This document shows positions 1 to 63,122 of a stretch of 63,122 nt of DNA, in pieces. Location of the stretch: contig NZ_JNKU01000006.1 of the NCBI RefSeq assembly GCF_000702165.1, positions 1-63,122 on the forward strand, given 5' to 3'. The translations under genes and the position numbers were made by a program. The DNA comes from Sharpea azabuensis DSM 18934 (GTDB taxonomy: Bacteria > Bacillota_I > Bacilli_A > Erysipelotrichales > Coprobacillaceae). The first letter of the stretch is position 1. Each line of letters begins with the position of its first letter. Below the pieces are notes generated by a model. It was not told where the DNA came from, searched no databases, and saw only the letters and a list, made by a program, of their open reading frames with translations.

Positions 1-151
1 CCCCTTTGTACCTGCAGAGTTCCTTTATGATTTCCTTAAGGTCTTTTCGATATTGACCATATATTTCTTTTCGTCTATACTTTGGTGTGAATACGATATG
101 GTATGTGCAATACCATTTTGTATGCGATAGCGAATTGGCTTTATGAGCCAT
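1..151 (-). mobile_element. tnpA: IS200/IS605-family transposase TnpA, N-terminal part, cut by window edge
   Basis: Read from the ATG at 151 toward base 1, the reverse strand gives MAHKANSLSHTKWYCTYHIV followed by FTPKYRRKEIYGQYRKDLKE. This is the characteristic start of the small Y1 (HUH) transposase of IS200/IS605 elements. The HUH pair and catalytic Tyr lie beyond the window. These enzymes cut and rejoin single-stranded DNA at subterminal hairpins. About 50 codons are present, without a frameshift. The start has a GGTGATG Shine-Dalgarno that lies inside a long inverted repeat (156-220), so translation is probably held low. Whether the element is intact cannot be judged. Confidence 0.9.
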
Positions 152-155
152 GAGA

Positions 156-220
156 CATCACCGTTCCTTTCTTTTTTAGCGGTAACTTGAACACTTACCA
201 TTATAGAAGGAACGGTGATG
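156..220 (-). promoter_or_regulatory. Leader hairpin sequestering the tnpA ribosome binding site
   Basis: CATCACCGTTCCTT at 156-169 is perfectly complementary to AAGGAACGGTGATG at 207-220. In the tnpA mRNA the downstream arm contains the Shine-Dalgarno just before the ATG at 151, so folding would hide it. IS200 is known to restrain its transposase with a 5' UTR stem-loop. The pairing is seen in the sequence; the function is inferred by analogy. Confidence 0.75.
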
Positions 221-243
221 TTTTTGTATAACTGTCTTGCCAT

Positions 244-262
244 CCACCTGCATAGCAGGTGG
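244..262. repeat. IS200/IS605 left-end hairpin
   Basis: CCACCTGC (244-251) and GCAGGTGG (255-262) form a perfect 8-bp stem with a 3-base loop, about 90 bases upstream of the tnpA start. IS200/IS605 elements carry such subterminal hairpins as TnpA recognition sites, so the element end is probably within about 20 bases on the high-coordinate side. A second small hairpin (TACAAGC/GCTTGTA, 309-325) lies outside it. The exact cleavage site cannot be fixed without the other end. Confidence 0.65.
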
Positions 263-333
263 TTTATTGTTTCACGTCCTACGTACGCTCAACTGTCTAA
301 AGACTAGATACAAGCTTCGCTTGTACTACAATC

Positions 334-360
334 AAAAAAAGAACAAGCTACTGCCTGTTC
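334..360 (-). terminator. Intrinsic terminator of the mscS-trx operon
   Basis: On the minus strand GAACAGGC/GCTTGTTC form an 8-bp stem (one G-U) with a 4-base loop, followed by seven T. The stop codon of the thioredoxin gene (348-350) is inside the stem. Confidence 0.8.
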
Positions 361-656
361 TTCAGTTCCTCTATTTTTTTAACTATCTCTTCACGACTTG
401 TCAGGCCAATGAATTGATAAAGCGCATTACCATGATGAAAGAGAATGATGGCTGGTAAGCTCATCACCCCATAGGCCATTGCCAGTCTTCTTTCTTTGTC
501 GACATCTATCTTGATCAGGCTAAGATCATCAAATTGTGAGATCACTTCATCAAGTACATTATCCATCGTCTTGCAAGGCCCACACCATGAAGCATAGAAA
601 TCAACAAGCACATAACCTTGATTTGCTAGACTTTTCTTGAATGCTTCTTTGTTCAT
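348..656 (-). CDS. Thioredoxin family protein
   Basis: This 102-aa protein is a single thioredoxin domain. It has the redox motif WCGPC at residues 24-28 and the cis-proline segment SLPAI (Pro68), and is the usual length of a thioredoxin. It should act as a cytoplasmic dithiol-disulfide oxidoreductase. The ATG overlaps the stop of the upstream mscS-like gene by four bases (ATGA), so the two are translationally coupled. It could be the main thioredoxin or a paralogue: no thioredoxin reductase gene is nearby. The reading frame ends inside its own terminator. Confidence 0.9.
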   Translation of the reverse strand: MNKEAFKKSLANQGYVLVDFYASWCGPCKTMDNVLDEVISQFDDLSLIKIDVDKERRLAMAYGVMSLPAIILFHHGNALYQFIGLTSREEIVKKIEELKNRQ

Positions 657-1468
657 GAAATATCCACCTTCGTATCTTTGATATGGACATCAAGTTGTGG
701 ATAGGGAATTTCAATCCCTTTTTCATCCAAGGCTTTCTTGATTGCCTCAAGCATCGAGAATTTACACTTCTCCCAGTTTTCCGGTGTGGCCCAAGCTCTT
801 AAGAGAAAAGTCACTGAGCTTTCCTTATATTCCTTCACCACAACCATTGGCTTAATATCCAGGGTTAATGGGTGATTCTTTGCCACCATATAAATAATAC
901 TTTTCACTTCATCAATATCACTCTCATAAGCTACATCAAAATCTAAATCAATACGACGAGCATCGGATGAAGAGTAGTTGATGATGATATTGCGGGCAAC
1001 TGTTGAGTTAGGAATAATGATTTTCTCATTCTCCACTGTCAGCATGTATGTATAGAATAATGATATTTCCTGTACTTTTCCAACCGTCCCACTGACTTCA
1101 ATTAGATCACCTTTACTAAAAGGTTTCGCAAATAAAATCATAATTCCATCAATCAGTTCACTTAATGTCTCTTTAACAGCTAAAGCAATAGCAGCAGCTG
1201 CAGCTGTAAACATGGCAACGAGTGATGTCATATCGACGCCAAGGGTTGATAGGGCTGTTAAGATAATAATAATTGTAAAGACAACTTTAATAATGGTATG
1301 AAAGAAATTTAAGACGATTTCATCGTGATTGCTTCTTTCAATATAAGCCATGATGATTTTACGGATGGCTTTAGAGACCCAGTATCCAATTAATAATATC
1401 AAAAGGGCTGAGACTAAACGCTCTAAATTATCGCCATAACGATCCAAGAATTTTTCTAATATTTCCAT
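653..1468 (-). CDS. Small-conductance mechanosensitive ion channel, MscS family
   Basis: 271 aa with three predicted membrane helices (about residues 18-37, 58-80 and 85-115). The third is the Ala/Gly-rich pore helix (FTAAAAAIALAVKETLSEL) followed by the beta-domain entry FSKGDLIEVSGTVGKV, the most conserved MscS segment. MscS channels open under membrane tension and release solutes during hypo-osmotic shock. The length is near that of E. coli MscS (286 aa). The start has GGAGG upstream. It is the first gene of a two-gene operon with the thioredoxin, a pairing that is not functionally obvious. Confidence 0.93.
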   Translation of the reverse strand: MEILEKFLDRYGDNLERLVSALLILLIGYWVSKAIRKIIMAYIERSNHDEIVLNFFHTIIKVVFTIIIILTALSTLGVDMTSLVAMFTAAAAAIALAVKETLSELIDGIMILFAKPFSKGDLIEVSGTVGKVQEISLFYTYMLTVENEKIIIPNSTVARNIIINYSSSDARRIDLDFDVAYESDIDEVKSIIYMVAKNHPLTLDIKPMVVVKEYKESSVTFLLRAWATPENWEKCKFSMLEAIKKALDEKGIEIPYPQLDVHIKDTKVDIS

Positions 1469-1595
1469 AACTCCTCCTTGTGCGACATATTATATAGGAA
1501 AGATGAGGAGACTTAAAGAGTTAGTCACGTAGAAAAAAGGTTGAATTATTCGCTAATTACGATAAAATGAAATCAGCGACAAAGGAGGCAACACT

Positions 1596-2477
1596 ATGAA
1601 AGTAGCAGTCATGACCGACAGCAATTCTGGTATTACACAAAGAGAAGCCAAGGATTTAGGTGTCTATGTCATTCCTATGCCCTTCACAATTAATGGTGAA
1701 GAATTTGAAGAAGACATAAATCTTTCTCAGGAAGATTTCTATAAAAAACTTATTCATGAACAGGCTGATATTTTTACCAGCCAGCCTGCTGTAGGCGACA
1801 TTACAAAATATTGGAATCAGGCCTTAGAAGACCATGATCAAATCGTCCATATTCCTATGTCATCAGGTCTTTCAGGAAGCTGTCAGACAGCCTTGATGCT
1901 TGCCGAAGATGAGAAATATGCCGGGAAGGTCTTTGTAGTAGATTCACAACGTATCTCTGTCACTCAGAAATGGGATGTCTTTGATGCCCTCTATTTAGCT
2001 AAGGAAGGTAAGAGCGGTCAAGAGATTCGTGATTTATTACTTGAAAATAAGCTGAATGCGACAATCTATATTACTGTACCTACCCTTGATTATTTAAAGA
2101 AAGGTGGACGTGTAACACCAGCAGCGGCAGCACTTGGTGGTTTACTCAAGATTAAGCCGATTCTTTCTATTCAAGGAGAAAAGCTTGATAAGTTTGCGAC
2201 AGCTCGAACAATGAAAAAAGCCCGCAAAATGATGATTGATCAGGTGAAGGCTGATATTGTCAATCGTCATTTTGGTGATTATCGTATCGCTGGGGCATAT
2301 ACATATGATAAAGAAGATGCCCTTGACTTTAAAGCACAGGTTGAGGAAGCTTTCCCAGGACATAAGATGATGATGGATCCACTCTCATTATCCGTTGCCT
2401 GTCATATCGGTCCTGGTTCACTTGCCTTGGCTGCTTGTAAAAAGCTAACAGATAGTATTGGAGAAGGTGAATACTAA
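1596..2477 (+). CDS. DegV family fatty-acid-binding protein
   Basis: 293 aa spanning the whole DegV fold. Recognisable motifs are the N-terminal VMTDSNSGI, FTSQPAVGD, IPMSSGLSGSC (lipid-carboxylate binding Ser/Thr) and LKKGGRVTPAAAALGGLL. DegV proteins (FakB in staphylococci) bind a fatty acid and present it to the kinase FakA, so that exogenous fatty acids can be used; no fakA is next to it. The AAAGGAGG ribosome binding site is strong. A possible promoter is TTGAAT near 1542 with TAAAAT about 16 bases later. It is a single-gene unit ended by a hairpin that contains its stop codon. Confidence 0.92.
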   Translation: MKVAVMTDSNSGITQREAKDLGVYVIPMPFTINGEEFEEDINLSQEDFYKKLIHEQADIFTSQPAVGDITKYWNQALEDHDQIVHIPMSSGLSGSCQTALMLAEDEKYAGKVFVVDSQRISVTQKWDVFDALYLAKEGKSGQEIRDLLLENKLNATIYITVPTLDYLKKGGRVTPAAAALGGLLKIKPILSIQGEKLDKFATARTMKKARKMMIDQVKADIVNRHFGDYRIAGAYTYDKEDALDFKAQVEEAFPGHKMMMDPLSLSVACHIGPGSLALAACKKLTDSIGEGEY

Positions 2478-2492
2478 TTCACCTTTTTATTT
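2464..2492 (+). terminator. Intrinsic terminator of the degV gene
   Basis: AAGGTGAAT and ATTCACCTT pair perfectly around ACTA, followed by a T-rich run. The TAA stop of degV lies in the loop and arm. Confidence 0.8.
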
Positions 2493-2569
2493 GTATAAAG
2501 ACGTAAAATATTATAGAATGCATATAGAAAAAACATTTTCCAAAATTAAATATGAAAGGTTGTGAAATA

Positions 2570-4318
2570 ATGGCTGAAGATAATAAGAAAGCCACAAGAA
2601 GTCACTCCCATAAGAGAAGAACTTCAAAGAAAAGACCACCTAGAAAACAAATAGATACACGTATTTTTGCCTTAGGTGGGTTAAATGAAATCGGAAAAAA
2701 CATGTATGTAGTAGAACATGGTGATGAATTAATAATTATAGATGCAGGGGTAAAGTTCGCTTCAGAAGGTTTACCCGGTGTAGATTATGTCATTCCAGAC
2801 TACACATATCTCAAACAGAACAGTAAAAAAATCAAGGGTTTATTTATTACCCATGGGCATGAAGACCATATCGGGGGGATTCCCTTCTTGCTTCAATTAG
2901 TCCCTATCCCATTTATTTATGCTACGCCACTAGCCTGTGCAATGCTTCGCAGAAAGCTTGAAGAGCATCGTCTTTTAAATGCGACTAAGCTTATTCAGAT
3001 TGATATCGCTGATCCAGGCTGGTCATTACGTACAAAATATTTTAATGTTGGTTATTTCAATACAAACCACTCTATTCCTGAATCCATTGGGATTGTCGTG
3101 AATACACCAAATGGACGTATTATTGAATCTGGTGACTTCAAATTTGATTTAACACCAGTTGGAAGAGCTGCTGATTTCCAGAAGATGAGCTTCTTAGGGG
3201 AAACAGGTGTTGATTTATTAATGGCTGATAGCACGAATGCCGAAGTACCTGCCTTCTCTATTTCTGAAAAGAAAGTATCAGCAACCATCCAACAAGAGTT
3301 CCGTAAAGCTGATGGTCGTATTATCGTTGCGACATTCGCTTCAAACGTGCATCGTGTTGCTCAGATTGTAGATGCGGCTGTACGTTTTAACAGAAAGATT
3401 CTTGTTTATGGTCGTTCAATGGAAAACAACATCATGATTTCAAGAAAGCTTGGTTATATTAAATGTCCAGATCGTTTCTTTATTTCCAATGAAGAAGCCA
3501 AGCATTTACCTGATAACGAAATCATGATTATCTGTACTGGTTCACAGGGTGAAGCTTTAGCTGCTTTAAGTAGAATTGCGAATGGCACACATCGTCAAGT
3601 GAAGATCAAACCAGGCGATACAGTCATCTTCTCATCCAATCCTATTCCAGGCAACCAGGCTTCTGTTAGCCGTGTCATCAACAAGCTTTATCGTGCCGGT
3701 GCCCGCGTGCTTGAAAATTCTGCCATCAGTGACTTGCATACATCCGGACATGCATCACAAGAAGAAATGAAACTGATGTTCTTACTCACAAAACCACGTT
3801 ATTTCTTCCCAATTCATGGGGAATATCGTATGCTTGTGATCCATAAAAATCTTTATGAACAAGTTGGTGGGGAAAAAGATCATGCCTTCATTCTTTCTAA
3901 TGGTGATAGCTTGATTTTACGTAATCATGAAGTCTTCCCAGGTCCACGTGTCCATGCCGATGATATCTATGTTGATGGCAATGACTTAACTGGTCTTTCA
4001 ACAGCTGTTCTTCATGATCGTCAGATTCTTTCTGAAGATGGTATGGTAGCAGTCTTAATTGCCATGGATAGTCATGAAGGCAAACTCCTCAATCGCCCTA
4101 TTATTATGAGTCGTGGCTTTGTCTATATGAAAGATTCCACAGAGATGATCCGTGAAGCAGAACGTATTGTACAAGGCAAACTCAATGCAGAGCTCAAAGG
4201 CAAGACAACCTTTGCTTCTATCAAGAATATCGTTCGTGATAGTCTTACATCCTACTTCCATCAAAAGACAAGAAGACATCCAATGATTATTCCTGTCATC
4301 ATGAATAAGAAAGTCTAA
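2570..4318 (+). CDS. rnj: Ribonuclease J (RNase J1/J2 family)
   Basis: About 582 aa of the metallo-beta-lactamase/beta-CASP fold. The zinc motif HGHEDH is at residues 95-100, and further motifs include SGDFKFD, GSQGEALAAL, SSNPIPGN and the C-terminal histidine motif TSGHASQEE with PIHGEYRML. RNase J is the 5'-3' exo- and endoribonuclease of mRNA decay and RNA maturation in Bacillota. I chose ATG 2570 because AAAGG lies about ten bases upstream; the in-frame ATG at 2552 has none. The N-terminus is a Lys/Arg/His-rich tail (KKRPPRK). It overlaps the next gene by one base (TAATG). Confidence 0.95.
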   Translation: MAEDNKKATRSHSHKRRTSKKRPPRKQIDTRIFALGGLNEIGKNMYVVEHGDELIIIDAGVKFASEGLPGVDYVIPDYTYLKQNSKKIKGLFITHGHEDHIGGIPFLLQLVPIPFIYATPLACAMLRRKLEEHRLLNATKLIQIDIADPGWSLRTKYFNVGYFNTNHSIPESIGIVVNTPNGRIIESGDFKFDLTPVGRAADFQKMSFLGETGVDLLMADSTNAEVPAFSISEKKVSATIQQEFRKADGRIIVATFASNVHRVAQIVDAAVRFNRKILVYGRSMENNIMISRKLGYIKCPDRFFISNEEAKHLPDNEIMIICTGSQGEALAALSRIANGTHRQVKIKPGDTVIFSSNPIPGNQASVSRVINKLYRAGARVLENSAISDLHTSGHASQEEMKLMFLLTKPRYFFPIHGEYRMLVIHKNLYEQVGGEKDHAFILSNGDSLILRNHEVFPGPRVHADDIYVDGNDLTGLSTAVLHDRQILSEDGMVAVLIAMDSHEGKLLNRPIIMSRGFVYMKDSTEMIREAERIVQGKLNAELKGKTTFASIKNIVRDSLTSYFHQKTRRHPMIIPVIMNKKV

Positions 4319-5121
4319 TGAAAACTCGTCGTCATATTGGTATTGCTCTGCTTACTTTACTTGTTCTAGCCATCACAATCACTATCGTACATACTATCGT
4401 CATCTCACCAAAAACCTATCGTATTCAAGATGTTCAAGTGACAAATAAGACTATTCCACAGCAATTCCAGAACTTCAAAATCGCCTATCTTTCCGATATA
4501 CATTTAAGAAGCAAAAAAGATATCACCCGTCTAGAAAGTATCGTCAAAGATCTTAATGAACAAAGTTATCAAATGGTGCTATTTGGTGGTGATCTCTATG
4601 AAGGAAAAGTCTTCGAAGATAAAAAAGTGACTCAGATTCTCAACAGTATTCATTCAAGTCATGGCAAATTTGCAGTGCTTGGTGAAGAAGATAATAGTAA
4701 TAGCAGTCAGGTTGTTCAGATTCTTAATGAAGCTGGCTTTGAAACACTTAATAATGAAGCCCGCACAATTTACTATAATGAAGCAAGAATCAGGCTTATT
4801 GGCTATAACATTGAGGCAGCAGCAGCGCTTGAAAAAAGCGATCTCTATACACTCAGCTTCTCCCACTATCCTGATCAGTTTGCCTTCATCAGCGATACAT
4901 CACAATATCATTTAGCTGGTCATTCAGGAGGGGGATTCATCTATCTTCCACTTCTTGGCGCAACCACAAAGCTTACTCATGCCAAGACTTATAACCACGG
5001 GCGTTATACAAAAAAGAATGCAATACTCTATGTCAGCAATGGTCTTTCGACAATGGCAGATCACCCTTATAAGTTTCTAGCAAAGAATGAAATCGTGATG
5101 CTTACCCTCACCAAATCATAG
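4318..5121 (+). CDS. Membrane-anchored calcineurin-like phosphoesterase with degenerate metal site
   Basis: 267 aa: one N-terminal membrane helix (about 8-30) and a YkuE-like phosphoesterase domain. Seen motifs are SDIHL (Asp60, His62), GGDLYEG (Asp92), FSHYPD and GHSGGG. The expected GNH(D/E) block is GEED at 122-125, so the bridging Asn and the catalytic His are replaced. The last GHTHGG motif has Ser for His. Fewer metal ligands remain, so activity is doubtful. It starts within the RNase J stop and is probably expressed from the same transcript. A complete relative of the same type is at 59698-60807. Confidence 0.82.
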   Translation: MKTRRHIGIALLTLLVLAITITIVHTIVISPKTYRIQDVQVTNKTIPQQFQNFKIAYLSDIHLRSKKDITRLESIVKDLNEQSYQMVLFGGDLYEGKVFEDKKVTQILNSIHSSHGKFAVLGEEDNSNSSQVVQILNEAGFETLNNEARTIYYNEARIRLIGYNIEAAAALEKSDLYTLSFSHYPDQFAFISDTSQYHLAGHSGGGFIYLPLLGATTKLTHAKTYNHGRYTKKNAILYVSNGLSTMADHPYKFLAKNEIVMLTLTKS

Positions 5122-5166
5122 GAGCAAAATGGCTCCTATTCGCATCAACGAAAGGAGATGTTTGGT

Positions 5167-6183
5167 TTGAAAGGTAAAAAATCTTACATTATCGATATAG
5201 CTGTCATGTTGGTGATTGGTTATATCTCATTACGCCTATCCGTTGGTGGCGAAGTGAAGAGCGTTCTCCATACCTTAACAAGTGCAAGTCCTATCTGGCT
5301 CGTTGTATTAATAGGCATTATGGTCGGATACTATCTTGTGGATGGACTAGCATTATGGCTATTAGCTCACAACTACAAGAAAGACTTCACTTTTAAACAA
5401 GCTTTTATTAATGCCTTAACTGGTACCCTCTTTAATGGACTTACCCCAAGTTCCTCAGGAGGTCAGTTCGCCCAGGTCTTTGTCTTCAATAACCAAGGCA
5501 TTCCCCCGACGATTGCTTCTGGCATTCTCATGATGTGTTTTATTAGCTATCAGATAGCTCTCATGGCCATCTCAGCCATCCTCATGCTTGGCAACCTCCC
5601 CTATTATATTAGCGAAGGTGCAGCCGTAACTGGCATGGCGACAACTGGCTTTCTCATTAATGTCAGTGTAACAGCTGCCTTTATTCTCGGTGGGCTCTCA
5701 AAAAGTTTTCAGAACTTCATCATTCATACCATCATCAACTTTCTCGCAAAAATTCATATTGTAAAGAACTATGAAGCAACAAGTGCTAAAATCGAAAACT
5801 ACTTTTCAGAATTCAGACATGAAATGGTTGTATTATTAAAAAATCAAAAAGTCTTCTGGCAAGTCAATGCCTGTAACTTTTTAAAGCTCTTCTTAATCTA
5901 CGCAACACCCTTCTATGCATGTCTCGCCCTGCATATTCATGTCGCACCTAGCCAGTTCTTCACCTTCCTTGGCCTTGCCTCAATTATCAATCTGATCAAC
6001 ACCTTCTTGCCTATCCCTGGCGCAAGTGGTGGCAGTGAAGGATGTTATATGATCTTATTTGGCTTCTTAGGCCAGGTCAATGCCTCAAGCTCCATGTTTA
6101 TCTGGCGTTTCTTCTCATTCTATTTTGGCATGATTATTGGTATGGCAAACTTTATGATTGCGAAGGACACAAAACGGAAATAA
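5167..6183 (+). CDS. Lysylphosphatidylglycerol synthase transmembrane region / flippase-like protein
   Basis: About 338 aa with seven or eight membrane helices and the family motifs FNGLTPSSSGGQFAQVF near the middle and NTFLPIPGASGGSEG near the C-terminus. These define the AglD/MprF-N (UPF0104) family, which moves lipid-linked substrates between leaflets or supports lipid modification. There is no soluble lysyl-transferase domain. I chose TTG 5167: the AAAGGAG at 5151-5157 directly abuts the in-frame ATG at 5158, which leaves no room for initiation there. It follows the phosphoesterase after about 45 bases. Confidence 0.85.
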   Translation: MKGKKSYIIDIAVMLVIGYISLRLSVGGEVKSVLHTLTSASPIWLVVLIGIMVGYYLVDGLALWLLAHNYKKDFTFKQAFINALTGTLFNGLTPSSSGGQFAQVFVFNNQGIPPTIASGILMMCFISYQIALMAISAILMLGNLPYYISEGAAVTGMATTGFLINVSVTAAFILGGLSKSFQNFIIHTIINFLAKIHIVKNYEATSAKIENYFSEFRHEMVVLLKNQKVFWQVNACNFLKLFLIYATPFYACLALHIHVAPSQFFTFLGLASIINLINTFLPIPGASGGSEGCYMILFGFLGQVNASSSMFIWRFFSFYFGMIIGMANFMIAKDTKRK

Positions 6184-6185
6184 TC

Positions 6186-6217
6186 AAAAAAAGCAAGACG
6201 TCGCTCTTGCTTTTTTA
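6186..6217. terminator. Intrinsic terminator, probably bidirectional
   Basis: GCAAGA/TCTTGC pair around a 6-base loop, with A-run and T-run flanks that can extend the stem. It ends the plus-strand rnj operon and could also stop minus-strand transcription. Confidence 0.8.
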
Positions 6218-6342
6218 TACACACTAGGTATGTGTTAAGTCTTATTTGACACCTTTTATTGTATAATTAATGTATGAATATTATTTGAAAATATGTAGAA
6301 GAAGAACACAAGAAAAGTGATGAATAATGGATATCTTTTTCA

Positions 6343-7263
6343 TTAATGGAAATGAAGTATATCTTTTAAGAATATAGCTATTGCTTTATCGCGAAAAGCT
6401 TCAATTTCTTCATTCGTCTGACCAAGCTCACGAGGACGATGGACTTTCTCTAAAGCAATCCCTTCTACAAGGTCATCAAGAAGAGATGGATCAATGCCCA
6501 TTGCACTCTTGAGCGAATCACCATATTTTTGTGCCATAGCACCATAACCACCTTTTGCCCCTAAATCAAGAGCGAGAAGCTGTCCAAGAATAGCTGCACG
6601 CATGCCTGGACCATATGCAAAGGCTGTGTCAATATCTTCAACCGAAGCAACACCATCTTCAACAGCTGAAAGCAAGCTTTTAAACATCGCCCAGTTAGCA
6701 CGCTGAACAATATAGCCATTGACTTCTTTCTGACAGACAATGGGCTTTTTACCCATCGCTGTATAGATTGCTTTCGCTTTATCAATTGTTTCCTCACTTA
6801 CAGCCTCCCCGCCTACTATTTCGATCAAAGGAATCATGTATGATGGGTGGAATGGATGACCAACTAAGATATGTTCTGGATGGGGCATATCTTTTTGTAG
6901 CTTTGAAGGAAACAAGGCTGATGTTGATGAGAAAATGAGAATATCCGGTTCTATGCTTTGGGCACGTTTGTAGAATTCTTGTTTGATATCAAGTCTTTCT
7001 GGCAAGCATTCCAAAACAGCATCCTTACCTTCTAGCACTGCTTCCAGGTTGTGCGTAATGTGTGCTTTCTCTAATAAAACATGACTTTCTTCTTCCTCAA
7101 TCACACCTGCTACAACAAGCTTATTGATAACATCTTTCAGGTTGTCTTTAACTTCATCAGCATCCCTTATATCATAAAGTGTGACGTCCTGATGATGACT
7201 CAGGGCATTAGCTGCTAACCCACAGCCTATAAGACCACTGCCCGCAAATAATAAATGATACAT
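6343..7263 (-). CDS. 3-hydroxyacyl-CoA dehydrogenase family oxidoreductase
   Basis: 306 aa with an N-terminal Rossmann NAD-binding motif (FAGSGLIGCGLA), AVLECLPERLDIKQEF, the STSAL segment and GHPFHPSYMIPLIEIVGG, followed by the helical C-terminal domain (NGYIVQRANWAMFKS). It belongs with short 3-hydroxyacyl-CoA, 3-hydroxybutyryl-CoA, carnitine 3- and L-gulonate 3-dehydrogenases. The substrate cannot be told, and no beta-oxidation genes are nearby. I chose the ATG at 7263 because the in-frame ATG at 7278 is part of the GGAGGTG ribosome binding site. It is a single gene, divergent from groESL. Confidence 0.85.
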   Translation of the reverse strand: MYHLLFAGSGLIGCGLAANALSHHQDVTLYDIRDADEVKDNLKDVINKLVVAGVIEEEESHVLLEKAHITHNLEAVLEGKDAVLECLPERLDIKQEFYKRAQSIEPDILIFSSTSALFPSKLQKDMPHPEHILVGHPFHPSYMIPLIEIVGGEAVSEETIDKAKAIYTAMGKKPIVCQKEVNGYIVQRANWAMFKSLLSAVEDGVASVEDIDTAFAYGPGMRAAILGQLLALDLGAKGGYGAMAQKYGDSLKSAMGIDPSLLDDLVEGIALEKVHRPRELGQTNEEIEAFRDKAIAIFLKDILHFH

Positions 7264-7337
7264 AATATACACCTCCATATCCTTATTATAGAACGAATGA
7301 ATGGGTTGTTAAGGAAGATGGAAAAGAAGGAAAACTT

Positions 7338-7364
7338 TTAGCACTCTTATTGACATTGTGCCAA
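7338..7364 (+). promoter_or_regulatory. CIRCE-like operator 1 (HrcA site) over the groE -35 box
   Basis: TTAGCACTC (7338-7346), nine bases, then TTGTGCCAA (7356-7364). The first half is a perfect CIRCE half-site. The second matches GAGTGCTAA at 6 of 9 positions. The spacer contains the TTGACA -35 box (7350-7355). Confidence 0.75.
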
Positions 7365-7377
7365 AGATAGTTATAAT
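7350..7377 (+). promoter_or_regulatory. groESL promoter
   Basis: TTGACA at 7350-7355 and TATAAT at 7372-7377 with a 16-base spacer form a near-consensus SigA promoter, lying between two CIRCE-like operators. Confidence 0.8.
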
Positions 7378-7382
7378 GATAC

Positions 7383-7409
7383 TTGGCATTTGAAATAAGA
7401 GAGTGCTAA
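7383..7409 (+). promoter_or_regulatory. CIRCE-like operator 2 (HrcA site) in the groE leader
   Basis: TTGGCATTT (7383-7391), nine bases, then GAGTGCTAA (7401-7409). Here the downstream half is the perfect one and the upstream half matches TTAGCACTC at 6 of 9 positions. It mirrors operator 1 across the promoter. Confidence 0.75.
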
Positions 7410-7423
7410 GAAGGAGTGAGAAT

Positions 7424-9315
<1,892 letters not shown>

Positions 9316-9336
9316 AAAATAACACATAACTAAAGA

Positions 9337-9367
9337 GAGAATCTCAATAGAGATTCTCCTTTTTATT
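9337..9367. terminator. Bidirectional terminator between groEL and the phosphatase gene
   Basis: GAGAATCTC (9337-9345) and GAGATTCTC (9350-9358) pair perfectly around AATA and are followed by CTTTTT. It overlaps the 3' end of the minus-strand gene at 9363. Confidence 0.85.
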
Positions 9368-10178
9368 TTCTATAAATATGTAAACGCTCTTCTTCCTCTT
9401 GAACACGTTTTTCAATAGCTTCCTGCTGGCCTTCACGATAAGGAATGACAATTTCCTCCCCTGTTGTCAGGCAAAGACAATTGAGCTGTCCTTTATCGGC
9501 TACAGCGAGTCCTCCATCAATGCCAATCTTATTGCCATAATCCGGATCATGCCAGATATTAAAGGAACCATCCATATTGATAAAACATAATGGTGTATGA
9601 CCAAAAATATAAGTATAATCAGGATTACATGGGGACATATAGAAATATTCCCTAATCCAGGCTAATAATTCTGGATCCGTATCTTTGACCAAGGGTTTGT
9701 CTGGATCGACTCCGGCATGTACAAGGACATAGTGTTTGCCCTGATAGTCCATCTCAATATAATCCGGTAAGCTATCAATAAATCCTATCAATTCTTTAAT
9801 GAATTGTTTACGATGATCATAATATTCTGAATAGGTAATACAGTCTTTTTGCAGATATTCACGAATACTATCAACAGTACGATATCCCCCATTTTGTTTC
9901 CATAGACGGTAAGCATTATTACGCTCATCATCTAAGTCATTATATTTAAGTGACTGCATGAGGGATGTACGCATCATGATTTCATGATTTCCCTTAATCA
10001 TATGTATATTATCCATACTCTTAATAAAATAATAAATATCGATACTATTAGGACCACGATCCATGATATCCCCTAATACATATAATTCATCACTATCATC
10101 AAAATTTATTTTTTCTAAAAGAAGCTGCAGTAACACAAACTGACCATGTAAATCTGAAATGACATATTTCTTGTTCAT
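9363..10178 (-). CDS. PPP-family serine/threonine phosphatase-like metallophosphoesterase
   Basis: 271 aa. The complete metal-site series is present: SDLHGQ, LGDIMDRGPNS, IKGNHEIMM, VLVHAGVDP and FGHTPL. This is the PPP subfamily (PrpE/PrpA, ApaH-like), which cleaves phosphoproteins or dinucleoside tetraphosphates. The substrate cannot be told from sequence. ATG 10178 follows GGAGGCG; the longer in-frame start at 10205 would include that ribosome binding site in the coding sequence. It is a single gene, convergent with groEL. Confidence 0.88.
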   Translation of the reverse strand: MNKKYVISDLHGQFVLLQLLLEKINFDDSDELYVLGDIMDRGPNSIDIYYFIKSMDNIHMIKGNHEIMMRTSLMQSLKYNDLDDERNNAYRLWKQNGGYRTVDSIREYLQKDCITYSEYYDHRKQFIKELIGFIDSLPDYIEMDYQGKHYVLVHAGVDPDKPLVKDTDPELLAWIREYFYMSPCNPDYTYIFGHTPLCFINMDGSFNIWHDPDYGNKIGIDGGLAVADKGQLNCLCLTTGEEIVIPYREGQQEAIEKRVQEEEERLHIYRK

Positions 10179-10336
10179 GCCTACTTCGCCTCCATTCCTT
10201 TTCATTCTAACATATTCCCTCTCTCTATCGAAAATGAAATAACACTTTTCCTAAAATTCGTTTGATGCCTATGCAATGTAAGCTCTTTCACAAAATAACC
10301 AAATTATGTTACAATGAATATAAGGCGGGTGAGGTT

Positions 10337-10939
10337 ATGGATGAATTTTATCGAAATCTTTATCTTGATTTTATCTTTATCTATCTGCAATCGCAGTTTA
10401 GTCATGAACAAGTCAAGATCTCTACGTCTTGTAAGACATATTGTCGAAGAGTCATTTATGAAATTGATGATTTAAAAGGATGTATTACATTATGGCATAA
10501 TCATATTATTGAAGAACAGATTACAAGAAATGACAAGACACTCTTCTACCTTCATTACCGTTTTAATAACCTCGCTCAGTTTACATCACTCTTTCGTGAC
10601 TTTCGTTATGCCTTCATGAATATGTTCACTTCACAGAATATTCATATTGGCATAGTCTCTCAAGATGGTCTTTCTGCCGCACCTTTTGTCCAGATCTTGC
10701 AAGAAGTCTTAAAATATGAAGAGAGTCCCATTGTCATCGAAGCTCTCGATCTTGAACAGGCGCGTCAGAATACCAAGCGCTATACAGCTCTCTATCTCGC
10801 TCCTCAGCTCAAAGAGGACTATCCAGCCTTCCTGAATACTTCAACACCTACTTATATGATATCACCTCTCATTTATGCCACCCATGATTCTCTTTCCATG
10901 TTAACACAAATCAAAGAAAAAATAAGACACCAGAGCTAA
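10337..10939 (+). CDS. Orphan protein with PTS EIIB-like C-terminal domain lacking the phosphocysteine
   Basis: 200 aa. Residues 1-100 form an uncharacterised domain (FYLHYRF near 70). Residues 103-200 look like a lactose/cellobiose-type EIIB domain: a short strand plus loop IGIVSQDGLSAAPF, then YTALYLAPQLK. The position of the phospho-Cys is Ser109. The same two-part layout occurs in the gene at 21904-22503, where the Cys is kept. ATG 10337 follows GGTGAGG. No PTS transporter is near, so a sensing or regulatory role is guessed. It ends convergent with hflX with a four-base overlap. Confidence 0.6.
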   Translation: MDEFYRNLYLDFIFIYLQSQFSHEQVKISTSCKTYCRRVIYEIDDLKGCITLWHNHIIEEQITRNDKTLFYLHYRFNNLAQFTSLFRDFRYAFMNMFTSQNIHIGIVSQDGLSAAPFVQILQEVLKYEESPIVIEALDLEQARQNTKRYTALYLAPQLKEDYPAFLNTSTPTYMISPLIYATHDSLSMLTQIKEKIRHQS

Positions 10940-12159
10940 TTTTCTGGCATCTTAATATACTTGGCATATTTATTCTTATAATAGCTTGTCACTTCAACAA
11001 TCAAGTGAATACCATCTTCAGGAAAGCTTTCTTCAATAATATGAACACGTTGTTTAAGGGTGTTGTAGACTTCTCCTTCATTATAAGGAATGACCATGGC
11101 GACACGTTCTTCATCTTGGGCAAGTAAGCGTAAGATTTCTTCTTCCATCTCTTCAATATGCGTTTCATTTTTTACAGAAATAAAGACATGGGGATCACGT
11201 GTTACCAGCAAATCATCATGGGGTAAATCTTCTTTATTATAGACATAGAGAATAGGTGTACGATCGACACCAAGCTGTTGTAATGTATCAAGAGTAACAT
11301 CAATTTGTTTTTGGACATATTTTGCACTACAGTCAATAACCATCAAGATAAGATCCGCTTCTTTCACTTCTTCAAGCGTAGAAAGAAAGGCTTCAATTAG
11401 ATGATGAGGCAAATGAGAACTAAAGCCAACTGTATCCGACAAGAGAATATATTTCTTATCAGCTAAACGTATTCTTCTTGTCGAAGTTTCAAGAGTCGCA
11501 AAAAGCATATCCTGAGCACTGACTTTCTTTTGCGTATAGAGATTCATCAAAGATGATTTCCCAGAGTTTGTATAACCAACAAGACATACAACCTCTTCCT
11601 GATTACGCATACGTCTTTGTCTTTGAATTTGTCTTTCTTTCTTGAGTCGAGCAAGTTCCTTTTTTGCAGTGGCAATCTGGTGATGAATACGGCGGCGGTC
11701 AATTTCGAGCTGTGTTTCCCCTGCTCCTCTAAAGCCACTACCACCCTGCTGGCTATAAATGCCTTCATGCATGCCTGCTAGGCGAGGAAGCTCATAATTC
11801 AAACGCGCAATCTCGACCTGTAATTTGGCTTCTTTTGTCTTCGCTCTTGAAGCGAAGATACGAAGAATAAGATCAGTTCGATCTGTCACTTCAAGACCGA
11901 ATTCTTCAGTAAGATTACGTACTTGTAGCGGGGTCAGTTCTTCGCCGACAATAACCATTTCTTCGTCATCAATCATGCGCTTCACTTCATTGACTTTCCC
12001 CTTTCCCATATAATAGGGCTTAGTCGGTGTAATGCTTTGGACAATGACTTTCGTATATTCAATATCACAAGCTTTACATAAGCCTTTCAGTTCACTAAGG
12101 CTCATTGCAAAGTCATCTTCATCTTTATAATCTAAGGCAACCAATATCGCTTTTTTCAT
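10936..12159 (-). CDS. hflX: GTPase HflX
   Basis: 407 aa. An N-terminal HflX domain (about 1-100, with KPYYMGKGKVNEV) leads into the glycine-rich linker GIYSQQGGSGFRGAGETQLE and coiled coil. The G domain has GYTNSGKSS (G1), DTVGFSSHLP (G3) and YNKEDL (G4). HflX binds the 50S subunit and splits stalled or hibernating ribosomes, for example in heat stress. The ribosome binding site is GAGG, nine bases upstream. It is a single gene and shares four bases with the EIIB-like gene at its 3' end. Confidence 0.95.
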   Translation of the reverse strand: MKKAILVALDYKDEDDFAMSLSELKGLCKACDIEYTKVIVQSITPTKPYYMGKGKVNEVKRMIDDEEMVIVGEELTPLQVRNLTEEFGLEVTDRTDLILRIFASRAKTKEAKLQVEIARLNYELPRLAGMHEGIYSQQGGSGFRGAGETQLEIDRRRIHHQIATAKKELARLKKERQIQRQRRMRNQEEVVCLVGYTNSGKSSLMNLYTQKKVSAQDMLFATLETSTRRIRLADKKYILLSDTVGFSSHLPHHLIEAFLSTLEEVKEADLILMVIDCSAKYVQKQIDVTLDTLQQLGVDRTPILYVYNKEDLPHDDLLVTRDPHVFISVKNETHIEEMEEEILRLLAQDEERVAMVIPYNEGEVYNTLKQRVHIIEESFPEDGIHLIVEVTSYYKNKYAKYIKMPEN

Positions 12160-12253
12160 AAAATCCTCATTTCTCTTTCACTCCTATTATTTTACTTGAT
12201 TTTGAAGAAGATGAAAAGATTATGATATTTATTAGGAATAATTCTCAATAGTA

Positions 12254-12282
12254 TTGACTTTTCAGGAAATAAGAGCTATACT
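12254..12282 (+). promoter_or_regulatory. perR-rbr promoter
   Basis: TTGACT (12254-12259) and TATACT (12277-12282) with a 17-base spacer, directly followed by a PerR-type palindrome. Confidence 0.75.
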
Positions 12283-12286
12283 TTAT

Positions 12287-12301
12287 TCGTAATCATTACT
12301 A
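12287..12301 (+). promoter_or_regulatory. PerR/Fur-type operator
   Basis: The 15-mer at 12287-12301 has the perfect core palindrome GTAAT-C-ATTAC (12289-12299), close to the A/T-rich 7-1-7 PerR box. It lies just after the -10 box and before perR, which fits autorepression of a peroxide regulon. Confidence 0.7.
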
Positions 12302-12316
12302 ATAAGGAGAAAGAAC

Positions 12317-12718
12317 ATGAGCTTAGTAAGAAGACGTATGACGAAACAGCGTACTGTCATCTATGACATACTGTGTGCTGATCATACACATCCAACTGCT
12401 GAAGTGATTTATGGCAAAACCCAAGAAGTTTTACCTAATATTTCACTAGGAACTGTTTATCGTAACTTAAATCTTCTTGCGGAAGATGGCATGATCAAGA
12501 AGCTTGATTTAGGTGACGATAAAGTTCATTTTGATGGTGATATCACCCCTCATTCGCACTTTATCTGTGAAAGCTGTGGCAAGATTATTGATATCAACGT
12601 AGATACAAATGACCTTAAACAACTCGAAAATGATCTTGCGACAAAAAACAAGCTTATTGTTCATTCTGCAGAGCTTGTCTTTCGAGGTATTTGTGATGAG
12701 TGTGTGTGTAAATCATAA
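12317..12718 (+). CDS. perR: Peroxide-responsive repressor PerR (Fur family)
   Basis: 133 aa with a winged helix (MTKQRTVIYDIL to LGTVYRNLNLLAEDGMIKKL) and a metal-binding half with HSHFICESCGK and CDECVCK, which supply Cys pairs for the structural zinc. Fur-family repressors of this size next to rubrerythrin are usually PerR, which senses H2O2 by iron-catalysed histidine oxidation. The neighbouring rubrerythrin gene and the operator support PerR over Fur or Zur. The ribosome binding site is AAGGAG. It is the first gene of perR-rbr. Confidence 0.88.
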   Translation: MSLVRRRMTKQRTVIYDILCADHTHPTAEVIYGKTQEVLPNISLGTVYRNLNLLAEDGMIKKLDLGDDKVHFDGDITPHSHFICESCGKIIDINVDTNDLKQLENDLATKNKLIVHSAELVFRGICDECVCKS

Positions 12719-12733
12719 GAGGAGGAAAACATT

Positions 12734-13318
12734 ATGGATTTAAAAGGAACAAAAACAGCTGGTAATTTAATGCATGCATTTGCAGGTGAGTCTCAGGCAA
12801 GAATGAGATATACTTACTTTGCATCTCAGGCTAAGAAGGATGGTTTCGTAGAAGTACAGAAAATCTTCGAAGAAACTGCTAACCAGGAAAAAGAACATGC
12901 TAAAAGATTAATGAAGTTATTAGTTGCTGGTGGTTTCAAAGGCGAAACAATCGCTGTTGAAGGTAGCTTCCCTGTTATGCTTGGTACAACAACTGAAAAC
13001 TTAAAATCAGCAGCAGCTGGTGAAAATGAAGAATGGTCTGATATGTATCCTAGCTATGCTAAGATTGCTGAAGAAGAAGGATTCCCTGAAATTGCAGCTA
13101 TCTTACGTGCAATCGCTCGTGCTGAAAAGATGCATGAAGATCGTTATTTAAAGTTATTAGCTAGAATTGAAGACGGTACTGTATTCAAGAAAGATCATAA
13201 AGTATTATGGAAATGTAATAACTGCGGTTATGTTGTTGAAGCTGAAGAAGCTCCAAAGGCATGTCCTGCATGTGCACATCCACAGGCTTACTTCGAAGAA
13301 TACAAGTTCTTTGACTAA
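12734..13318 (+). CDS. rbr: Rubrerythrin
   Basis: 194 aa: an N-terminal ferritin-like di-iron domain ([36 protein letters not shown] supply Glu/His ligands) and a C-terminal rubredoxin domain with WKCNNCGYV and [13 protein letters not shown]. It reduces hydrogen peroxide with electrons from NAD(P)H through rubredoxin-type partners, as is standard in anaerobes. It is 15 bases downstream of perR with its own GAGGAGG site. The surrounding regulon implies an anaerobic or microaerobic host. Confidence 0.97.
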
Positions 13319-13325
13319 TCCAACA

Positions 13326-13349
13326 GACGGGAATTTCCCGTCTTTTTTA
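13326..13349 (+). terminator. Terminator of perR-rbr
   Basis: GACGGGAA and TTCCCGTC pair perfectly, followed by six T. Confidence 0.85.
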
Positions 13350-13393
13350 TTGCAATTTTTGAACACATGCATTATTATCTAGAAAAGACAAAT

Positions 13394-13490
13394 GCAGAGT
13401 AGACAAAGAGGCGTTAAGTGCTCGATGAACGGGGAGTTGTCATCGGGACGAAAAGTTGTTCTTGCGGTTTCTTTGTCGCATCCCGCTGCT
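13394..13490 (+). promoter_or_regulatory. Tetrahydrofolate (THF) riboswitch, class I
   Basis: The conserved blocks occur in order: GCAGAGTAGAC (13394), GCGTTAAGTG (13411-13420), GAACGGGGAGTTGTC, and GCATCCCGCTGC (13478-13489). P1 pairs GCAG with CTGC, and P2 pairs GACAAAG (13402-13408) with CTTTGTC (13471-13477). These match the folT-type THF riboswitch. ACCTCC at 13505-13510 can pair with the folT ribosome binding site GGAGGT at 13539-13544, which suggests translational control. Confidence 0.92.
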
Positions 13491-13550
13491 ACACACGTGA
13501 GATGACCTCCGATGTAGTAAAAAGGAAGATACTGCAAAGGAGGTATATTT

Positions 13551-14069
13551 ATGTCTAAATTAAAGAACACTAGAATTTTAGCCATAACAGCAATGTTGGC
13601 AGCCGTATCCATTATTCTATCTTATTTTAAGATTCCACTCTCTCCACTTATTGAAATCAGATTTACAACATTACCATTAGCCATTGCTGGTTATCTTTTT
13701 GGTCCTGCTATCGGTGGGATGGTTGGCTTGTTGGCTGATGTAGGTGGTTATATCATTGCTCCAACAGGACCTTTCTTCCCAGGCTTTACGATTTCAGCTA
13801 TTATTAGCGGTGTGATTTATGGTTTGATCTTACATCATCATGAATTCAGCATTAAACGTGTCTTTATTGCACAGTTAATTATTGTACTTGTTGTCAACTT
13901 GTTGTTGAACTCATTATGGTTATCAATGCTTTATGGCAAAGCCTTCATGGTTGCTGTGAGCGCAAGACTTTTCAAAGAAATCATCATGTTACCAATCAAT
14001 ACAGCTTTAGTGAGCTTAGTTCTTAAAGCAATTGGTGAACGTTCACTGATCAAGAAAGTCAGAGCCTAA
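13551..14069 (+). CDS. folT: Folate ECF transporter S-component FolT
   Basis: 172 aa with about six membrane helices and the FolT pattern FKIPLSPLIEIRFTTLPLAIAGYLFGP, GLLADVGGYIIAPTGPFFPGF. S-components bind the vitamin (here folate) and dock to a shared EcfAAT energising module encoded elsewhere. The THF riboswitch directly upstream confirms the substrate. The ribosome binding site AAAGGAGG is probably masked when ligand binds. The HAD gene follows after one base. Confidence 0.95.
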   Translation: MSKLKNTRILAITAMLAAVSIILSYFKIPLSPLIEIRFTTLPLAIAGYLFGPAIGGMVGLLADVGGYIIAPTGPFFPGFTISAIISGVIYGLILHHHEFSIKRVFIAQLIIVLVVNLLLNSLWLSMLYGKAFMVAVSARLFKEIIMLPINTALVSLVLKAIGERSLIKKVRA

Positions 14070-14070
14070 A

Positions 14071-14670
14071 ATGTATTTTGTATTCGATATTGGCAATGTA
14101 CTCTTTTCATGGAATCCAGATTGCTTTCTAGCCAAATACTTTCCTGACGATGTCATGAGATTGAAGCATATGATTTTCTTGGGTGAAGAATGGAAACGTC
14201 TAGATTTAGGGGAATTAAGTTTACAAGAAGTGGAAATATTACTGAGTGAACGATATGTTCAAGATCAAGAAGCTATCCACTTTATCTTTGATCATTTTCA
14301 AGAAGAAATGATGCAACCCATCGATGATTCCATCAAAACTGTCAAAGCTCTAAAAAAGAAAGGCTATAAGCTCTATCTCCTTTCCAATCTCAATCAAGAG
14401 CGTTATCACAAAAGATATCAACAACATCCTGATATCTTTTCACTCTTTGATGGTGTCACTTTATCAGGTGGTGTTCATGAACTTAAGCCAGATCAATCAA
14501 TCTATTTGAAGTTCTTTCATCAGTTTCACCTAGAACCATCAAATGGTCTTCTTATTGATGATAACTTAGCCAATATCCAAACTGCACAAAGACTTGGTAT
14601 GCAGACTTTACTGAGTCTTCCCCAACAAAATTTAACACAAATATTAAAGGCTATGGGCATTGACCTATAG
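14071..14670 (+). CDS. HAD-IA family phosphatase (YihX-like), copy 1
   Basis: 199 aa haloacid-dehalogenase hydrolase with motif I FDIGNVL (Asp nucleophile; Gly replaces the second Asp, as in YihX-type enzymes), motif II LLSNLNQE, Lys in ELKPDQSIY and motif IV GLLIDDNLANI. The likely reaction is hydrolysis of a small phosphate ester, substrate unknown. It is co-transcribed with folT (one-base gap). The next gene is a clear paralogue over its whole length. Its last codons MGIDL-stop lie in a 9-bp hairpin with no T-run. Confidence 0.88.
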   Translation: MYFVFDIGNVLFSWNPDCFLAKYFPDDVMRLKHMIFLGEEWKRLDLGELSLQEVEILLSERYVQDQEAIHFIFDHFQEEMMQPIDDSIKTVKALKKKGYKLYLLSNLNQERYHKRYQQHPDIFSLFDGVTLSGGVHELKPDQSIYLKFFHQFHLEPSNGLLIDDNLANIQTAQRLGMQTLLSLPQQNLTQILKAMGIDL

Positions 14671-14706
14671 CCATTTGTGTTATACTTATAAAAAGGAGTT
14701 TAGACT

Positions 14707-15309
14707 ATGAAAGAAATCATATTTGATATTGGTGGTGTCCTCTTAAATTGGAATCCAGATGTCTTTTTAAAGAAATATTTTGCAGGAAATGAAGAGAGAT
14801 TAAAGAAGATTGTCTTTTTAAGTGATGAATGGAAAATGTTGGATTTGGGAAATGCAAATGTCAATGAAGTACGAGCTCTCATACTTAAGCATCACCCCAA
14901 TGACATCAAAGCCATTAATTTCATCTTTGATCACTTTGAAGAAGAAATGCTTCAACCTATAGATGATACAGTTAAGGCAATTAAAGCCTTAAAAAAAGCA
15001 GGCTATAAATTCTATATTCTTTCCAATATTCACCAGGACCTCTTCCACAAAAGAACTCATGATTACCACGAGATATTTTCCCTCTTTTCAGGAGCTGTTC
15101 TCTCTGGAGAAGAACACTGCCTCAAGCCCGATCCTGCCATCTATCATATTCTTTTCAAGCGCTATAACCTCACCCCTTCCAATTGTCTCTTTATCGATGA
15201 CAGTCCTGCTAATATTGAAACTGCAAGAAAACTTGGGATGGAAGGTATTGTAAGAAAAGAGCAGCAAAACTTAATTGCCGTACTTAAGACTATGGGTATT
15301 TTCCTATAG
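14707..15309 (+). CDS. HAD-IA family phosphatase (YihX-like), copy 2
   Basis: 200 aa with the same motifs as the preceding gene: FDIGGVLLNWNPDVFL, ILSNIHQD, CLKPDPAIY, LFIDDSPANIETA. The two are a tandem duplication that has diverged moderately. A TATACT box and AAAAGGAG lie in the 36-base gap, so it may have its own promoter. It ends MGIFL-stop within a true terminator hairpin. The substrate is unknown. Confidence 0.88.
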   Translation: MKEIIFDIGGVLLNWNPDVFLKKYFAGNEERLKKIVFLSDEWKMLDLGNANVNEVRALILKHHPNDIKAINFIFDHFEEEMLQPIDDTVKAIKALKKAGYKFYILSNIHQDLFHKRTHDYHEIFSLFSGAVLSGEEHCLKPDPAIYHILFKRYNLTPSNCLFIDDSPANIETARKLGMEGIVRKEQQNLIAVLKTMGIFL

Positions 15310-15318
15310 TCTTTTTAT
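15288..15318 (+). terminator. Terminator of the folT-HAD-HAD operon
   Basis: GACTATGGG and CCTATAGTC form a 9-bp stem (one G-U) with loop TATTTT, then TTTTTATT. The stop codon lies in the stem. The first HAD gene ends in the same hairpin without the T-run. Confidence 0.8.
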
Positions 15319-15410
15319 TGACAAATATCATTTGCATATTGACAAAGATAGTTGTCAATGATATGATCATTTTGACAAAGATAGTTGTCAAAATGCAATA
15401 GAAAGTTGTC
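15318..15410 (+). promoter_or_regulatory. Operator array of the XRE/DUF3169 pair
   Basis: TTGACAA-AGATAG-TTGTCAA occurs twice as a perfect inverted repeat (15339-15358 and 15372-15391), 33 bases apart, about three helical turns. The second extends to 11-bp arms (15369-15396). Half-sites flank them: TTGACAA at 15318-15324 and TTGTCA at 15405-15410. The array lies immediately upstream of the XRE gene, so autoregulation is the simplest reading. Confidence 0.8.
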
Positions 15411-15423
15411 AGGAGGTGGAATA

Positions 15424-15642
15424 GTGGTACTCAGGAATCGTCTCAAAGAATATCGTGCCATCCTTTCCTGTAATCAGCAGGAAATGGGAAAAAAGTGCGG
15501 TGTATCAAGACAAACAATCAGTCTTATTGAACGTGGGGATTATTCTCCATCCGTAACTCTTGCCCTTACAATTGCCAAAATTTGTGACGCTAAGGTCGAG
15601 GATATCTTTTATTTGGAGGAAGAAGGAAATGAAAAGAAGTGA
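15424..15642 (+). CDS. XRE-family transcriptional regulator
   Basis: 72 aa, essentially one Cro/C1-type helix-turn-helix: RLKEYRAILSCNQQEMGKKC then GVSRQTISLIERGDYSPSVT and a short tail (AKVEDIFYLEEEG). This short form is usual for the regulator paired with DUF3169 membrane proteins. I chose GTG 15424 because AGGAGGTGG sits five bases before it; the frame is open further upstream but through the operators. It overlaps the next gene by 14 bases. Confidence 0.9.
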   Translation: MVLRNRLKEYRAILSCNQQEMGKKCGVSRQTISLIERGDYSPSVTLALTIAKICDAKVEDIFYLEEEGNEKK

Positions 15643-16393
15643 AAACAGAAAAGCTTTACCAAAATTCTTATTAACATTACTTATTGCTGGTGTCATTGGT
15701 GGTTTTATTGGTGCCCTAATTGGGCAGCTTGATAGACAAATATTTATGAAAGCATCGGCAAATGCAGCTTATGTATTTGGTTATTATATTGTTCCTTGGT
15801 TAATGATCATTGATGCTATTGTCATTCTTGTTTTTTGTCTTACATTATATAAACAAGCGAAAGCCCTTTATGATTCCTGGGATCAAGAAGATGATGAAAT
15901 CATAAATCGTGCTGAAGCAAAAATAAACAGTATTCTCTTATGCACACAAATCGGTATCATCCTCAGCGTTGTATTTCTCGCATGTCTTTATGCATATCAT
16001 TTTCAACTAGATCGCATTCTTACTATTGTGGCAGAAGTATTCTTCTTTTTCATCTTATTTGAAACAATTCTTTTCCAACAAAAAGCTATTGATCTTTCAA
16101 AGATTGGCGCAAGCGAGAAAACAGTATCTGTCTTTGATTTAAACTTCCAGAAGAAATGGCTAGAAGAAAGTGATGAGGCGGAGAAGATTCTTATAGGCAA
16201 ATGTGCCTACAAAGCTTATATTTCTACTAACTTCGCATGTGTTATTCTCTTAATTGCTTCTACTCTGCTTTGTCTTCTCACATCAGCAGGTTTATTGCCT
16301 ACTCTCTTTATTGCCATAATCATCCTTGTAAACATGAGTACCTACGCTCTTGAAGGAAGAAAGTATAATCAGACAGGGAGAAAACTAGATTAA
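15629..16393 (+). CDS. DUF3169 family membrane protein
   Basis: 254 aa with about six membrane helices: two near the N-terminus (LLTLLIAGVIGGFIGALIG and YIVPWLMIIDAIVILVF), two in the middle and two at the end. The family is commonly encoded with a small XRE regulator, as here, but its function is unknown. ATG 15629 follows GGAGGAAGAAGG and overlaps the XRE gene out of frame, implying coupled translation. Confidence 0.85.
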   Translation: MKRSENRKALPKFLLTLLIAGVIGGFIGALIGQLDRQIFMKASANAAYVFGYYIVPWLMIIDAIVILVFCLTLYKQAKALYDSWDQEDDEIINRAEAKINSILLCTQIGIILSVVFLACLYAYHFQLDRILTIVAEVFFFFILFETILFQQKAIDLSKIGASEKTVSVFDLNFQKKWLEESDEAEKILIGKCAYKAYISTNFACVILLIASTLLCLLTSAGLLPTLFIAIIILVNMSTYALEGRKYNQTGRKLD

Positions 16394-16410
16394 ACTTATC
16401 CCATCAAAGC

Positions 16411-16443
16411 AAAAAGGAATGTCCTCAGACATTCCCTTTTTTA
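16411..16443. terminator. Bidirectional terminator
   Basis: GGAATGTC/GACATTCC pair around CTCA with A-run and T-run flanks, serving the DUF3169 gene and the convergent AIM24 gene. Confidence 0.85.
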
Positions 16444-16445
16444 TC

Positions 16446-17147
16446 CTAGTTTCCACTTGATTTATCCGGTAAAAATGGGCTTAAAGCTTCCGCAAGGCTA
16501 TGAAGATTACGGGTTTGAATCAATACTTTTCCATTGCCATGGAATGTATTCACCAAGCCTTCTCCCGTTGTAAAGCCAAAAGTACCAGACGCAATTTCAA
16601 TATTGTAATCTAGATTTGCATCCCAGGCAACAACATGTTCATTATCAACAGTAAGCGGTGTATCAGGCGTTACTGCGAGTTCAACCAAAGCACCAAAGGC
16701 ATTGACTAAGATATCGCCATATCCTTCTGTTTCCATGACATAAAGACCACCGGTTCCACCAAAGAAAGCCTTGCCCAAATTCTGGCTCTTCATGACATAA
16801 TTCACACTGTCATCGGATGCTAGAAAGGCACCGGTATTCAAGCGATACTGCTTCGTTCCAACTTCCAGCTTACAGATTGCACCTGGTATTGCTGGAGCAA
16901 TACCAATACTGCTGCCATCAGTTAAGCCCTGTGCCTGAGTGATAAACATACTTTCGCCACTTGTCAGGCTGCGACCAATGGCACTGAGAACGCCACCAAG
17001 ACCTTTTCTGTTCGCATTCATTTTCCCAACGATTTCGACATTGGACATATAGGCCATTGCCCCACGTTCGATTTTTATCTTTTCCCCTTTTGCGAGTGTC
17101 ACTTCTGCCAAGGGGCAATCTGAATCGCCATTTATTCTATATTTCAT
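16446..17147 (-). CDS. AIM24 / TIGR00266 family protein
   Basis: 233 aa, full length for the family, rich in beta strands and glycine. Typical segments are VTLAKGEKIKIERGAMAYMS near the N-terminus, GGVLSAIGRSLTSGESMFIT and DGSSIGIAPAIPGAICKLEV. The family includes yeast AIM24; in bacteria its role is not established. It is nine bases downstream of aroE with AGGAGG and is the last gene of that run. I cannot assign a function. Confidence 0.85.
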   Translation of the reverse strand: MKYRINGDSDCPLAEVTLAKGEKIKIERGAMAYMSNVEIVGKMNANRKGLGGVLSAIGRSLTSGESMFITQAQGLTDGSSIGIAPAIPGAICKLEVGTKQYRLNTGAFLASDDSVNYVMKSQNLGKAFFGGTGGLYVMETEGYGDILVNAFGALVELAVTPDTPLTVDNEHVVAWDANLDYNIEIASGTFGFTTGEGLVNTFHGNGKVLIQTRNLHSLAEALSPFLPDKSSGN

Positions 17148-17156
17148 ATCTGCCTC

Positions 17157-18026
17157 CTATAAGCCAATGGCTTTACGTGCAACTTCAATAGGCATTTCTT
17201 TGCCTGTCCAGAGCTTAAAGCTTTCTGCTCCCTGATAAAGAAGCATATAGACACCACTAACTGGAATAGCACCTACCTTCTTAGCACGTTGTAATAATAA
17301 TGTATCTTTAGGATTATAGACACAATCAAAGACATAAAGTCCTTCATGTAAGTCTGATTCTTCAACAAGACAGCTATCTTGATGTGGAACCATGCCCACA
17401 CTTGTTGCATTCGCAAGAACATCAGCACTATCAATTTCTTGTTTTAATAATGCTTTGTCATCAATATCATAGAGATGCATTTCTACACCCGTCTTTTCTT
17501 CGATCAGTTTTAAGCGTTCCTGTGCTTTCGCATAGAAACTGTCTTTCTTGTTGAAAACGACAATTTCTTTTGCCCCATCAATAGCACACTGAGCCATGAT
17601 GGCAGCAGCAGCACCTCCTGCACCAAGCAAGACAAGCTTCTTACCTTTGATATCTAAGCCGTTTTCGCTTAAAGCACAAACGAATCCTGTGCCATCTGTT
17701 GATGTTCCTGTGAGGACACCATTATCATTGACAACCGTATTAATAGCTCCACATAATTCTGAAACAAGGGAGACATGATCTAAGTACTGACCAATATCAC
17801 CTTTATTAGGCATGGAAACATTCCAGCCTCTTACTTTCATAGCTCTTAAGCCAGCTACAGTATCTTTCAATTCTTCTTTGCCGACTTCAAAGACCAAATA
17901 AACATAATCCAATCCCAATGCATCAAAAGCCGCATTATGCATTTGTGGTGACATGGAATGTCTAATTGGGGTAGCCACTAAACCAATAAGTTCAGTATGC
18001 CCCGTAATTGCTAGTTCTCTACCCAT
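17157..18026 (-). CDS. aroE: Shikimate/quinate dehydrogenase family
   Basis: 289 aa: N-terminal substrate domain with GLVATPIRHSMSPQMHNAAF and the catalytic Lys of WNVSMPNK, then TSTDGTGF, and a Rossmann domain with VLLGAGGAAAAIM. Shikimate dehydrogenase reduces 3-dehydroshikimate with NADPH; the YdiB branch also uses quinate and NAD. No other aromatic pathway genes are near, so a YdiB-like role is possible. The gene has AAGGAG. Confidence 0.9.
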   Translation of the reverse strand: MGRELAITGHTELIGLVATPIRHSMSPQMHNAAFDALGLDYVYLVFEVGKEELKDTVAGLRAMKVRGWNVSMPNKGDIGQYLDHVSLVSELCGAINTVVNDNGVLTGTSTDGTGFVCALSENGLDIKGKKLVLLGAGGAAAAIMAQCAIDGAKEIVVFNKKDSFYAKAQERLKLIEEKTGVEMHLYDIDDKALLKQEIDSADVLANATSVGMVPHQDSCLVEESDLHEGLYVFDCVYNPKDTLLLQRAKKVGAIPVSGVYMLLYQGAESFKLWTGKEMPIEVARKAIGL

Positions 18027-18054
18027 AGTTTTTCTCCTTTTTATTCAGTATAGC

Positions 18055-18717
18055 TTATTTTTCTTTTTCAAGATAATATTTCTTCAAATATTTATCCAAC
18101 ACGATCATCAAAACAATCATTAATGCAATCAACCCTAATAGAATAATACCAAGTTCTAAAAAGAATGTTTCAGGAAATATAGAAATAATAGGATCAATAC
18201 GTGGATCAATCAGCCAGTAGTTATTACGAAATATCAGCTGATGCATAAGTGTAAATGCCCCATCAAAGTTAATCGCCATAAAACTTCCCACAATACCAAT
18301 AATCACAATCAAGACAATCGGTGTTGTTTTTAGAAACATATGCCTTTTCTCTTTAAGAGTTGTATGAATAAGAGGAATTAATAGAAGTGTGGAGAGAAGA
18401 AAATAGATCTGAATGACTCCTAGAACTTTCTTTACATCCGCAAAATGAATACGCGTTGCCTCGCTTGTAATGAGTTTGCTGGAAACTTGCATTGATGTAT
18501 GGGTCAATAGTGATAAATAGTGAATGATATTGGTATAATTCTCTTTAATCTGTGTTGATGACATATTGACAAGCTCTGGTAAATGAAAGGAATTGACTTG
18601 TTGGTTATAGAGGATGGGGGATAGGAAGGTGGTAAGAATGATTGCTAAGGCAATTATCCAGAATGCTAAGAGAAGGGTGATGAGTTTTTCTTTTTTGGTA
18701 CTAAGTTGAAAAAACAT
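18055..18717 (-). CDS. TIGR01906 (DUF1461) integral membrane protein
   Basis: 220 aa with about five membrane helices and the family signature FRNNYWLIDPRIDPIISIFPETFF before the last helix. The function of the family is unknown. I chose ATG 18717, preceded by TTGGAG. The open frame runs back to 18771, but that would translate through the trmL terminator hairpin. Expression probably depends on read-through of that terminator or a local promoter. Confidence 0.82.
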   Translation of the reverse strand: MFFQLSTKKEKLITLLLAFWIIALAIILTTFLSPILYNQQVNSFHLPELVNMSSTQIKENYTNIIHYLSLLTHTSMQVSSKLITSEATRIHFADVKKVLGVIQIYFLLSTLLLIPLIHTTLKEKRHMFLKTTPIVLIVIIGIVGSFMAINFDGAFTLMHQLIFRNNYWLIDPRIDPIISIFPETFFLELGIILLGLIALMIVLMIVLDKYLKKYYLEKEK

Positions 18718-18727
18718 ATAAGTCTCC

Positions 18728-18752
18728 AAAAAAAGCATGGAAAATCCATGCT
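18728..18752 (-). terminator. Terminator/attenuator hairpin between trmL and the DUF1461 gene
   Basis: AGCATGGA/TCCATGCT form a perfect 8-bp stem with a 3-base loop, followed on the minus strand by six T. It overlaps the trmL stop codon and precedes the ribosome binding site of the next gene by a few bases. Confidence 0.75.
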
Positions 18753-19276
18753 TAATAACGCTTTGTATCACTTTCTTCAGTTAAGAAATGTTCACCCTTC
18801 TGGACTTCATGACGTACTAAGTCAGGGAAATCCTGCTGTCTTAAGCATTCATAAATACCAATAGCGACGGTATTTGAGAGATTGAGTGAACGGCTATCTG
18901 CATACATTGGAATACGTACACATTCCTCTAAGTGCGCACGAAGAATATCATGAGGAATGCCATCATGTTCATGACCAAACAAGAGATAATGATCTCCTTC
19001 TTCTGTATAGTTAGCTTCTGAATAGGTTTGATTGGAATAACGTGTATAGAAATGATAATGTCCTGGATTCTTAAATTCAAAGTCTTCCCAATCTTCATAA
19101 ATTGTAAGTTTTAAGTCCTTGATATAATCTAGGCCAGCTCTTTTCATATGTTTATCATCCAATGAGAATCCCATTGGCTTAATAATATGTAGATGTGTGT
19201 TGGTTGCCACACAAGTACGCATGATATTACCAGTATTCTGAGGAATAGCTGGATGGATTAATACGATATGATTCAT
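18752..19276 (-). CDS. trmL: tRNA (cytidine/uridine(34)-2'-O)-methyltransferase TrmL
   Basis: 174 aa SPOUT methyltransferase with IVLIHPAIPQNTGNIMRTC at the N-terminus and the knot motifs LLFGHEHDGIP and VRIPMYADSRSLNLSNTVAI. TrmL methylates the ribose of the wobble base 34 of certain leucine tRNAs using SAM. The length is slightly above E. coli TrmL (157 aa). Its ATG overlaps the stop of rdgB by one base. Confidence 0.95.
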   Translation of the reverse strand: MNHIVLIHPAIPQNTGNIMRTCVATNTHLHIIKPMGFSLDDKHMKRAGLDYIKDLKLTIYEDWEDFEFKNPGHYHFYTRYSNQTYSEANYTEEGDHYLLFGHEHDGIPHDILRAHLEECVRIPMYADSRSLNLSNTVAIGIYECLRQQDFPDLVRHEVQKGEHFLTEESDTKRY

Positions 19277-19872
19277 TACTTATTCTCCTCCAAATAACGA
19301 TAAAGATCTCTTAGTGCTTTGGCACGATGAGAATACTGATTCTTCTCTTCCATTGTCATTTCAGCACTTGTTTTCTTTAATGGTGGGAAATAGAAGATAG
19401 GATCATAGCCAAAACCATTCTCTCCGGCAATATGATCATTGACAAGACCTTCAAATGTTTCTTTAAAGACTTTTGTCTCTTGATCAGGTATAGCTAATGC
19501 CATGGCACAAACGAAACGACAGCTACGTTTTTCCCCTTCAACTCCCGCTAGCTTATCAATAATTGCCTGATTCTTTATATCATAGCTTGTATCATGCCCC
19601 ATCCATCTTGCACTATAGATGCCTGGTTCTTTATTTAAATAATCAACTTCTAAACCTGAGTCATCGGCTAAAACAGGACGTTGCACTTGTTTCATAATGC
19701 TTTCAGCTTTAATAATGGCATTCTCTTCAAATGTTGTACCATTTTCTTCAATATCTACATCATCCCCTAAGACATCCTTCATGCTTAAGACATGGATATC
19801 TAAAGGTTCAAGCATGGCTTTAATTTCTTTGATTTTTCCTTGATTACCACTTGCGACAATAATCTCTTTCAT
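19276..19872 (-). CDS. rdgB: XTP/dITP diphosphatase (RdgB/HAM1)
   Basis: 198 aa with the family start IIVASGNQGKIKEIKAML, the metal site VLADDSGLEVDYLN, PGIYSARW and the C-terminal GFGYDPIFYFP and SHRAKAL. It hydrolyses XTP, ITP and dITP to monophosphates and so keeps deaminated purines out of nucleic acids. It is the first gene of the minus-strand run rdgB-trmL. An 85-base gap to chbG holds the divergent promoters. Confidence 0.96.
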   Translation of the reverse strand: MKEIIVASGNQGKIKEIKAMLEPLDIHVLSMKDVLGDDVDIEENGTTFEENAIIKAESIMKQVQRPVLADDSGLEVDYLNKEPGIYSARWMGHDTSYDIKNQAIIDKLAGVEGEKRSCRFVCAMALAIPDQETKVFKETFEGLVNDHIAGENGFGYDPIFYFPPLKKTSAEMTMEEKNQYSHRAKALRDLYRYLEENK

Positions 19873-19957
19873 ATCTTTTTTTCCTCAACTTTGCATCTAT
19901 TATACAATAATATTCACGAAAAGAAAGAATCTTTAGTATAATGGTGGTGGTGATAAA

Positions 19958-20689
19958 ATGAAAAAGTTAATTATTAATGCGGATGATTTTGGTTTAACAC
20001 ATGGATGTAATCAAGGCATCCTGGAAGGTCATAAAAAAGGCCTTATTTCTTCAACAACAGTCATGATGACATGTCCTGATATCGAGAAAAGCTTAGCTCT
20101 ACTTGAAGGCGTAGATGATTTAGGGATTGGTGTTCATCTTTGTATCACATCCGGTCATCCATTAACTGCTGGACAAAGCTTTAGAGACAGGGATGGGAGT
20201 TTTAGAAAACGTAACACCTATCTTCATGGCATTGATTGTGATATTGACGAAGTCTATCAGGAATGGAAAGCACAGATTGATACTTTTATCAAACTCACAG
20301 GTCGCAAGCCCGATCATTTCGATAGCCATCATCATATTCATCTCATGCCTCGTTTCCTTGATGTCACAAGAAAGCTATCTCAAGAATACAACTTACCAAT
20401 AAGGCAGGACAAAAGAACCTTGACAGATCAGCCCTTTGTGCAATGTTTTACTGACTTCCATGCTTCCAATGCCAACATCGAGACATTAAAAAAGATTATC
20501 ACTATGCCTGAAGAAAACATTGAAATCATGACCCATCCTGCTTTTGTAGATGAAGAACTTTGTAGGATTTCTTCTTATAGTGTGGAAAGAAAAGTGGAAC
20601 TTGATTTCTGGATGGATTCAGAAACAAAAGCCTTTCTCAATGAACATCATATAGCCATTACAAACTATACAAAAATAGCGAAGCACTAA
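19958..20689 (+). CDS. ChbG/HpnK (YdjC) family carbohydrate deacetylase
   Basis: 243 aa. INADDFGLTHGCNQGI supplies the metal-binding Asp pair, GIGVHLCITSG the next His, and DSHHHIHLMP and EIMTHPAFVD the remaining histidines. These enzymes remove acetyl groups from N-acetylated sugars such as diacetylchitobiose-6-phosphate. It stands alone without chb PTS genes, so the substrate is uncertain. It ends in a strong hairpin containing its stop codon. Confidence 0.9.
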   Translation: MKKLIINADDFGLTHGCNQGILEGHKKGLISSTTVMMTCPDIEKSLALLEGVDDLGIGVHLCITSGHPLTAGQSFRDRDGSFRKRNTYLHGIDCDIDEVYQEWKAQIDTFIKLTGRKPDHFDSHHHIHLMPRFLDVTRKLSQEYNLPIRQDKRTLTDQPFVQCFTDFHASNANIETLKKIITMPEENIEIMTHPAFVDEELCRISSYSVERKVELDFWMDSETKAFLNEHHIAITNYTKIAKH

Positions 20690-20706
20690 GCTTCGCATTT
20701 TTATTC
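20678..20706. terminator. Terminator, chbG and convergent PAP2 gene
   Basis: GCGAAGC and GCTTCGC pair around ACTAA, followed by ATTTTTATT. The chbG stop codon is in the hairpin. Confidence 0.8.
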
Positions 20707-21327
20707 AAATAAACCAGAATAATAAACCTTTTGACACCAGCGATGATCCAAATGACTCATCACATAATGCTTGAGTAAGATTGTGAGTGAATAACCAACT
20801 ATTGCTGAGAAAAAGCCAACAAGCATACCACCAATAACATCACTAGGATAATGAACCATAAGATAATTACGAGACATACCCATAACAATGACAAAGATAA
20901 ATCCTAGCCAGCTATATTTTTTATTACAAGTCAAAAAGATAGCTGTCATTGCAGCCATGGTAGCTGTTGCATGTCCACTAGGGAACGAATACTCGCCAAC
21001 ATGTACACTTCCAACATACTTCCACCAGCTTATATATTCAGGATGACCTGATTGAAATGGTCTATATCTACCAATATAGTTCTTTAAAAATACATTTCCA
21101 ACAATAAAACCAATAGCCATCGAAACAACCATCACAAGCCCCACTTTTCTTGTCTTCTTAAAGAATAATAATATGATTGCGATAGCGAGAAGTGGCAAGC
21201 CTTTCTCAACATCAAAGAAATAACTCACTAATCTAAAGAATGGTGTTACGGCATTATTTGTAGAAACAGCTAAGTTGTGATAAAACTGCAACAAAGAATA
21301 ATCAAATGCATGTATAAAATTCATCAT
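20701..21327 (-). CDS. PAP2-family membrane phosphatase
   Basis: 208 aa with about six membrane helices and all three phosphatase motifs: KNYIGRYRP, SFPSGHATATMAA and SRNYLMVHYPSDVIGG. Members dephosphorylate phosphatidate, undecaprenyl pyrophosphate or phosphatidylglycerol phosphate at the membrane. A role in undecaprenyl-phosphate recycling is plausible but not proven. Its ATG overlaps the stop of the upstream acetyltransferase gene (ATGA). Confidence 0.9.
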   Translation of the reverse strand: MMNFIHAFDYSLLQFYHNLAVSTNNAVTPFFRLVSYFFDVEKGLPLLAIAIILLFFKKTRKVGLVMVVSMAIGFIVGNVFLKNYIGRYRPFQSGHPEYISWWKYVGSVHVGEYSFPSGHATATMAAMTAIFLTCNKKYSWLGFIFVIVMGMSRNYLMVHYPSDVIGGMLVGFFSAIVGYSLTILLKHYVMSHLDHRWCQKVYYSGLFE

Positions 21328-21902
21328 TTTTCATTTCTCCTGACATCTTTTGCTTCAATAGCCCTGATGATCTTACAAGGATTTCCTCCGGCAATAACAT
21401 AGGGAGGAATATCATTAGTGACAACTGATCCTGGAATAATGTAAGCACCTTGATTTATTCTGACATTAGGACAGATGACACTGCCACCACCAATATACAC
21501 ATGATCATGAATAAAGACTGGCATGCTTCTTTCATAACCAAGACTACGATCTTGTTCATTATAAGGGGTTATACTTGTGAGAATCGTGACATTGGCACCA
21601 ATAGTCACCTGATTACCAATAATAACTTTATTTGTATCTTCAATAGAAAGATTCTTTTTCGCATAGAAGTTATAACCCACTTCAATATTATAGCCATAAA
21701 CACATTGAAAAGGCTGCTCGATCATCAACTCCCCTGAGGCATGAATAAGACTCTTGATTTTTTCATCAAGATAAGCACGATCACGGGGACTTGTACTATT
21801 ATACGCAATAAGTGCTGTTGTGCAATCATCTCTTTCATCTATGAGTTCTTCATTCCAGGGTTGATAGACTTCCCCCTTCAACATTTTTTCTTTTTCCGTC
21901 AT
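21324..21902 (-). CDS. Maltose/galactoside O-acetyltransferase family
   Basis: 192 aa. A Maa-type N-terminal domain (MLKGEVYQPWNEELIDERDD) is followed by a left-handed beta-helix of hexapeptide repeats (VIIGNQVTIGANVTILTSIT, VYIGGGSVICPNVRINQGAY) and the CoA-binding end SVVTNDIPPYVIAGGNPCKIIRAI. It transfers acetyl from acetyl-CoA to a sugar hydroxyl. I chose ATG 21902 (AAGGAC upstream); a longer open frame overlaps the previous gene. It is the middle gene of EIIB-like/maa/PAP2. Confidence 0.92.
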   Translation of the reverse strand: MTEKEKMLKGEVYQPWNEELIDERDDCTTALIAYNSTSPRDRAYLDEKIKSLIHASGELMIEQPFQCVYGYNIEVGYNFYAKKNLSIEDTNKVIIGNQVTIGANVTILTSITPYNEQDRSLGYERSMPVFIHDHVYIGGGSVICPNVRINQGAYIIPGSVVTNDIPPYVIAGGNPCKIIRAIEAKDVRRNEK

Positions 21903-21903
21903 A

Positions 21904-22503
21904 TTATTTGTCCTTATTATAGAGATCTTGAATACGATTATAGAGCTTAGCACAGTCATATGTCGCAAAGATATCCGTTGGAATGGTATCAATAGGTACA
22001 TCCTTTATTGTTTCTCTAAGCTTGTCTGTGGCATAGCGTATTTGTGGGGCAACAAGAATAAGATCATAATTATGGGCAATGGCCGGTACATCACATAGTG
22101 CTGCAGCATCAATGGAATAAGGTGCATGGGATAAAGCCAGATAGTTATTCATCTTCATCTTGAAATAACTCGTTGTCATGCCGCCACTGCAACAAAGCAA
22201 AACTCTCTCTTTATGTACAGTCCCCTTTCTTGTCAATTCCTTCATCATGGCACGATAAAAGGAGACGGCAAGAGGATAGTGCTTAAATTCATAATGAAGA
22301 TAGAAATGCATATCCCCATAACGATCATTCACCCATTCTTCATGCATGCCATTTTCCCGCATAATAAGTGTCGCTGACTTATCTTCATACATGAAGATCA
22401 ATGTTTCATGATCCTTTTGTTTTACTGTTACACCTTCATAATCACTTGCATGCATACTCGCCCACAAGTGAAATACCGCCCTATTTTCCTTAAATAAATC
22501 CAT
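21904..22503 (-). CDS. Orphan PTS EIIB (lactose/cellobiose type) domain fused to an unknown N-terminal domain
   Basis: 199 aa. Residues 1-100 are uncharacterised, with FYLHYEF near 67-73. Residues 101-199 match an EIIB domain: the phosphocysteine loop VLLCCSGGMTTSYF (Cys105 likely phosphorylated), YDLILVAPQIRY and VPIDTIPTDIFATYD. No EIIA or EIIC is encoded nearby. The layout and the first-half motif recur at 10337-10939. It could relay PTS phosphorylation state. It lies two bases from the acetyltransferase start. Confidence 0.75.
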   Translation of the reverse strand: MDLFKENRAVFHLWASMHASDYEGVTVKQKDHETLIFMYEDKSATLIMRENGMHEEWVNDRYGDMHFYLHYEFKHYPLAVSFYRAMMKELTRKGTVHKERVLLCCSGGMTTSYFKMKMNNYLALSHAPYSIDAAALCDVPAIAHNYDLILVAPQIRYATDKLRETIKDVPIDTIPTDIFATYDCAKLYNRIQDLYNKDK

Positions 22504-22578
22504 ATTCTTACCCTCTTATCTCTATCTTAAGATGATTTTAACATTTTTTCAACACACAGATCATAAGAGGAAATTGCT

Positions 22579-23037
22579 TTAAAGCCTTAATCCTTTTATA
22601 TCCTTAATGCGTGTTAGAATGACATTTGTCGTCATATGTTTAATGCCAGGAAGTTGATCCATCACATTATGTAAGAAGCTATCCATTTCATCCTGACTGC
22701 TTAATAAGGCATGAACATGAAGATGATAGTCTCCCGTTGTACGATAAAGCTGTGTGATATGATCCTGACTATTCAATATCTCAACAACCTCCCTAAAAGA
22801 CTCGGGTCTTGTCTCAATATCAAAATAAAGCGAAATCGCATCACTCATCTTTTGAGGATTAAGTATAGTTGTATAACCTTCAATAACTCCTTTTTTCTCT
22901 AATTCATCAATATGATTCTTAATTGCGACTCTTGAAAGACCTAGCTTTTCTGCAATTTGTGAATAAGTATAGCGCGCATTCTCAATTAATAATGCGATAA
23001 TCTTTTGATCAATGTCATTTAAGCCTTCTAAAAACAT
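22579..23037 (-). CDS. Lrp/AsnC family transcriptional regulator
   Basis: 152 aa: an N-terminal winged helix (LNDIDQKIIALLIENARYTY, QIAEKLGLSRVAIKNHIDEL) and a C-terminal RAM domain (TTGDYHLHVHALLSSQDEMD) that binds amino acids and forms dimers and octamers. It is divergent from the MATE gene and may regulate it. ATG 23037 was preferred to 23040 for spacing to GGTGAT; the two differ by one residue. Confidence 0.92.
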   Translation of the reverse strand: MFLEGLNDIDQKIIALLIENARYTYSQIAEKLGLSRVAIKNHIDELEKKGVIEGYTTILNPQKMSDAISLYFDIETRPESFREVVEILNSQDHITQLYRTTGDYHLHVHALLSSQDEMDSFLHNVMDQLPGIKHMTTNVILTRIKDIKGLRL

Positions 23038-23167
23038 CATTTCATCACCCCATATAATGTATCATCACTCACTTGACATGACAATATGAAACTACTAGAT
23101 TATAATTTGTAACATTATTAAGTTATATATTTCATATATTAATCATGATATAACAAGGTGAATGATT

Positions 23168-24499
23168 ATGTATTATAAACTGACTGAAGGATCCATCCCA
23201 AAGAATCTCATTTTATTTGCCCTGCCAATGATTGCCGGCAACCTCCTCCAACAAATCTATAACATCACCGATACACTTATTGTTGGACAGTTTATTGGTG
23301 TTCATGCCCTTGGTGCAGTTGGTTCGGCTTATGCCCTGATGGTCTTCTTGACTTCTATTTTTATTGGTTTATCAATGGGCATTGGATCATTGTTTTCCAT
23401 CTATTATGGAGCCAAAAATGATCATGCTCTTAAAACAGCAATTGTGCATGCCTTCTTCTTAGTGATTGGTGTGGCTTTGACTTTGACAGTCCTCTCATAT
23501 CTATTGATCCATCCCATTCTCACTTTCCTCAATGTCCCTACAGTCATCGTGCCGGATTTGAAAACATACTTAATGTGGATTTTAAGTGGAATGGTTGCTG
23601 TGGCCTTTTATAATTTCTTTGCCTCTCTTTTACGTGCTGTTGGCAATTCAACCATCCCGCTCTACTTCTTAGCTTTTTCCGCCATCACCAACATCCTTCT
23701 TGATAGCCTATTTGTGATTGTCTTTCAAATGGGTATTGCAGGAGCAGCGATTGCGACAGTCATTGCCCAATATCTCAGTGCGATAGGCATTACATTTTAT
23801 GTACTGACAAAATGCAAGTCACTCTTGCCGACAAGAGAACATTTTTATTATGACAAGGCCATCCTAAAAAGCATCACCAAATTCTCTCTTCTTACCTGCC
23901 TCCAACAATCTTGTATGAATTTTGGCATTCTTCTCATTCAACGTCTTGTCAATAGCTTTGGGGCTGTGACGATGGCTGGATTTGGGGCCGGTGTTAAGAT
24001 TGATACTTTTGCCTATTTACCCGTCCAGGATTTTGGCAATGCCTTTTCAACCTTCGTTGCCCAAAACTATGGAGCAGGAAAGAAAGAGCGCTTAAGAGAC
24101 GGCATAAAAATAGCTTGTCTTTTAAGTACCGCCTTTTCTCTTGTGGCTTCTCTTTTTGTTTGCCTTTTTGCGAAGCATCTGATGATGGTATTTGTCAAGA
24201 GTGAGGAGATAGAAGTCATCCTCTCAGGCGTCCATTATTTACGTATTGAAGGTGCTTTTTATGTTAGCATTGGGATTCTCTTCTTACTTTATGGGCTATA
24301 TCGTTCCATGAATCAGCCCCTCATGTCCCTAGTTTTAACTATTATTTCCCTAGGCTTACGTGTTGTCCTTGCTTACAGCCTTGCACCTTTCTTTCATGAA
24401 ACAGGTGTTTGGATTTCTATTCCAATTGGCTGGTTTATCGCTGATGCATTTGGATTCTACTATTACTTTAAGCATCGCTCAGTTCTCATGAAAGAATAG
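23168..24499 (+). CDS. MATE family efflux transporter
   Basis: 443 aa with twelve predicted membrane helices in two related halves. The N-terminus (SIPKNLILFALPMIAGNLLQ, IYNITDTLIVGQFIG) and QNYGAGKKERLRDGI are typical of MATE exporters, which expel cationic compounds using Na+ or H+ gradients. I chose ATG 23168, seven bases after AAGGTG; the ATG at 23162 is too close to it. It is a single gene, divergent from the Lrp regulator, and the 127-base gap is very AT-rich. Confidence 0.93.
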   Translation: MYYKLTEGSIPKNLILFALPMIAGNLLQQIYNITDTLIVGQFIGVHALGAVGSAYALMVFLTSIFIGLSMGIGSLFSIYYGAKNDHALKTAIVHAFFLVIGVALTLTVLSYLLIHPILTFLNVPTVIVPDLKTYLMWILSGMVAVAFYNFFASLLRAVGNSTIPLYFLAFSAITNILLDSLFVIVFQMGIAGAAIATVIAQYLSAIGITFYVLTKCKSLLPTREHFYYDKAILKSITKFSLLTCLQQSCMNFGILLIQRLVNSFGAVTMAGFGAGVKIDTFAYLPVQDFGNAFSTFVAQNYGAGKKERLRDGIKIACLLSTAFSLVASLFVCLFAKHLMMVFVKSEEIEVILSGVHYLRIEGAFYVSIGILFLLYGLYRSMNQPLMSLVLTIISLGLRVVLAYSLAPFFHETGVWISIPIGWFIADAFGFYYYFKHRSVLMKE

Positions 24500-24567
24500 C
24501 CTGCTTTTTTAGCGTTTTTAAAGATACCTTATGTCATTTGTGCTATACTTAGCGCTAGGTGATGAAT

Positions 24568-26316
24568 ATGAAAGAATTACAGAAATTATTAAAAGAAAAC
24601 AACATTGATTATTACATTGTTCCTACTGATGATGATCATCAGTCAGAATATGTAGGAAATTACTATCGTGTAAGAGAATTTCTCTCTGGTTTTACTGGTT
24701 CTGCTGGTACTTTGGTTATCGGACAGGATGATGCCTATTTATGGACTGATGGCCGTTATTTCATTCAGGCCGCTAAACAGCTTAAAGACGGTATTCAGCT
24801 CATGAAAATGGCTGAGCCTGGTGTTCCTACAATTGAAGAATTCCTTGTTGAACACTTAAATGAAAATAGTGTTCTTGCCTTTGATCCAAAGGTCATGACA
24901 GCCCGTTTTGTGATTGATCTAGAAAATGCCATGGATGATAGCTTAGAACTTGATCCTATTGATTTCACTGATCAAGTATGGCATGATCGCCCAGAAAAAT
25001 CTCATGAAAAAGCTTTTATCTATGATACAAAGTATCATGGTGTGGATGCATCTATTAAGCTTGAAGATATTCGTTCCTATATGGATATGAATGGCTGTGA
25101 TGCCCATCTTGTCTCTTCCTTAGATGATATTGCTTGGATCTTTAATATTCGTGGTAATGATATTGAATATTCTCCAACAGTATTAGCTTTTGCCCTTATT
25201 GAAAAAGACAAAGCTGCTCTCTATCTACAAAATGGTGTCTATGATGATGAAATGAAGGATTATTATGCTTCTATTGGTGTGACGATTAAGGACTATGATG
25301 CCATTTATGAAGATGTAAGCAAGCTTGAAGGCACATTGCTTGTAGACTTAAATGCGATTAACTATGCACTTTATGAATCCATCAATTGTGAGATTGCCGA
25401 TGGCATCAATCCATCACAATACTTCAAGAGCACAAAGAACGAAGTGGAAATTGCCAATACAAAAAATGCCCATCTCAAAGATGGTGTGGCCGTAACACGT
25501 TTTATGTACTGGCTCAAGCACAATGTTGGTCATGTACCAATGAGTGAAATAAGCGTTGCTGATAAGCTTGAAGATTATCGTCGTGAACAGGACCTCTTCT
25601 TAGAACCTTCATTTGCGACAATCTGTGCCTATGGTTCCAATGGTGCCATCATTCACTACCAGGCTACAAAAGAAAGCAATGCCACAATCAGCAATAAGGG
25701 CATGTTGATGATTGATAGTGGTGGACAGTACTTAGATGGTACAACAGATATTACACGTACATTTGTCCTAGGTGATCTTTCAAACGAAGAACGTCATGAC
25801 TTTACACTTGTCGCAAAGAGCTGGCTCCATCTCATGTATGCACGTTTCCCTCATGGCATGACAGGTATTAACCTAGATACCTATGCTCGTGCACCAATGT
25901 GGGCAGAAGGCAAGGATTTCAAACATGGCACTGGTCATGGTGTTGGTCATTTACTCAATGTCCATGAAGGTCCACAAGGCATTCGTCCAAAACAACGTAC
26001 TGGTGAAAATGCTGTCTTTGAAGCTGGCATGATTACAAGTGATGAACCAGGTTACTATCGTGAAGGCCATTATGGTATTCGCCACGAAAACGAACTTCTC
26101 TGTGTAGAAGATGGTGAAACAGAATATGGCACATTCTTAAGATTTGAACCACTTACATATGTCCCACTAGACTTAGATGGTATTGATACAAACATGTTGA
26201 CGGATGAAGAAAAGGCTATGTTGAATGATTACCATCAATTCGTTTACGAAAAGATTGCCCCATTACTCAACGATGAAGAAAGAGAATGGTTAAGCATTTA
26301 TACAAGAGAGATTTAA
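24568..26316 (+). CDS. pepP: Xaa-Pro aminopeptidase (M24B), long creatinase-fold form
   Basis: 582 aa with two N-terminal creatinase-like domains and a C-terminal M24 catalytic domain. The metal ligands are visible in LMIDSGGQYLDGTTDITRTF (two Asp), GTGHGVGHLLNVHEGP (His), ITSDEPGYY (Glu) and GIRHENELL (Glu). It removes N-terminal residues preceding proline. The length fits the three-domain form related to eukaryotic APP1 rather than the 350-440-aa forms. ATG 24568 follows AGGTGA. The next gene starts after one base. Confidence 0.93.
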   Translation: MKELQKLLKENNIDYYIVPTDDDHQSEYVGNYYRVREFLSGFTGSAGTLVIGQDDAYLWTDGRYFIQAAKQLKDGIQLMKMAEPGVPTIEEFLVEHLNENSVLAFDPKVMTARFVIDLENAMDDSLELDPIDFTDQVWHDRPEKSHEKAFIYDTKYHGVDASIKLEDIRSYMDMNGCDAHLVSSLDDIAWIFNIRGNDIEYSPTVLAFALIEKDKAALYLQNGVYDDEMKDYYASIGVTIKDYDAIYEDVSKLEGTLLVDLNAINYALYESINCEIADGINPSQYFKSTKNEVEIANTKNAHLKDGVAVTRFMYWLKHNVGHVPMSEISVADKLEDYRREQDLFLEPSFATICAYGSNGAIIHYQATKESNATISNKGMLMIDSGGQYLDGTTDITRTFVLGDLSNEERHDFTLVAKSWLHLMYARFPHGMTGINLDTYARAPMWAEGKDFKHGTGHGVGHLLNVHEGPQGIRPKQRTGENAVFEAGMITSDEPGYYREGHYGIRHENELLCVEDGETEYGTFLRFEPLTYVPLDLDGIDTNMLTDEEKAMLNDYHQFVYEKIAPLLNDEEREWLSIYTREI

Positions 26317-26317
26317 A

Positions 26318-26746
26318 ATGAATACACTTTATGACCGTTATCCCAATCTCGAACAACATCCAACCGCAGGATTAATCGTTTTGATTCTGACAGTTATTGC
26401 CATGTGGAAGATTTTCAACAAAGCTGGTCGTTCTGGCATTCTGTCACTCATTCCTGTTGTCAATACATGGGTACTCTTTGAAATTGCTGGTTTTCCTGGC
26501 ATCGTTTCCTTATTTGGCTGGATTGGCTTGTTGTGCTTAGGCTTAGTAGCTATTCCTGCTCTTGGGGCTTTATTGATGTTTGTAGGACTAGCACTTATCC
26601 TGATTTTCTTAGTAGCTTGCCTGATCTTCAATTTCCGTCTTTCAAGTGCCTTTGGTCATGGTTTTCTCTTTGGCCTAGGCTTATGCTTCTTTAATACGAT
26701 TTTCTTGTTGATTCTTGGATTTGGTTCTTCAGAATATCAAGGTTAA
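26318..26746 (+). CDS. Small membrane protein, DUF5684-like
   Basis: 142 aa with four predicted helices. MWKIFNKAGRSGILSLIPVVNTWVLFEI resembles the DUF5684 signature, in which a helix is followed by KAG..GW.SLIP..N. Similar domains are found in signal-peptidase-associated and other small membrane proteins of unknown function. It is translated directly after pepP (one-base gap), without a clear separate ribosome binding site beyond AGAGAG. Confidence 0.7.
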   Translation: MNTLYDRYPNLEQHPTAGLIVLILTVIAMWKIFNKAGRSGILSLIPVVNTWVLFEIAGFPGIVSLFGWIGLLCLGLVAIPALGALLMFVGLALILIFLVACLIFNFRLSSAFGHGFLFGLGLCFFNTIFLLILGFGSSEYQG

Positions 26747-26757
26747 TCCTAGAACTT

Positions 26758-26784
26758 GAGGTCTCTTAGCAGACCTCTTTTTCT
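26758..26784 (+). terminator. Terminator of the pepP operon
   Basis: GAGGTCT and AGACCTC pair around CTTAGC, followed by TTTTTC. Confidence 0.85.
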
Positions 26785-26833
26785 TCAATGACATATTATG
26801 TTTTACAATATTTTTTATTACAGTTTCATAAAT

Positions 26834-26860
26834 AAAAAAAGCGGCATCAAGTGTCGCTTT
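26834..26860 (-). terminator. Terminator of queT
   Basis: On the minus strand AAAGCGACA and TGCCGCTTT form a stem with one mismatch, followed by T7. Confidence 0.7.
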
Positions 26861-26864
26861 TGGT

Positions 26865-27356
26865 TTATGCTTCTAATAAGTTTTCTACTTGTTTATTCTT
26901 CTCTAATATCCCAAATACAAATGCACCAATAACTAAAATGACAAGTTCACCAATAAAGACATAACCTGCATTTAAGCCATAGTTCACAAACATGTTTTTC
27001 CCTAATGGGAAGTTAATCGCAAGTTCCAATCCAACAATTAAGCCATTCGCAATAGCACCAGCCAATGCACCTAAATAGCGGTTTGGTAACTTATTAATTG
27101 CAATGACGGCAACGAGTGTCGCAAAAGTTCCAAAACAAATATCCCATAAACCTAATGGACTAGGAATATTCGCAATCAAACAACCTAAGACAAGACCAGG
27201 AATATATTTCTTATTGTAGAATGCGAGAAATACCATGATTTCTGAAATTCTCATCTGAATGCTTCCATAAGAAATAGGTGCAAGCAAGATTGTGAGTGCG
27301 GCATAGACTGCGGCAATGATTGCATTGAATGCAATCGTCTTTGTGTCAATTTTCAT
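26865..27356 (-). CDS. queT: Queuosine precursor ECF transporter S-component QueT
   Basis: 163 aa with six short membrane helices and the QueT pattern SYGSIQMRISEIMVFLAFYN and CLIANIPSPLGLWDICFG. It binds a 7-deazaguanine precursor of queuosine and works with a shared EcfAAT module. The preQ1-I riboswitch upstream confirms the ligand class. The ribosome binding site is GAAGGAG. It is a single gene; queuosine-insertion genes are not in the window. Confidence 0.95.
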   Translation of the reverse strand: MKIDTKTIAFNAIIAAVYAALTILLAPISYGSIQMRISEIMVFLAFYNKKYIPGLVLGCLIANIPSPLGLWDICFGTFATLVAVIAINKLPNRYLGALAGAIANGLIVGLELAINFPLGKNMFVNYGLNAGYVFIGELVILVIGAFVFGILEKNKQVENLLEA

Positions 27357-27400
27357 AAAACATCTCCTTCTTCTAAATAACAGTTAGAAGCCAAACAATG

Positions 27401-27430
27401 AAAAAAACGACAAAGCATGAGCCTTGTCGC
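27401..27430 (-). terminator. Riboswitch-controlled terminator upstream of queT
   Basis: On the minus strand CGACAAGGC and GCTTTGTCG pair (one G-U) around TCAT, followed by eight T. Upstream, AGTTTTTT (27453-27460) and AAAAAACT (27433-27440) are fully complementary and can form a competing hairpin that involves the aptamer tail. Confidence 0.85.
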
Positions 27431-27450
27431 GTAAAAAACTTTTCATGTTC

Positions 27451-27485
27451 TTAGTTTTTTATACTGGGTTTGGCTCTCGAACCAG
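27451..27485 (-). promoter_or_regulatory. preQ1-I riboswitch aptamer
   Basis: Reading the minus strand from 27485: CTGGTTCGAGAGCCAAACC, then CAG, TATAAAAAACTAA. This is the small H-type pseudoknot of preQ1 class I, with P1 CTGG/CCAG and the conserved A-rich tail. It sits in front of a terminator and queT, so ligand should switch transcription off. Confidence 0.92.
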
Positions 27486-27515
27486 TGCGTGTACACTATA
27501 CCATAGTTACACAAA

Positions 27516-28385
27516 CTATGCAATATATTCACTTAAGAATTCTGGTAAGACTTTCGCATAAGGATCATCAAGATTCATATCATAGAAATGATCTTCTCTG
27601 ACGACAAAGAGTTCTTTTGGTGAAGTGTTATTGTTGTAAAGGGCATAGACATTTTTGACATCTACATCCTGATTATGACGTGAATGAATGAAAATTGTTG
27701 GAATGCTGTTCTTAGCGACATACTTGATTGTATCCATGTCCTTAAGATCACGGCCTGTTTCATTCATAACAATTGTACGCATGATTGGTTTTGTAATAAA
27801 TGAAGGTAATTTGATGGCTTTTTGGGCTTTGGCCGCAAGATAGCTTAAGACATCGCTATAAGCACCATCACTAATAATACAATCCACATTCTTTAGCTTA
27901 TTAAGACCTGCTGTATTTAAAATTGTATTGGCACCCATACCCTTACCATACATGATAATATGATGCTTTTCTCCATATCTCTTCAATAAATACTTATTCC
28001 AAAGCATTAAGTCAAAGACATCATCATAACCAAACTGACGGATATAGCCATCACTCATCCCGTGTGCACTTGCATCCAACAACAACATATTACAATTCAA
28101 CATGCTCTCAAAATAATGCATTGCTTCAATAAGATCACTCGCATCTTCCTCTAAGCCATGTAACATCACTAAGGTTGCTTTGGTATTTTCCTTTTCAAAG
28201 AAATGCCCACATAATTCTAAGCCCTTATGATTCTTTAAGCGAATCGTCTTGGCACCCACATCACTTAAGTCATCTCTCACGACAACATTACGATAAAGCA
28301 TTTTGTGCGTAAAGTCAGCTGTCAATTTATAAGCTGAAGCTGTTGATAAAAGACTAATTGAAGTTGCTGTTAATAGTTTTTTCAT
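27516..28385 (-). CDS. Alpha/beta hydrolase-fold protein lacking the nucleophile serine
   Basis: 289 aa. An N-terminal hydrophobic segment (about 2-20) suggests membrane attachment or a signal anchor. Next come an oxyanion-type block ATLVMLHGLEEDASD and the fold's nucleophile elbow IIMYGKGMGAN. The elbow should be G-x-S-x-G and here reads GKGMG. A late acid/histidine pair is present (HSRHNQDVD, REDHFYDM). Hydrolysis by a standard triad therefore looks impossible. Its ATG overlaps the upstream gene's stop by four bases, placing it in an operon with two unknown genes. Confidence 0.78.
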   Translation of the reverse strand: MKKLLTATSISLLSTASAYKLTADFTHKMLYRNVVVRDDLSDVGAKTIRLKNHKGLELCGHFFEKENTKATLVMLHGLEEDASDLIEAMHYFESMLNCNMLLLDASAHGMSDGYIRQFGYDDVFDLMLWNKYLLKRYGEKHHIIMYGKGMGANTILNTAGLNKLKNVDCIISDGAYSDVLSYLAAKAQKAIKLPSFITKPIMRTIVMNETGRDLKDMDTIKYVAKNSIPTIFIHSRHNQDVDVKNVYALYNNNTSPKELFVVREDHFYDMNLDDPYAKVLPEFLSEYIA

Positions 28386-29611
28386 TCGTACCACTCCCTA
28401 AAATTATCTAATAATAATCGATTAATATTTAATACCTGCTCTAATGATGACATACGATATTGATCATTGTCCATTCTACCTGCAAAGAAACGTATTGCCC
28501 TCGCTAATTCATCACGGATGGTATTCTTGAGTTCATCAGGAAAGCTTTCAATTGGGAAGACTGTGAAGATCATTGTATTGTAGTCTGTATGGAAGATTTC
28601 TACGATTGTCTCATAGCCCTCACTCTTAATAAAGGCATTACCTAGAGCTAAATCTAAATCATGATTGACATATGTCAAATAATAATTAACGACAATACGA
28701 ATAACATCTTCGACAATTTTATGATAATTCTCATGATCATCATGATAGAGATAATAGAGATAGGAATAAACAATATTATAATCTTTAAAATGCTTTGTCT
28801 CTTCACTAAAGAGAATATAATCCTGATCTAAACGTTCAAAAAGCTTATCCTGGGTGCTTGATGGTGCAATAATACGCTTCATATAATCAACCATAATCAT
28901 CATCGCAAATCGATAATGATCACACAACAATTTAATAATACGATAGGTTTTATCTGGTTGCATGTTATAGAATTCATCAAAATTCTCATAAAGTGATTTG
29001 AGTATTTCTCTTAAATAGAAGAGGTGGTATTGGTATTCTGTATCGAGATAGATGGAATTCCCACTTCCCCATTCATATTGATAATCTACATTTTCAAAAA
29101 AGGCATAGATGGCATCAAGATATTCTTCATAATGCTTACTTTCTCTTAGATTAGCCATTGCTGGTCTAAAGAGACGATTGAAACGATCACTTGTTTCCTG
29201 GTTGACGCCATAATGATATTTCATGAAGTTTAGGACATCAATCCAGTCTCTTGGTGATATTGTTGTAATTTCTGTTGGCTGTTTCTCATCGATAAAGCGT
29301 TCATAAAGACTATAGTGAAGATAGTTTTTGTCTTGTAGGCGATTAATGATTTTTTCGATCAGGTCATTGGTAATGTATTGTTTTTCTTGTTCATTGAGCT
29401 TCTCGGAAAATGTCACATTAACTTCTTCATCAATAACTGTCAGTTCGACAAAGATCTCAATCGTACGAAAAGAGTTATCCATGATATAGTAAATGCCTTT
29501 AACGACAAAATCACCACTACGGTAGGCTGCACGGAAACGATATTTGCCAATATGCTTACTCTCATGGGCTTTGAGGTATTCTTTGAGTACTTCTGTTACG
29601 CTCTTTGCCAT
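28382..29611 (-). CDS. Hypothetical protein, 409 aa
   Basis: I do not recognise this protein. It is soluble-looking, without membrane helices or a signal peptide, and unusually rich in Tyr, Phe, Asp and Glu. The N-terminal 100 residues look like alternating strands (FVVKGIYYIMDNSFRTIEIF); the rest is probably helical and repeat-like (YEEYLDAIYAFFENVDYQYE, KTYRIIKLLCDHYRFAMMIM). The ribosome binding site GGAGGTC is strong. It is the middle gene of a three-gene operon with an 81-aa protein upstream and a non-canonical hydrolase downstream. Confidence 0.7.
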   Translation of the reverse strand: MAKSVTEVLKEYLKAHESKHIGKYRFRAAYRSGDFVVKGIYYIMDNSFRTIEIFVELTVIDEEVNVTFSEKLNEQEKQYITNDLIEKIINRLQDKNYLHYSLYERFIDEKQPTEITTISPRDWIDVLNFMKYHYGVNQETSDRFNRLFRPAMANLRESKHYEEYLDAIYAFFENVDYQYEWGSGNSIYLDTEYQYHLFYLREILKSLYENFDEFYNMQPDKTYRIIKLLCDHYRFAMMIMVDYMKRIIAPSSTQDKLFERLDQDYILFSEETKHFKDYNIVYSYLYYLYHDDHENYHKIVEDVIRIVVNYYLTYVNHDLDLALGNAFIKSEGYETIVEIFHTDYNTMIFTVFPIESFPDELKNTIRDELARAIRFFAGRMDNDQYRMSSLEQVLNINRLLLDNFREWYE

Positions 29612-29623
29612 AATGACCTCCTG

Positions 29624-29869
29624 CTAGTAATTTGTATCATGCATGCGTTTAAAACGTGATAAGAAATTATGTTTTTTATATTCATCACAATAGAAACGGA
29701 TATTGCCTTCAGAGAAGTCTCCCCCAGCACTTTGTGCTGTCAGCATGATTTCTCTTGTCAGGATAGGATATTCATCTTCATCAAGATAATAATCCTGCAT
29801 TTCTTCTTTCACAATTTCCATACATTCTTCTAAATGTTCTTCAATTAAAGCATTTGTTAAAAAATCCAT
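29624..29869 (-). CDS. Hypothetical acidic protein, 81 aa
   Basis: This small, acidic, mainly helical protein (LIEEHLEECMEIVKEEMQDY, FYCDEYKKHNFLSRFKRMHD) is not recognised. It has no transmembrane segment. ATG 29869 is eight bases after GAGG; the in-frame ATG at 29875 is too close to it. It is the first gene of the operon that continues with the 409-aa protein 12 bases later. Confidence 0.65.
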   Translation of the reverse strand: MDFLTNALIEEHLEECMEIVKEEMQDYYLDEDEYPILTREIMLTAQSAGGDFSEGNIRFYCDEYKKHNFLSRFKRMHDTNY

Positions 29870-29915
29870 AGTCATAACCTCACGTTTTCATTATACCATG
29901 TTTAAAGAAAAATCC

Positions 29916-30674
29916 CTAACGTAAGAAAGATATTTCATCCGTTAGTATGAACCCTTCTTTCTTTAAACGTTCAATCACAGTCCTCATCTTATTGGCATCA
30001 ATCGCACTTGCCTCATGAGCATCACAGCCGACAATCATTTTATTGCCAATATCCCTAACCATTTTAAGATAAGGTGCACTTGGATAATGACGATTATGCA
30101 AGTATCCAAGCATATTGAATTCAAGAGGGATGTCAAGCTCTTTGGCTTTAAGGCATAGTCTTTCTAGTTCGTTAAGATGTCTTTGATCATGCTGATCATA
30201 ATAGATGACATCAGGATGAGCAACATAGCTAAAAAGTCCTGTTTCCATGCCCTTAATCACCTGATCACAATAGCGTGTGACAGACTCGAGAGTTTGTGGT
30301 GGCATGCCATAATAGCTCCCATCTTCATCACTGCCATCATAATGATTACCTAGAATCAGATAATCAATATCATAGCGTTTAATCGTTTCTTTCATCCAAG
30401 CCATCTTATCTTCAAAATACTCAGCTTCAAACCCAATCTTAATATCTATACGATTCTGATATTCTTCACGCAGTTTTCTAAGGGTTAAAACATAATCTTC
30501 AATTTCGGTCTCTTGCATGCGCATAAAAGGTTTAAAGGATGAATCATAATGCCATGGGGCATGATCAGAAAATCCCAGTGTTGTAAAGCCTTGATCAATA
30601 GCTTGTTCAATATAGTCTCTTTCAAAGCCGATGGCATGATGGCATCGGTATGTATGTGTATGATAATTCTTCAT
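29916..30674 (-). CDS. PHP-domain phosphatase, histidinol-phosphatase-like
   Basis: 252 aa PHP domain with metal motifs YHTHTYRCHHA at the N-terminus, LGFSDHAPW, EAEYFE, LGNHYDG, YVAHPDVIYYD and VGCDAHEA. HisK/HisJ enzymes of this family dephosphorylate histidinol phosphate. No other his genes are near, so a different small-molecule phosphate substrate is possible. It is separated from pth2 by one base and probably co-transcribed with it. Confidence 0.88.
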   Translation of the reverse strand: MKNYHTHTYRCHHAIGFERDYIEQAIDQGFTTLGFSDHAPWHYDSSFKPFMRMQETEIEDYVLTLRKLREEYQNRIDIKIGFEAEYFEDKMAWMKETIKRYDIDYLILGNHYDGSDEDGSYYGMPPQTLESVTRYCDQVIKGMETGLFSYVAHPDVIYYDQHDQRHLNELERLCLKAKELDIPLEFNMLGYLHNRHYPSAPYLKMVRDIGNKMIVGCDAHEASAIDANKMRTVIERLKKEGFILTDEISFLR

Positions 30675-30675
30675 A

Positions 30676-31092
30676 TTAATATAATGGCAATCCTCCTGTT
30701 AATTCATCGGCAACTTCTTTTTCAAGGGGTTCAAAGGCAAGACATGTATAGGTGGGCTGGTTGTGGAATTCCGTATGACCAGCATCTTGAATCAGGCAGG
30801 AAATGATGCCCTTTTCTTTTGCCTTTTTGTCGAGAGCTAAAAGTTCCTCTTCACTATCGACATAGACACATATCTTCGCTACTCCATTATTGAACCAGTC
30901 TGTTAAGGGGGTATGAACATTGGTATCTAAATAGACATAATTGTTGTGTTCTTTTATTTCATTAAAGCGCTGTTCTTTCTTTAATGCCAACAAAACAGCT
31001 TCAACACAGGCATGTCCAGCCTGGGCAGCTATTTTACCTTTTCGCATTTTCAAGTCGCGGCGCATGACAATCATTTGTTTTGATGTATACAT
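30676..31092 (-). CDS. pth2: Peptidyl-tRNA hydrolase, PTH2 (archaeal/eukaryotic type)
   Basis: 138 aa. The PTH2 signature is clear: QMIVMRRDLKMRKGKIAAQAGHACVEAVL, then VYVDSEEELLALDKKAKEKG, SCLIQDAGHTEF and TYTCLAFEP. It releases tRNA from peptidyl-tRNA that has dropped off the ribosome. Most bacteria rely on the unrelated Pth1; this type is found in only some Bacillota. ATG 31092 follows GGGAGG. A terminator lies between thrB and this gene, so it probably has its own promoter. Confidence 0.9.
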   Translation of the reverse strand: MYTSKQMIVMRRDLKMRKGKIAAQAGHACVEAVLLALKKEQRFNEIKEHNNYVYLDTNVHTPLTDWFNNGVAKICVYVDSEEELLALDKKAKEKGIISCLIQDAGHTEFHNQPTYTCLAFEPLEKEVADELTGGLPLY

Positions 31093-31105
31093 AAAGCCTC
31101 CCAAT

Positions 31106-31138
31106 AATAAAAAAAGTAGAACTTCTTCAGTCCTACTT
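31106..31138 (-). terminator. Terminator of thrCB
   Basis: On the minus strand AAGTAG-g-ACT and AGT-t-CTACTT form a hairpin with a 5-base loop, followed by a T-rich run. Confidence 0.78.
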
Positions 31139-31150
31139 ATTATACGTTGA

Positions 31151-32044
31151 TTAGAGGAAATCGCAAACATAACCACGGGTATCTAATTCAAGTTTTTCAA
31201 CTTTCCAGCCCTCAATCAGTTCACCAAGTTCTTCCTTTATTCTTACAACACCCTTATCATCTTCTGCTTTAATCATAGCCATGATTGTTGGTCCAGCACC
31301 TGATAAATAAACGCCAAGAATCTTATCATCTTTTTCTAATATATCCATAATTGGGAAATAATTCTTTATCAGTTTCCCACGATAGGGCTGATGTAAACGG
31401 TCTTTAAAGCCGAGCTTTAAGCCCTGATCATAACCATTGATCAGTGATGCAACCATCAAGGCAAGATGTGAGACATTCTTGATGGCATCAGCACGTTCTA
31501 ATGTATTTGGTAATACGGCACGTGCTTTAGCTGTTGAAAGTGTAAAAGGTGGAATAAGAGCGACAAAGCGATAATCATTCTTTATTGGTAAAGAGAGTGT
31601 TGTGACTTTGTGATCTTCCATAACTGAGACCGTCATGCCACCAAAGATGGCTGGGGCAACATTGTCAGGGTGTCCTTCAATCTTTGTCGCAAGTTCCAAG
31701 ATATCCTGACGGTCTTCATAGCGATCTTTAAAGGCATAGGCTGCAACAATTCCGGCAACAATACATGTTGAAGAAGAGCCAAGTCCTCTTGTATAAGGCA
31801 CATCCCCACTTGTGACAATCCGCACACCTTTATAGTCAAGTCCAACTTCCTTAGCTGCTTCATCAAAGGCCTGATAAGTCATGTTGTCTTTATTCGCAAA
31901 CTGCTCAGGACAGCCAAGTATCTGTAAGCCTTCATCCAGTAATTCAAAAGTGAAAGTATTATAGAGAGTAACGGCTAGACCAGCAACGTCAAAGCCTGGT
32001 CCCAGGTTGGCACTTGTCGCAGGCACTCTTACACGTACATACAT
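31151..32044 (-). CDS. thrB: Homoserine kinase
   Basis: 297 aa GHMP kinase. RVPATSANLGPGFDVAG is the N-terminal signature, YTRGLGSSSTCIVAG the phosphate-binding loop, and GVYLSGAGPTIMAMI the C-terminal motif 3. It phosphorylates homoserine for threonine synthesis. ATG 32044 follows GAGG; the longer frame runs into thrC. The start is one base after the thrC stop, in the order thrC-thrB. Confidence 0.96.
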   Translation of the reverse strand: MYVRVRVPATSANLGPGFDVAGLAVTLYNTFTFELLDEGLQILGCPEQFANKDNMTYQAFDEAAKEVGLDYKGVRIVTSGDVPYTRGLGSSSTCIVAGIVAAYAFKDRYEDRQDILELATKIEGHPDNVAPAIFGGMTVSVMEDHKVTTLSLPIKNDYRFVALIPPFTLSTAKARAVLPNTLERADAIKNVSHLALMVASLINGYDQGLKLGFKDRLHQPYRGKLIKNYFPIMDILEKDDKILGVYLSGAGPTIMAMIKAEDDKGVVRIKEELGELIEGWKVEKLELDTRGYVCDFL

Positions 32045-32045
32045 C

Positions 32046-33530
32046 TTAGAGTTCCTCGATTCTCTTAGCGACAAAATCTAAGATTTCTTCTTTATCAATA
32101 ACCCCTTTATGAAGCACCTTGCGATCCTTAATACCCTTTAATGGATATGGGATTTCAACGGCTGTTAACTTATGTAAGTCATCAATAGCCTGATAAACAT
32201 CTTCCTTTTTACCAGTTAATGCTTCATAAACAGATTCTGGGAATTTATATGGTGAAGCTGTGGAGAGAAGAACTGTAGGTGTTGTATCCCCTGTATTTCT
32301 AAAGTATTCTTCATAGACACCATATCCTACTGCTGTATGTGTATCGAGAAGATAGCCATGATCGACATAGACGGTCTTAATTGTTTCAAGAACTTCTTCT
32401 TCAGATAAGAAACCAGCGCTGAACTGATCCTGAATAGTCTTGAGTGTTTCTTCATCAATACGGTAAATACCATCTTTATTGAGCTCATCCATAAAGCTCT
32501 TCACCTTAGCTGTATCACCATTAACCATGAAATATACAAGTCTTTCCAGGTTGCTTGAGACAAGGATATCCATGGCTGGCGCATTTGTCTTATAGAACTC
32601 TCTGCGGGCATCATATTCCCCTGTCTTAAAGAAGTCAGTTAAGATATTATTTTTATTAGAAGCAACAATGAAACGATGAACTGGTAAACCCATCTGCTTC
32701 GCAATCCAGCCTGCTAGACAGTTTCCGAAGTTACCTGAAGGCACGGTGAAATTCACTTGATGACCTAATTCAATTGTTCCATCTCTTACTAATGTCAGAT
32801 AGCTATGAAAATAATAAACAATCTGTGGAATAAGACGGCCAATATTAATAGAATTGGCTGAAGAAAGGAAGACATTATGTTCTTCACATAAAGCCTTAAG
32901 CTTGGCGGACGCAAAAGCTTCCTTGACAGCTCTTTGGGCATCATCAAAATTACCATGAATACCAACAACTTCTACATTGTTACCTGTTGTAGTTACCATT
33001 TGCTGTTTCTGGATATTCGAAACACCATCAATTGGATAGAAGACTTTAATTGTTGTGCCAGGAACATCCTTGAAGCCTTCAAGAGCTGCTTTACCTGTAT
33101 CTCCTGAAGTTGCTGCTAAAATCATGACTTCACGGTTTTCACCCTTTTTCTTTAATGAATATGTCATGAAATGTGGCAAGAGTGATAAAGCCATATCTTT
33201 AAAGGCTGCTGTCTGACCATGGAATAGCTCTGCCACATAGAGACCGCCGGCCTTCTTGAGAGGTACAACGCCTTCATCAAATAAGCCACTCGCATAAGCC
33301 TCTTTTGCTAAAGCACGAATTTCTTCCTTTGTCCCATCCGGTGTAAATGCAGAAATCACTTCTGTCGCTAAATCAACATAATCAAGCTTTAATAATGCAT
33401 GTAAATCTTTCTTTTCAAACGCAAAATCAGGCACCAATAGGCCTCCATCACTGGCAATTCCCTGCAAGATTGCATTATAGAAATCTATTGGTGTCTGCCC
33501 ACCACGTGTGCTTTTGTAGAGTTTATCCAT
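32046..33530 (-). CDS. thrC: Threonine synthase
   Basis: 494 aa, the longer bacterial/yeast class. KLYKSTRGGQTPIDFYNAIL is the family N-terminus, FHGQTAAFKDMALSLL carries the PLP lysine, and LAATSGDTGKAALEGF and TVPSGNFGNCLAGW bind the cofactor and phosphate. It converts O-phosphohomoserine to threonine. ATG 33530 is seven bases after GGAGG. No T-box or other leader motif was seen in the 189-base gap upstream. Confidence 0.96.
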   Translation of the reverse strand: MDKLYKSTRGGQTPIDFYNAILQGIASDGGLLVPDFAFEKKDLHALLKLDYVDLATEVISAFTPDGTKEEIRALAKEAYASGLFDEGVVPLKKAGGLYVAELFHGQTAAFKDMALSLLPHFMTYSLKKKGENREVMILAATSGDTGKAALEGFKDVPGTTIKVFYPIDGVSNIQKQQMVTTTGNNVEVVGIHGNFDDAQRAVKEAFASAKLKALCEEHNVFLSSANSINIGRLIPQIVYYFHSYLTLVRDGTIELGHQVNFTVPSGNFGNCLAGWIAKQMGLPVHRFIVASNKNNILTDFFKTGEYDARREFYKTNAPAMDILVSSNLERLVYFMVNGDTAKVKSFMDELNKDGIYRIDEETLKTIQDQFSAGFLSEEEVLETIKTVYVDHGYLLDTHTAVGYGVYEEYFRNTGDTTPTVLLSTASPYKFPESVYEALTGKKEDVYQAIDDLHKLTAVEIPYPLKGIKDRKVLHKGVIDKEEILDFVAKRIEEL

Positions 33531-33719
33531 AACCATCCTCCTGTAACGTTTAAAACATTGTATATAATTGTCTATCTCAAGTCAATTCTAACTCTAATAT
33601 TTCTATTTTTTATAAATTCATACATTCAAATTTTGATTCTCAATACATACCTCATTATTTTATTGCATATTCCTTTTAATCATTATATTATGGAGGCATT
33701 AAAAGACAGGAGATTATTT

Positions 33720-34733
33720 ATGAGTAAGATTAGAATTCCTGAGGATTATAAGCCTCAGTTAAACCTCATCGAAACAGAAGTTGCTGTTAAGATGATCAAA
33801 GATACTTTTGAAAGAAGACTTGCTGAACAGTTAAGATTAACACGTGTATCAGCCCCATTATTCCTTTTAAAGAATACTGGTCTCAACGATAACTTAAATG
33901 GTGTAGAACAGCCAGTACACTTCCAAAGCATTGAACTTCATGATGAAGATATTGAAATCATTCATTCCCTTGCGAAATGGAAAAGAGATGCTTTACATCG
34001 TTATGGCTTTAAGCCTCATACAGGTTTATATACAGATATGAATGCGATTAGAAAAGACGAGGAATTGGATAATCTGCATTCTATGTATGTTGACCAGTGG
34101 GACTGGGAAGCTGTTATTAACCCTGAAGATCGCACAAGAAAATTCTTTGAACGTACAGTCAAACGTATTTATTATGCTTTGCTTGATGTTGAATTCACTA
34201 TGGTCCAGCATTATCCACAGTTAGGAGAACCTCTTCTTCCTGAAGAAATCACTTTTATCACAACCCAGGAACTTGAAGACCTCTATCCAGATTTAACACC
34301 AAAGGAAAGAGAAAATGCGATTGTCAAAGAAAAGAAAGCAGTTTGTCTTGAACAGATTGGTGATGTCCTGAAATCTGGCAAGAAGCATGATGGTCGTGCA
34401 CCTGACTATGATGACTGGAAACTCAATGGTGACATTCTTGTCTACAACCCTGTTCTTGATGAAGCCTTAGAATTATCATCAATGGGTATTCGTGTAGACG
34501 AAAAAGCACTTCGTGAACAGCTTGCCAAGACACATGAAGAAGCAAGACTCTCATTACCTTATCATCAGAATATTCTTAACCATGTTCTCCCACTTTCCAT
34601 TGGTGGTGGTATTGGCCAAAGCCGCATCTGTATGTACTTCTTGAGAAAATGCCATATTGGTGAAGTTCAGGCTTCATTATGGGATGATGATACATACAAG
34701 ACATGCAGCGAACACAACATTCCACTTCTATAA
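33720..34733 (+). CDS. asnA: Aspartate-ammonia ligase (asparagine synthetase A)
   Basis: 337 aa, the normal AsnA length. It has ETEVAVKMIKDTFERRLAEQ, the substrate loop VSAPLFLLKNTGLNDNLNG, VDQWDWEAVI and the C-terminal SIGGGIGQSRICMYFLRKCH. It makes asparagine from aspartate, ammonia and ATP and is related to class II tRNA synthetases. ATG 33720 follows AGGAG; the frame is open 160 bases further upstream, but that part is AT-rich and has no start signal. Confidence 0.97.
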   Translation: MSKIRIPEDYKPQLNLIETEVAVKMIKDTFERRLAEQLRLTRVSAPLFLLKNTGLNDNLNGVEQPVHFQSIELHDEDIEIIHSLAKWKRDALHRYGFKPHTGLYTDMNAIRKDEELDNLHSMYVDQWDWEAVINPEDRTRKFFERTVKRIYYALLDVEFTMVQHYPQLGEPLLPEEITFITTQELEDLYPDLTPKERENAIVKEKKAVCLEQIGDVLKSGKKHDGRAPDYDDWKLNGDILVYNPVLDEALELSSMGIRVDEKALREQLAKTHEEARLSLPYHQNILNHVLPLSIGGGIGQSRICMYFLRKCHIGEVQASLWDDDTYKTCSEHNIPLL

Positions 34734-34744
34734 TCTAAAAGAAG

Positions 34745-34774
34745 ACCCAATAGAACATTCTATTGGGTTTTTTT
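34745..34774. terminator. Terminator of asnA, overlapping the end of the flavodoxin gene
   Basis: ACCCAATAGAA and TTCTATTGGGT pair perfectly around CA, followed by T7. Confidence 0.88.
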
Positions 34775-35188
34775 GTTCATGTTGATAGGTTCTTCTACTT
34801 TCGCATGCTTATAGATACGCTGAAGCTTAGCTTGGCTATTACCAGCCAAAGATCCACCACTTGTATAGAAGGGAATAATTGTTCCCGTATAAAGATCACT
34901 AAGCTTCGCAAAGCTAATAATAATTTGAGGACAACGCCCACACCAGATAGGAAAGCCAAGATAGACTTTGTCATAATCCTTAATATGCGGTATTTCACTT
35001 AAGGCTGGCAAGCTACCTGAAAGACGATCCAGAATAGCTCTTATAACCATCATTCTCTGACTTGATCGATAAGGTCGACGTTTTCTTATTTCTATCAAGT
35101 CTCCGCCTACTTCTCTTTGTAATTTCTTAGCAGCCTGCTTTGTATTTCCAGTATGGGAAAAATACGCAATCGCAATCTTCTCATTCAT
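34760..35188 (-). CDS. Flavodoxin
   Basis: 142 aa. IAIAYFSHTGNTKQAAKKL is the FMN-phosphate loop, and YDKVYLGFPIWCGRCPQII and FYTSGGSLAGNSQAKL are the isoalloxazine-binding loops. It is a low-potential electron carrier or a member of the flavodoxin_4 NAD(P)H oxidoreductase group; it is shorter than typical 150-170-aa forms at the C-terminus. ATG 35188 has GGTG at good spacing. Its 3' end runs into the asnA terminator. Confidence 0.85.
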   Translation of the reverse strand: MNEKIAIAYFSHTGNTKQAAKKLQREVGGDLIEIRKRRPYRSSQRMMVIRAILDRLSGSLPALSEIPHIKDYDKVYLGFPIWCGRCPQIIISFAKLSDLYTGTIIPFYTSGGSLAGNSQAKLQRIYKHAKVEEPINMNKKTQ

Positions 35189-35310
35189 CTTTTTCACCTT
35201 CTTTCATAGTTTTATGGATTTCTAATCACATTCTACCAATATCTGATAGTGAGTTCTACCCTGTTAACGTCTCAGTTCATTGTGAAATAAAAATTTTTGA
35301 ACTTTTTAAA

Positions 35311-35334
35311 TATAATCCCTATATTGGGATTATA
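35311..35334 (+). repeat. Perfect inverted repeat upstream of addB
   Basis: TATAATCCC and GGGATTATA pair perfectly around TATATT, about 60 bases before the addB start and overlapping two TATAAT-like boxes. It could be an operator or a short hairpin. The rest of the 208-base gap shows only AT-rich sequence and a possible -10 (TAGAAT near 35374). Confidence 0.55.
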
Positions 35335-35396
35335 TCGACCCTTTTTTATGCGAACACTTTTAAAAACTGCTAGAATAGAGGTTAGGAGGAATAGCT

Positions 35397-38030
35397 ATGC
35401 AGATTATTGAAGGCTTTGATCTCTATCACAAGCTTGACACACTTGCTAAAGAGATTGCCAATACATCAACACCTACAGTTATCATCACAGAACATCCTGA
35501 ATATGTCGAAGACATATTCTTACATCATACTGATGTTCTTTTCAATATTGAAATCAAGTCACTCATTAATTATGAAAGAGACTTACTCGTCAGAAAACAT
35601 ATCTTTAATACAAAGATATACAATACCCCAACACTTGTCTACAACATCAGACACATCTTACTCACAAATACATTTCAGTTTTTCAAGCTCTCAACCAATC
35701 CATATAATTTAATTGATGAAATTATTAAGGCTTTAAAACTCTTACACGAAAACAAAATACCATATGAAGATGTTGATAACGATCTTACTGCTGAAAAGCT
35801 TGCTGAACTTCAAGCTATTGATCGTTTACTTGATCTTGATGATACGTATTATTCTTTAGATGAGATTGCTCTTGATCTTATTGATGAAAGTATCAGCGAA
35901 GATATCTATGTCATTGGGGATGACTATGTTAGCTTAAGTCAACGCGCTCTCTTTACAAAGCTTGATCAATATACGCATGTCACAATGCTTTTAAGCTGTG
36001 ATAAAGAAGAGCGTCTAGAGTGTGTTCTTCATCACTTCTATGAAGGGACTTACATCAACTATCATACCGATCAAGATATCATTGCCAAGCATCTCTTTGA
36101 TATTGTCCCTGTTAATAAGATTGGTGAAGCTCATGTGATTAGAGGTGGGAATTATCGCCAGGAAGTATTAAAAGTTACAGCTGATATTAAAGAAAAGATT
36201 GTGAAAGAGAAAGCCCATTTTTCTGATTTCATGGTTATTACCAAGGATGATTTGTATCAGGATTATTTAAAGACGATCTTTGATCAATGGCATTATAGCC
36301 ATACGATTGAAGATACCACACTCTTCTATTATGATCCTTCATTCATCAAAATCAAAAACGCCCTCCCTACTATGCAGGCACAGACATTCCATGATATCAG
36401 TCATGAACTCCTTCAGCTTGATCTCAATAATGACTATAAAGATTTACTTATGCAATTTGATAGTGATGATCCTATTACCCCCTATGAATTCTTCTACTTC
36501 CTTGTACATATCTTAAGCAGTCATCAAGCGAGTGAGCCTATTCATGATGCCATTATCGTAACTGACTTCAAACACGCCTTAAGTGCATCACCTAAGCATC
36601 TCTATATTCTTGGCTTAAATGAAGGCAGTGTTCCTGAAATCATTAGTGATGAAGGTATTCTTCTTGAAGAAGATTTCAATCATATGACAGTTCGCCCTCT
36701 TTCTTTAATTGAACGTCAGGGGCTGATCTATATGCAGATTATTCGTACACTTCACAATCCTTTACGCTCTCTTACCCTTTCTTACAGCAATGCTGATATG
36801 GATGGCAAGGAGGTTATGAAGTCTACCCTTATGACTCGTTTTGAAGATCTTTATGAACTCACTGAACCTTCTATTAATATGATGATACATCATGAACAGC
36901 TCTATTTAAGGGGTTCAAGACTGCCTGATCATCCTATTAATGAAGCTATTGATGACTATATTGCTTCTAAGAATAACGCTAAAATCATTGATGAAGTTTA
37001 TCGTGATCGTCTTGGTAAGGGTATGAGTGTAAGTCGCATGGAAACTTACAACAAGTGCCCATTCCAGTATTATCTTAAATATGGCTTACGTATTTATCCA
37101 CGTATTGATGATAGTCTTAAGCCTACTGAATTAGGTTCACTTGCCCATTATATTATGGAAAAATGTCTGGATGATCCTGAACATGTTCATGAACATGCCT
37201 TTGATTATATTCATGATCATCTTGAAAAGAAATATCAAGCGAATATGATCAATAAATTCTTTATTGATCACTTAGTTGAAGATATGAAGGTGAATGTTAG
37301 GGTTGTAAGAAATCAGTTGGATCATGATGCCTTTACTGTGACAGGATACGAACAGCCTATTCAGGGATTGTTTGGCGATATTCCTGTTGGTGGGATTATT
37401 GATCGTGTTGATTGTTTTGAGCACTATATGCGTATTATTGATTATAAGAGCGGGGATAAGGATCTTAATCTTGACTTTGCGGCTCAGGGCTTCAATATCC
37501 AGATGCTTGTCTATCTCGACTTGTTGAAGAAAGAGACAAAACTAGATCCTGGAGCTATTCTTTATTATTCAATGAAACGCCGTATTCTAACGCATGCGAT
37601 TGATAAGAAATATACCCTTCACTCGGCCTTTGACCTGAATAAATATCATGCCCAGTTTACAATGAAAGGCTATGTCATTGATGATGAGAAGTATACAGTC
37701 ACAAATGCTTGTGATATAGCTTCCATTCCTGTTAATTTAAAAAAAGATGGTACACCTGATAAACACAGTCATATTATTTCCCAGGAGAAATTGGATTTTA
37801 TCATGAAACTCATTACAGACTATATTACTGAACTCTATGAAAAACTAAGAGCGGGCAATATTCCTATTCTTCCAACTCAGTCTGACAACAATAATCCATC
37901 CATCTATCCATGTACATTCTGTGATTATAAGAGCGTTTGTCTTTTTGATGTCTTCTACAATGAAAACAGGCTCATCAAAAGCAAATATCTCAGCACTTTA
38001 AAGGAGGAGGAAGCAAATGAGCAGCTTTAA
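35397..38030 (+). CDS. addB: ATP-dependent helicase/nuclease subunit B (AddB-like)
   Basis: 877 aa. The C-terminal RecB-family nuclease domain shows MSVSRMETYNKCPFQYYL, GGIIDRVDCFEHYMRIIDYKSG and YPCTFCDYKSVC. Cys554 with Cys839, Cys842 and Cys848 reproduce the AddB iron-sulfur pattern. No Walker A motif is visible at the N-terminus, where AddB of B. subtilis has one, and the protein is about 290 residues shorter. It should partner AddA in end resection and recombination repair. GAGG precedes ATG 35397; it overlaps addA by 14 bases. Confidence 0.88.
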   Translation: MQIIEGFDLYHKLDTLAKEIANTSTPTVIITEHPEYVEDIFLHHTDVLFNIEIKSLINYERDLLVRKHIFNTKIYNTPTLVYNIRHILLTNTFQFFKLSTNPYNLIDEIIKALKLLHENKIPYEDVDNDLTAEKLAELQAIDRLLDLDDTYYSLDEIALDLIDESISEDIYVIGDDYVSLSQRALFTKLDQYTHVTMLLSCDKEERLECVLHHFYEGTYINYHTDQDIIAKHLFDIVPVNKIGEAHVIRGGNYRQEVLKVTADIKEKIVKEKAHFSDFMVITKDDLYQDYLKTIFDQWHYSHTIEDTTLFYYDPSFIKIKNALPTMQAQTFHDISHELLQLDLNNDYKDLLMQFDSDDPITPYEFFYFLVHILSSHQASEPIHDAIIVTDFKHALSASPKHLYILGLNEGSVPEIISDEGILLEEDFNHMTVRPLSLIERQGLIYMQIIRTLHNPLRSLTLSYSNADMDGKEVMKSTLMTRFEDLYELTEPSINMMIHHEQLYLRGSRLPDHPINEAIDDYIASKNNAKIIDEVYRDRLGKGMSVSRMETYNKCPFQYYLKYGLRIYPRIDDSLKPTELGSLAHYIMEKCLDDPEHVHEHAFDYIHDHLEKKYQANMINKFFIDHLVEDMKVNVRVVRNQLDHDAFTVTGYEQPIQGLFGDIPVGGIIDRVDCFEHYMRIIDYKSGDKDLNLDFAAQGFNIQMLVYLDLLKKETKLDPGAILYYSMKRRILTHAIDKKYTLHSAFDLNKYHAQFTMKGYVIDDEKYTVTNACDIASIPVNLKKDGTPDKHSHIISQEKLDFIMKLITDYITELYEKLRAGNIPILPTQSDNNNPSIYPCTFCDYKSVCLFDVFYNENRLIKSKYLSTLKEEEANEQL

Positions 38031-41000
38031 TAAAGAACAAGAACAAGCGATTATGACAAGGGGCAAGACGATTCTTGTCAGTGCGCCAGCTGGTTCAGGT
38101 AAGACAAGAATTCTTGTTGAAAGAATGCGTCGTTTAATTGAAGAAGACCGTTATGAAATAGATAACTTTCTTGTCTTAACTTTCACTGATGCCGCTGGTA
38201 AGGAAATGAAGCAACGCTTAAGCTTGCAGCTTCATGAAGACTTAGCTGATTCATCTATTGACGATGATACAAAAACTCATATTGAACGCCAGCTTCTCAA
38301 GCTTCCCCAGTCCTATATGACAACCTTCGACTCTTTCTGTAAGGCATTACTTGAGAAATATGGCTATCTTGTTGGAGTTATGCCTGGCTTTGAAGTCAAT
38401 GCTTCACCTGAGCTTATTCAAAGTACTGTTCTTGATCAATGTTTTGATAAATGGATAGTTAATCCCAAGTTTCAGGATTATATCCGCCGTCATAACTTAA
38501 AAAATAACTTTGATGACTTAAAAAAAACGCTCATTAACTACAATGCTTCCACAGGTTCCTATGTCAACTTTCAGGAAACTTTACAAGAATTCTATAATAC
38601 TTACTATCACATCGATGATTTCTCATCTTCACCCATCTTTGACTTACTTGTAAGAAGCTATAAGGATGCTTTTGAAGATGCCCTTTCTAACTACAATACG
38701 CTAGAGAACTATTGTTCTAAAGAGAATTTTGAATGCTTCTTTACTGGCAATGAAAAGAAAGTATCGATTGCCGAATCGCTTAGTACATATCTTATGAGTC
38801 ATGTTGATGCCTTTAAGCACAGATTAACTTATGATACGTTCTTATCCTTACTCAAAGACAAGCCTGCACCTTCTGCCAATATGGCCTGGAAGGATATGGG
38901 TCTAGAAAGTGGTGATGAAAAACGTAAACGTTATGATGATTTGAAGAAGAGAGTTATGGCTCCAATCAATGACCTGAAGGATATCATCTGGATTAAGGAT
39001 CTTAATGAATTTGAAGAGCTTTTAAACTTAAGCTTTCAAGATATTCAGTTCTTGCTTGGAAAAGATGGCTTGCTGGAATCCTTCCAGGCTGCCTATCTTG
39101 AGGAAAAGAAGCGCCTCAATCAGCTTGACTTCCATGATTTAGAAGAATATGCCACAAGACTGCTTTCAGATAATCTTCCTGTACTTAAAACAATCAATGC
39201 CTCACTTAAGGAAATCATGCTTGATGAATATCAGGATACAAACCAGATACAGGAAAACCTTGTCTTGAAGCTGGCTGGACAAGCTCATGATTGTCAAGGT
39301 TTACAGGTTGTACCAATGTTTATGGTTGGTGATATGAAACAATCCATCTATCGTTTCCGTCAGGCAGATCCAAGAATCTTTAAAGAAAAGTTTGATACCT
39401 ATGTGCCTTATGAAAATGCAACTGAGCAAGATAAGTTTATTCGTATTGATTTAAAACATAACTATCGTAGTGAGAAGGCTGTTCTTGATAGTATTAATTA
39501 TATTTTTGATTGTATTATGGATAATGAAATTGGTGGACTTGAATATTTCAATGATCCTAATGCCCTTTTAAGATATGATTATGTCGTTAAAAAGAAGAGC
39601 TTAGAAGAATTAAGCCAGATTCATGACTATGATAGCGAAGTGATGATTGGATTTAGCGAGAAAACAAAAGAGTATACAAAATCTGAACTTGAAGCCCACA
39701 TGATTGCTTCTAAGATCATCAAGATGCACGAAGAAGAAGGCTATGAATTCAAAGACTTTGCCATCTTAATGCGTAATACAACAGATTTTATTACCTACAA
39801 GAAAATCTTTGAAAGCTATGGCATTCCTGCCAACATTACACTTTCCAAAGGTCTCTTTGATTCCAATGAAGCCATTTCTCTTATCGCCTTAATGAAGGCA
39901 CTTATTAATCCCAATGATGATATTGCCATGGCTAGTGTACTGCACAATAACTTTGTCTTTTCACACTTTGATGAAAATGAACTTCTTGCCATGCGTGATC
40001 AAAGCGAACAGCCAGAAAGCCTCTATGAAGATGTGAAGAAGGCAGGTACATACAAAAGTGAATGTTTTATCGATACCTTTGAAAACTTACGTAAAATAGC
40101 CTTAACATCATCGCCATATGAAACCCTCATTGCGATTCTAGAAGCAAGTCGCTATCAGGACTTTGTTGCTTCACTCATCAATGGTGAACAGCGTTCTAGT
40201 AATATCGATACTTTGGTTGAGCTTGCCCGTTCAAGTGATGAATATCGTTATCTCGAAGATTTTGTGGACTTTGTAGACTCAGGTGTTCAGAAGTCACCAG
40301 GTAAGATTGCCAGTGATGAAAGTAATGCTGTTGAATTTATGACGATACATAAATCAAAAGGTCTACAGTTTAAGGTTGTCTTCCTCTCAAATATGCAACA
40401 TAAATTTAATACAGCTGATGAAACTTCCTATATCTTAATGGATCAGGCTAATGGTATTGCTTCCAAGTATCGTCAATTCAGAGAGACGGATGAGTTTGGA
40501 AATGTTCTTGTTGAATATGAAAACCCTTATCGTAATCTCATTGGCATGGCAATTCATAAAGAAGCTATTGATGAAGAAATGCGTATTCTCTATGTTGCTT
40601 TAACCCGTGCTGAAAAGAAACTAGTAATGACTGCTGTGATCGATGATGAAACACGTCTTATCGATCTTGCAGCTAAAGTACAAGCTAACGAGAGTGACCC
40701 TAATCGTGCTTCCAACAATACCGTCATTTTCAACAATCATTTAAGAAAAGTGAATTGTTTCTTTGACTGGATCATGATGGCTTTAATGCGTCATCCTGAT
40801 ATAGAAAATGACCTAAAGTCCTACATTCCTGCAATTACTCCAAATCTTGATTTAAGACGTACTGGCTTTAAAAAGCTCAATAATGAAGAAACAGCCTTGG
40901 CACGTTTCCATCTTGAGATTAAAAGCTTAACTGAGATTACAAGCACAATATCGCAAAAACAAACACTTGATGCCATTGACCAATACCACCAGGTTCAAGA

Positions 41001-41586
41001 TTATTACAACTATGTCTACCCCTATCAAGACAAAGAACGCTCTATCGCCGTTACAAAACTACAGGCGCTAGCTGATGAAGCAGGCTTTGAACATCTCGAG
41101 AGTCAGTCATCAAGACGTGAAGATGCTTTAAGTCTTGGTACACTTGTTCATAATGTCCTTTATTATTGTCCATTTGATGAAACAGACTTTACAACACTTA
41201 TTACACGTCTCAAAGATGAAGGGATGTTTACTGATGATGAATATCAGCTTATTCATCAATACCAGCATCATCTTGATGACTTTAGAGAAAGCGATGTCTA
41301 TAAGATTATTGCGAAGAGTACATTCTATAAGGAAAAGCCGTTTCGATATTTTAATGGAGAACAAGTCATCAATGGTATCTTTGATATTGTCTTTATTCAT
41401 GGAGATGATGTCTATGTCCTAGACTACAAGACTGACCACATCACATCTTCAAATTCCTATAAGACACTACAAGATAAGCATCGCATTCAGCTAGAAACAT
41501 ATAAAGAAATACTGACTAAGCAATTTCATAAACCTGTAAAAGGTTATGTATACTATTTAGAAACAAATCAAATGATTGAAGTATAG
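38017..41586 (+). CDS. addA: ATP-dependent helicase/nuclease subunit A
   Basis: 1189 aa UvrD-type helicase plus RecB-like nuclease. Walker A is SAPAGSGKTRIL (Lys29). Further motifs are FTDAAGKEMKQRL, LDEYQDTNQIQE (Walker B), VGDMKQSIYRFRQADP, EFMTIHKSKGLQF and YVALTRAEKKL. The nuclease site is VYVLDYKTD with the following QLETYKE. Together with AddB it processes double-strand breaks up to Chi. The ribosome binding site AAGGAGGAGG lies within addB. A terminator follows the stop. Confidence 0.96.
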   Translation: MSSFNKEQEQAIMTRGKTILVSAPAGSGKTRILVERMRRLIEEDRYEIDNFLVLTFTDAAGKEMKQRLSLQLHEDLADSSIDDDTKTHIERQLLKLPQSYMTTFDSFCKALLEKYGYLVGVMPGFEVNASPELIQSTVLDQCFDKWIVNPKFQDYIRRHNLKNNFDDLKKTLINYNASTGSYVNFQETLQEFYNTYYHIDDFSSSPIFDLLVRSYKDAFEDALSNYNTLENYCSKENFECFFTGNEKKVSIAESLSTYLMSHVDAFKHRLTYDTFLSLLKDKPAPSANMAWKDMGLESGDEKRKRYDDLKKRVMAPINDLKDIIWIKDLNEFEELLNLSFQDIQFLLGKDGLLESFQAAYLEEKKRLNQLDFHDLEEYATRLLSDNLPVLKTINASLKEIMLDEYQDTNQIQENLVLKLAGQAHDCQGLQVVPMFMVGDMKQSIYRFRQADPRIFKEKFDTYVPYENATEQDKFIRIDLKHNYRSEKAVLDSINYIFDCIMDNEIGGLEYFNDPNALLRYDYVVKKKSLEELSQIHDYDSEVMIGFSEKTKEYTKSELEAHMIASKIIKMHEEEGYEFKDFAILMRNTTDFITYKKIFESYGIPANITLSKGLFDSNEAISLIALMKALINPNDDIAMASVLHNNFVFSHFDENELLAMRDQSEQPESLYEDVKKAGTYKSECFIDTFENLRKIALTSSPYETLIAILEASRYQDFVASLINGEQRSSNIDTLVELARSSDEYRYLEDFVDFVDSGVQKSPGKIASDESNAVEFMTIHKSKGLQFKVVFLSNMQHKFNTADETSYILMDQANGIASKYRQFRETDEFGNVLVEYENPYRNLIGMAIHKEAIDEEMRILYVALTRAEKKLVMTAVIDDETRLIDLAAKVQANESDPNRASNNTVIFNNHLRKVNCFFDWIMMALMRHPDIENDLKSYIPAITPNLDLRRTGFKKLNNEETALARFHLEIKSLTEITSTISQKQTLDAIDQYHQVQDYYNYVYPYQDKERSIAVTKLQALADEAGFEHLESQSSRREDALSLGTLVHNVLYYCPFDETDFTTLITRLKDEGMFTDDEYQLIHQYQHHLDDFRESDVYKIIAKSTFYKEKPFRYFNGEQVINGIFDIVFIHGDDVYVLDYKTDHITSSNSYKTLQDKHRIQLETYKEILTKQFHKPVKGYVYYLETNQMIEV

Positions 41587-41617
41587 GGGAAATTATTGCT
41601 TATTTCCCTTACTTTTT
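41587..41617 (+). terminator. Terminator of addBA
   Basis: GGGAAAT and ATTTCCC pair around TATTGCTT, followed by a T-run after TTAC. Confidence 0.75.
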
Positions 41618-41664
41618 GTAGAATTAAAGAGACAGGATAGTTAGGAAAAGGAAGAGGTTAGAAT

Positions 41665-42399
41665 ATGAGATTTGTAGAATATGGCAATCCAAAATTACCA
41701 ACGATTATGTTGGTGCATGATATTGGATTATCTTATTGGGCTTATGCGGATATCAAGGAAGAGCTTGCGAAAGAATACCATGTTGTCTTACCGATACTTG
41801 ATGGCATTGATGAAGAGTTTCAGTCAATTGAAGATGAAGCAAATAAGATCATGATGTTTATTCATAATAAATGTGATGGTCATGTCTATGCATTAGGTGG
41901 TTTGGCTTTTGGCGCCAAGATTGTCCTTGAAGTCCTCAGCAAGAATTCTAATATCGCAAGTTATGCGATTATTGAGAGTGTTGACCTCTATCCTACAAAA
42001 GGCCTTTCTTCCCTTGCCCCTAAGGTAGCTTTATCGATTTCCAATCTCACAAAATATCGCTGGTTTACATCTCGTCAGGCTGCTGCTACTGGTCTTCCAA
42101 AGGAACTTAATACACGTTATCATGAAACGCTTAAGAGTATTTCAAGTGTTTCTTTTGAACACTATATTGAAGAAGAGTATAAATTTACTTTACCTCCTAC
42201 ATTAAAGAATACTTCGGCAAGAACATTGATTATCTTTGGTGAAAAGGAGCCACATAATACACGTCTATCAGCACGTCTGATTAATGAGACGATTCCATAT
42301 AGTCAAATGTATCAGATTCTTGGTATGACACATGGGCAGTTCTCTTTGCAGCATCCTCATCACTATGTCCGTTTATTAAAACGTTTATTTAGAAACTAA
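41665..42399 (+). CDS. Alpha/beta hydrolase-fold protein, nucleophile replaced
   Basis: 244 aa. TIMLVHDIGLSYWAYADI is the oxyanion region and ALGGLAFGAK is at the nucleophile elbow, where G-x-S-x-G reads GLAFG: Ala replaces Ser. A C-terminal GMTHGQFSLQHP provides a His. It probably cannot use a Ser triad and may be a binding protein or an uncommon enzyme. It has GGAAGAGG upstream, and a terminator separates it from addA. Confidence 0.78.
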   Translation: MRFVEYGNPKLPTIMLVHDIGLSYWAYADIKEELAKEYHVVLPILDGIDEEFQSIEDEANKIMMFIHNKCDGHVYALGGLAFGAKIVLEVLSKNSNIASYAIIESVDLYPTKGLSSLAPKVALSISNLTKYRWFTSRQAAATGLPKELNTRYHETLKSISSVSFEHYIEEEYKFTLPPTLKNTSARTLIIFGEKEPHNTRLSARLINETIPYSQMYQILGMTHGQFSLQHPHHYVRLLKRLFRN

Positions 42400-42426
42400 G
42401 GCTGGTTATCCAGTCTTTTCTTTTCG

Positions 42427-42458
42427 CAAAAAAACAGCTAGCATGACGCTAACTGTTT
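42427..42458 (-). terminator. Terminator of the ABC transporter operon
   Basis: On the minus strand AACAG-T-TAGC and GCTA-G-CTGTT pair around GTCAT, followed by T7. The stop codon at 42449 is in the hairpin. Confidence 0.78.
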
Positions 42459-44194
42459 GTAGAAGTATCGAATTGTGAATAATAAAGCTTATGATAGAAG
42501 CCATGCTGGGCAAGCAATTCCTGATGTGTGCCCTGTTCAAGAATATGGCCATCATTCATGACAATAATCTTATCTGCCTTTTCAATTGTCGAAAGACGAT
42601 GGGCAACAATGAAAGTTGTTCTGCCCTTCATCATTTCATCAAAGGCTGACTGAATCTGACGTTCTGTTCTTGTATCAATCGATGATGTTGCTTCATCCAA
42701 TATCAACATTGGTGGATCAGCCAACATGATACGGGCAATACATAATAACTGACGCTGGCCCTGGGAGAGGTTGCTGCCTTCTTCTTGAAGCAAAGCATCG
42801 TAACCATCTTTAAGCTGCATAATGAATTTATGGGCATGGGCATTCTTGGCTGCCTGAATGATTTGTTCATCCGTTGGATTTGTAGAACCATAGGCAATAT
42901 TGTCCTTAATTGAGCCCTTGAAAAGCCATGTATCCTGTAAAACCATGCCATAGAGGGAACGCATATAATGGCGGTCCATATCTTGGATATTGACGCCATC
43001 AATAGTAATGGTTCCCTTTAATGGCTCATAGAAACGCATCAACAAGTTAATCAATGTTGTTTTACCACATCCTGTTGGACCAACAATTGCGATTGTCTGA
43101 CCTGCCTTAACATCAAGATGAAAGTCTTCAATAAGTGGTTTTTCAGGTACATAGGAGAATTGAAGTGAATCAATCTTAATATCACCTTGTGGATGTTCTA
43201 TTGTACTAGCATTTCTTGGTTCAACAATTTCATCCTCATCAATAATCTTAAAGACACGATCAGCACAGGCTAAGGCTGTCTCTAGTTCAGTAAAGACATT
43301 GGAGATATCATTGAATGGCTTTGTATACTGGTTGGCATAAGTTAAGAATGAAGAAAGTGCACCAACTGTAATACCACCATTTAGTACTGTGAAAGCACCA
43401 AAGATTGTCACAGCTGCATAGACAATGGCATTCACGAAACGTGTTGAAGGGTTGACAAGTGCACCTAAGAACTGACTCTTGACACCACTGACAAATAGAC
43501 GCTGATTGATTTCATCAAAAGCTGCTTTATTGACTTCCTCATGTGAGAAAGCCTTAACAACCTTCTGATTACCAATCATCTCTTCTACATAACCAGAAAG
43601 CTCACCACGTATAGCTAACTGTTCCTGGAAATATTTATAGACTCTTGTGGCTATCTGGCTTGAGACGATTAAGGAAATAGGTGTTAATATGATTACAATT
43701 AATGCAATCTTGATATTAATGGCCAGCATGAAGCCTATTGTCCCAATGATGGTTGCTACTCCGGCAAAGAGATTTGTAAAGCCCTGCAGCAAGCCATCAG
43801 AAATTAAATCAATATCTGCAATCATACGGCTCATAAGATCACCATGAGAATGAGAATCGATATATTTAAGGGGTAAAGCATGATATTTCGCAAATAACTG
43901 ATCACGTAAATCTTTCGTAATTTCGAATGTCATCTTTGAAGAAAAACGACCAACAAGATAATTAGTGATAGCAGCTAGAATAACAGTAATAATAATCTGT
44001 ACAATACGAATAGAAAGATAAGAGAAATTGACTTTTCCTTTACCAATCATTGTATCAATAGCACGACCAATGAGCACTGGTGTCATCAAAGTAAAAACGA
44101 TATTGATAGCAGAGAAGATTAAGGCAAAGATAAGATAGGATTTATAAGGAGAGATAAAACGCATTAGGCGTATGAGTGTATTTTTATTTTTCAT
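42449..44194 (-). CDS. ABC multidrug/lipid exporter half-transporter, catalytic Walker B form
   Basis: 581 aa: six membrane helices (about 15-315), then a nucleotide-binding domain with GPTGCGKTT (Walker A), LSQGQRQLLCIA (signature, Gln replacing Gly) and MLILDEATSSID (Walker B with the catalytic Glu). The upstream partner has the opposite mix, so the two probably form a heterodimer with one degenerate ATP site, like BmrCD/LmrCD. The substrate is unknown. The genes overlap by 11 bases. Confidence 0.94.
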   Translation of the reverse strand: MKNKNTLIRLMRFISPYKSYLIFALIFSAINIVFTLMTPVLIGRAIDTMIGKGKVNFSYLSIRIVQIIITVILAAITNYLVGRFSSKMTFEITKDLRDQLFAKYHALPLKYIDSHSHGDLMSRMIADIDLISDGLLQGFTNLFAGVATIIGTIGFMLAINIKIALIVIILTPISLIVSSQIATRVYKYFQEQLAIRGELSGYVEEMIGNQKVVKAFSHEEVNKAAFDEINQRLFVSGVKSQFLGALVNPSTRFVNAIVYAAVTIFGAFTVLNGGITVGALSSFLTYANQYTKPFNDISNVFTELETALACADRVFKIIDEDEIVEPRNASTIEHPQGDIKIDSLQFSYVPEKPLIEDFHLDVKAGQTIAIVGPTGCGKTTLINLLMRFYEPLKGTITIDGVNIQDMDRHYMRSLYGMVLQDTWLFKGSIKDNIAYGSTNPTDEQIIQAAKNAHAHKFIMQLKDGYDALLQEEGSNLSQGQRQLLCIARIMLADPPMLILDEATSSIDTRTERQIQSAFDEMMKGRTTFIVAHRLSTIEKADKIIVMNDGHILEQGTHQELLAQHGFYHKLYYSQFDTSTNS

Positions 44195-45896
44195 TGTTCT
44201 CTCCTTCCATCTGTGATTTCACAATTTCTTGATAGAGCGTACATGTCTGTAAGAGTTCATCATGTGTACCCATTGCCGCAAGCTTACCATGATCTAGGAC
44301 AAGAATCTTGTCCGAATTCATAATGGCAGAGACACGCTGGGAAACGATGATGGATGTTGCATGCATTTTCTTGATATCTCGACGAAGTTTTGCATCGGTC
44401 GCAAAATCAAGGGCACTTGCTGAATCATCAAGAATGAGAATTTCTGGCTTTCTGACAAGAGCTCTCGCAATTGTCAGGCGCTGACGCTGTCCACCAGAGA
44501 CATTCTTTCCGCCTGCTTCTATCTTTGTTTTTAAGCCATCAGGTAACTTGTCGATAAATTCCTTTGCCTGGGATATCTTGATGGCATTATTGAGATCTTC
44601 ATCACTTGCACTGCTATTGCCCCAAAGCAAGTTCTCTTTAATTGTGCCACTAAAGAGTGTTGCTGACTGGGGAACAATACCAATCATATGTCGCAATGTA
44701 TCGTAATGGTAATCTTCGATAGGTTGATCCTTAATGAGAATACGACCTTCTGTGGCATCATAGAAACGAGGAATCAAATTAACGAGCGTACTCTTGCCTG
44801 AACCAGTACCGCCAATAATACCCACTGTTTCTCCTTCATTAATAGTAAATGAAAGATGCTCAAGAGCCTGACCTTCTTTATAGCTGAAGCTTACATCGTC
44901 AAATGTAATGAGGTGGTTGTAGCTATCAGGCATATCTTGACTTCCTTCAACCATATTTGGCTTAAGACTTAAAACTTCCTGAACACGCTGTGAAGCTGCT
45001 GTCGCCTTGACATAAATAAGAATAACATTCGCAAAGGCATACATAGAAAGCATAATTGCGTTCATATAGTTAATTAAGGCAATAACTTCCCCCTGTGTTA
45101 ATGTCCCTAAGTTGACTTTAATTGCACTGACATAAAGAATCAAAATAATACCTGTATTAACAATAACAGTTGTAGCCGGATTCATCAGTGATGATAAATA
45201 GCCAGCATGAACTTGTTCATCTTTTTGTGTCTTCGTCGTTTCGATAAAACGCTTCTTTTCATTTTCTTGCTTATTAAATGCACGGATAACACGTACACCG
45301 GATAAGTTTTCTCGCGTAATCAAGCTAATCTTATCCATTAACTTATTAATACGATGATAAATAGGCTGTGTGCGGCTCATGACAAAGTATATAGCGAGGG
45401 CAATCAGTGGTGAGATGACTAAGAAAACTAAGCCAACCTGCCAGTTAAGAATAAAGGCCATTACAAGTGAACCTATAATGATAAATGGTGAACGTGACAG
45501 TAAGCGAATTGTCATGGCAATCGCTAATTGAAGCTGATTGACATCATTAGTGATTCTTGTAATAAGTGTAGGTGTACCTAAAGTATCCAAATCTTCATAA
45601 TCATAGTTATTGATGGCTTCAAACATATCTCTACGCATCAACGTTCCCATTCCCTGGGATGTCAAAGAGGCAAAGTATTGACAGATGATGGCTGACCCAT
45701 AGCCAGCCAAAGCTAAAACAAACATCACAATGCCCATATGAATAATATATGTCGTATTGCCTTTCGCAATACCCTGATCAATAATCTTGGCAACTACAAC
45801 GGGCACCATCAATTCAAAAAAAGCTTCAACAAGCTTAAAGAAAAAACCGAGAATGCCTTGCCATTTATAAGGCTTAAAATATTTTTTCCAGAACAT
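44184..45896 (-). CDS. ABC multidrug/lipid exporter half-transporter, degenerate Walker B form
   Basis: 570 aa with the same layout. Walker A is GGTGSGKST, the signature is canonical (VSGGQRQRLTIA), but Walker B is ILILDDSASALD with Asp in place of the catalytic Glu. This is the non-catalytic half of a heterodimeric exporter. I chose ATG 45896, preceded by AAGGAGAAGG; an in-frame TTG at 45917 is possible but lies before that site. It is the first gene of the pair and divergent from a LysR regulator. Confidence 0.93.
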   Translation of the reverse strand: MFWKKYFKPYKWQGILGFFFKLVEAFFELMVPVVVAKIIDQGIAKGNTTYIIHMGIVMFVLALAGYGSAIICQYFASLTSQGMGTLMRRDMFEAINNYDYEDLDTLGTPTLITRITNDVNQLQLAIAMTIRLLSRSPFIIIGSLVMAFILNWQVGLVFLVISPLIALAIYFVMSRTQPIYHRINKLMDKISLITRENLSGVRVIRAFNKQENEKKRFIETTKTQKDEQVHAGYLSSLMNPATTVIVNTGIILILYVSAIKVNLGTLTQGEVIALINYMNAIMLSMYAFANVILIYVKATAASQRVQEVLSLKPNMVEGSQDMPDSYNHLITFDDVSFSYKEGQALEHLSFTINEGETVGIIGGTGSGKSTLVNLIPRFYDATEGRILIKDQPIEDYHYDTLRHMIGIVPQSATLFSGTIKENLLWGNSSASDEDLNNAIKISQAKEFIDKLPDGLKTKIEAGGKNVSGGQRQRLTIARALVRKPEILILDDSASALDFATDAKLRRDIKKMHATSIIVSQRVSAIMNSDKILVLDHGKLAAMGTHDELLQTCTLYQEIVKSQMEGENNEK

Positions 45897-45987
45897 TTTC
45901 CTTCTCCTTCTTGTCAAATTATAAGTTTTTTAGTATTATATTACAAATATATGTTAGATATTAATATTATACGTAGGAGATATGCTT

Positions 45988-46860
45988 ATGGATATTAAAC
46001 AGATGCTCTATTTTAAGACTATTGTCGATGAAGGAACGATCTCTAAAGCTGCTATTAAATTACATATGGCCCAGCCACCTCTATCAATGCAACTTAAGAG
46101 CCTGGAAGAAGAGCTAGGCACTGGTTTGTTGATTCGTGGACGCCGTCATGTCACACTTACAAGTGCTGGACGTTTATTTTATCGCCGTGCTTGTCAGATG
46201 CTTGCGCTTGAAGAACTCACTCTCCATGAGATGAAGAATGTGTCGAAGGAGACATTACGTATAGGTGTCACTTCTTCCAATAGTCCTTTGCTTCATGAAA
46301 ATGCTGTCATTAATTATATTAAAGATAATCCAACCCTTCATCTTCGTATTAAAGAAGGTACAACAAGAGAAATTATTGATAATCTTCTTGCCCACGATAT
46401 TGATATCGGTTTTATTAGAACACCCTTTGATGGATTAAACATTAAAGCATACTTCTTTGAAAAAGAACCAATGGTAGCCATTGGTCCTCAGGAAATTATT
46501 GATGAAAAGAAGAATCATCTTATTGACTATAAAGATTATCCTTTAATCGTACATCGCAGATATCATTCCGTAATAACAGAATATGCCATCAATACGCTTT
46601 CTTTCAACCCCAACATTCATATTCAGGCTGATGATTGTCGTACATCCATCTTCTGGAGCCATGTCCTTTCTCAGATTGCCATTATTCCTAAGACAGCATT
46701 ACCCCTCATTGAAAATATGAATTTAAAAGCTGTTGAGCTTGAAGATGAAGCCCTTTATACAGCGGTATCGATTGCCATGCGTAAAGATGATGAAATATCT
46801 CAACGAGCGAAAGAATTTATAAGACTCTTTGGCACACAAGGCTTAAAGAGCCCGCATTAA
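45988..46860 (+). CDS. LysR-family transcriptional regulator
   Basis: 290 aa: an N-terminal winged helix (MLYFKTIVDEGTISKAAIKL, AQPPLSMQLKSLEEELGTGL) and a periplasmic-binding-like effector domain (LRIGVTSSNSPLLHENAVIN to the C-terminus). It is divergent from the ABC exporter with a 91-base gap and may control it. ATG 45988 is nine bases after AGGAG. Its last 44 bases overlap the end of the convergent kinase-like gene. Confidence 0.92.
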   Translation: MDIKQMLYFKTIVDEGTISKAAIKLHMAQPPLSMQLKSLEEELGTGLLIRGRRHVTLTSAGRLFYRRACQMLALEELTLHEMKNVSKETLRIGVTSSNSPLLHENAVINYIKDNPTLHLRIKEGTTREIIDNLLAHDIDIGFIRTPFDGLNIKAYFFEKEPMVAIGPQEIIDEKKNHLIDYKDYPLIVHRRYHSVITEYAINTLSFNPNIHIQADDCRTSIFWSHVLSQIAIIPKTALPLIENMNLKAVELEDEALYTAVSIAMRKDDEISQRAKEFIRLFGTQGLKSPH

Positions 46861-47683
46861 TTTCAAAATGGTAATGGTGACTCAATATCTCTTCACCATC
46901 AAAATTACCTGAACAATGACAATAGACATCACAGGCCTGCACCTTAAAGGTGTGGGTCTTTTTGATATTGGAAAGCGTTCTTGTAAGAATATGCCGAATG
47001 TAATAAGGAGCGTTGAACTTATGGATTTTCTCTAAAACTACAAGATCAAGATAACCATCAGTTAATGACGCTTGTGGGGTGATTTCAAAACCACCACCAT
47101 AATAATGTCCATTGTTGATGGCACATAATGTCACCTGTCCTTCATATAAAACCTGTTGGTTACTTTTAATCGTGACATAGTTAAAATCGTAGCTCTTGAT
47201 ATTTCTTAGAATAGAAAGAATATAACTCTTTGACTCTGGAATAAAGGGTACATTGACAACATCATGAACATGATTGGCAATGGCAGCATCAATTCCAAAA
47301 CAGCCAGAATTGATATAATAGAGGTCATTCATTTTCACAGTATCAATTCTTTGTGCATGCCATTGCAAGGATTCTCTAAGGACGTCTTCGGCTTTCTTCA
47401 CGCCATTATTGACATAGCGAGAAAAGTCATTGCCTGTACCATAAGGAATGACAACCATTTCATGCTTCGTATGAACAAGTGCCTGAACAACCTGATTCAT
47501 AAAGCCATCTCCACCAACTGCATATACACGTACCGGTGTTCTATATTCCTTCATGATACTTATGACATGGTTTGGATACTGTGAGATATGAATATCATAA
47601 TCATATCCTTTCATGATTTTATGAATCGTTGGCAAGAAGGAATGTGTTGTTCCTTCAGATTTTAATAAGAATACATGTTTCAT
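46817..47683 (-). CDS. Diacylglycerol kinase-catalytic (DAGK/YegS/BmrU) family lipid kinase
   Basis: 288 aa with YAVGGDGFMNQVVQAL (nucleotide loop) and VVIPYGTGNDFSRYV, followed by NSGCFGIDAAIAN and the beta-rich C-terminal half with GYLDLVVLEK. Members phosphorylate diacylglycerol or other lipids at the membrane. In B. subtilis a related gene (bmrU) adjoins an efflux pump. ATG 47683 follows AAAGGAAG and overlaps the stop of the methylase gene by four bases. Confidence 0.9.
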   Translation of the reverse strand: MKHVFLLKSEGTTHSFLPTIHKIMKGYDYDIHISQYPNHVISIMKEYRTPVRVYAVGGDGFMNQVVQALVHTKHEMVVIPYGTGNDFSRYVNNGVKKAEDVLRESLQWHAQRIDTVKMNDLYYINSGCFGIDAAIANHVHDVVNVPFIPESKSYILSILRNIKSYDFNYVTIKSNQQVLYEGQVTLCAINNGHYYGGGFEITPQASLTDGYLDLVVLEKIHKFNAPYYIRHILTRTLSNIKKTHTFKVQACDVYCHCSGNFDGEEILSHHYHFEINAGSLSLVCQRVL

Positions 47684-48615
47684 ACATTCTTCCTTTCGAG
47701 TACATAGAAATAGCGATAGAAGTTCCCTTTTCTTAAATAGCACTTATGATGATAATTTAACTGCATGGCTTTAAACTCCTCATCATACTCAACATGTGTG
47801 ATGGCCACACACTTAGACGCAATATGACATGCTTCATTGATCAAATCAAGCTGTTGTTCTTTTGAAATATGGGAATATACACCATAGGGTACATCAATAA
47901 TGGATAGATCATAATGTTCAGTTATATCATGAATATCACGTTTTGTAATAAGCAATGGATCATAGCCAAAGTATTCAACATTTAAACGCCCCTTATAGCT
48001 TACATCGCGATTGATATCACTGCCCCTGATATCCAATCCCATAGCTAAACCTTCTAATACAACCGTCCCAACTCCACAGCATGGATCAATAATTTTTAAA
48101 TCATTATGTATTCCATTTCCAAGATTAATGGCACAGCGTGCTGCCTTAATAGATAAGGAATGGGAATAGGAATATGGCTTATGTTCATAATGATGCCATT
48201 CTCTATTCTTTTCAAGCTGACCAAAGTAATAAACACCTTCAATATAAGTCAAGGCAAAGATATCTTTAGGATGAACAAGATCAGTATCACCACCAATAAC
48301 CTCAGATAGCTTAGAACAATAGCTTAAAGAAGTACGATAGTCTAAATGTGTTAAAGCATTCTTATAATAGATAACTTTAAAACAATCAGAATACAGTTTT
48401 AATTTCTCTACTTCTTTTAAAAGTAGCGATATTGAAGTAGAAGAAGCAAGAATAGTGAGTCGATCTTTAATAAAGACTGAACGGGTAAAAGGAATATCCA
48501 ATTGTGAGAAGTGATAACGAGATGTAAAAGGTTGTTGAAAAAAGACTTGAAATTCTTCCTGACAAATATTCTCTTCATCAGGTTCAAAGTAATTTAATAT
48601 ATATAAATAGTTCAT
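47680..48615 (-). CDS. SAM-dependent RNA methylase, UPF0020/TRM11-like
   Basis: 311 aa. The N-terminal half is poorly conserved. The C-terminal Rossmann domain has DPCCGVGTVVLEGLAMGLDI (SAM motif), GSDINRD and IIDVPYGVYSHI; the last is the N/D-P-P-Y-type active site of amino-methylases, here D-V-P-Y. Homologues act on tRNA guanosine N2 or rRNA. The target is unknown. It is translationally coupled to the lipid-kinase gene. Confidence 0.8.
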   Translation of the reverse strand: MNYLYILNYFEPDEENICQEEFQVFFQQPFTSRYHFSQLDIPFTRSVFIKDRLTILASSTSISLLLKEVEKLKLYSDCFKVIYYKNALTHLDYRTSLSYCSKLSEVIGGDTDLVHPKDIFALTYIEGVYYFGQLEKNREWHHYEHKPYSYSHSLSIKAARCAINLGNGIHNDLKIIDPCCGVGTVVLEGLAMGLDIRGSDINRDVSYKGRLNVEYFGYDPLLITKRDIHDITEHYDLSIIDVPYGVYSHISKEQQLDLINEACHIASKCVAITHVEYDEEFKAMQLNYHHKCYLRKGNFYRYFYVLERKNV

Positions 48616-48698
48616 GTACTCAGTATATCTTTTTTAGAAGTCATTGTCATGAATATTGATAAATAGTAAAATATTCTCGAAATCTAGGGGGTGTTATT

Positions 48699-49901
48699 AT
48701 TAACCAGTATATAAGTAGGCTCAAAGAGAAATTAGATACACCACAGCTTTTCCTCTTTATTGCCTTTGGCGCTTTGTTTTTACCTTTTTATATAACGCTT
48801 ATTGTACACGCTATTGAACTGATTATTTTATTAAAGAGAGGAGAGCTTGTTGAAGCATATAAGAATACGAAAGCTAGTTATTTCATATTGTTTTTCTGTG
48901 CTTTACTTGCAATTGTCTCGCTCTTTTATCAGAACTATCTTGGTATCTTAGTAACAGTAGGAATCTTGATGCTCGGCAGTTTTGCCGTATACTACCGCCA
49001 GCATATCAGTGCTGAGAGCTTTGAATTCTTTATGGATACAACACTCATTCTTTCGCTTGTAGCCGCACTTGTTGCCATCATTCAGTACTTTATTATTCTT
49101 CATCGATTTAATATTGATGGCTTTGAACTTATTATTTTCAATACTCCAAAGAACAGAGTGGATTCATTCTATTTTAATGCGAATTATTATGCCATGATGA
49201 TTGAATTCTGGGTAGGTATTGCCTTCTATAAGATATTGCGATTAACTCAAGAAGAACATGTAAACTTTAAGAAGATTGGTGGTTATTGCATTATTATTCT
49301 CATCAACCTCTTCACATTAGTCCTTTCAGGCTGTCGTACAGCTTGGCCAGCCATGCTTGCCGGACTTGCCATCATGTTGTTGTTTGCGCATTTCTATAAG
49401 CTTTTTGGCCTTATTGTGGCAGGTGGGATGGCCTCAGCAGGCTTCCTCTTCACCCATAAGAGCTATATTCCACGTGCAAGCAATATTACGAAATATCTTG
49501 GAGTAAGACAAAAAATATGGCGTGCCGCCATAGCATCCATCAAAGATCATCCGCTCTTTGGTGAAGGTCCATTGACTTATATGCATATCTGGAAGCAATA
49601 CAACGGTCATAATACTCAGCATGCCCATAACATCTTCCTCGATCCCCCTCTCTCATTTGGGATTGTCGGTATTCTTATGATATTACCTTATTTTATCAGC
49701 TGTATCAAAAGAACATATATCACTTATAAGCTTCATAAAAACGATACCCTTGTAGCATTAATCATTGGATTGATTGTCATGACATATATTCATGGCTTAC
49801 TTGATTATACAATCTTTTTCATTCAGACAAGCTTTACGCTCTTTATGGTCATCAGTAGTTTTGATATTTATCGTGAAGAGATTGATATGTATAAAAAATA
49901 G
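48699..49901 (+). CDS. O-antigen ligase/polysaccharide polymerase family membrane protein, apparent ATT start
   Basis: About 400 aa with ten or more helices. The family motif HNTQHAHNIFLDPPLSFGIVG is near residue 305, and SGCRTAWPAMLAG is in the middle. Wzy/WaaL-like enzymes join lipid-linked glycans on the outer face of the membrane. The first standard start in frame is TTG 48774, but the frame is open upstream through NQYISRLKEKLDTPQLFLFI, and a strong GGGGGTG (48687-48693) lies just before ATT codons at 48696 and 48699. No glycan operon surrounds it. Confidence 0.8.
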   Translation: MNQYISRLKEKLDTPQLFLFIAFGALFLPFYITLIVHAIELIILLKRGELVEAYKNTKASYFILFFCALLAIVSLFYQNYLGILVTVGILMLGSFAVYYRQHISAESFEFFMDTTLILSLVAALVAIIQYFIILHRFNIDGFELIIFNTPKNRVDSFYFNANYYAMMIEFWVGIAFYKILRLTQEEHVNFKKIGGYCIIILINLFTLVLSGCRTAWPAMLAGLAIMLLFAHFYKLFGLIVAGGMASAGFLFTHKSYIPRASNITKYLGVRQKIWRAAIASIKDHPLFGEGPLTYMHIWKQYNGHNTQHAHNIFLDPPLSFGIVGILMILPYFISCIKRTYITYKLHKNDTLVALIIGLIVMTYIHGLLDYTIFFIQTSFTLFMVISSFDIYREEIDMYKK

Positions 49902-49920
49902 CTTTAATAGCTATTTTTTA
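49894..49920 (+). terminator. Terminator of the O-antigen-ligase-like gene
   Basis: AAAAATAGC and GCTATTTTT pair around a 7-base loop and end in T6. The stop codon lies in the hairpin. Confidence 0.7.
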
Positions 49921-49934
49921 TTATTACAATACAT

Positions 49935-50030
49935 ACTATAGTTTGTCTTTTTATACAAACTATAGTGAATTGAAGAAAGGATTGATGTGAAGTAAACTAT
50001 AGTTATGTCTAAAAATGTAAACTATAATTT
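49935..50030 (+). promoter_or_regulatory. Operator array of the XRE gene
   Basis: ACTATAGTTTGT (49935-49946) and ACAAACTATAGT (49955-49966) form a perfect 12-bp inverted repeat. AACTATAGTT (49995-50004), itself palindromic, abuts the ATG, and AAACTATAATTT (50019-50030) is inside the coding region. Four copies of one core suggest cooperative autorepression. Confidence 0.78.
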
Positions 50031-50373
50031 GGGTGGTCGTGTTAAGACACTACGTGAAAACAGAGGCTGGAGTCAAGAGAAATTAGCGACAAAGGTGGGT
50101 GTTACGACGGCTTATTTAGGAGATATAGAACGCAATACAAAGAATCCAACATTTCATGTCATTACACACATTGCCCAAGCCTTTTGTATGTCATTAACAG
50201 AGTTCTTTGATGAACAAATTCTTCCATCATCAGATGATTTAGAATTCATAGATAGAGAAATCATACAAGAGCTTTCAACCTTTACTGATCCAATGGATAA
50301 AAAATCTATTCTTAAAATAATTCTTCTCATTAAAAGTCTACAATCAACTCCTGATAAAAAAGAGCTTGAATAA
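50005..50373 (+). CDS. XRE-family transcriptional regulator with C-terminal extension
   Basis: 122 aa. The helix-turn-helix is RVKTLRENRGWSQEKLATKV, GVTTAYLGDIERNTKNPTFH, then a tail (FIDREIIQELSTFTDPMDKK) similar to those of Bacillota C1-type regulators. ATG 50005 has no close Shine-Dalgarno: an operator copy occupies that place. AAAGGA lies 25 bases upstream, next to ATG-TGA (49985). The nearest target candidates are the accessory genes downstream or the gene itself. The stop codon forms the loop of its terminator. Confidence 0.85.
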   Translation: MSKNVNYNLGGRVKTLRENRGWSQEKLATKVGVTTAYLGDIERNTKNPTFHVITHIAQAFCMSLTEFFDEQILPSSDDLEFIDREIIQELSTFTDPMDKKSILKIILLIKSLQSTPDKKELE

Positions 50374-50388
50374 TTCAAGCTCTTTTTA
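50362..50388 (+). terminator. Terminator of the XRE gene
   Basis: GAGCTTGAA and TTCAAGCTC pair perfectly; the three-base loop is the TAA stop codon; TTTTTATC follows. Confidence 0.85.
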
Positions 50389-50512
50389 TCACAGTTCTAA
50401 ATATATAAACAGTTTCAGTACAAAATAAAAAAATGCGAACCCATCCTCATAGGTCCAGATGTAGGTGATGTCGGCGCACCACACGGCATCTAGACCTACA
50501 ATCCAGAAACAG
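50389..50512 (-). pseudogene. IS3-family transposase OrfB fragment
   Basis: The minus strand reads GLDAVWCADITYIWTYEDGF then AFFYFVLKLF and a stop. VWCADITYIWT is the segment around the first catalytic Asp of the IS3 DDE transposase. Only about 40 codons remain and the reading frame is lost on both sides, so this is a scar of an insertion sequence. It begins right at the XRE terminator. Confidence 0.8.
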
Positions 50513-51000
50513 GAACTTTTAGTGAGAATTTTTAAAAAACCCTCTGAAAGCAGAGCTTTTGCATACTCTCCTGTCTGTCAATCACACCCACAGAATACCA
50601 CAAAACCGGGCCCACTGACATAGGCCCGATTAAATTCATTCCGAATTCATTCGATGATTACGCGACTAAACAGGAACTTTCAATGAGAATTGAGCGATGA
50701 TAAATATCTCTTTTCACATACCAGCTATAGTCTAATATAAAGACACCTATTCTGAAGTAAATCCCAAAAGTTGTACAAATTGAAAATTCACAAGTGTTTT
50801 TTCAGTTAATTCACTATAGAAAATACTTTCAGTGTTAGGAACACAGTTGTAAAAAATTATAATCATCACTTAGATGTGAATAGTCTTAAAAATATCTGCA
50901 TAAAAGTAAACCAATACATAGCATGAGAATGTTAACCCATTCTGTCCTATATTTGATCAAGGAAATTTAATCCACTCCATCGAGCAAAGAAGCCTACATT
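50513..51000. other. Gene-free accessory stretch with IS debris
   Basis: No convincing gene is visible on either strand. Two imperfect copies of a 24-base segment beginning AACAGGAACTTT are at about 50508-50531 and 50669-50692, probably IS remnants. Terminator-like hairpins on the minus strand are CTCTG/CAGAG followed by T6 (50535-50557) and CGGGCC/GGCCCG (about 50606-50630). The part from 50700 to 51000 is AT-rich without recognisable motifs. One of the hairpins may end the operon whose last gene stops at 51001. Confidence 0.6.
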
Positions 51001-52239
51001 TTAGTAGTCCATTATAATCTCAACATTCTTAAGTTTCTGTTCATCTATATTGTCTTTCTTTTTAAGGCAATCCGCTATATAGTCAATCGACTCACTTTCT
51101 TTCACAAATCCCATCAGCTTTGTAGATATGCATCCTTTGCCCTCATTAACCACAAAACTATGTGTAGCTCTTAGATAGCCATAGGGCGCAGAGAGTTCCA
51201 ATTCATCATTGATGATCAGGCCCCCACCTTCAAAAGCTTGCCGAAACATTTCCTCATAGCTATCGCAGATAACATCTTCATAGTGACGTGTATAGCGTTT
51301 GAAGCTATCGATGGAAACTGAACGTAGATGGATAAGCCTATTAGGGATTGTCTGCATACCTATATAGTCATAGATAGAGCAGACAGCCGAATCCTTCTTT
51401 ACAAGTTCATTAGATAGGAATACCTCAGTATAGCGATTGATGAATTCAATACATTCTGCAAAGTAGTACTTGAAACCTGCAGTCTTCATGTTACGCAGCA
51501 GCCGCTTCGCTACATTATAGACAATGAAGTCCTTATACTCTGTTTCCGCTTGCATGAGTTTCTCATAGGCTATAAAGATATCAAAGAGCCGCGGGTTCTT
51601 ATAACTAGATGTTGTTGTATGACTATGCTTGAAATAATTGTAGAGACTTTCCTGCACATAGGAAATCTTCTGACAGTGACATATGATGATAGGAATTAAG
51701 GCAAGATCTTCATAGACCATCTTCTCATAATGATATTCTTGCCATAATTCACGTCTATAGATCTTATTCCAGGAATAGGCATTATTCTCCCCATAAGCAA
51801 GATATGTGCCAATGTCTATGCTAGATGCTGGCTCAGGTAGACTGATGACATCTTCTTCACGCTGCTCATCATCAAAGATCTTATGCACATCACAAACCAC
51901 CATATCGCTATCATGAATGACAGCTTCTTCATAGAGGTGCTCGAACATATCTATTTCAACCCAGTCATCAGCATCCACAAAGCCAATATAGTCACCCGTA
52001 GCTTCTTCAATCCCACGATTTCTGGCCATGCCTTGCCCATTATTGGTTGTATGCAGAACTTTCAGGAAGTCATATTCCTCAGCATACTTGTCACATATCT
52101 CAGCTGTTTTATCAATACTGCCATCATTCACAACAATGATTTCTAAACCATCTCTCATTGTCTGATGGACAAGAGAATCGAGACATCGATGAATATTTTT
52201 CTCTTCATTATAGGCAGCCACAATTACAGATAGTTTCAT
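51001..52239 (-). CDS. Family 2 glycosyltransferase with unassigned C-terminal half
   Basis: 412 aa. Residues 1-110 are a GT-A domain: KLSVIVAAYNEEKNIHRCLD, IIVVNDGSIDKT and YIGFVDADDWVEIDMF with the DxD metal motif, then MVYEDLALIP near 175. This fits nucleotide-sugar transferases. Residues after about 240 are not recognised (SAPYGYLRATHSFVV near 365). No transmembrane helix is obvious. Its ATG overlaps the E1-like gene's stop (ATGA), with GGAGAG upstream inside that gene, so it is the third gene of a coupled operon with a ubiquitin-like carrier. No other glycan genes adjoin. Confidence 0.85.
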   Translation of the reverse strand: MKLSVIVAAYNEEKNIHRCLDSLVHQTMRDGLEIIVVNDGSIDKTAEICDKYAEEYDFLKVLHTTNNGQGMARNRGIEEATGDYIGFVDADDWVEIDMFEHLYEEAVIHDSDMVVCDVHKIFDDEQREEDVISLPEPASSIDIGTYLAYGENNAYSWNKIYRRELWQEYHYEKMVYEDLALIPIIICHCQKISYVQESLYNYFKHSHTTTSSYKNPRLFDIFIAYEKLMQAETEYKDFIVYNVAKRLLRNMKTAGFKYYFAECIEFINRYTEVFLSNELVKKDSAVCSIYDYIGMQTIPNRLIHLRSVSIDSFKRYTRHYEDVICDSYEEMFRQAFEGGGLIINDELELSAPYGYLRATHSFVVNEGKGCISTKLMGFVKESESIDYIADCLKKKDNIDEQKLKNVEIIMDY

Positions 52240-52937
52240 AAGGCGCTCTCCTCTTCCAAACGAATTATATTAAAAATATTATTCTTCATGTCAACATCCA
52301 TTATAAAAGGCCCTTCATTCTCTTCAAAGGTTAGGTATTTGATCACCTCTAAACATTGCAGGCAACTTATCAATCCTACTCCAGCACCAAATGATGCTTT
52401 TTGTCTACAATCTGGATGGTTTGCAGGCTTAAAAATATCTGAATAAGGTGGATAGTTACTTTTCTTTCTACTATAGACAAATCCTTTAAATCCTTCTACA
52501 GCACTAAAAAACACCGGTGTACTTCTTTTGGAACATAAGTCATCTAGTAAATATCTTGTTGCAAGGTTATCAACACAATCGAGAATAATATCAGCATCTT
52601 GCAAAAGAACATCAGCATTACTTTTATCTAAATACTTTTTATACTTTTTCACTTTAGCATATTGATTAATTTCCTTCACTTTTTCTTCAGCAGAATCCAC
52701 TTTATATCTTCCTATATCTTTCTCTAAATGTATTATTTGCCTATTTAAATTAGTAGTATCAACCTTATCACCATCTATCAAAATCAGCTTTTTAACTCCT
52801 AAGGCAACTAAATAAAGAATATTAAGAGATCCTAATCCACCACACCCCACAATTGCCACTGTGACATTTTGTACATTGCTCATACCATTTCGAATTTCTG
52901 GTATCAATAGTTGTCTTGAATATCTATTATCTTCCAT
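52236..52937 (-). CDS. E1-like adenylating enzyme (MoeB/ThiF/HesA family)
   Basis: 233 aa. It has RYSRQLLIPEI, the ATP loop GCGGLGS (31-37), IDGDKVDTTNLNRQIIH, the Arg/Lys pair of DIGRYKVD and DCVDNLATR (Asp120/Asp123). These adenylate the C-terminal glycine of a ubiquitin-like protein. The usual CxxC zinc pairs of MoeB and ThiF are not seen; cysteines near the C-terminus are Cys177, Cys192 and Cys195. ATG 52937 is preferred: its Shine-Dalgarno GGTGG is formed by the Gly-Gly codons of the upstream gene. An in-frame GTG at 52946 would overlap that site. Confidence 0.9.
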   Translation of the reverse strand: MEDNRYSRQLLIPEIRNGMSNVQNVTVAIVGCGGLGSLNILYLVALGVKKLILIDGDKVDTTNLNRQIIHLEKDIGRYKVDSAEEKVKEINQYAKVKKYKKYLDKSNADVLLQDADIILDCVDNLATRYLLDDLCSKRSTPVFFSAVEGFKGFVYSRKKSNYPPYSDIFKPANHPDCRQKASFGAGVGLISCLQCLEVIKYLTFEENEGPFIMDVDMKNNIFNIIRLEEESAL

Positions 52938-52938
52938 A

Positions 52939-53169
52939 TTATCCACCAGCTAATTGCAAAAGTACATATACTTTCTTTGTCATAGGTTCTAAAGCATCAA
53001 ACACTTCCATAGCATTATAGAATTGATTATTAATCATAAACGAGCAATTCCATTTTATTTCATCATTTTCAAACAGTTCAGGAAGAATTTGCTTTAGTTC
53101 TTTAATAAACTGCTCTTTCGTTGTGAATTTCGAAATCAAATAGTTCTTACCAGCAAAACATATATCCAT
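52939..53169 (-). CDS. MoaD/ThiS-like ubiquitin-fold carrier protein ending in Gly-Gly
   Basis: 76 aa ending VYVLLQLAGG-stop. The size, the alternating strand-helix-strand pattern (ICFAGKNYLISKF, TKEQFIKELKQILPELF, KWNCSFMINNQFYNAMEVFD), the terminal Gly-Gly and the directly coupled E1-like gene indicate a beta-grasp carrier of the MoaD/ThiS type. Such proteins carry sulfur as a C-terminal thiocarboxylate or are conjugated to targets. Overall similarity to MoaD is low, so the family rests on these features together. GGGAG precedes the ATG; a promoter is at 53232-53261. Confidence 0.75.
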   Translation of the reverse strand: MDICFAGKNYLISKFTTKEQFIKELKQILPELFENDEIKWNCSFMINNQFYNAMEVFDALEPMTKKVYVLLQLAGG

Positions 53170-53231
53170 TTAATTCTTCTCCCTTTCGTTAAAAATAGCT
53201 AAATAGTTACAATATCAATATCATCTCTATG

Positions 53232-53276
53232 ATTATATTATAGCAACGCATCAGGTTGTAACAGATGTTTAACCTG
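53232..53276 (-). promoter_or_regulatory. Probable promoter and operator of the carrier/E1/glycosyltransferase operon
   Basis: On the minus strand TTACAA (53261-53256) and TATAAT (53237-53232) have an 18-base spacer. CAGGTT (53252-53257) and AACCTG (53271-53276) form an inverted repeat, with AACA/TGTT nested inside, across the -35 box. A repressor site is possible; no specific factor is implied. Confidence 0.55.
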
Positions 53277-53612
53277 TTCAATATTTATACTATCATCAAA
53301 CGCATACAACGTGAAGACAATGACCAGCTCTCCTGTCCTTACTGCCGAGGGCGGCTCATCAATGAGACGAATTGTCTGAAAAACACGCATCCTGAGTTGA
53401 TGAAAGAGTGGGCTGCTAATGAGAATGCTCTTATTGAGGTATCGGCCACTGAAATAAGCGACAAGTATAATGGAAAGGCCTGGTGGATATGTCCTGTGTG
53501 CGACTACAAATACACAATGTCTGTGCAGGCTAGATGCCTGAAAGAAAAACGTCACCAGAACGCACGTCCAAGATGCAATGGTAGACTACAGAAAAGACTT
53601 CATTTCCTCTGA
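53265..53612 (+). pseudogene. Truncated zinc-ribbon/treble-clef (DUF4379-like) gene
   Basis: The frame gives 115 codons with SCPYCRGR, NTHPELMKEWAANENA, GKAWWICPVCDYKYTMSVQA and ARPRCNGRL. The pattern (P-E-L-x-x-E-W, then W-W-x-C-P-x-C) matches the repeated zinc-ribbon domain of DUF4379-type proteins, often linked to nuclease or mobile-element proteins. The first unit is missing its front half, the ATG has no ribosome binding site and lies in the operator of the divergent operon. I read it as a remnant of a larger gene. Confidence 0.6.
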
Positions 53613-54023
53613 TTGTCATGAAACGCCCATAATAGATGTTGTAGGGCGTTTTAAATTTCAATAAACCAAGTGAACAAAAAATAAAGTTCATTTTTATAAA
53701 TTCAAGGAAAATACATTTTTTAAGATAATATCGTGAATTAATATGCCGTAACTATAAAATCAATGGCACAGCGTAAATAAAAAAGCGAGTTGTTCGGATA
53801 ACCCGGACTTCTCGCTCTCACAATCAACATTATAGCAATATGCTTTTTGTATCATATAAATTGACACTATCAATATGTAATATAATGAATCAATCGAAAT
53901 TCTTATAGAAATGTTCTGGCTTCTATCATGTCAATAAATTATTCTCAAAAGTTCATTTTTCTGAAAATATCTCCAAAATTTTTTCAGAAAATCCAATTTT
54001 TTCAGAAAAGATTTTAAAAGGAA
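53613..54023. other. Gene-free stretch between the zinc-ribbon remnant and tRNA-Thr
   Basis: No gene is seen. A hairpin AAACGCCC/GGGCGTTT (53621-53652) could end the remnant. A larger minus-strand terminator-like hairpin (GCGAG/CTCGC with inner CGG/CCG, then T6) is at 53778-53817. Three copies of TTTTC(A/T)GAAAA, each nearly palindromic, lie at 53957, 53981 and 53999, just downstream of the tRNA. TTGACA at about 53871 with TATAAT 14 bases later is a weak plus-strand promoter candidate. Confidence 0.55.
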
Positions 54024-54100
54024 TGGTGCCGGAGATGGGATTCGAACCCACGACCTACTGGTTACGAGTCAGTTGCTCTACCAATTGGAGCTACTCCGGC
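54024..54100 (-). tRNA. tRNA-Thr(CGU)
   Basis: The minus strand folds as a full cloverleaf: acceptor GCCGGAG/CTCCGGC, D-arm GCTC/GAGC, T-arm GTGGG/CCCAT with TTCGAAT loop, and encoded CCA. The anticodon loop CTCGTAA gives CGU, reading ACG (Thr). The anticodon stem ACTGA/CCAGT has an A31-C39 mismatch next to the loop. In the related UGU tRNA this pair is A-U. It lies alone, not in a tRNA cluster, at the edge of the accessory stretch. Confidence 0.95.
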
Positions 54101-54199
54101 AAGTACTTAGTTATTATATCATGAAATGTGTGAAAGTATAGTGAAAATTGACAAGTCATAAGATTGATTATTATAATGGAAATACAAGGAGTGGATATT

Positions 54200-54403
54200 A
54201 TGGCGATTAAATATAAGGCAAAAGATACTGATGATTTAGAAAAAGAATTAGAAGAATGGTCAATGAATATGAATCTTTTCCAGACTGTGGCAACAAGTGA
54301 TGAGAAAGAGAAAGTTGTAAAAGTAGAGTCTGATGAACTAGCTGATGACCACAGTAAACGTTCTACCTATGAGAATGAAGAACTCAAGAATTCTGATCTA
54401 TAA
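54200..54403 (+). CDS. Small acidic hypothetical protein, 67 aa
   Basis: The product (MAIKYKAKDTDDLEKELEEW, then a low-complexity acidic and Lys-rich tail) is not recognised. It is hydrophilic, without a membrane segment, and probably partly unfolded after residue 35. AAGGAG lies at good spacing before ATG 54200, and a strong terminator follows, which supports a real gene. It is monocistronic between tRNA-Thr and mscL. Confidence 0.7.
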   Translation: MAIKYKAKDTDDLEKELEEWSMNMNLFQTVATSDEKEKVVKVESDELADDHSKRSTYENEELKNSDL

Positions 54404-54410
54404 TACAAAA

Positions 54411-54437
54411 CCTCATCTATTTAGATGAGGCTTTTTT
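54411..54437. terminator. Bidirectional terminator between the 67-aa gene and mscL
   Basis: CCTCATCTA and TAGATGAGG pair perfectly around TT, followed by CTTTTTT. Confidence 0.85.
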
Positions 54438-54438
54438 C

Positions 54439-54834
54439 TTAGGCATTCTTTTTCAGTAAATCTCTAATTTCTTCAAGCAATACAACTTCATCGCTCTTTG
54501 CAGGTGCAGCTTCTTCAACAGCTTCTTCCTTCTTAAAACGATCCTTAGCAGTATTAAGTGCCTTAATAATTGCGAAGACACAGAGTGCTAAAAGAATAAA
54601 GTTAATGAATGATGAAACAAATGCACCATAAGCAATATGAACAGGTCCAACCTGTGCTGTTGCTTTATCTAGTGATGCTGGTATTTTGATGATGGCTGAA
54701 ACAACACCCATAAACATATTGACTAAGGCTGTTACAACGTCCTTTAAAGCACCACCTAAAATAACACCGACTGCCATATCAATGACATTACCAGTAAATG
54801 CGAATTCTTTAAATTCATTCCATAAATTTTTCAT
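54439..54834 (-). CDS. mscL: Large-conductance mechanosensitive channel MscL
   Basis: 131 aa. WNEFKEFAFTGNVIDMAVGVILGGALKDVVTALVNMF is the signature N-terminal helix and pore, a second helix is INFILLALCVFAIIKAL, and the cytoplasmic end EEIRDLLKK is typical. The pentameric channel opens at near-lytic tension. With the MscS homologue at 653-1468 the window encodes both main safety valves. Single gene. Confidence 0.97.
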   Translation of the reverse strand: MKNLWNEFKEFAFTGNVIDMAVGVILGGALKDVVTALVNMFMGVVSAIIKIPASLDKATAQVGPVHIAYGAFVSSFINFILLALCVFAIIKALNTAKDRFKKEEAVEEAAPAKSDEVVLLEEIRDLLKKNA

Positions 54835-54923
54835 ATTATCTTTCCCCCAATGTCATTATTATACATTGTGATATCAGGATTATGCAATAGTTCAAACTTG
54901 TTTTTCTTTACTTCATGAGAAAG

Positions 54924-54951
54924 AAAAAAACAATCTATATAATATAGATTG
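54924..54951 (-). terminator. Terminator of the ZIP transporter gene
   Basis: CAATCTATA and TATAGATTG pair around TAA, with a T-rich run on the minus-strand side. Confidence 0.78.
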
Positions 54952-54953
54952 CT

Positions 54954-55736
54954 TTAACCAAGGGCAACATCAAGTACCATCATAACCGCAAACCCAACCG
55001 CAAAACCAATTGTTGCGATATTGGAATGTTTTCCCACGCTTGCTTCAGGAATCATTTCTTCAACAATGACATAAATCATAGCACCTGCGGCAAATGATAA
55101 TAAATATGGGAGAATAGGAATCATAATACTTGATAATAACACAGTAATCAGACCAGCAATAGGTTCAACAATACCAGAAAGTGTTCCCATCATAAATGCC
55201 TTTTTCTTACCGCTGCCTTCAGCAGCTAATGGCATTGAGATAATGGCACCTTCAGGGAAGTTCTGAATGGCAATACCAATTGATAAAGCCAACGCTCCCG
55301 CAAGTGTAATCGTTGCATTATTTGCAGCACTGCCAGCTAAGACAACACCAACGGCCATTCCTTCTGGAATGTTGTGGATGGTAACAGCTAAGACCATCAT
55401 TGTTGTTTTCTTGAGATGGGCATGTAAGCCTTCAGGTTCTGTTTCATTTATGTGGAGATGTGGTGTCAATGCATCAATAGCCAACAAGAAGAAAATTCCA
55501 AGCAATAAACCAATTAATGCTGGTATGAAGGCAAGTTTTCCCATCTTGCTTGACATATTCATTGCCGGTATAAGCAAGCTCCAGACTGAAGCTGCCATCA
55601 TGACACCCCCGGCAAATCCGAGTAATATTTTTTGTAAGAGCTGATTCATTTCCTTCTTCATTAGAAAGACCATGGCACTGCCTAAAGTCGTTCCTACAAA
55701 AGGAATAAGCAACCCAATTAATATATTCTTATTCAT
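54954..55736 (-). CDS. ZIP family divalent metal transporter
   Basis: 260 aa with eight membrane helices. Helix IV has VTIHNIPEGMAVGVVLAG and helix V GIAIQNFPEGAIISMPL; these His/Asn/Glu residues form the binuclear metal site of the GufA-like ZIP branch. It imports Zn2+ or other divalent metals. A variable loop (DALTPHLHINETEPEGLHAH) holds extra histidines. ATG 55736 follows AAAGGAAA. No Zur or Mn-type site was recognised. Confidence 0.93.
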   Translation of the reverse strand: MNKNILIGLLIPFVGTTLGSAMVFLMKKEMNQLLQKILLGFAGGVMMAASVWSLLIPAMNMSSKMGKLAFIPALIGLLLGIFFLLAIDALTPHLHINETEPEGLHAHLKKTTMMVLAVTIHNIPEGMAVGVVLAGSAANNATITLAGALALSIGIAIQNFPEGAIISMPLAAEGSGKKKAFMMGTLSGIVEPIAGLITVLLSSIMIPILPYLLSFAAGAMIYVIVEEMIPEASVGKHSNIATIGFAVGFAVMMVLDVALG

Positions 55737-55806
55737 AACTTTTCCTTTCTTTTTTCTCACGTTATCATTCCCGCTTCCATTAGTCAACGAAGATGATAGA
55801 GAAAAG

Positions 55807-55837
55807 AAAAAAAGCCCTAGATTGGGAAGTGTCTAGG
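55807..55837 (-). terminator. Terminator of the 265-aa membrane protein gene
   Basis: On the minus strand CCTAGA and TCTAGG pair around ten bases, followed by GC and T7. Confidence 0.65.
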
Positions 55838-55942
55838 ACTAAGTAGTCTTTTGGGAATTGTAAGGAAAGTTTATGAAGTTTTTTGACTACACTTATAGAA
55901 TAGACAAAGATGTTGTTAGAATTATCATTGTATTGTGTGAGA

Positions 55943-56740
55943 TTATGGTTTTGGCTTGACAATCAGGCCTTTCAAGAAATGATGACCTTTACCTTCATTT
56001 CTGAGATAGAAATAGCCAATAACACTAAAGACAATCGCACCAATAAAATTGACAAGTAAGTCCTTCATTGTATCAAGAAGCCCAATGTCAAGATAGCCAT
56101 TAGGTATGACAACCTGTGTACCACCCTTTGTATAGATGACTGTTTTAATGATATCTTTGACTTGATAAGGTATCTGGGAATGGGTTGGATCTAGTGTTAC
56201 TGAACCAATATTCTTAATAATGAAGTCCTTCTGCATATCTAAGTAAAATAGCTGATCAGCCGTAAATTCAATGAACTCCCATAATACACCTATTGTCATC
56301 GAAAAACAGAAAGAGACAAGAATAAGATAGAATGGCGATAAGTTGATATTCTTTGAATTACGATTAAGAATATAGACAAGTGAGAAGCCAATTGCTGCAC
56401 ATAAGAAGCCATTGATCGTATGCAACATCGTATCCCAGCCCAATATAGCAGTATAGTAGTGATTAACTTCTCCTAGTATCTCTGCCGCAAAGATAAAGAG
56501 ATAAATGATGCCTTGAAATAATCCAGGTATATCCACTCTTAATTTCTCTTCAAAGATGGATGGTAGAAGAAACAGTAATAAAGATAATATACATAAAGCG
56601 ACACTTTCATAGCTGCCTCTTAAAAAAGATAATACTGCTGTGACAATCACAAGGAATCTCAGGACTTTATAGAGTTTATATGTTCCTTTATGTTCTTTAA
56701 TCAGTTCCTTTTGTCTTTTAATATATTGACGAATTTTCAT
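55943..56740 (-). CDS. DUF2238-like integral membrane protein
   Basis: 265 aa with six or seven predicted helices. YYTAILGWDTMLHTINGFLC and IGVLWEFIEFTADQLF resemble the core of the DUF2238/YjdF group, where Asp/His and W-E residues are conserved; function unknown. The N-terminal 25 residues are basic and cytoplasmic. It is a single gene with a terminator 100 bases downstream. Confidence 0.7.
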   Translation of the reverse strand: MKIRQYIKRQKELIKEHKGTYKLYKVLRFLVIVTAVLSFLRGSYESVALCILSLLLFLLPSIFEEKLRVDIPGLFQGIIYLFIFAAEILGEVNHYYTAILGWDTMLHTINGFLCAAIGFSLVYILNRNSKNINLSPFYLILVSFCFSMTIGVLWEFIEFTADQLFYLDMQKDFIIKNIGSVTLDPTHSQIPYQVKDIIKTVIYTKGGTQVVIPNGYLDIGLLDTMKDLLVNFIGAIVFSVIGYFYLRNEGKGHHFLKGLIVKPKP

Positions 56741-57043
56741 ATTTGTTACTCCTTTGCCTCAGTCTAACATATTTCATGACAATATAGGAACAAATATTGT
56801 TTACGGATGAGTAGATCGTATGATGTCTTGTTTTCTAGAAATGACATGAAAAAAGATTGATAGAAGTTCTTCAAGATATTTGTATTAATGCAACTTGTGA
56901 AATGTTTATTTTGTATATTATACAAATATTAACATAATATTCCCTTTCATCTTCCTTATATCCTAAATATACCCTTTTCAAAACTCTTATAAAGTCCTAT
57001 AATGATATATATGAAATCGTTTACATATTCAAGGAGGTATATT
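56741..57043 (+). promoter_or_regulatory. Intergenic region with the preTA promoter
   Basis: About 300 AT-rich bases without a gene. The probable preT promoter is TTTTCA, 17 bases, TATAAT (about 56975-57003). The leader contains a cre site listed separately and the AAGGAGG of preT. Nothing else was recognised. Confidence 0.6.
57012..57025 (+). promoter_or_regulatory. cre site (CcpA operator) in the preTA leader
   Basis: TGAAATCGTTTACA matches the consensus TGWAANCGNTNWCA at every position. It lies just downstream of the -10 box, where CcpA binding represses. Confidence 0.7.
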
Positions 57044-58273
57044 ATGAAAGAGACCTATATGAAAGAGTGTGGTACTTCTTTCAACGCTTTAACAGTGAAC
57101 GAAGAAGCATCACGCTGTTTACTTTGTTATGACGCACCTTGTTCCAAGGCATGTCCGGCAAACACAGATCCCGCACGCTTTATTCGTTCTGTGCGTTTTA
57201 AGAACTATAAAGGAGCAGCTGAAATCATTAGAGAGAATAATGGCTTAGGTGATATATGTGCACGTGTCTGCCCTACTGAGAAATATTGTCAGCTAGGCTG
57301 CTCACGTAGCGGCATTGATCGCCCTATTGATATTGGTGGCATTCAGAAGTTTGTGACAGACTTTGAGAAAGCAAGTCATATGCATATTCTTGAAAAAGGC
57401 ACACCTAATGGCAAGAAGGTCGGTATTATCGGAACAGGTCCTGCTGCCTTAGAAGCTGGCTTAAGACTTCTGATTATGGGTTATCAGGTTGACTTCTATG
57501 AGAAAGAAGGTTTAGCAGGAGGCTATTTGCGTACTGGCATTCCTGAATATCGTCTTCCTAACGCGATTGTTGATGATAACATTCATCGTCTAGAAAACTT
57601 AGGCGCTACGTTCCACTATAATACAGAAATTGGAAAGGATAGGACACTTGAAGATCTTAAAGAAAAGTTTGACGCTGTTCTTGTAGCTGTTGGTTATTCA
57701 AAAGCGAAGTGCTTGCCAATGTTTGAAAAGAATCCATATGTCATCAGTGCTATTGACTTCTTACATAATGTGAAGGCTGATCAGGGCTCACATGATGTTA
57801 AGAATAATGTACTTGTTATTGGTGGTGGTGATGTCGCTATGGATGTTGTAACAACACTAAAGAAACTTGGTTGTGAACATGTCACAGATGTTGTCTATGA
57901 AGAATTATCAGAATTCCTTGCAAGTGAAAAAGAACTTGCCGGAGCAAGAGAAGCTGGTGTCACAATTATTGATGGCTATGTACCTGATGCTGTAAATGAA
58001 AATGTTGTTACATTTAAGGCTAGACATATTGATGCAACATATACATTGACAGCTGATCAGATTATCCTAGCTGTTGGTCAAAAACCAGACCAGACATTTG
58101 GTTTACCAATGGAAGCTAATGAAGTTAAAGAAGACAACTATCATGTTGATGGAAATGTCTTTGTAGCTGGAGATATCACGAAAGGTGATAAGACTGTTGT
58201 ATGGGCAGTTAAGAAAGGTAAAGAAGCTGCATGTGCTATTGATAGTTATCTTGGAGGTAAGGATCATGATTAA
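57044..58273 (+). CDS. preT: NAD-dependent dihydropyrimidine dehydrogenase subunit PreT
   Basis: 409 aa, GltD-like. The N-terminal Fe-S domain has [20 protein letters not shown] and [17 protein letters not shown], followed by two nucleotide-binding folds ([17 protein letters not shown] for [16 protein letters not shown] for NAD) and [18 protein letters not shown]. It passes electrons between NADH and PreA. The pair reduces uracil and thymine or oxidises the dihydro forms. ATG 57044 follows AAGGAGG. It overlaps preA by eight bases. Confidence 0.93.
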
Positions 58274-59525
58274 TAAAGATTTATCGATTGATTTTTGTGG
58301 TGTACATTTTGAAAACCCATTCTGCCTTTCTTCATCACCAGTAGGTAACTGTTATGAAATGTGCAAGAAAGCCTATGAAACAGGATGGGGCGGCATTGTT
58401 TTTAAGACTATTGGTCCTAAGAGCTTTATTGTCGATGAGGTTTCTCCTCGTTTTGATATCTTGAATAAAGAGAGTACTGATTTTGTCGGCTTTAAGAACA
58501 TGGAGCAGATTGCTGAACATCCATTAGAGGAGAACCTTGCTGATATCAAGAGACTGAAAGAAGAATTCCCTGATAAAGTCCTAATTGCATCCATCATGGG
58601 TACAAATGAACAGGACTGGGAAGAGCTGGCAAGACTGGTCACTGAAGCTGGTGCTGACATGATTGAAACAAACTTCTCCTGCCCACAAATGACAAGTCAT
58701 GCCATGGGTAGCGATGTTGGTACGAATCCTGAACTCTGTGCAAAGTATGTACGGGCATGCAAGCGTGGTTCTTCATTGCCATTAATTGCCAAGATGACAC
58801 CTAATATTACAGATATGGTGCCTTGTGCAAAAGCCTGCATGGAAGCAGGTGCTGATGCCATTAGTGCGATTAACACAATTAAATCCATTACTGATATTGA
58901 CCTAGAGCGAAAGACCGCAATGCCTATTATTAATGGTAAATCTTCTATTTCTGGCTATTCTGGAAAAGCTGTCAAGCCTGTTGCTTTACGCTTTATCCAG
59001 CAGTTAAGAGATGGCATTCCTGATTTACCAATATCAGGTATCGGCGGTATTGAAACATGGGAAGATGCAGCTGAATTTATTCTTTGTGGTGCAACAACGC
59101 TTCAGGTTACAACCGCAATCATGCAATATGGTTATCGTATTGTTGAAGATATGAAGAATGGTCTTATGCATTATATGGAAGAACAGGGTGTTGAACATCT
59201 CAGTGATCTTGTCGGTTTAGCCAACAAGAATATCATTCCTGCAGAATCTTTGGATCGTGATTATAAGGTTTATCCTGATTTCGATCTTGATGCTTGTATT
59301 GGTTGTGGTCGTTGTTATGTTTCTTGCTTTGATGGTGCCCATCAGGCTATTAGCTTTGATAGCGAAACGAGAAAACCTACATGCGATCATGACAAATGTG
59401 TTGGCTGTCATCTTTGTGCACTTGTCTGCCCAGTACATGCGATTGGCATGGGCGAAATTGTCCTTAAAGAAGGAAGAGCAGGCCAGCCTTCAGACAAACA
59501 TCCATTTAATAAACACTGGCTCTAA
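58266..59525 (+). CDS. preA: NAD-dependent dihydropyrimidine dehydrogenase subunit PreA
   Basis: 419 aa: an FMN-binding dihydroorotate-dehydrogenase-like barrel ([30 protein letters not shown] with the catalytic Cys, [20 protein letters not shown]) and a C-terminal pair of 4Fe-4S motifs ([22 protein letters not shown]). It is the pyrimidine-reducing subunit. ATG 58266 with GGAGG inside preT implies coupling. No dihydropyrimidinase gene follows, so the pathway is incomplete here. Confidence 0.94.
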
Positions 59526-59529
59526 AAAC

Positions 59530-59562
59530 AAAGAGACATCTCAATTGAGGTGCCTCTTTTCT
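59530..59562. terminator. Bidirectional terminator after preA
   Basis: AAAGAG and CTCTTT with an inner CTCAATTGAG palindrome, followed by TTT. It also follows the stop of the small minus-strand ORF at 59565. Confidence 0.78.
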
Positions 59563-59564
59563 AT

Positions 59565-59633
59565 TTATCTCACTTTAAGTGTCTGCGCTATTCTTTCTAA
59601 TATTAAGATGCGCTTTAATACTGTTTTTCTCAT
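59565..59633 (-). CDS. Candidate 22-aa cationic peptide
   Basis: The frame is MRKTVLKRILILERIAQTLKV-R with seven Lys/Arg, amphipathic if helical. Its ATG follows GGGGGATG, a strong ribosome binding site, and a TATAAT-bearing 15-bp inverted repeat is directly upstream; a terminator follows the stop. These signals are more than chance expects for such a short frame, but it could also be the stub of a truncated regulator gene. I do not recognise it. Confidence 0.4.
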   Translation of the reverse strand: MRKTVLKRILILERIAQTLKVR

Positions 59634-59646
59634 AAACACATCCCCC

Positions 59647-59680
59647 TTCTATAATGTTAGTTTACACTAACATTATAGAA
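59647..59680. promoter_or_regulatory. 15-bp perfect inverted repeat, probable operator
   Basis: TTCTATAATGTTAGT (59647-59661), TTAC, ACTAACATTATAGAA (59666-59680). TATAAT is present on both strands within the arms. TTAGT-N4-ACTAA is the kind of core bound by TetR-type repressors, but no such gene is near. Confidence 0.6.
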
Positions 59681-59697
59681 TATTCAAGCATAACACT

Positions 59698-60807
59698 CTA
59701 TTTTTCTATATCTATTACACCTATTTCAGCCTTTGCCCCACCAGTCTTAAACTTGATTGCCCAGTCAGAGATACCGGAGTTGACAATGAAGGTTGTATCT
59801 TCCATCGTCTTAATGCCATAAGTCATATCATTAGCACCTGACAATTCACCTGTAATGCCAATTGGGAACATCTGACCACCATGAGTATGTCCACTTAAAA
59901 CAAGATCAGGATGACTATTGGCTTCATTTATATAATCGGTTGGTTCATGATCAAGCATGATGACATATTGTTTTGAGTCAATGGATTGCATTAATGCCTG
60001 AGCACTCTTACGATTGGACGCTGTTTGTGCATCCTGTCTGCCAACAACAGTAATGTGCTTAGCTATTTGTACACTCTCATCATTGAGAATATGAATATTG
60101 TTTTCTTTAAGAGATGCTTCTAAGTCCTGGACTGAGAAATTACGATAGTTCATATAGCCTTTGTCATGGTTACCATAGACAAAGTATGTGCCATAAGCAC
60201 TCTTGATTTGGCCAAGCGCTTTTGTTGAGGCAAGCATATCTTTTCTTGTTGTATCATCATCGACATAATCCCCTGTTACCACAATAAGATCTGGATGCAA
60301 GCTTTGAATGGTCTGCATCTGCTTTTTAAAGCCCTCGGCATGGAATGTAGCGCCAATATGGCTATCTGAAATCTGGACAATACGCAAGTTCTTGTCAATC
60401 ACCTTTGATGTTGAAAGACTATAATGTGTTGTAACAACATGATGAGCTTGATAATAGCCATAGCTTAAATAGCTAACAGTTAGCCCTAAGCCCACAAGCC
60501 CGCTTACAAAAGCTTGGACTTTATGACGACTGTATTTATTGATAAGTAAACGTATCCCATCGACAATCATCCATATTAATACCAAATGCAATAAGACAAT
60601 AAGCATGTTCACATGATCAAGCCATAGTCCTATTCCAATAAGAACTAGCAGCAATACTAACATTCCCCAGGCTGTATACTTATTTTTGTTTATCATAGCC
60701 TGCACAAAGCTATATTGTCTAACTTGTTTTAATATATAGAACATTCCAAATAATATCACTCCAACAATCAGGAGGATAATCAATAAAAATATTACAATCA
60801 TAAACAT
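59698..60807 (-). CDS. Membrane-anchored metallophosphoesterase (YkuE-like)
   Basis: 369 aa. Four N-terminal membrane helices (about 1-125) precede a calcineurin-like domain with intact motifs: ISDSHIGATFH, VTGDYVDDD, YGNHDKGY, LDHEP and SGHTHGGQMFP. Related enzymes hydrolyse UDP-2,3-diacylglucosamine or other phosphoesters at the outer membrane face; the substrate here is unknown. Unlike the protein at 4318-5121 the metal site is complete. Confidence 0.9.
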   Translation of the reverse strand: MFMIVIFLLIILLIVGVILFGMFYILKQVRQYSFVQAMINKNKYTAWGMLVLLLVLIGIGLWLDHVNMLIVLLHLVLIWMIVDGIRLLINKYSRHKVQAFVSGLVGLGLTVSYLSYGYYQAHHVVTTHYSLSTSKVIDKNLRIVQISDSHIGATFHAEGFKKQMQTIQSLHPDLIVVTGDYVDDDTTRKDMLASTKALGQIKSAYGTYFVYGNHDKGYMNYRNFSVQDLEASLKENNIHILNDESVQIAKHITVVGRQDAQTASNRKSAQALMQSIDSKQYVIMLDHEPTDYINEANSHPDLVLSGHTHGGQMFPIGITGELSGANDMTYGIKTMEDTTFIVNSGISDWAIKFKTGGAKAEIGVIDIEK

Positions 60808-60907
60808 ATACCTCTATAAAAAATTACATGCTAGATTTCATTATATTCCCACTATACCAAAGCTTGTTTATGATTGCGAGAAATGTACTACTTGATAAGT
60901 TCATTAG

Positions 60908-60935
60908 TATAGAAAAGGCTGGATCTTACCAGCCT
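60908..60935 (-). terminator. Terminator of the alpha-glucosidase operon
   Basis: AGGCTGG and CCAGCCT pair perfectly around six bases and are followed on the minus strand by TTTTCTAT. It overlaps the stop of the 55-aa ORF. Confidence 0.8.
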
Positions 60936-61101
60936 ATTGTTTTTGATCAATTTTTAAACAGAGAAAACATCCATGTTCAGTGCAAATAAGATAGTTATCA
61001 TCCTCTTCTTCAATATCCTCAATACGCCCAATATACATTTCACCATTACTCATAGTTCCGACAAGAAAGTGATTTTTAATATACCAATTAGTGAGATGCA
61101 T
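60934..61101 (-). CDS. Small hypothetical protein, 55 aa
   Basis: The frame reads MHLTNWYIKNHFLVGTMSNG, EMYIGRIEDIEEEDDNYLIC, TEHGCFLCLKIDQKQ. It starts within the last codons of the GH13 gene (14-base overlap), with AAAGG about 13 bases upstream, and ends exactly at the operon's terminator. The pattern suggests a small beta-barrel-like fold (G-x-(M/I)-x-x-G-x-(I/V)). I do not recognise the family. The fit to overlap and terminator favours a real gene. Confidence 0.6.
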   Translation of the reverse strand: MHLTNWYIKNHFLVGTMSNGEMYIGRIEDIEEEDDNYLICTEHGCFLCLKIDQKQ

Positions 61102-62932
61102 TCGAAGTAACCTTTATATAAATCCGTGCTTCATATGGTCCAAGCAGTCTTGAATTTTCAACTCGAGATGGGAAAACACGATGCATATCGGGATAGTTAT
61201 GGGCTTTAAGAACAGTGTTGGAAAGGTTACATTCTATTATGCAAGTTTCATTCTCTGTTGCCCGCTCATAGATATAAGTATTATGCTTTGAACTGAGGCA
61301 ATGATAGTCACCATAGATGAGTGCCTGATGTTTTTTTCTAAGATGAATAAGTTCTTTATAGATTTTTATCATCGAAACATGTGCATCCTGATAGAGGGAA
61401 CCCATTGTTTCTTTAGATGCCTTGTTCCAAGGAAGCATCATCCGGGTATGATCACGTGTTCCTGCTTTGATGATTTTAAAAGCTTCTTCTTCGCTCATTG
61501 TTTTTATGAGTTCTTGATAGAGATTAACACCTTCAATATCATGAATTTGGTTAATGGATGTAAAGTTATAGTTGGTTAAGCCCATTTCATCCCCCTGGAA
61601 GATAAACGGTGTTCCTTTTAATGTCATCTGCATAATAGCTAAGAGTGTCTCTATCTGTTTGTCATATTGATGTGTGTGATCAACCTTGCTGACCATACGT
61701 GGATTATCATGATTATTGTAGAATAGCGCCATCCAGCAATGATTGCCATAATGGGTCATCCATTCATGTATTTGATCACGATAGGCATTTAAATCATAGC
61801 GGTAGTCTTCATAACGTGTATGTCCCGGACTTTCCAACAAGTCAAAGCTAAAAGCCATATCCAGTTCTTCCCTTTCATCATTTGTCACCATCTGACTTAA
61901 GGCCATTGATAAACCAGGTACTTCTCCAACAGAGAAAGCATTGTGTGGCTTAAAGGCTTTTTCATGAATTTCATGGAGATATTCATGGAGATGTGGTCCA
62001 TAGAAATAATGTTCAATACCACAATAGCCCATCATCTTACCAAGCTTAACATTGCCATCAGGTAAACCTGCTGTCTTAGAAATTAAATTAATGACATCCA
62101 TTCTAAAACCATCAACATCTAAATCAAGATAGTCATTAATCATTTGAATGATATCTTTTCTTAAGTCTGGATTATCCCAATTGAGATCCATCTGTTTCTT
62201 ACTAAAAAGATGAAGTCCCCATAGCTTCTCTTCTTCATACTTATTCCAGGCACTTCCAGAAAAGAAGGATTCCCAATTATTGGGTGGTGTGTTGTTCTCT
62301 TGAGGATAGAGAAAATAATAATTACGATAAGGTGAATTGGGATCTTTTAGTGCTTCTTGGAACCAACGATGTTCATCACTGGTATGATTGACAACTAAAT
62401 CCATAATCAGCTTCATATCTCGCTTATGCACTTCCTGAAGCAATCTCTTAAAGTCATCCATCGTCCCTAGATCATGATGAATATTATAATAATCACGTAT
62501 ATCATATCCATTATCATCTAGTGGTGAATCATAGATAGGTGAAAGCCATAATGCATCAACACCTAAATCCTTTAAATAATCTAGACGATCAATAATCCCT
62601 TGAAGATCCCCAATACCATCATCATTACTATCCATAAATGTGCGTGGATAGATTTGGTAGAAAACAGCTTCTTTCCACCATGTATGTTTGATTTCACCAT
62701 CAATTGAAGGTGGCGTATCTTGTTCAGCATTGATGAGTTGTATGAGTGTTTGATAGAAATTTTCATCAAAATCTTTAGTGAAGCGTGAAAGAGACTTGAT
62801 CTTGAGAACTTTCATCAGTGGTGTCTGCAGGACCCAGGTAGGAATTTGTGCATGATGACAAGCCATCGTTAATACATCATGTCCTACTGGTGAGGCGTAA
62901 ATATCAGCAATTGATGAGTCAAGTGTAACCAT
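61088..62932 (-). CDS. GH13 alpha-glucosidase (oligo-1,6-glucosidase/trehalose-6-P hydrolase type) with extra N-terminal domain
   Basis: 614 aa. From about residue 88 it is a GH13 enzyme: WWKEAVFYQIYPRTFMDSND, LVVNHTSDEHRWF, GFRMDVIN (nucleophile Asp), SVGEVPG (acid/base Glu) and NNHDNPRM. It hydrolyses alpha-glucosides such as isomaltose or sucrose. Residues 1-85 (TLDSSIADIYASPVGHDVLT and a helical run) are not part of normal GH13 enzymes. ATG 62932 follows AGGAGG; an in-frame start at 62953 would include that site. No PTS or ABC sugar genes adjoin. Confidence 0.92.
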   Translation of the reverse strand: MVTLDSSIADIYASPVGHDVLTMACHHAQIPTWVLQTPLMKVLKIKSLSRFTKDFDENFYQTLIQLINAEQDTPPSIDGEIKHTWWKEAVFYQIYPRTFMDSNDDGIGDLQGIIDRLDYLKDLGVDALWLSPIYDSPLDDNGYDIRDYYNIHHDLGTMDDFKRLLQEVHKRDMKLIMDLVVNHTSDEHRWFQEALKDPNSPYRNYYFLYPQENNTPPNNWESFFSGSAWNKYEEEKLWGLHLFSKKQMDLNWDNPDLRKDIIQMINDYLDLDVDGFRMDVINLISKTAGLPDGNVKLGKMMGYCGIEHYFYGPHLHEYLHEIHEKAFKPHNAFSVGEVPGLSMALSQMVTNDEREELDMAFSFDLLESPGHTRYEDYRYDLNAYRDQIHEWMTHYGNHCWMALFYNNHDNPRMVSKVDHTHQYDKQIETLLAIMQMTLKGTPFIFQGDEMGLTNYNFTSINQIHDIEGVNLYQELIKTMSEEEAFKIIKAGTRDHTRMMLPWNKASKETMGSLYQDAHVSMIKIYKELIHLRKKHQALIYGDYHCLSSKHNTYIYERATENETCIIECNLSNTVLKAHNYPDMHRVFPSRVENSRLLGPYEARIYIKVTSNASH

Positions 62933-62951
62933 AAGAAAACCTCCTACATCC

Positions 62952-62981
62952 ATTGTATTACGAACAATTTTCCCTTTTCAA
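62952..62981 (-). promoter_or_regulatory. Possible promoter of the alpha-glucosidase gene
   Basis: On the minus strand TTGAAA (62981-62976), 18 bases, TACAAT (62957-62952), about 20 bases before the start codon and about 13 bases from the IS30 gene's stop. The insertion sits immediately upstream of this promoter. Confidence 0.45.
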
Positions 62982-62993
62982 GAAGATGATTTG

Positions 62994-63122
62994 TCAAATT
63001 AAGTGCAACACCTGCGATGAGTTACCCAGTAATTCTTCTTTAGGTGTTTTATATTTTATGCATTTACGTGGCCTGTTATTCAGTAAATTCAGATTCTTTT
63101 TCAGTTCCTCCGGGTCCACTTC
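62994..63122 (-). mobile_element. IS30-family transposase, C-terminal part, cut by window edge
   Basis: The minus strand reads EVDPEELKKNLNLLNNRPRK, CIKYKTPKEELLGNSSQVLH, LI-stop. The N-N-R-P-R-K-C-x-x-Y-K-T-P segment is the conserved end of IS30 transposases just after the catalytic Glu. The element continues beyond the window. The bases after the stop (about 62960-62993) should contain its terminal inverted repeat. Confidence 0.88.

What the first reader, a model, noticed from the sequence alone, without database searches (positions are those of the whole stretch)
51001..53169. Stand-alone ubiquitin-like carrier, E1-like enzyme and glycosyltransferase operon
Three coupled minus-strand genes: a 76-aa protein ending LAGG, an E1-like enzyme with intact ATP motifs, and a GT2 glycosyltransferase, joined by 1- to 8-base overlaps. 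MoaD/ThiS carriers with E1 partners normally serve thiamine, molybdopterin or cysteine synthesis, and no such gene is nearby. Linking the carrier to a glycosyltransferase suggests either sulfur transfer into a sugar or glycan (as ThiS-like carriers do in thiosugar antibiotics) or carrier conjugation controlling or modifying the transferase or its product. The position between an IS scar and a tRNA marks it as accessory.
Basis: partly seen in the sequence, partly recalled or inferred. Interest (0 to 1): 0.85.

Follow-up and report, generated by a model that had tools for sequence, protein, structure and literature searches.

The report
Carrier–E1–glycosyltransferase operon in one species
A gut-type bacterium has picked up three tightly coupled genes: a small protein ending in Gly-Gly, an enzyme of the kind that activates ubiquitin-like carriers, and a sugar-transferring enzyme; the grouping is real but found only here, and what it makes is unknown.

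Summary
Three intact minus-strand genes overlap or abut at 51001–53169: a 76-aa protein ending LAGG, a ThiF-family E1 (Pfam E=1e-57, every adenylation residue present) and a GT2 glycosyltransferase (E=3e-39). They sit in a roughly 3.6-kb accessory insert beside tRNA-Thr. A congeneric genome has about 0.3 kb of unrelated DNA there.

"Stand-alone" holds genome-wide. The only other E1 is TcdA-like; no other ThiS/MoaD was found, and ThiG gives only weak partial hits. The E1 keeps the ThiF-type crossover cysteine (C180) but lacks both zinc CxxC pairs and a rhodanese domain. It is an orphan lineage, at most about 40% identical to anything found.

No homologous trio turned up in the 316 genomes held for the order, or in samples of 395 (class) and 392 (phylum). 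E1 relatives pair with thiamine, MoaD/AOR, sulfhydrylase/JAMM or YcaO/TfuA genes, or form two-gene pairs without a glycosyltransferase. The β-grasp fold of the 76-aa protein is not shown (no Pfam match, AlphaFold pLDDT 64, no structural match). A BexX-style thiosugar route is unlikely.

Best reading: a laterally acquired carrier/E1 module whose activated or thiolated C-terminus serves a GT2-dependent glycan step.

The parts
52939..53169 (-). 76-aa putative ubiquitin-like/sulfur-carrier protein ending KKVYVLLQLAGG; Shine-Dalgarno AAAGGGAG upstream
   Evidence: ORF, sequence; no Pfam/NCBIfam match; AF2 single-sequence pLDDT 64, helix-strand-strand-helix order compatible with ThiS but not conclusive
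52236..52946 (-). E1-like ThiF/MoeB-family adenylyltransferase (GTG start 52946, 236 aa; likelier ATG start 52937, 233 aa); ThiF-C184-like Cys180 kept, both CxxC zinc pairs absent, no rhodanese domain
   Evidence: Pfam ThiF 1.2e-57; PDB best UBA4/ThiF/MoeB; alignments
51001..52239 (-). GT2-family glycosyltransferase, 412 aa, motifs VNDGS37, DADD89, YED176; extra C-terminal region (about residues 318-412) absent from about 40 compared GT2 relatives (mostly 320-350 aa)
   Evidence: Pfam Glycos_transf_2 2.7e-39
52236..52239 (-). ATGA start/stop overlap joining E1 and GT2; GT2 Shine-Dalgarno lies inside the E1 end
   Evidence: read from sequence
50388..54011 (.). accessory insert relative to congeneric genome G031, between the HTH gene (50005-50373) and tRNA-Thr; approximate limits
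54024..54100 (-). tRNA-Thr(CGT) bordering the insert
50439..50491 (+). fragment matching a locus elsewhere in the genome that carries IS3-type transposase-like ORFs (the 'IS scar'); 24-nt direct repeats nearby at 50507-50530 and 50668-50691
53265..53612 (+). DUF4379 treble-clef zinc-finger fragment, high GC3, foreign-looking, facing away from the trio; probably insert debris
   Evidence: Pfam PF14311 7e-11, composition

Best explanation
[quoted passage not shown] The activated carrier is used in the same pathway as the GT2 enzyme, most likely to modify the glycan or small acceptor that the GT2 makes or uses. Shown: gene structure, coupling, E1 and GT2 families with intact motifs, no other carrier or ThiF/MoeB-type E1 found in the genome, and accessory status. 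Inferred: the carrier fold, its activation, thiocarboxylate formation, and any link to the glycan.
For: Genes translationally coupled. E1 closest by sequence to UBA4/ThiF/MoeB, enzymes that act on carriers; all adenylation residues and the crossover Cys kept. Small gene directly upstream of the E1 with a Gly-Gly end, the arrangement seen beside many E1 relatives. No ThiS/MoaD or second MoeB/ThiF elsewhere and no convincing ThiG, so a housekeeping thiamine or Moco role is unlikely. No JAB peptidase over cut-off, no E2 next to it. GT2 catalytic motifs intact.
Against: No second genome with a homologous trio, so co-function of the GT2 with the pair has no comparative support. Carrier fold unproven: AF2 pLDDT 64, no Foldseek match, profile score against a UBL family no better than shuffles. 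No rhodanese, desulfurase or ThiG-like acceptor enzyme in the operon. GT2 composition (GC3 0.40) differs from the E1 (0.22), which may mean separate origins.
Confidence: 0.4

Rival explanations
1. The carrier/E1 pair is a self-contained general module (sulfur supply for tRNA or small-molecule thiolation, as TtuB/TtuC-type systems do) and the GT2 is a passenger that happens to be co-transcribed.
For: Two-gene UBL(GGG)+E1 pairs with no GT and no shared neighbour genes occur in several genomes of the class (L065, L067, L069-L072, L079). GT2 composition differs from the pair. No trio elsewhere.
Against: The ATGA overlap with an internal Shine-Dalgarno is tighter than a random neighbour would give. 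Those pair E1s lack the crossover Cys that this E1 has.
Confidence: 0.27
2. A non-canonical protein-conjugation system (Urm1/SAMP/TtuB-like): the E1 alone activates the carrier, which becomes attached to lysines of proteins such as the GT2, controlling it.
For: Carrier/E1 pairs without E2 can conjugate in archaea (T. kodakarensis, PMC11323500). The crossover Cys is retained, and there is no sulfur-donor domain in the E1.
Against: No JAB/DUB peptidase over cut-off in the genome and no E2. PADLOC matches are only the generic ThiF domain.
Confidence: 0.18
3. A RiPP-like pathway: the 76-aa protein is a precursor, the ThiF-like enzyme activates or cyclises its C-terminus (as MccB, GrcB or EnfB do), and the GT2 glycosylates it (compare SunS).
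For: ThiF-like enzymes do this in RiPPs (PMC12250964). SunS is a GT2-fold peptide glycosyltransferase and appears as a weak match.
Against: The E1 is a bare ThiF domain with no N-terminal peptide-binding domain. Its best matches are UBA4/ThiF/MoeB, with MccB and PaaA far weaker. No transporter or protease gene adjoins. The C-terminus is LAGG, not a RiPP-like core.
Confidence: 0.1
4. A BexX-type thiosugar pathway supplying a thiosugar to a glycan.
For: Sulfur carriers feed 2-thiosugar synthesis in Amycolatopsis (PMC4784017, PMC11323500), and the operon has a glycosyltransferase.
Against: Needs a ThiG/BexX-like synthase. None is in the operon, and the genome shows only weak partial ThiG hits of about 32 bits.
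Confidence: 0.04

Closest known systems
ThiS-ThiF / MoaD-MoeB sulfur-carrier activation
   Same: Small upstream gene with Gly-Gly end, ThiF-fold E1 with all adenylation residues and ThiF-like crossover Cys
   Different: No ThiG/ThiC/ThiH/MoaE nearby; no other carrier found in the genome; E1 lacks zinc CxxC pairs; carrier not recognised by PF02597; GT2 coupled instead
Stand-alone carrier(GGG)+E1 pairs of related Bacilli (L065, L067, L069-L072, L079)
   Same: Two-gene carrier/E1 pairs without thi/moa partners; zinc CxxC also missing
   Different: Those E1s have no crossover Cys, carriers end in RGGG/QGGG and belong to a recognisable family, and no GT2 is present
Carrier + E1 + JAMM + O-acetylhomoserine sulfhydrylase cluster (L003) and carrier + E1 in AOR/tungsten loci (L129, L131)
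   Same: Among the closest E1 relatives within the same order (37-39% identity)
   Different: Have defined metabolic partners, zinc sites (L003, L129) and recognisable ThiS/MoaD carriers
Legionella plasmid MoaD/ThiS + E1 + YcaO + TfuA + ATP-grasp cluster (L061)
   Same: Accessory, plasmid-borne use of a carrier/E1 outside thiamine and Moco; crossover Cys kept
   Different: YcaO/TfuA thioamidation-type partners, rhodanese-like extension on the E1
Urm1-Uba4 / SAMP / TtuB-TtuC
   Same: Works-like candidate: carrier with E1 only, able to do sulfur transfer and conjugation
   Different: No rhodanese domain, no tRNA thiolase gene adjoining; membership not established

Membership tests
ThiF/MoeB/UBA4 E1-like superfamily (E1) | ThiF domain with nucleotide-binding and adenylation residues | tested here: met
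   Pfam ThiF 195 bits; residues invariant in alignment
ThiF/MoeB/UBA4 E1-like superfamily (E1) | Crossover-loop Cys (ThiF C184-like) | tested here: met
   PDC180RQKA aligns with TCKQAG/NCSEAG/NCSEIG of relatives
ThiF/MoeB/UBA4 E1-like superfamily (E1) | Two CxxC zinc pairs | tested here: not met
   PPYSD at the first pair and no C-terminal pair; some bona fide relatives also lack them, so not excluding
ThiS/MoaD carrier (76-aa protein) | C-terminal Gly-Gly on a small protein beside an E1 | tested here: met
ThiS/MoaD carrier (76-aa protein) | Recognisable PF02597 sequence profile | tested here: not met
   no Pfam match to ThiS at E<10; PF02597 genome search does not pick it up at E<10; UBL profile score within shuffles, 587 of 4862 equal or better
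ThiS/MoaD carrier (76-aa protein) | Beta-grasp fold | tested here: inconclusive
   AF2 pLDDT 64, pTM 0.52, no Foldseek match
Thiamine or molybdopterin pathway | ThiG, or ThiS/MoaD plus MoeB/ThiF genes in the genome | tested here: not met
   (MoaE itself not searched)
BexX-type thiosugar pathway | ThiG-like thiosugar synthase | tested here: not met
   only weak partial ThiG hits of about 32 bits
Bub/Bil-type E1-E2-DUB systems | E2 and JAB/DUB partners | tested here: not met
   no E2-like gene adjoining; no JAB over cut-off in the genome
RiPP ThiF-like adenylyltransferases (MccB, GrcB, EnfB) | N-terminal peptide-recognition domain and adjoining export or protease genes | tested here: not met
   ThiF domain spans residues 9-231 of 236; no such genes adjoining
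GT2 glycosyltransferases | GT-A fold motifs (NDGS, DxD, ED) | tested here: met
   Pfam 135 bits, motifs intact
Protein conjugation (Urm1/SAMP-like) | Isopeptide conjugates with Gly-Gly remnant | not testable with these tools
   needs proteomics

The most novel reading that the evidence does not exclude
The GT2 enzyme uses the carrier's thiocarboxylate itself as acceptor (or the carrier delivers sulfur in its active site), so that a Gly-Gly carrier, its E1 and a glycosyltransferase form a minimal pathway to an S-glycosyl product or 1-thiosugar, a use of ubiquitin-like carriers not reported in the papers searched.
Probability: 0.07. Interest if true: 0.85.

Novelty: new variant of a known kind. 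Interest (0 to 1): 0.42.

Why it matters
If the three proteins work together, ubiquitin-like carrier chemistry would extend into glycan assembly, and a gut-type bacterium without recognisable thiamine or molybdopterin carrier genes would offer a clean background to test it. Even if the GT2 is a passenger, the E1 is a deep orphan lineage with a carrier that standard profiles miss, which shows that such pairs are under-counted.

Tried and rejected
(1) Finding the trio elsewhere: E1 searches of the 316 genomes held for the order, 395 class and 392 phylum genomes, genome contigs, plasmids, phages and IMG/VR gave no orthologue, best about 40% identity. (2) Carrier homologues: none in plasmids; chance-level hits in phages (E about 5); none in IMG/VR. 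(3) Carrier as PF02597 or UBL by profile: not significant. Two pairwise global alignments gave z of about 3 (L061, L065), but out of 15 trials and not backed by the profile test. (4) Structure: the carrier model is too poor for fold search. The GT2 single-sequence model failed (pLDDT 39). (5) GT2 origin: relatives are 30-41% identical over the catalytic part only and none shares the C-terminal extension. (6) Defence-system reading: PADLOC hits are generic ThiF only. (7) A regulatory RNA or tandem repeat in the insert: none. (8) tRNA-derived att repeats: none found. (9) Literature for a carrier/E1/glycosyltransferase operon: none found in the held library.

Full report
What is there. The three ORFs lie exactly where stated and are uninterrupted. 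The E1 stop and GT2 start overlap as ATGA, with the GT2 Shine-Dalgarno inside the E1 end. The carrier stop and E1 start overlap by 8 nt from a GTG, or are separated by one base from the better ATG at 52937. The E1 matches Pfam ThiF over residues 9-231 (E 1.2e-57) and the GT2 matches Glycos_transf_2 (E 2.7e-39); the 76-aa protein matches nothing.

The E1. By sequence its best solved relatives are UBA4, E. coli ThiF and MoeB; MccB and PaaA are far weaker. All adenylation residues are invariant in an alignment with eight relatives. It keeps a crossover cysteine, C180 (PDCRQKA, aligned with TCKQAG/NCSEAG of relatives), but lacks the first CxxC (PPYSD) and the C-terminal one, and has no rhodanese domain. 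In a tree of 26 E1s it has the longest branch (1.92) and no supported sister: an orphan lineage.

The carrier. Identification as a ubiquitin-like carrier rests on position, size and the KKVYVLLQLAGG end. A profile built from eight GGG-ending carriers scored it no better than shuffled versions of itself: 587 of 4862 shuffles equal or better. AlphaFold without relatives gave pLDDT 64 and an order helix-strand-strand-helix, as ThiS has after its first hairpin, but no confident fold and no Foldseek match. I put about 0.85 on a beta-grasp carrier by inference, mainly from context.

The glycosyltransferase. The motifs VNDGS, DADD and YED are intact. It is about 80-90 residues longer than the relatives compared: about 40 of them align over residues 1-230 to 1-318 only, and none shares the C-terminal part. 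Its GC3 (0.40) is well above that of the E1 (0.22); each lies about 2 standard deviations from the local mean, on opposite sides.

Genome context. In the congeneric genome G031 the same flanks (HTH gene on one side, tRNA-Thr and mscL on the other) are separated by about 0.3 kb of unrelated sequence, so the trio sits in a replaceable accessory slot of about 3.6 kb. The insert also holds a fragment matching an IS3-type locus and a foreign DUF4379 zinc-finger fragment. The only other E1 in the genome is a TcdA-like protein. PF02597 finds no ThiS/MoaD at a meaningful score, and ThiG gives only weak partial hits. No JAB peptidase passes its cut-off. So the pair does not appear to serve thiamine or molybdopterin from elsewhere in the genome; MoaE itself was not searched.

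Relatives. No genome among the 316 held for the order, the 395 sampled from the class or the 392 sampled from the phylum has an orthologous E1. The nearest E1s in the order pair with sulfhydrylase/JAMM genes (L003), a JAMM gene (L130) or MoaD/aldehyde-ferredoxin-oxidoreductase genes (L129, L131). More distant ones pair with thi genes on plasmids or with YcaO/TfuA/ATP-grasp on a Legionella plasmid. Two-gene carrier/E1 pairs without obvious partners recur in several small-genome members of the class, so a partnerless pair is not unique; what is special here is the coupled GT2 and the orphan status.

Mechanism. The most economical reading is E1 adenylation of the carrier Gly, an acyl intermediate on C180 (as in ThiF; PMC12250964), and a thiocarboxylate or other activated carrier used in the GT2's pathway. 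Sulfur would have to come from a housekeeping desulfurase (inferred, not tested). Thiosugar formation in the BexX manner needs a ThiG-like enzyme (PMC4784017), which was not found. Conjugation by a carrier/E1 pair without E2 is known (PMC11323500) and cannot be excluded. A passenger GT2 remains a serious rival, because comparative support for the trio is absent.

Verdict. Observation confirmed; interpretation partly supported. A new variant of the known carrier/E1 kind, of moderate interest until the carrier fold is shown or a second trio is found.

Noticed in passing
L065/L121, L067/L127, L069/L122, L070/L123, L072/L125, L079/L126: A recurring two-gene pair, a 68-aa carrier ending RGGG or QGGG plus an E1 without crossover Cys or zinc pairs, in unrelated neighbourhoods of small-genome Bacilli; no shared partner gene seen. 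Looks like an uncharacterised carrier/E1 family.
   Followed up: partly
L005:5688-6648 and L121:5774-6764: The same kind of pair lies between serine-biosynthesis-like genes and a carbamate-kinase/MocA/xanthine-dehydrogenase-type (molybdenum hydroxylase) cluster in an Erysipelotrichaceae MAG and a class relative (functions judged by eye from the translations), suggesting a Moco role for that branch.
   Followed up: no
L061 (Legionella hackeliae plasmid NZ_LN681226.1 95053-99729): MoaD/ThiS + E1 + YcaO + TfuA + ATP-grasp genes on a conjugative plasmid: a likely thioamide-type modification cluster.
   Followed up: no
window 51001-51290 (GT2 residues about 318-412): C-terminal extension of the GT2 with no match in any library; a low-confidence model suggests helix-three strands-helix.
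   Followed up: partly
window 53265-53612: Foreign-looking DUF4379 treble-clef fragment between the trio and tRNA-Thr, facing away from the trio.
   Followed up: no
L042 about 3494-3780 (G031): In the congener, the slot between tRNA-Thr and the HTH gene holds a C-terminal remnant that looks by eye like a glycyl-radical-enzyme activase, so the slot seems to be a repeated insertion/replacement site.
   Followed up: no
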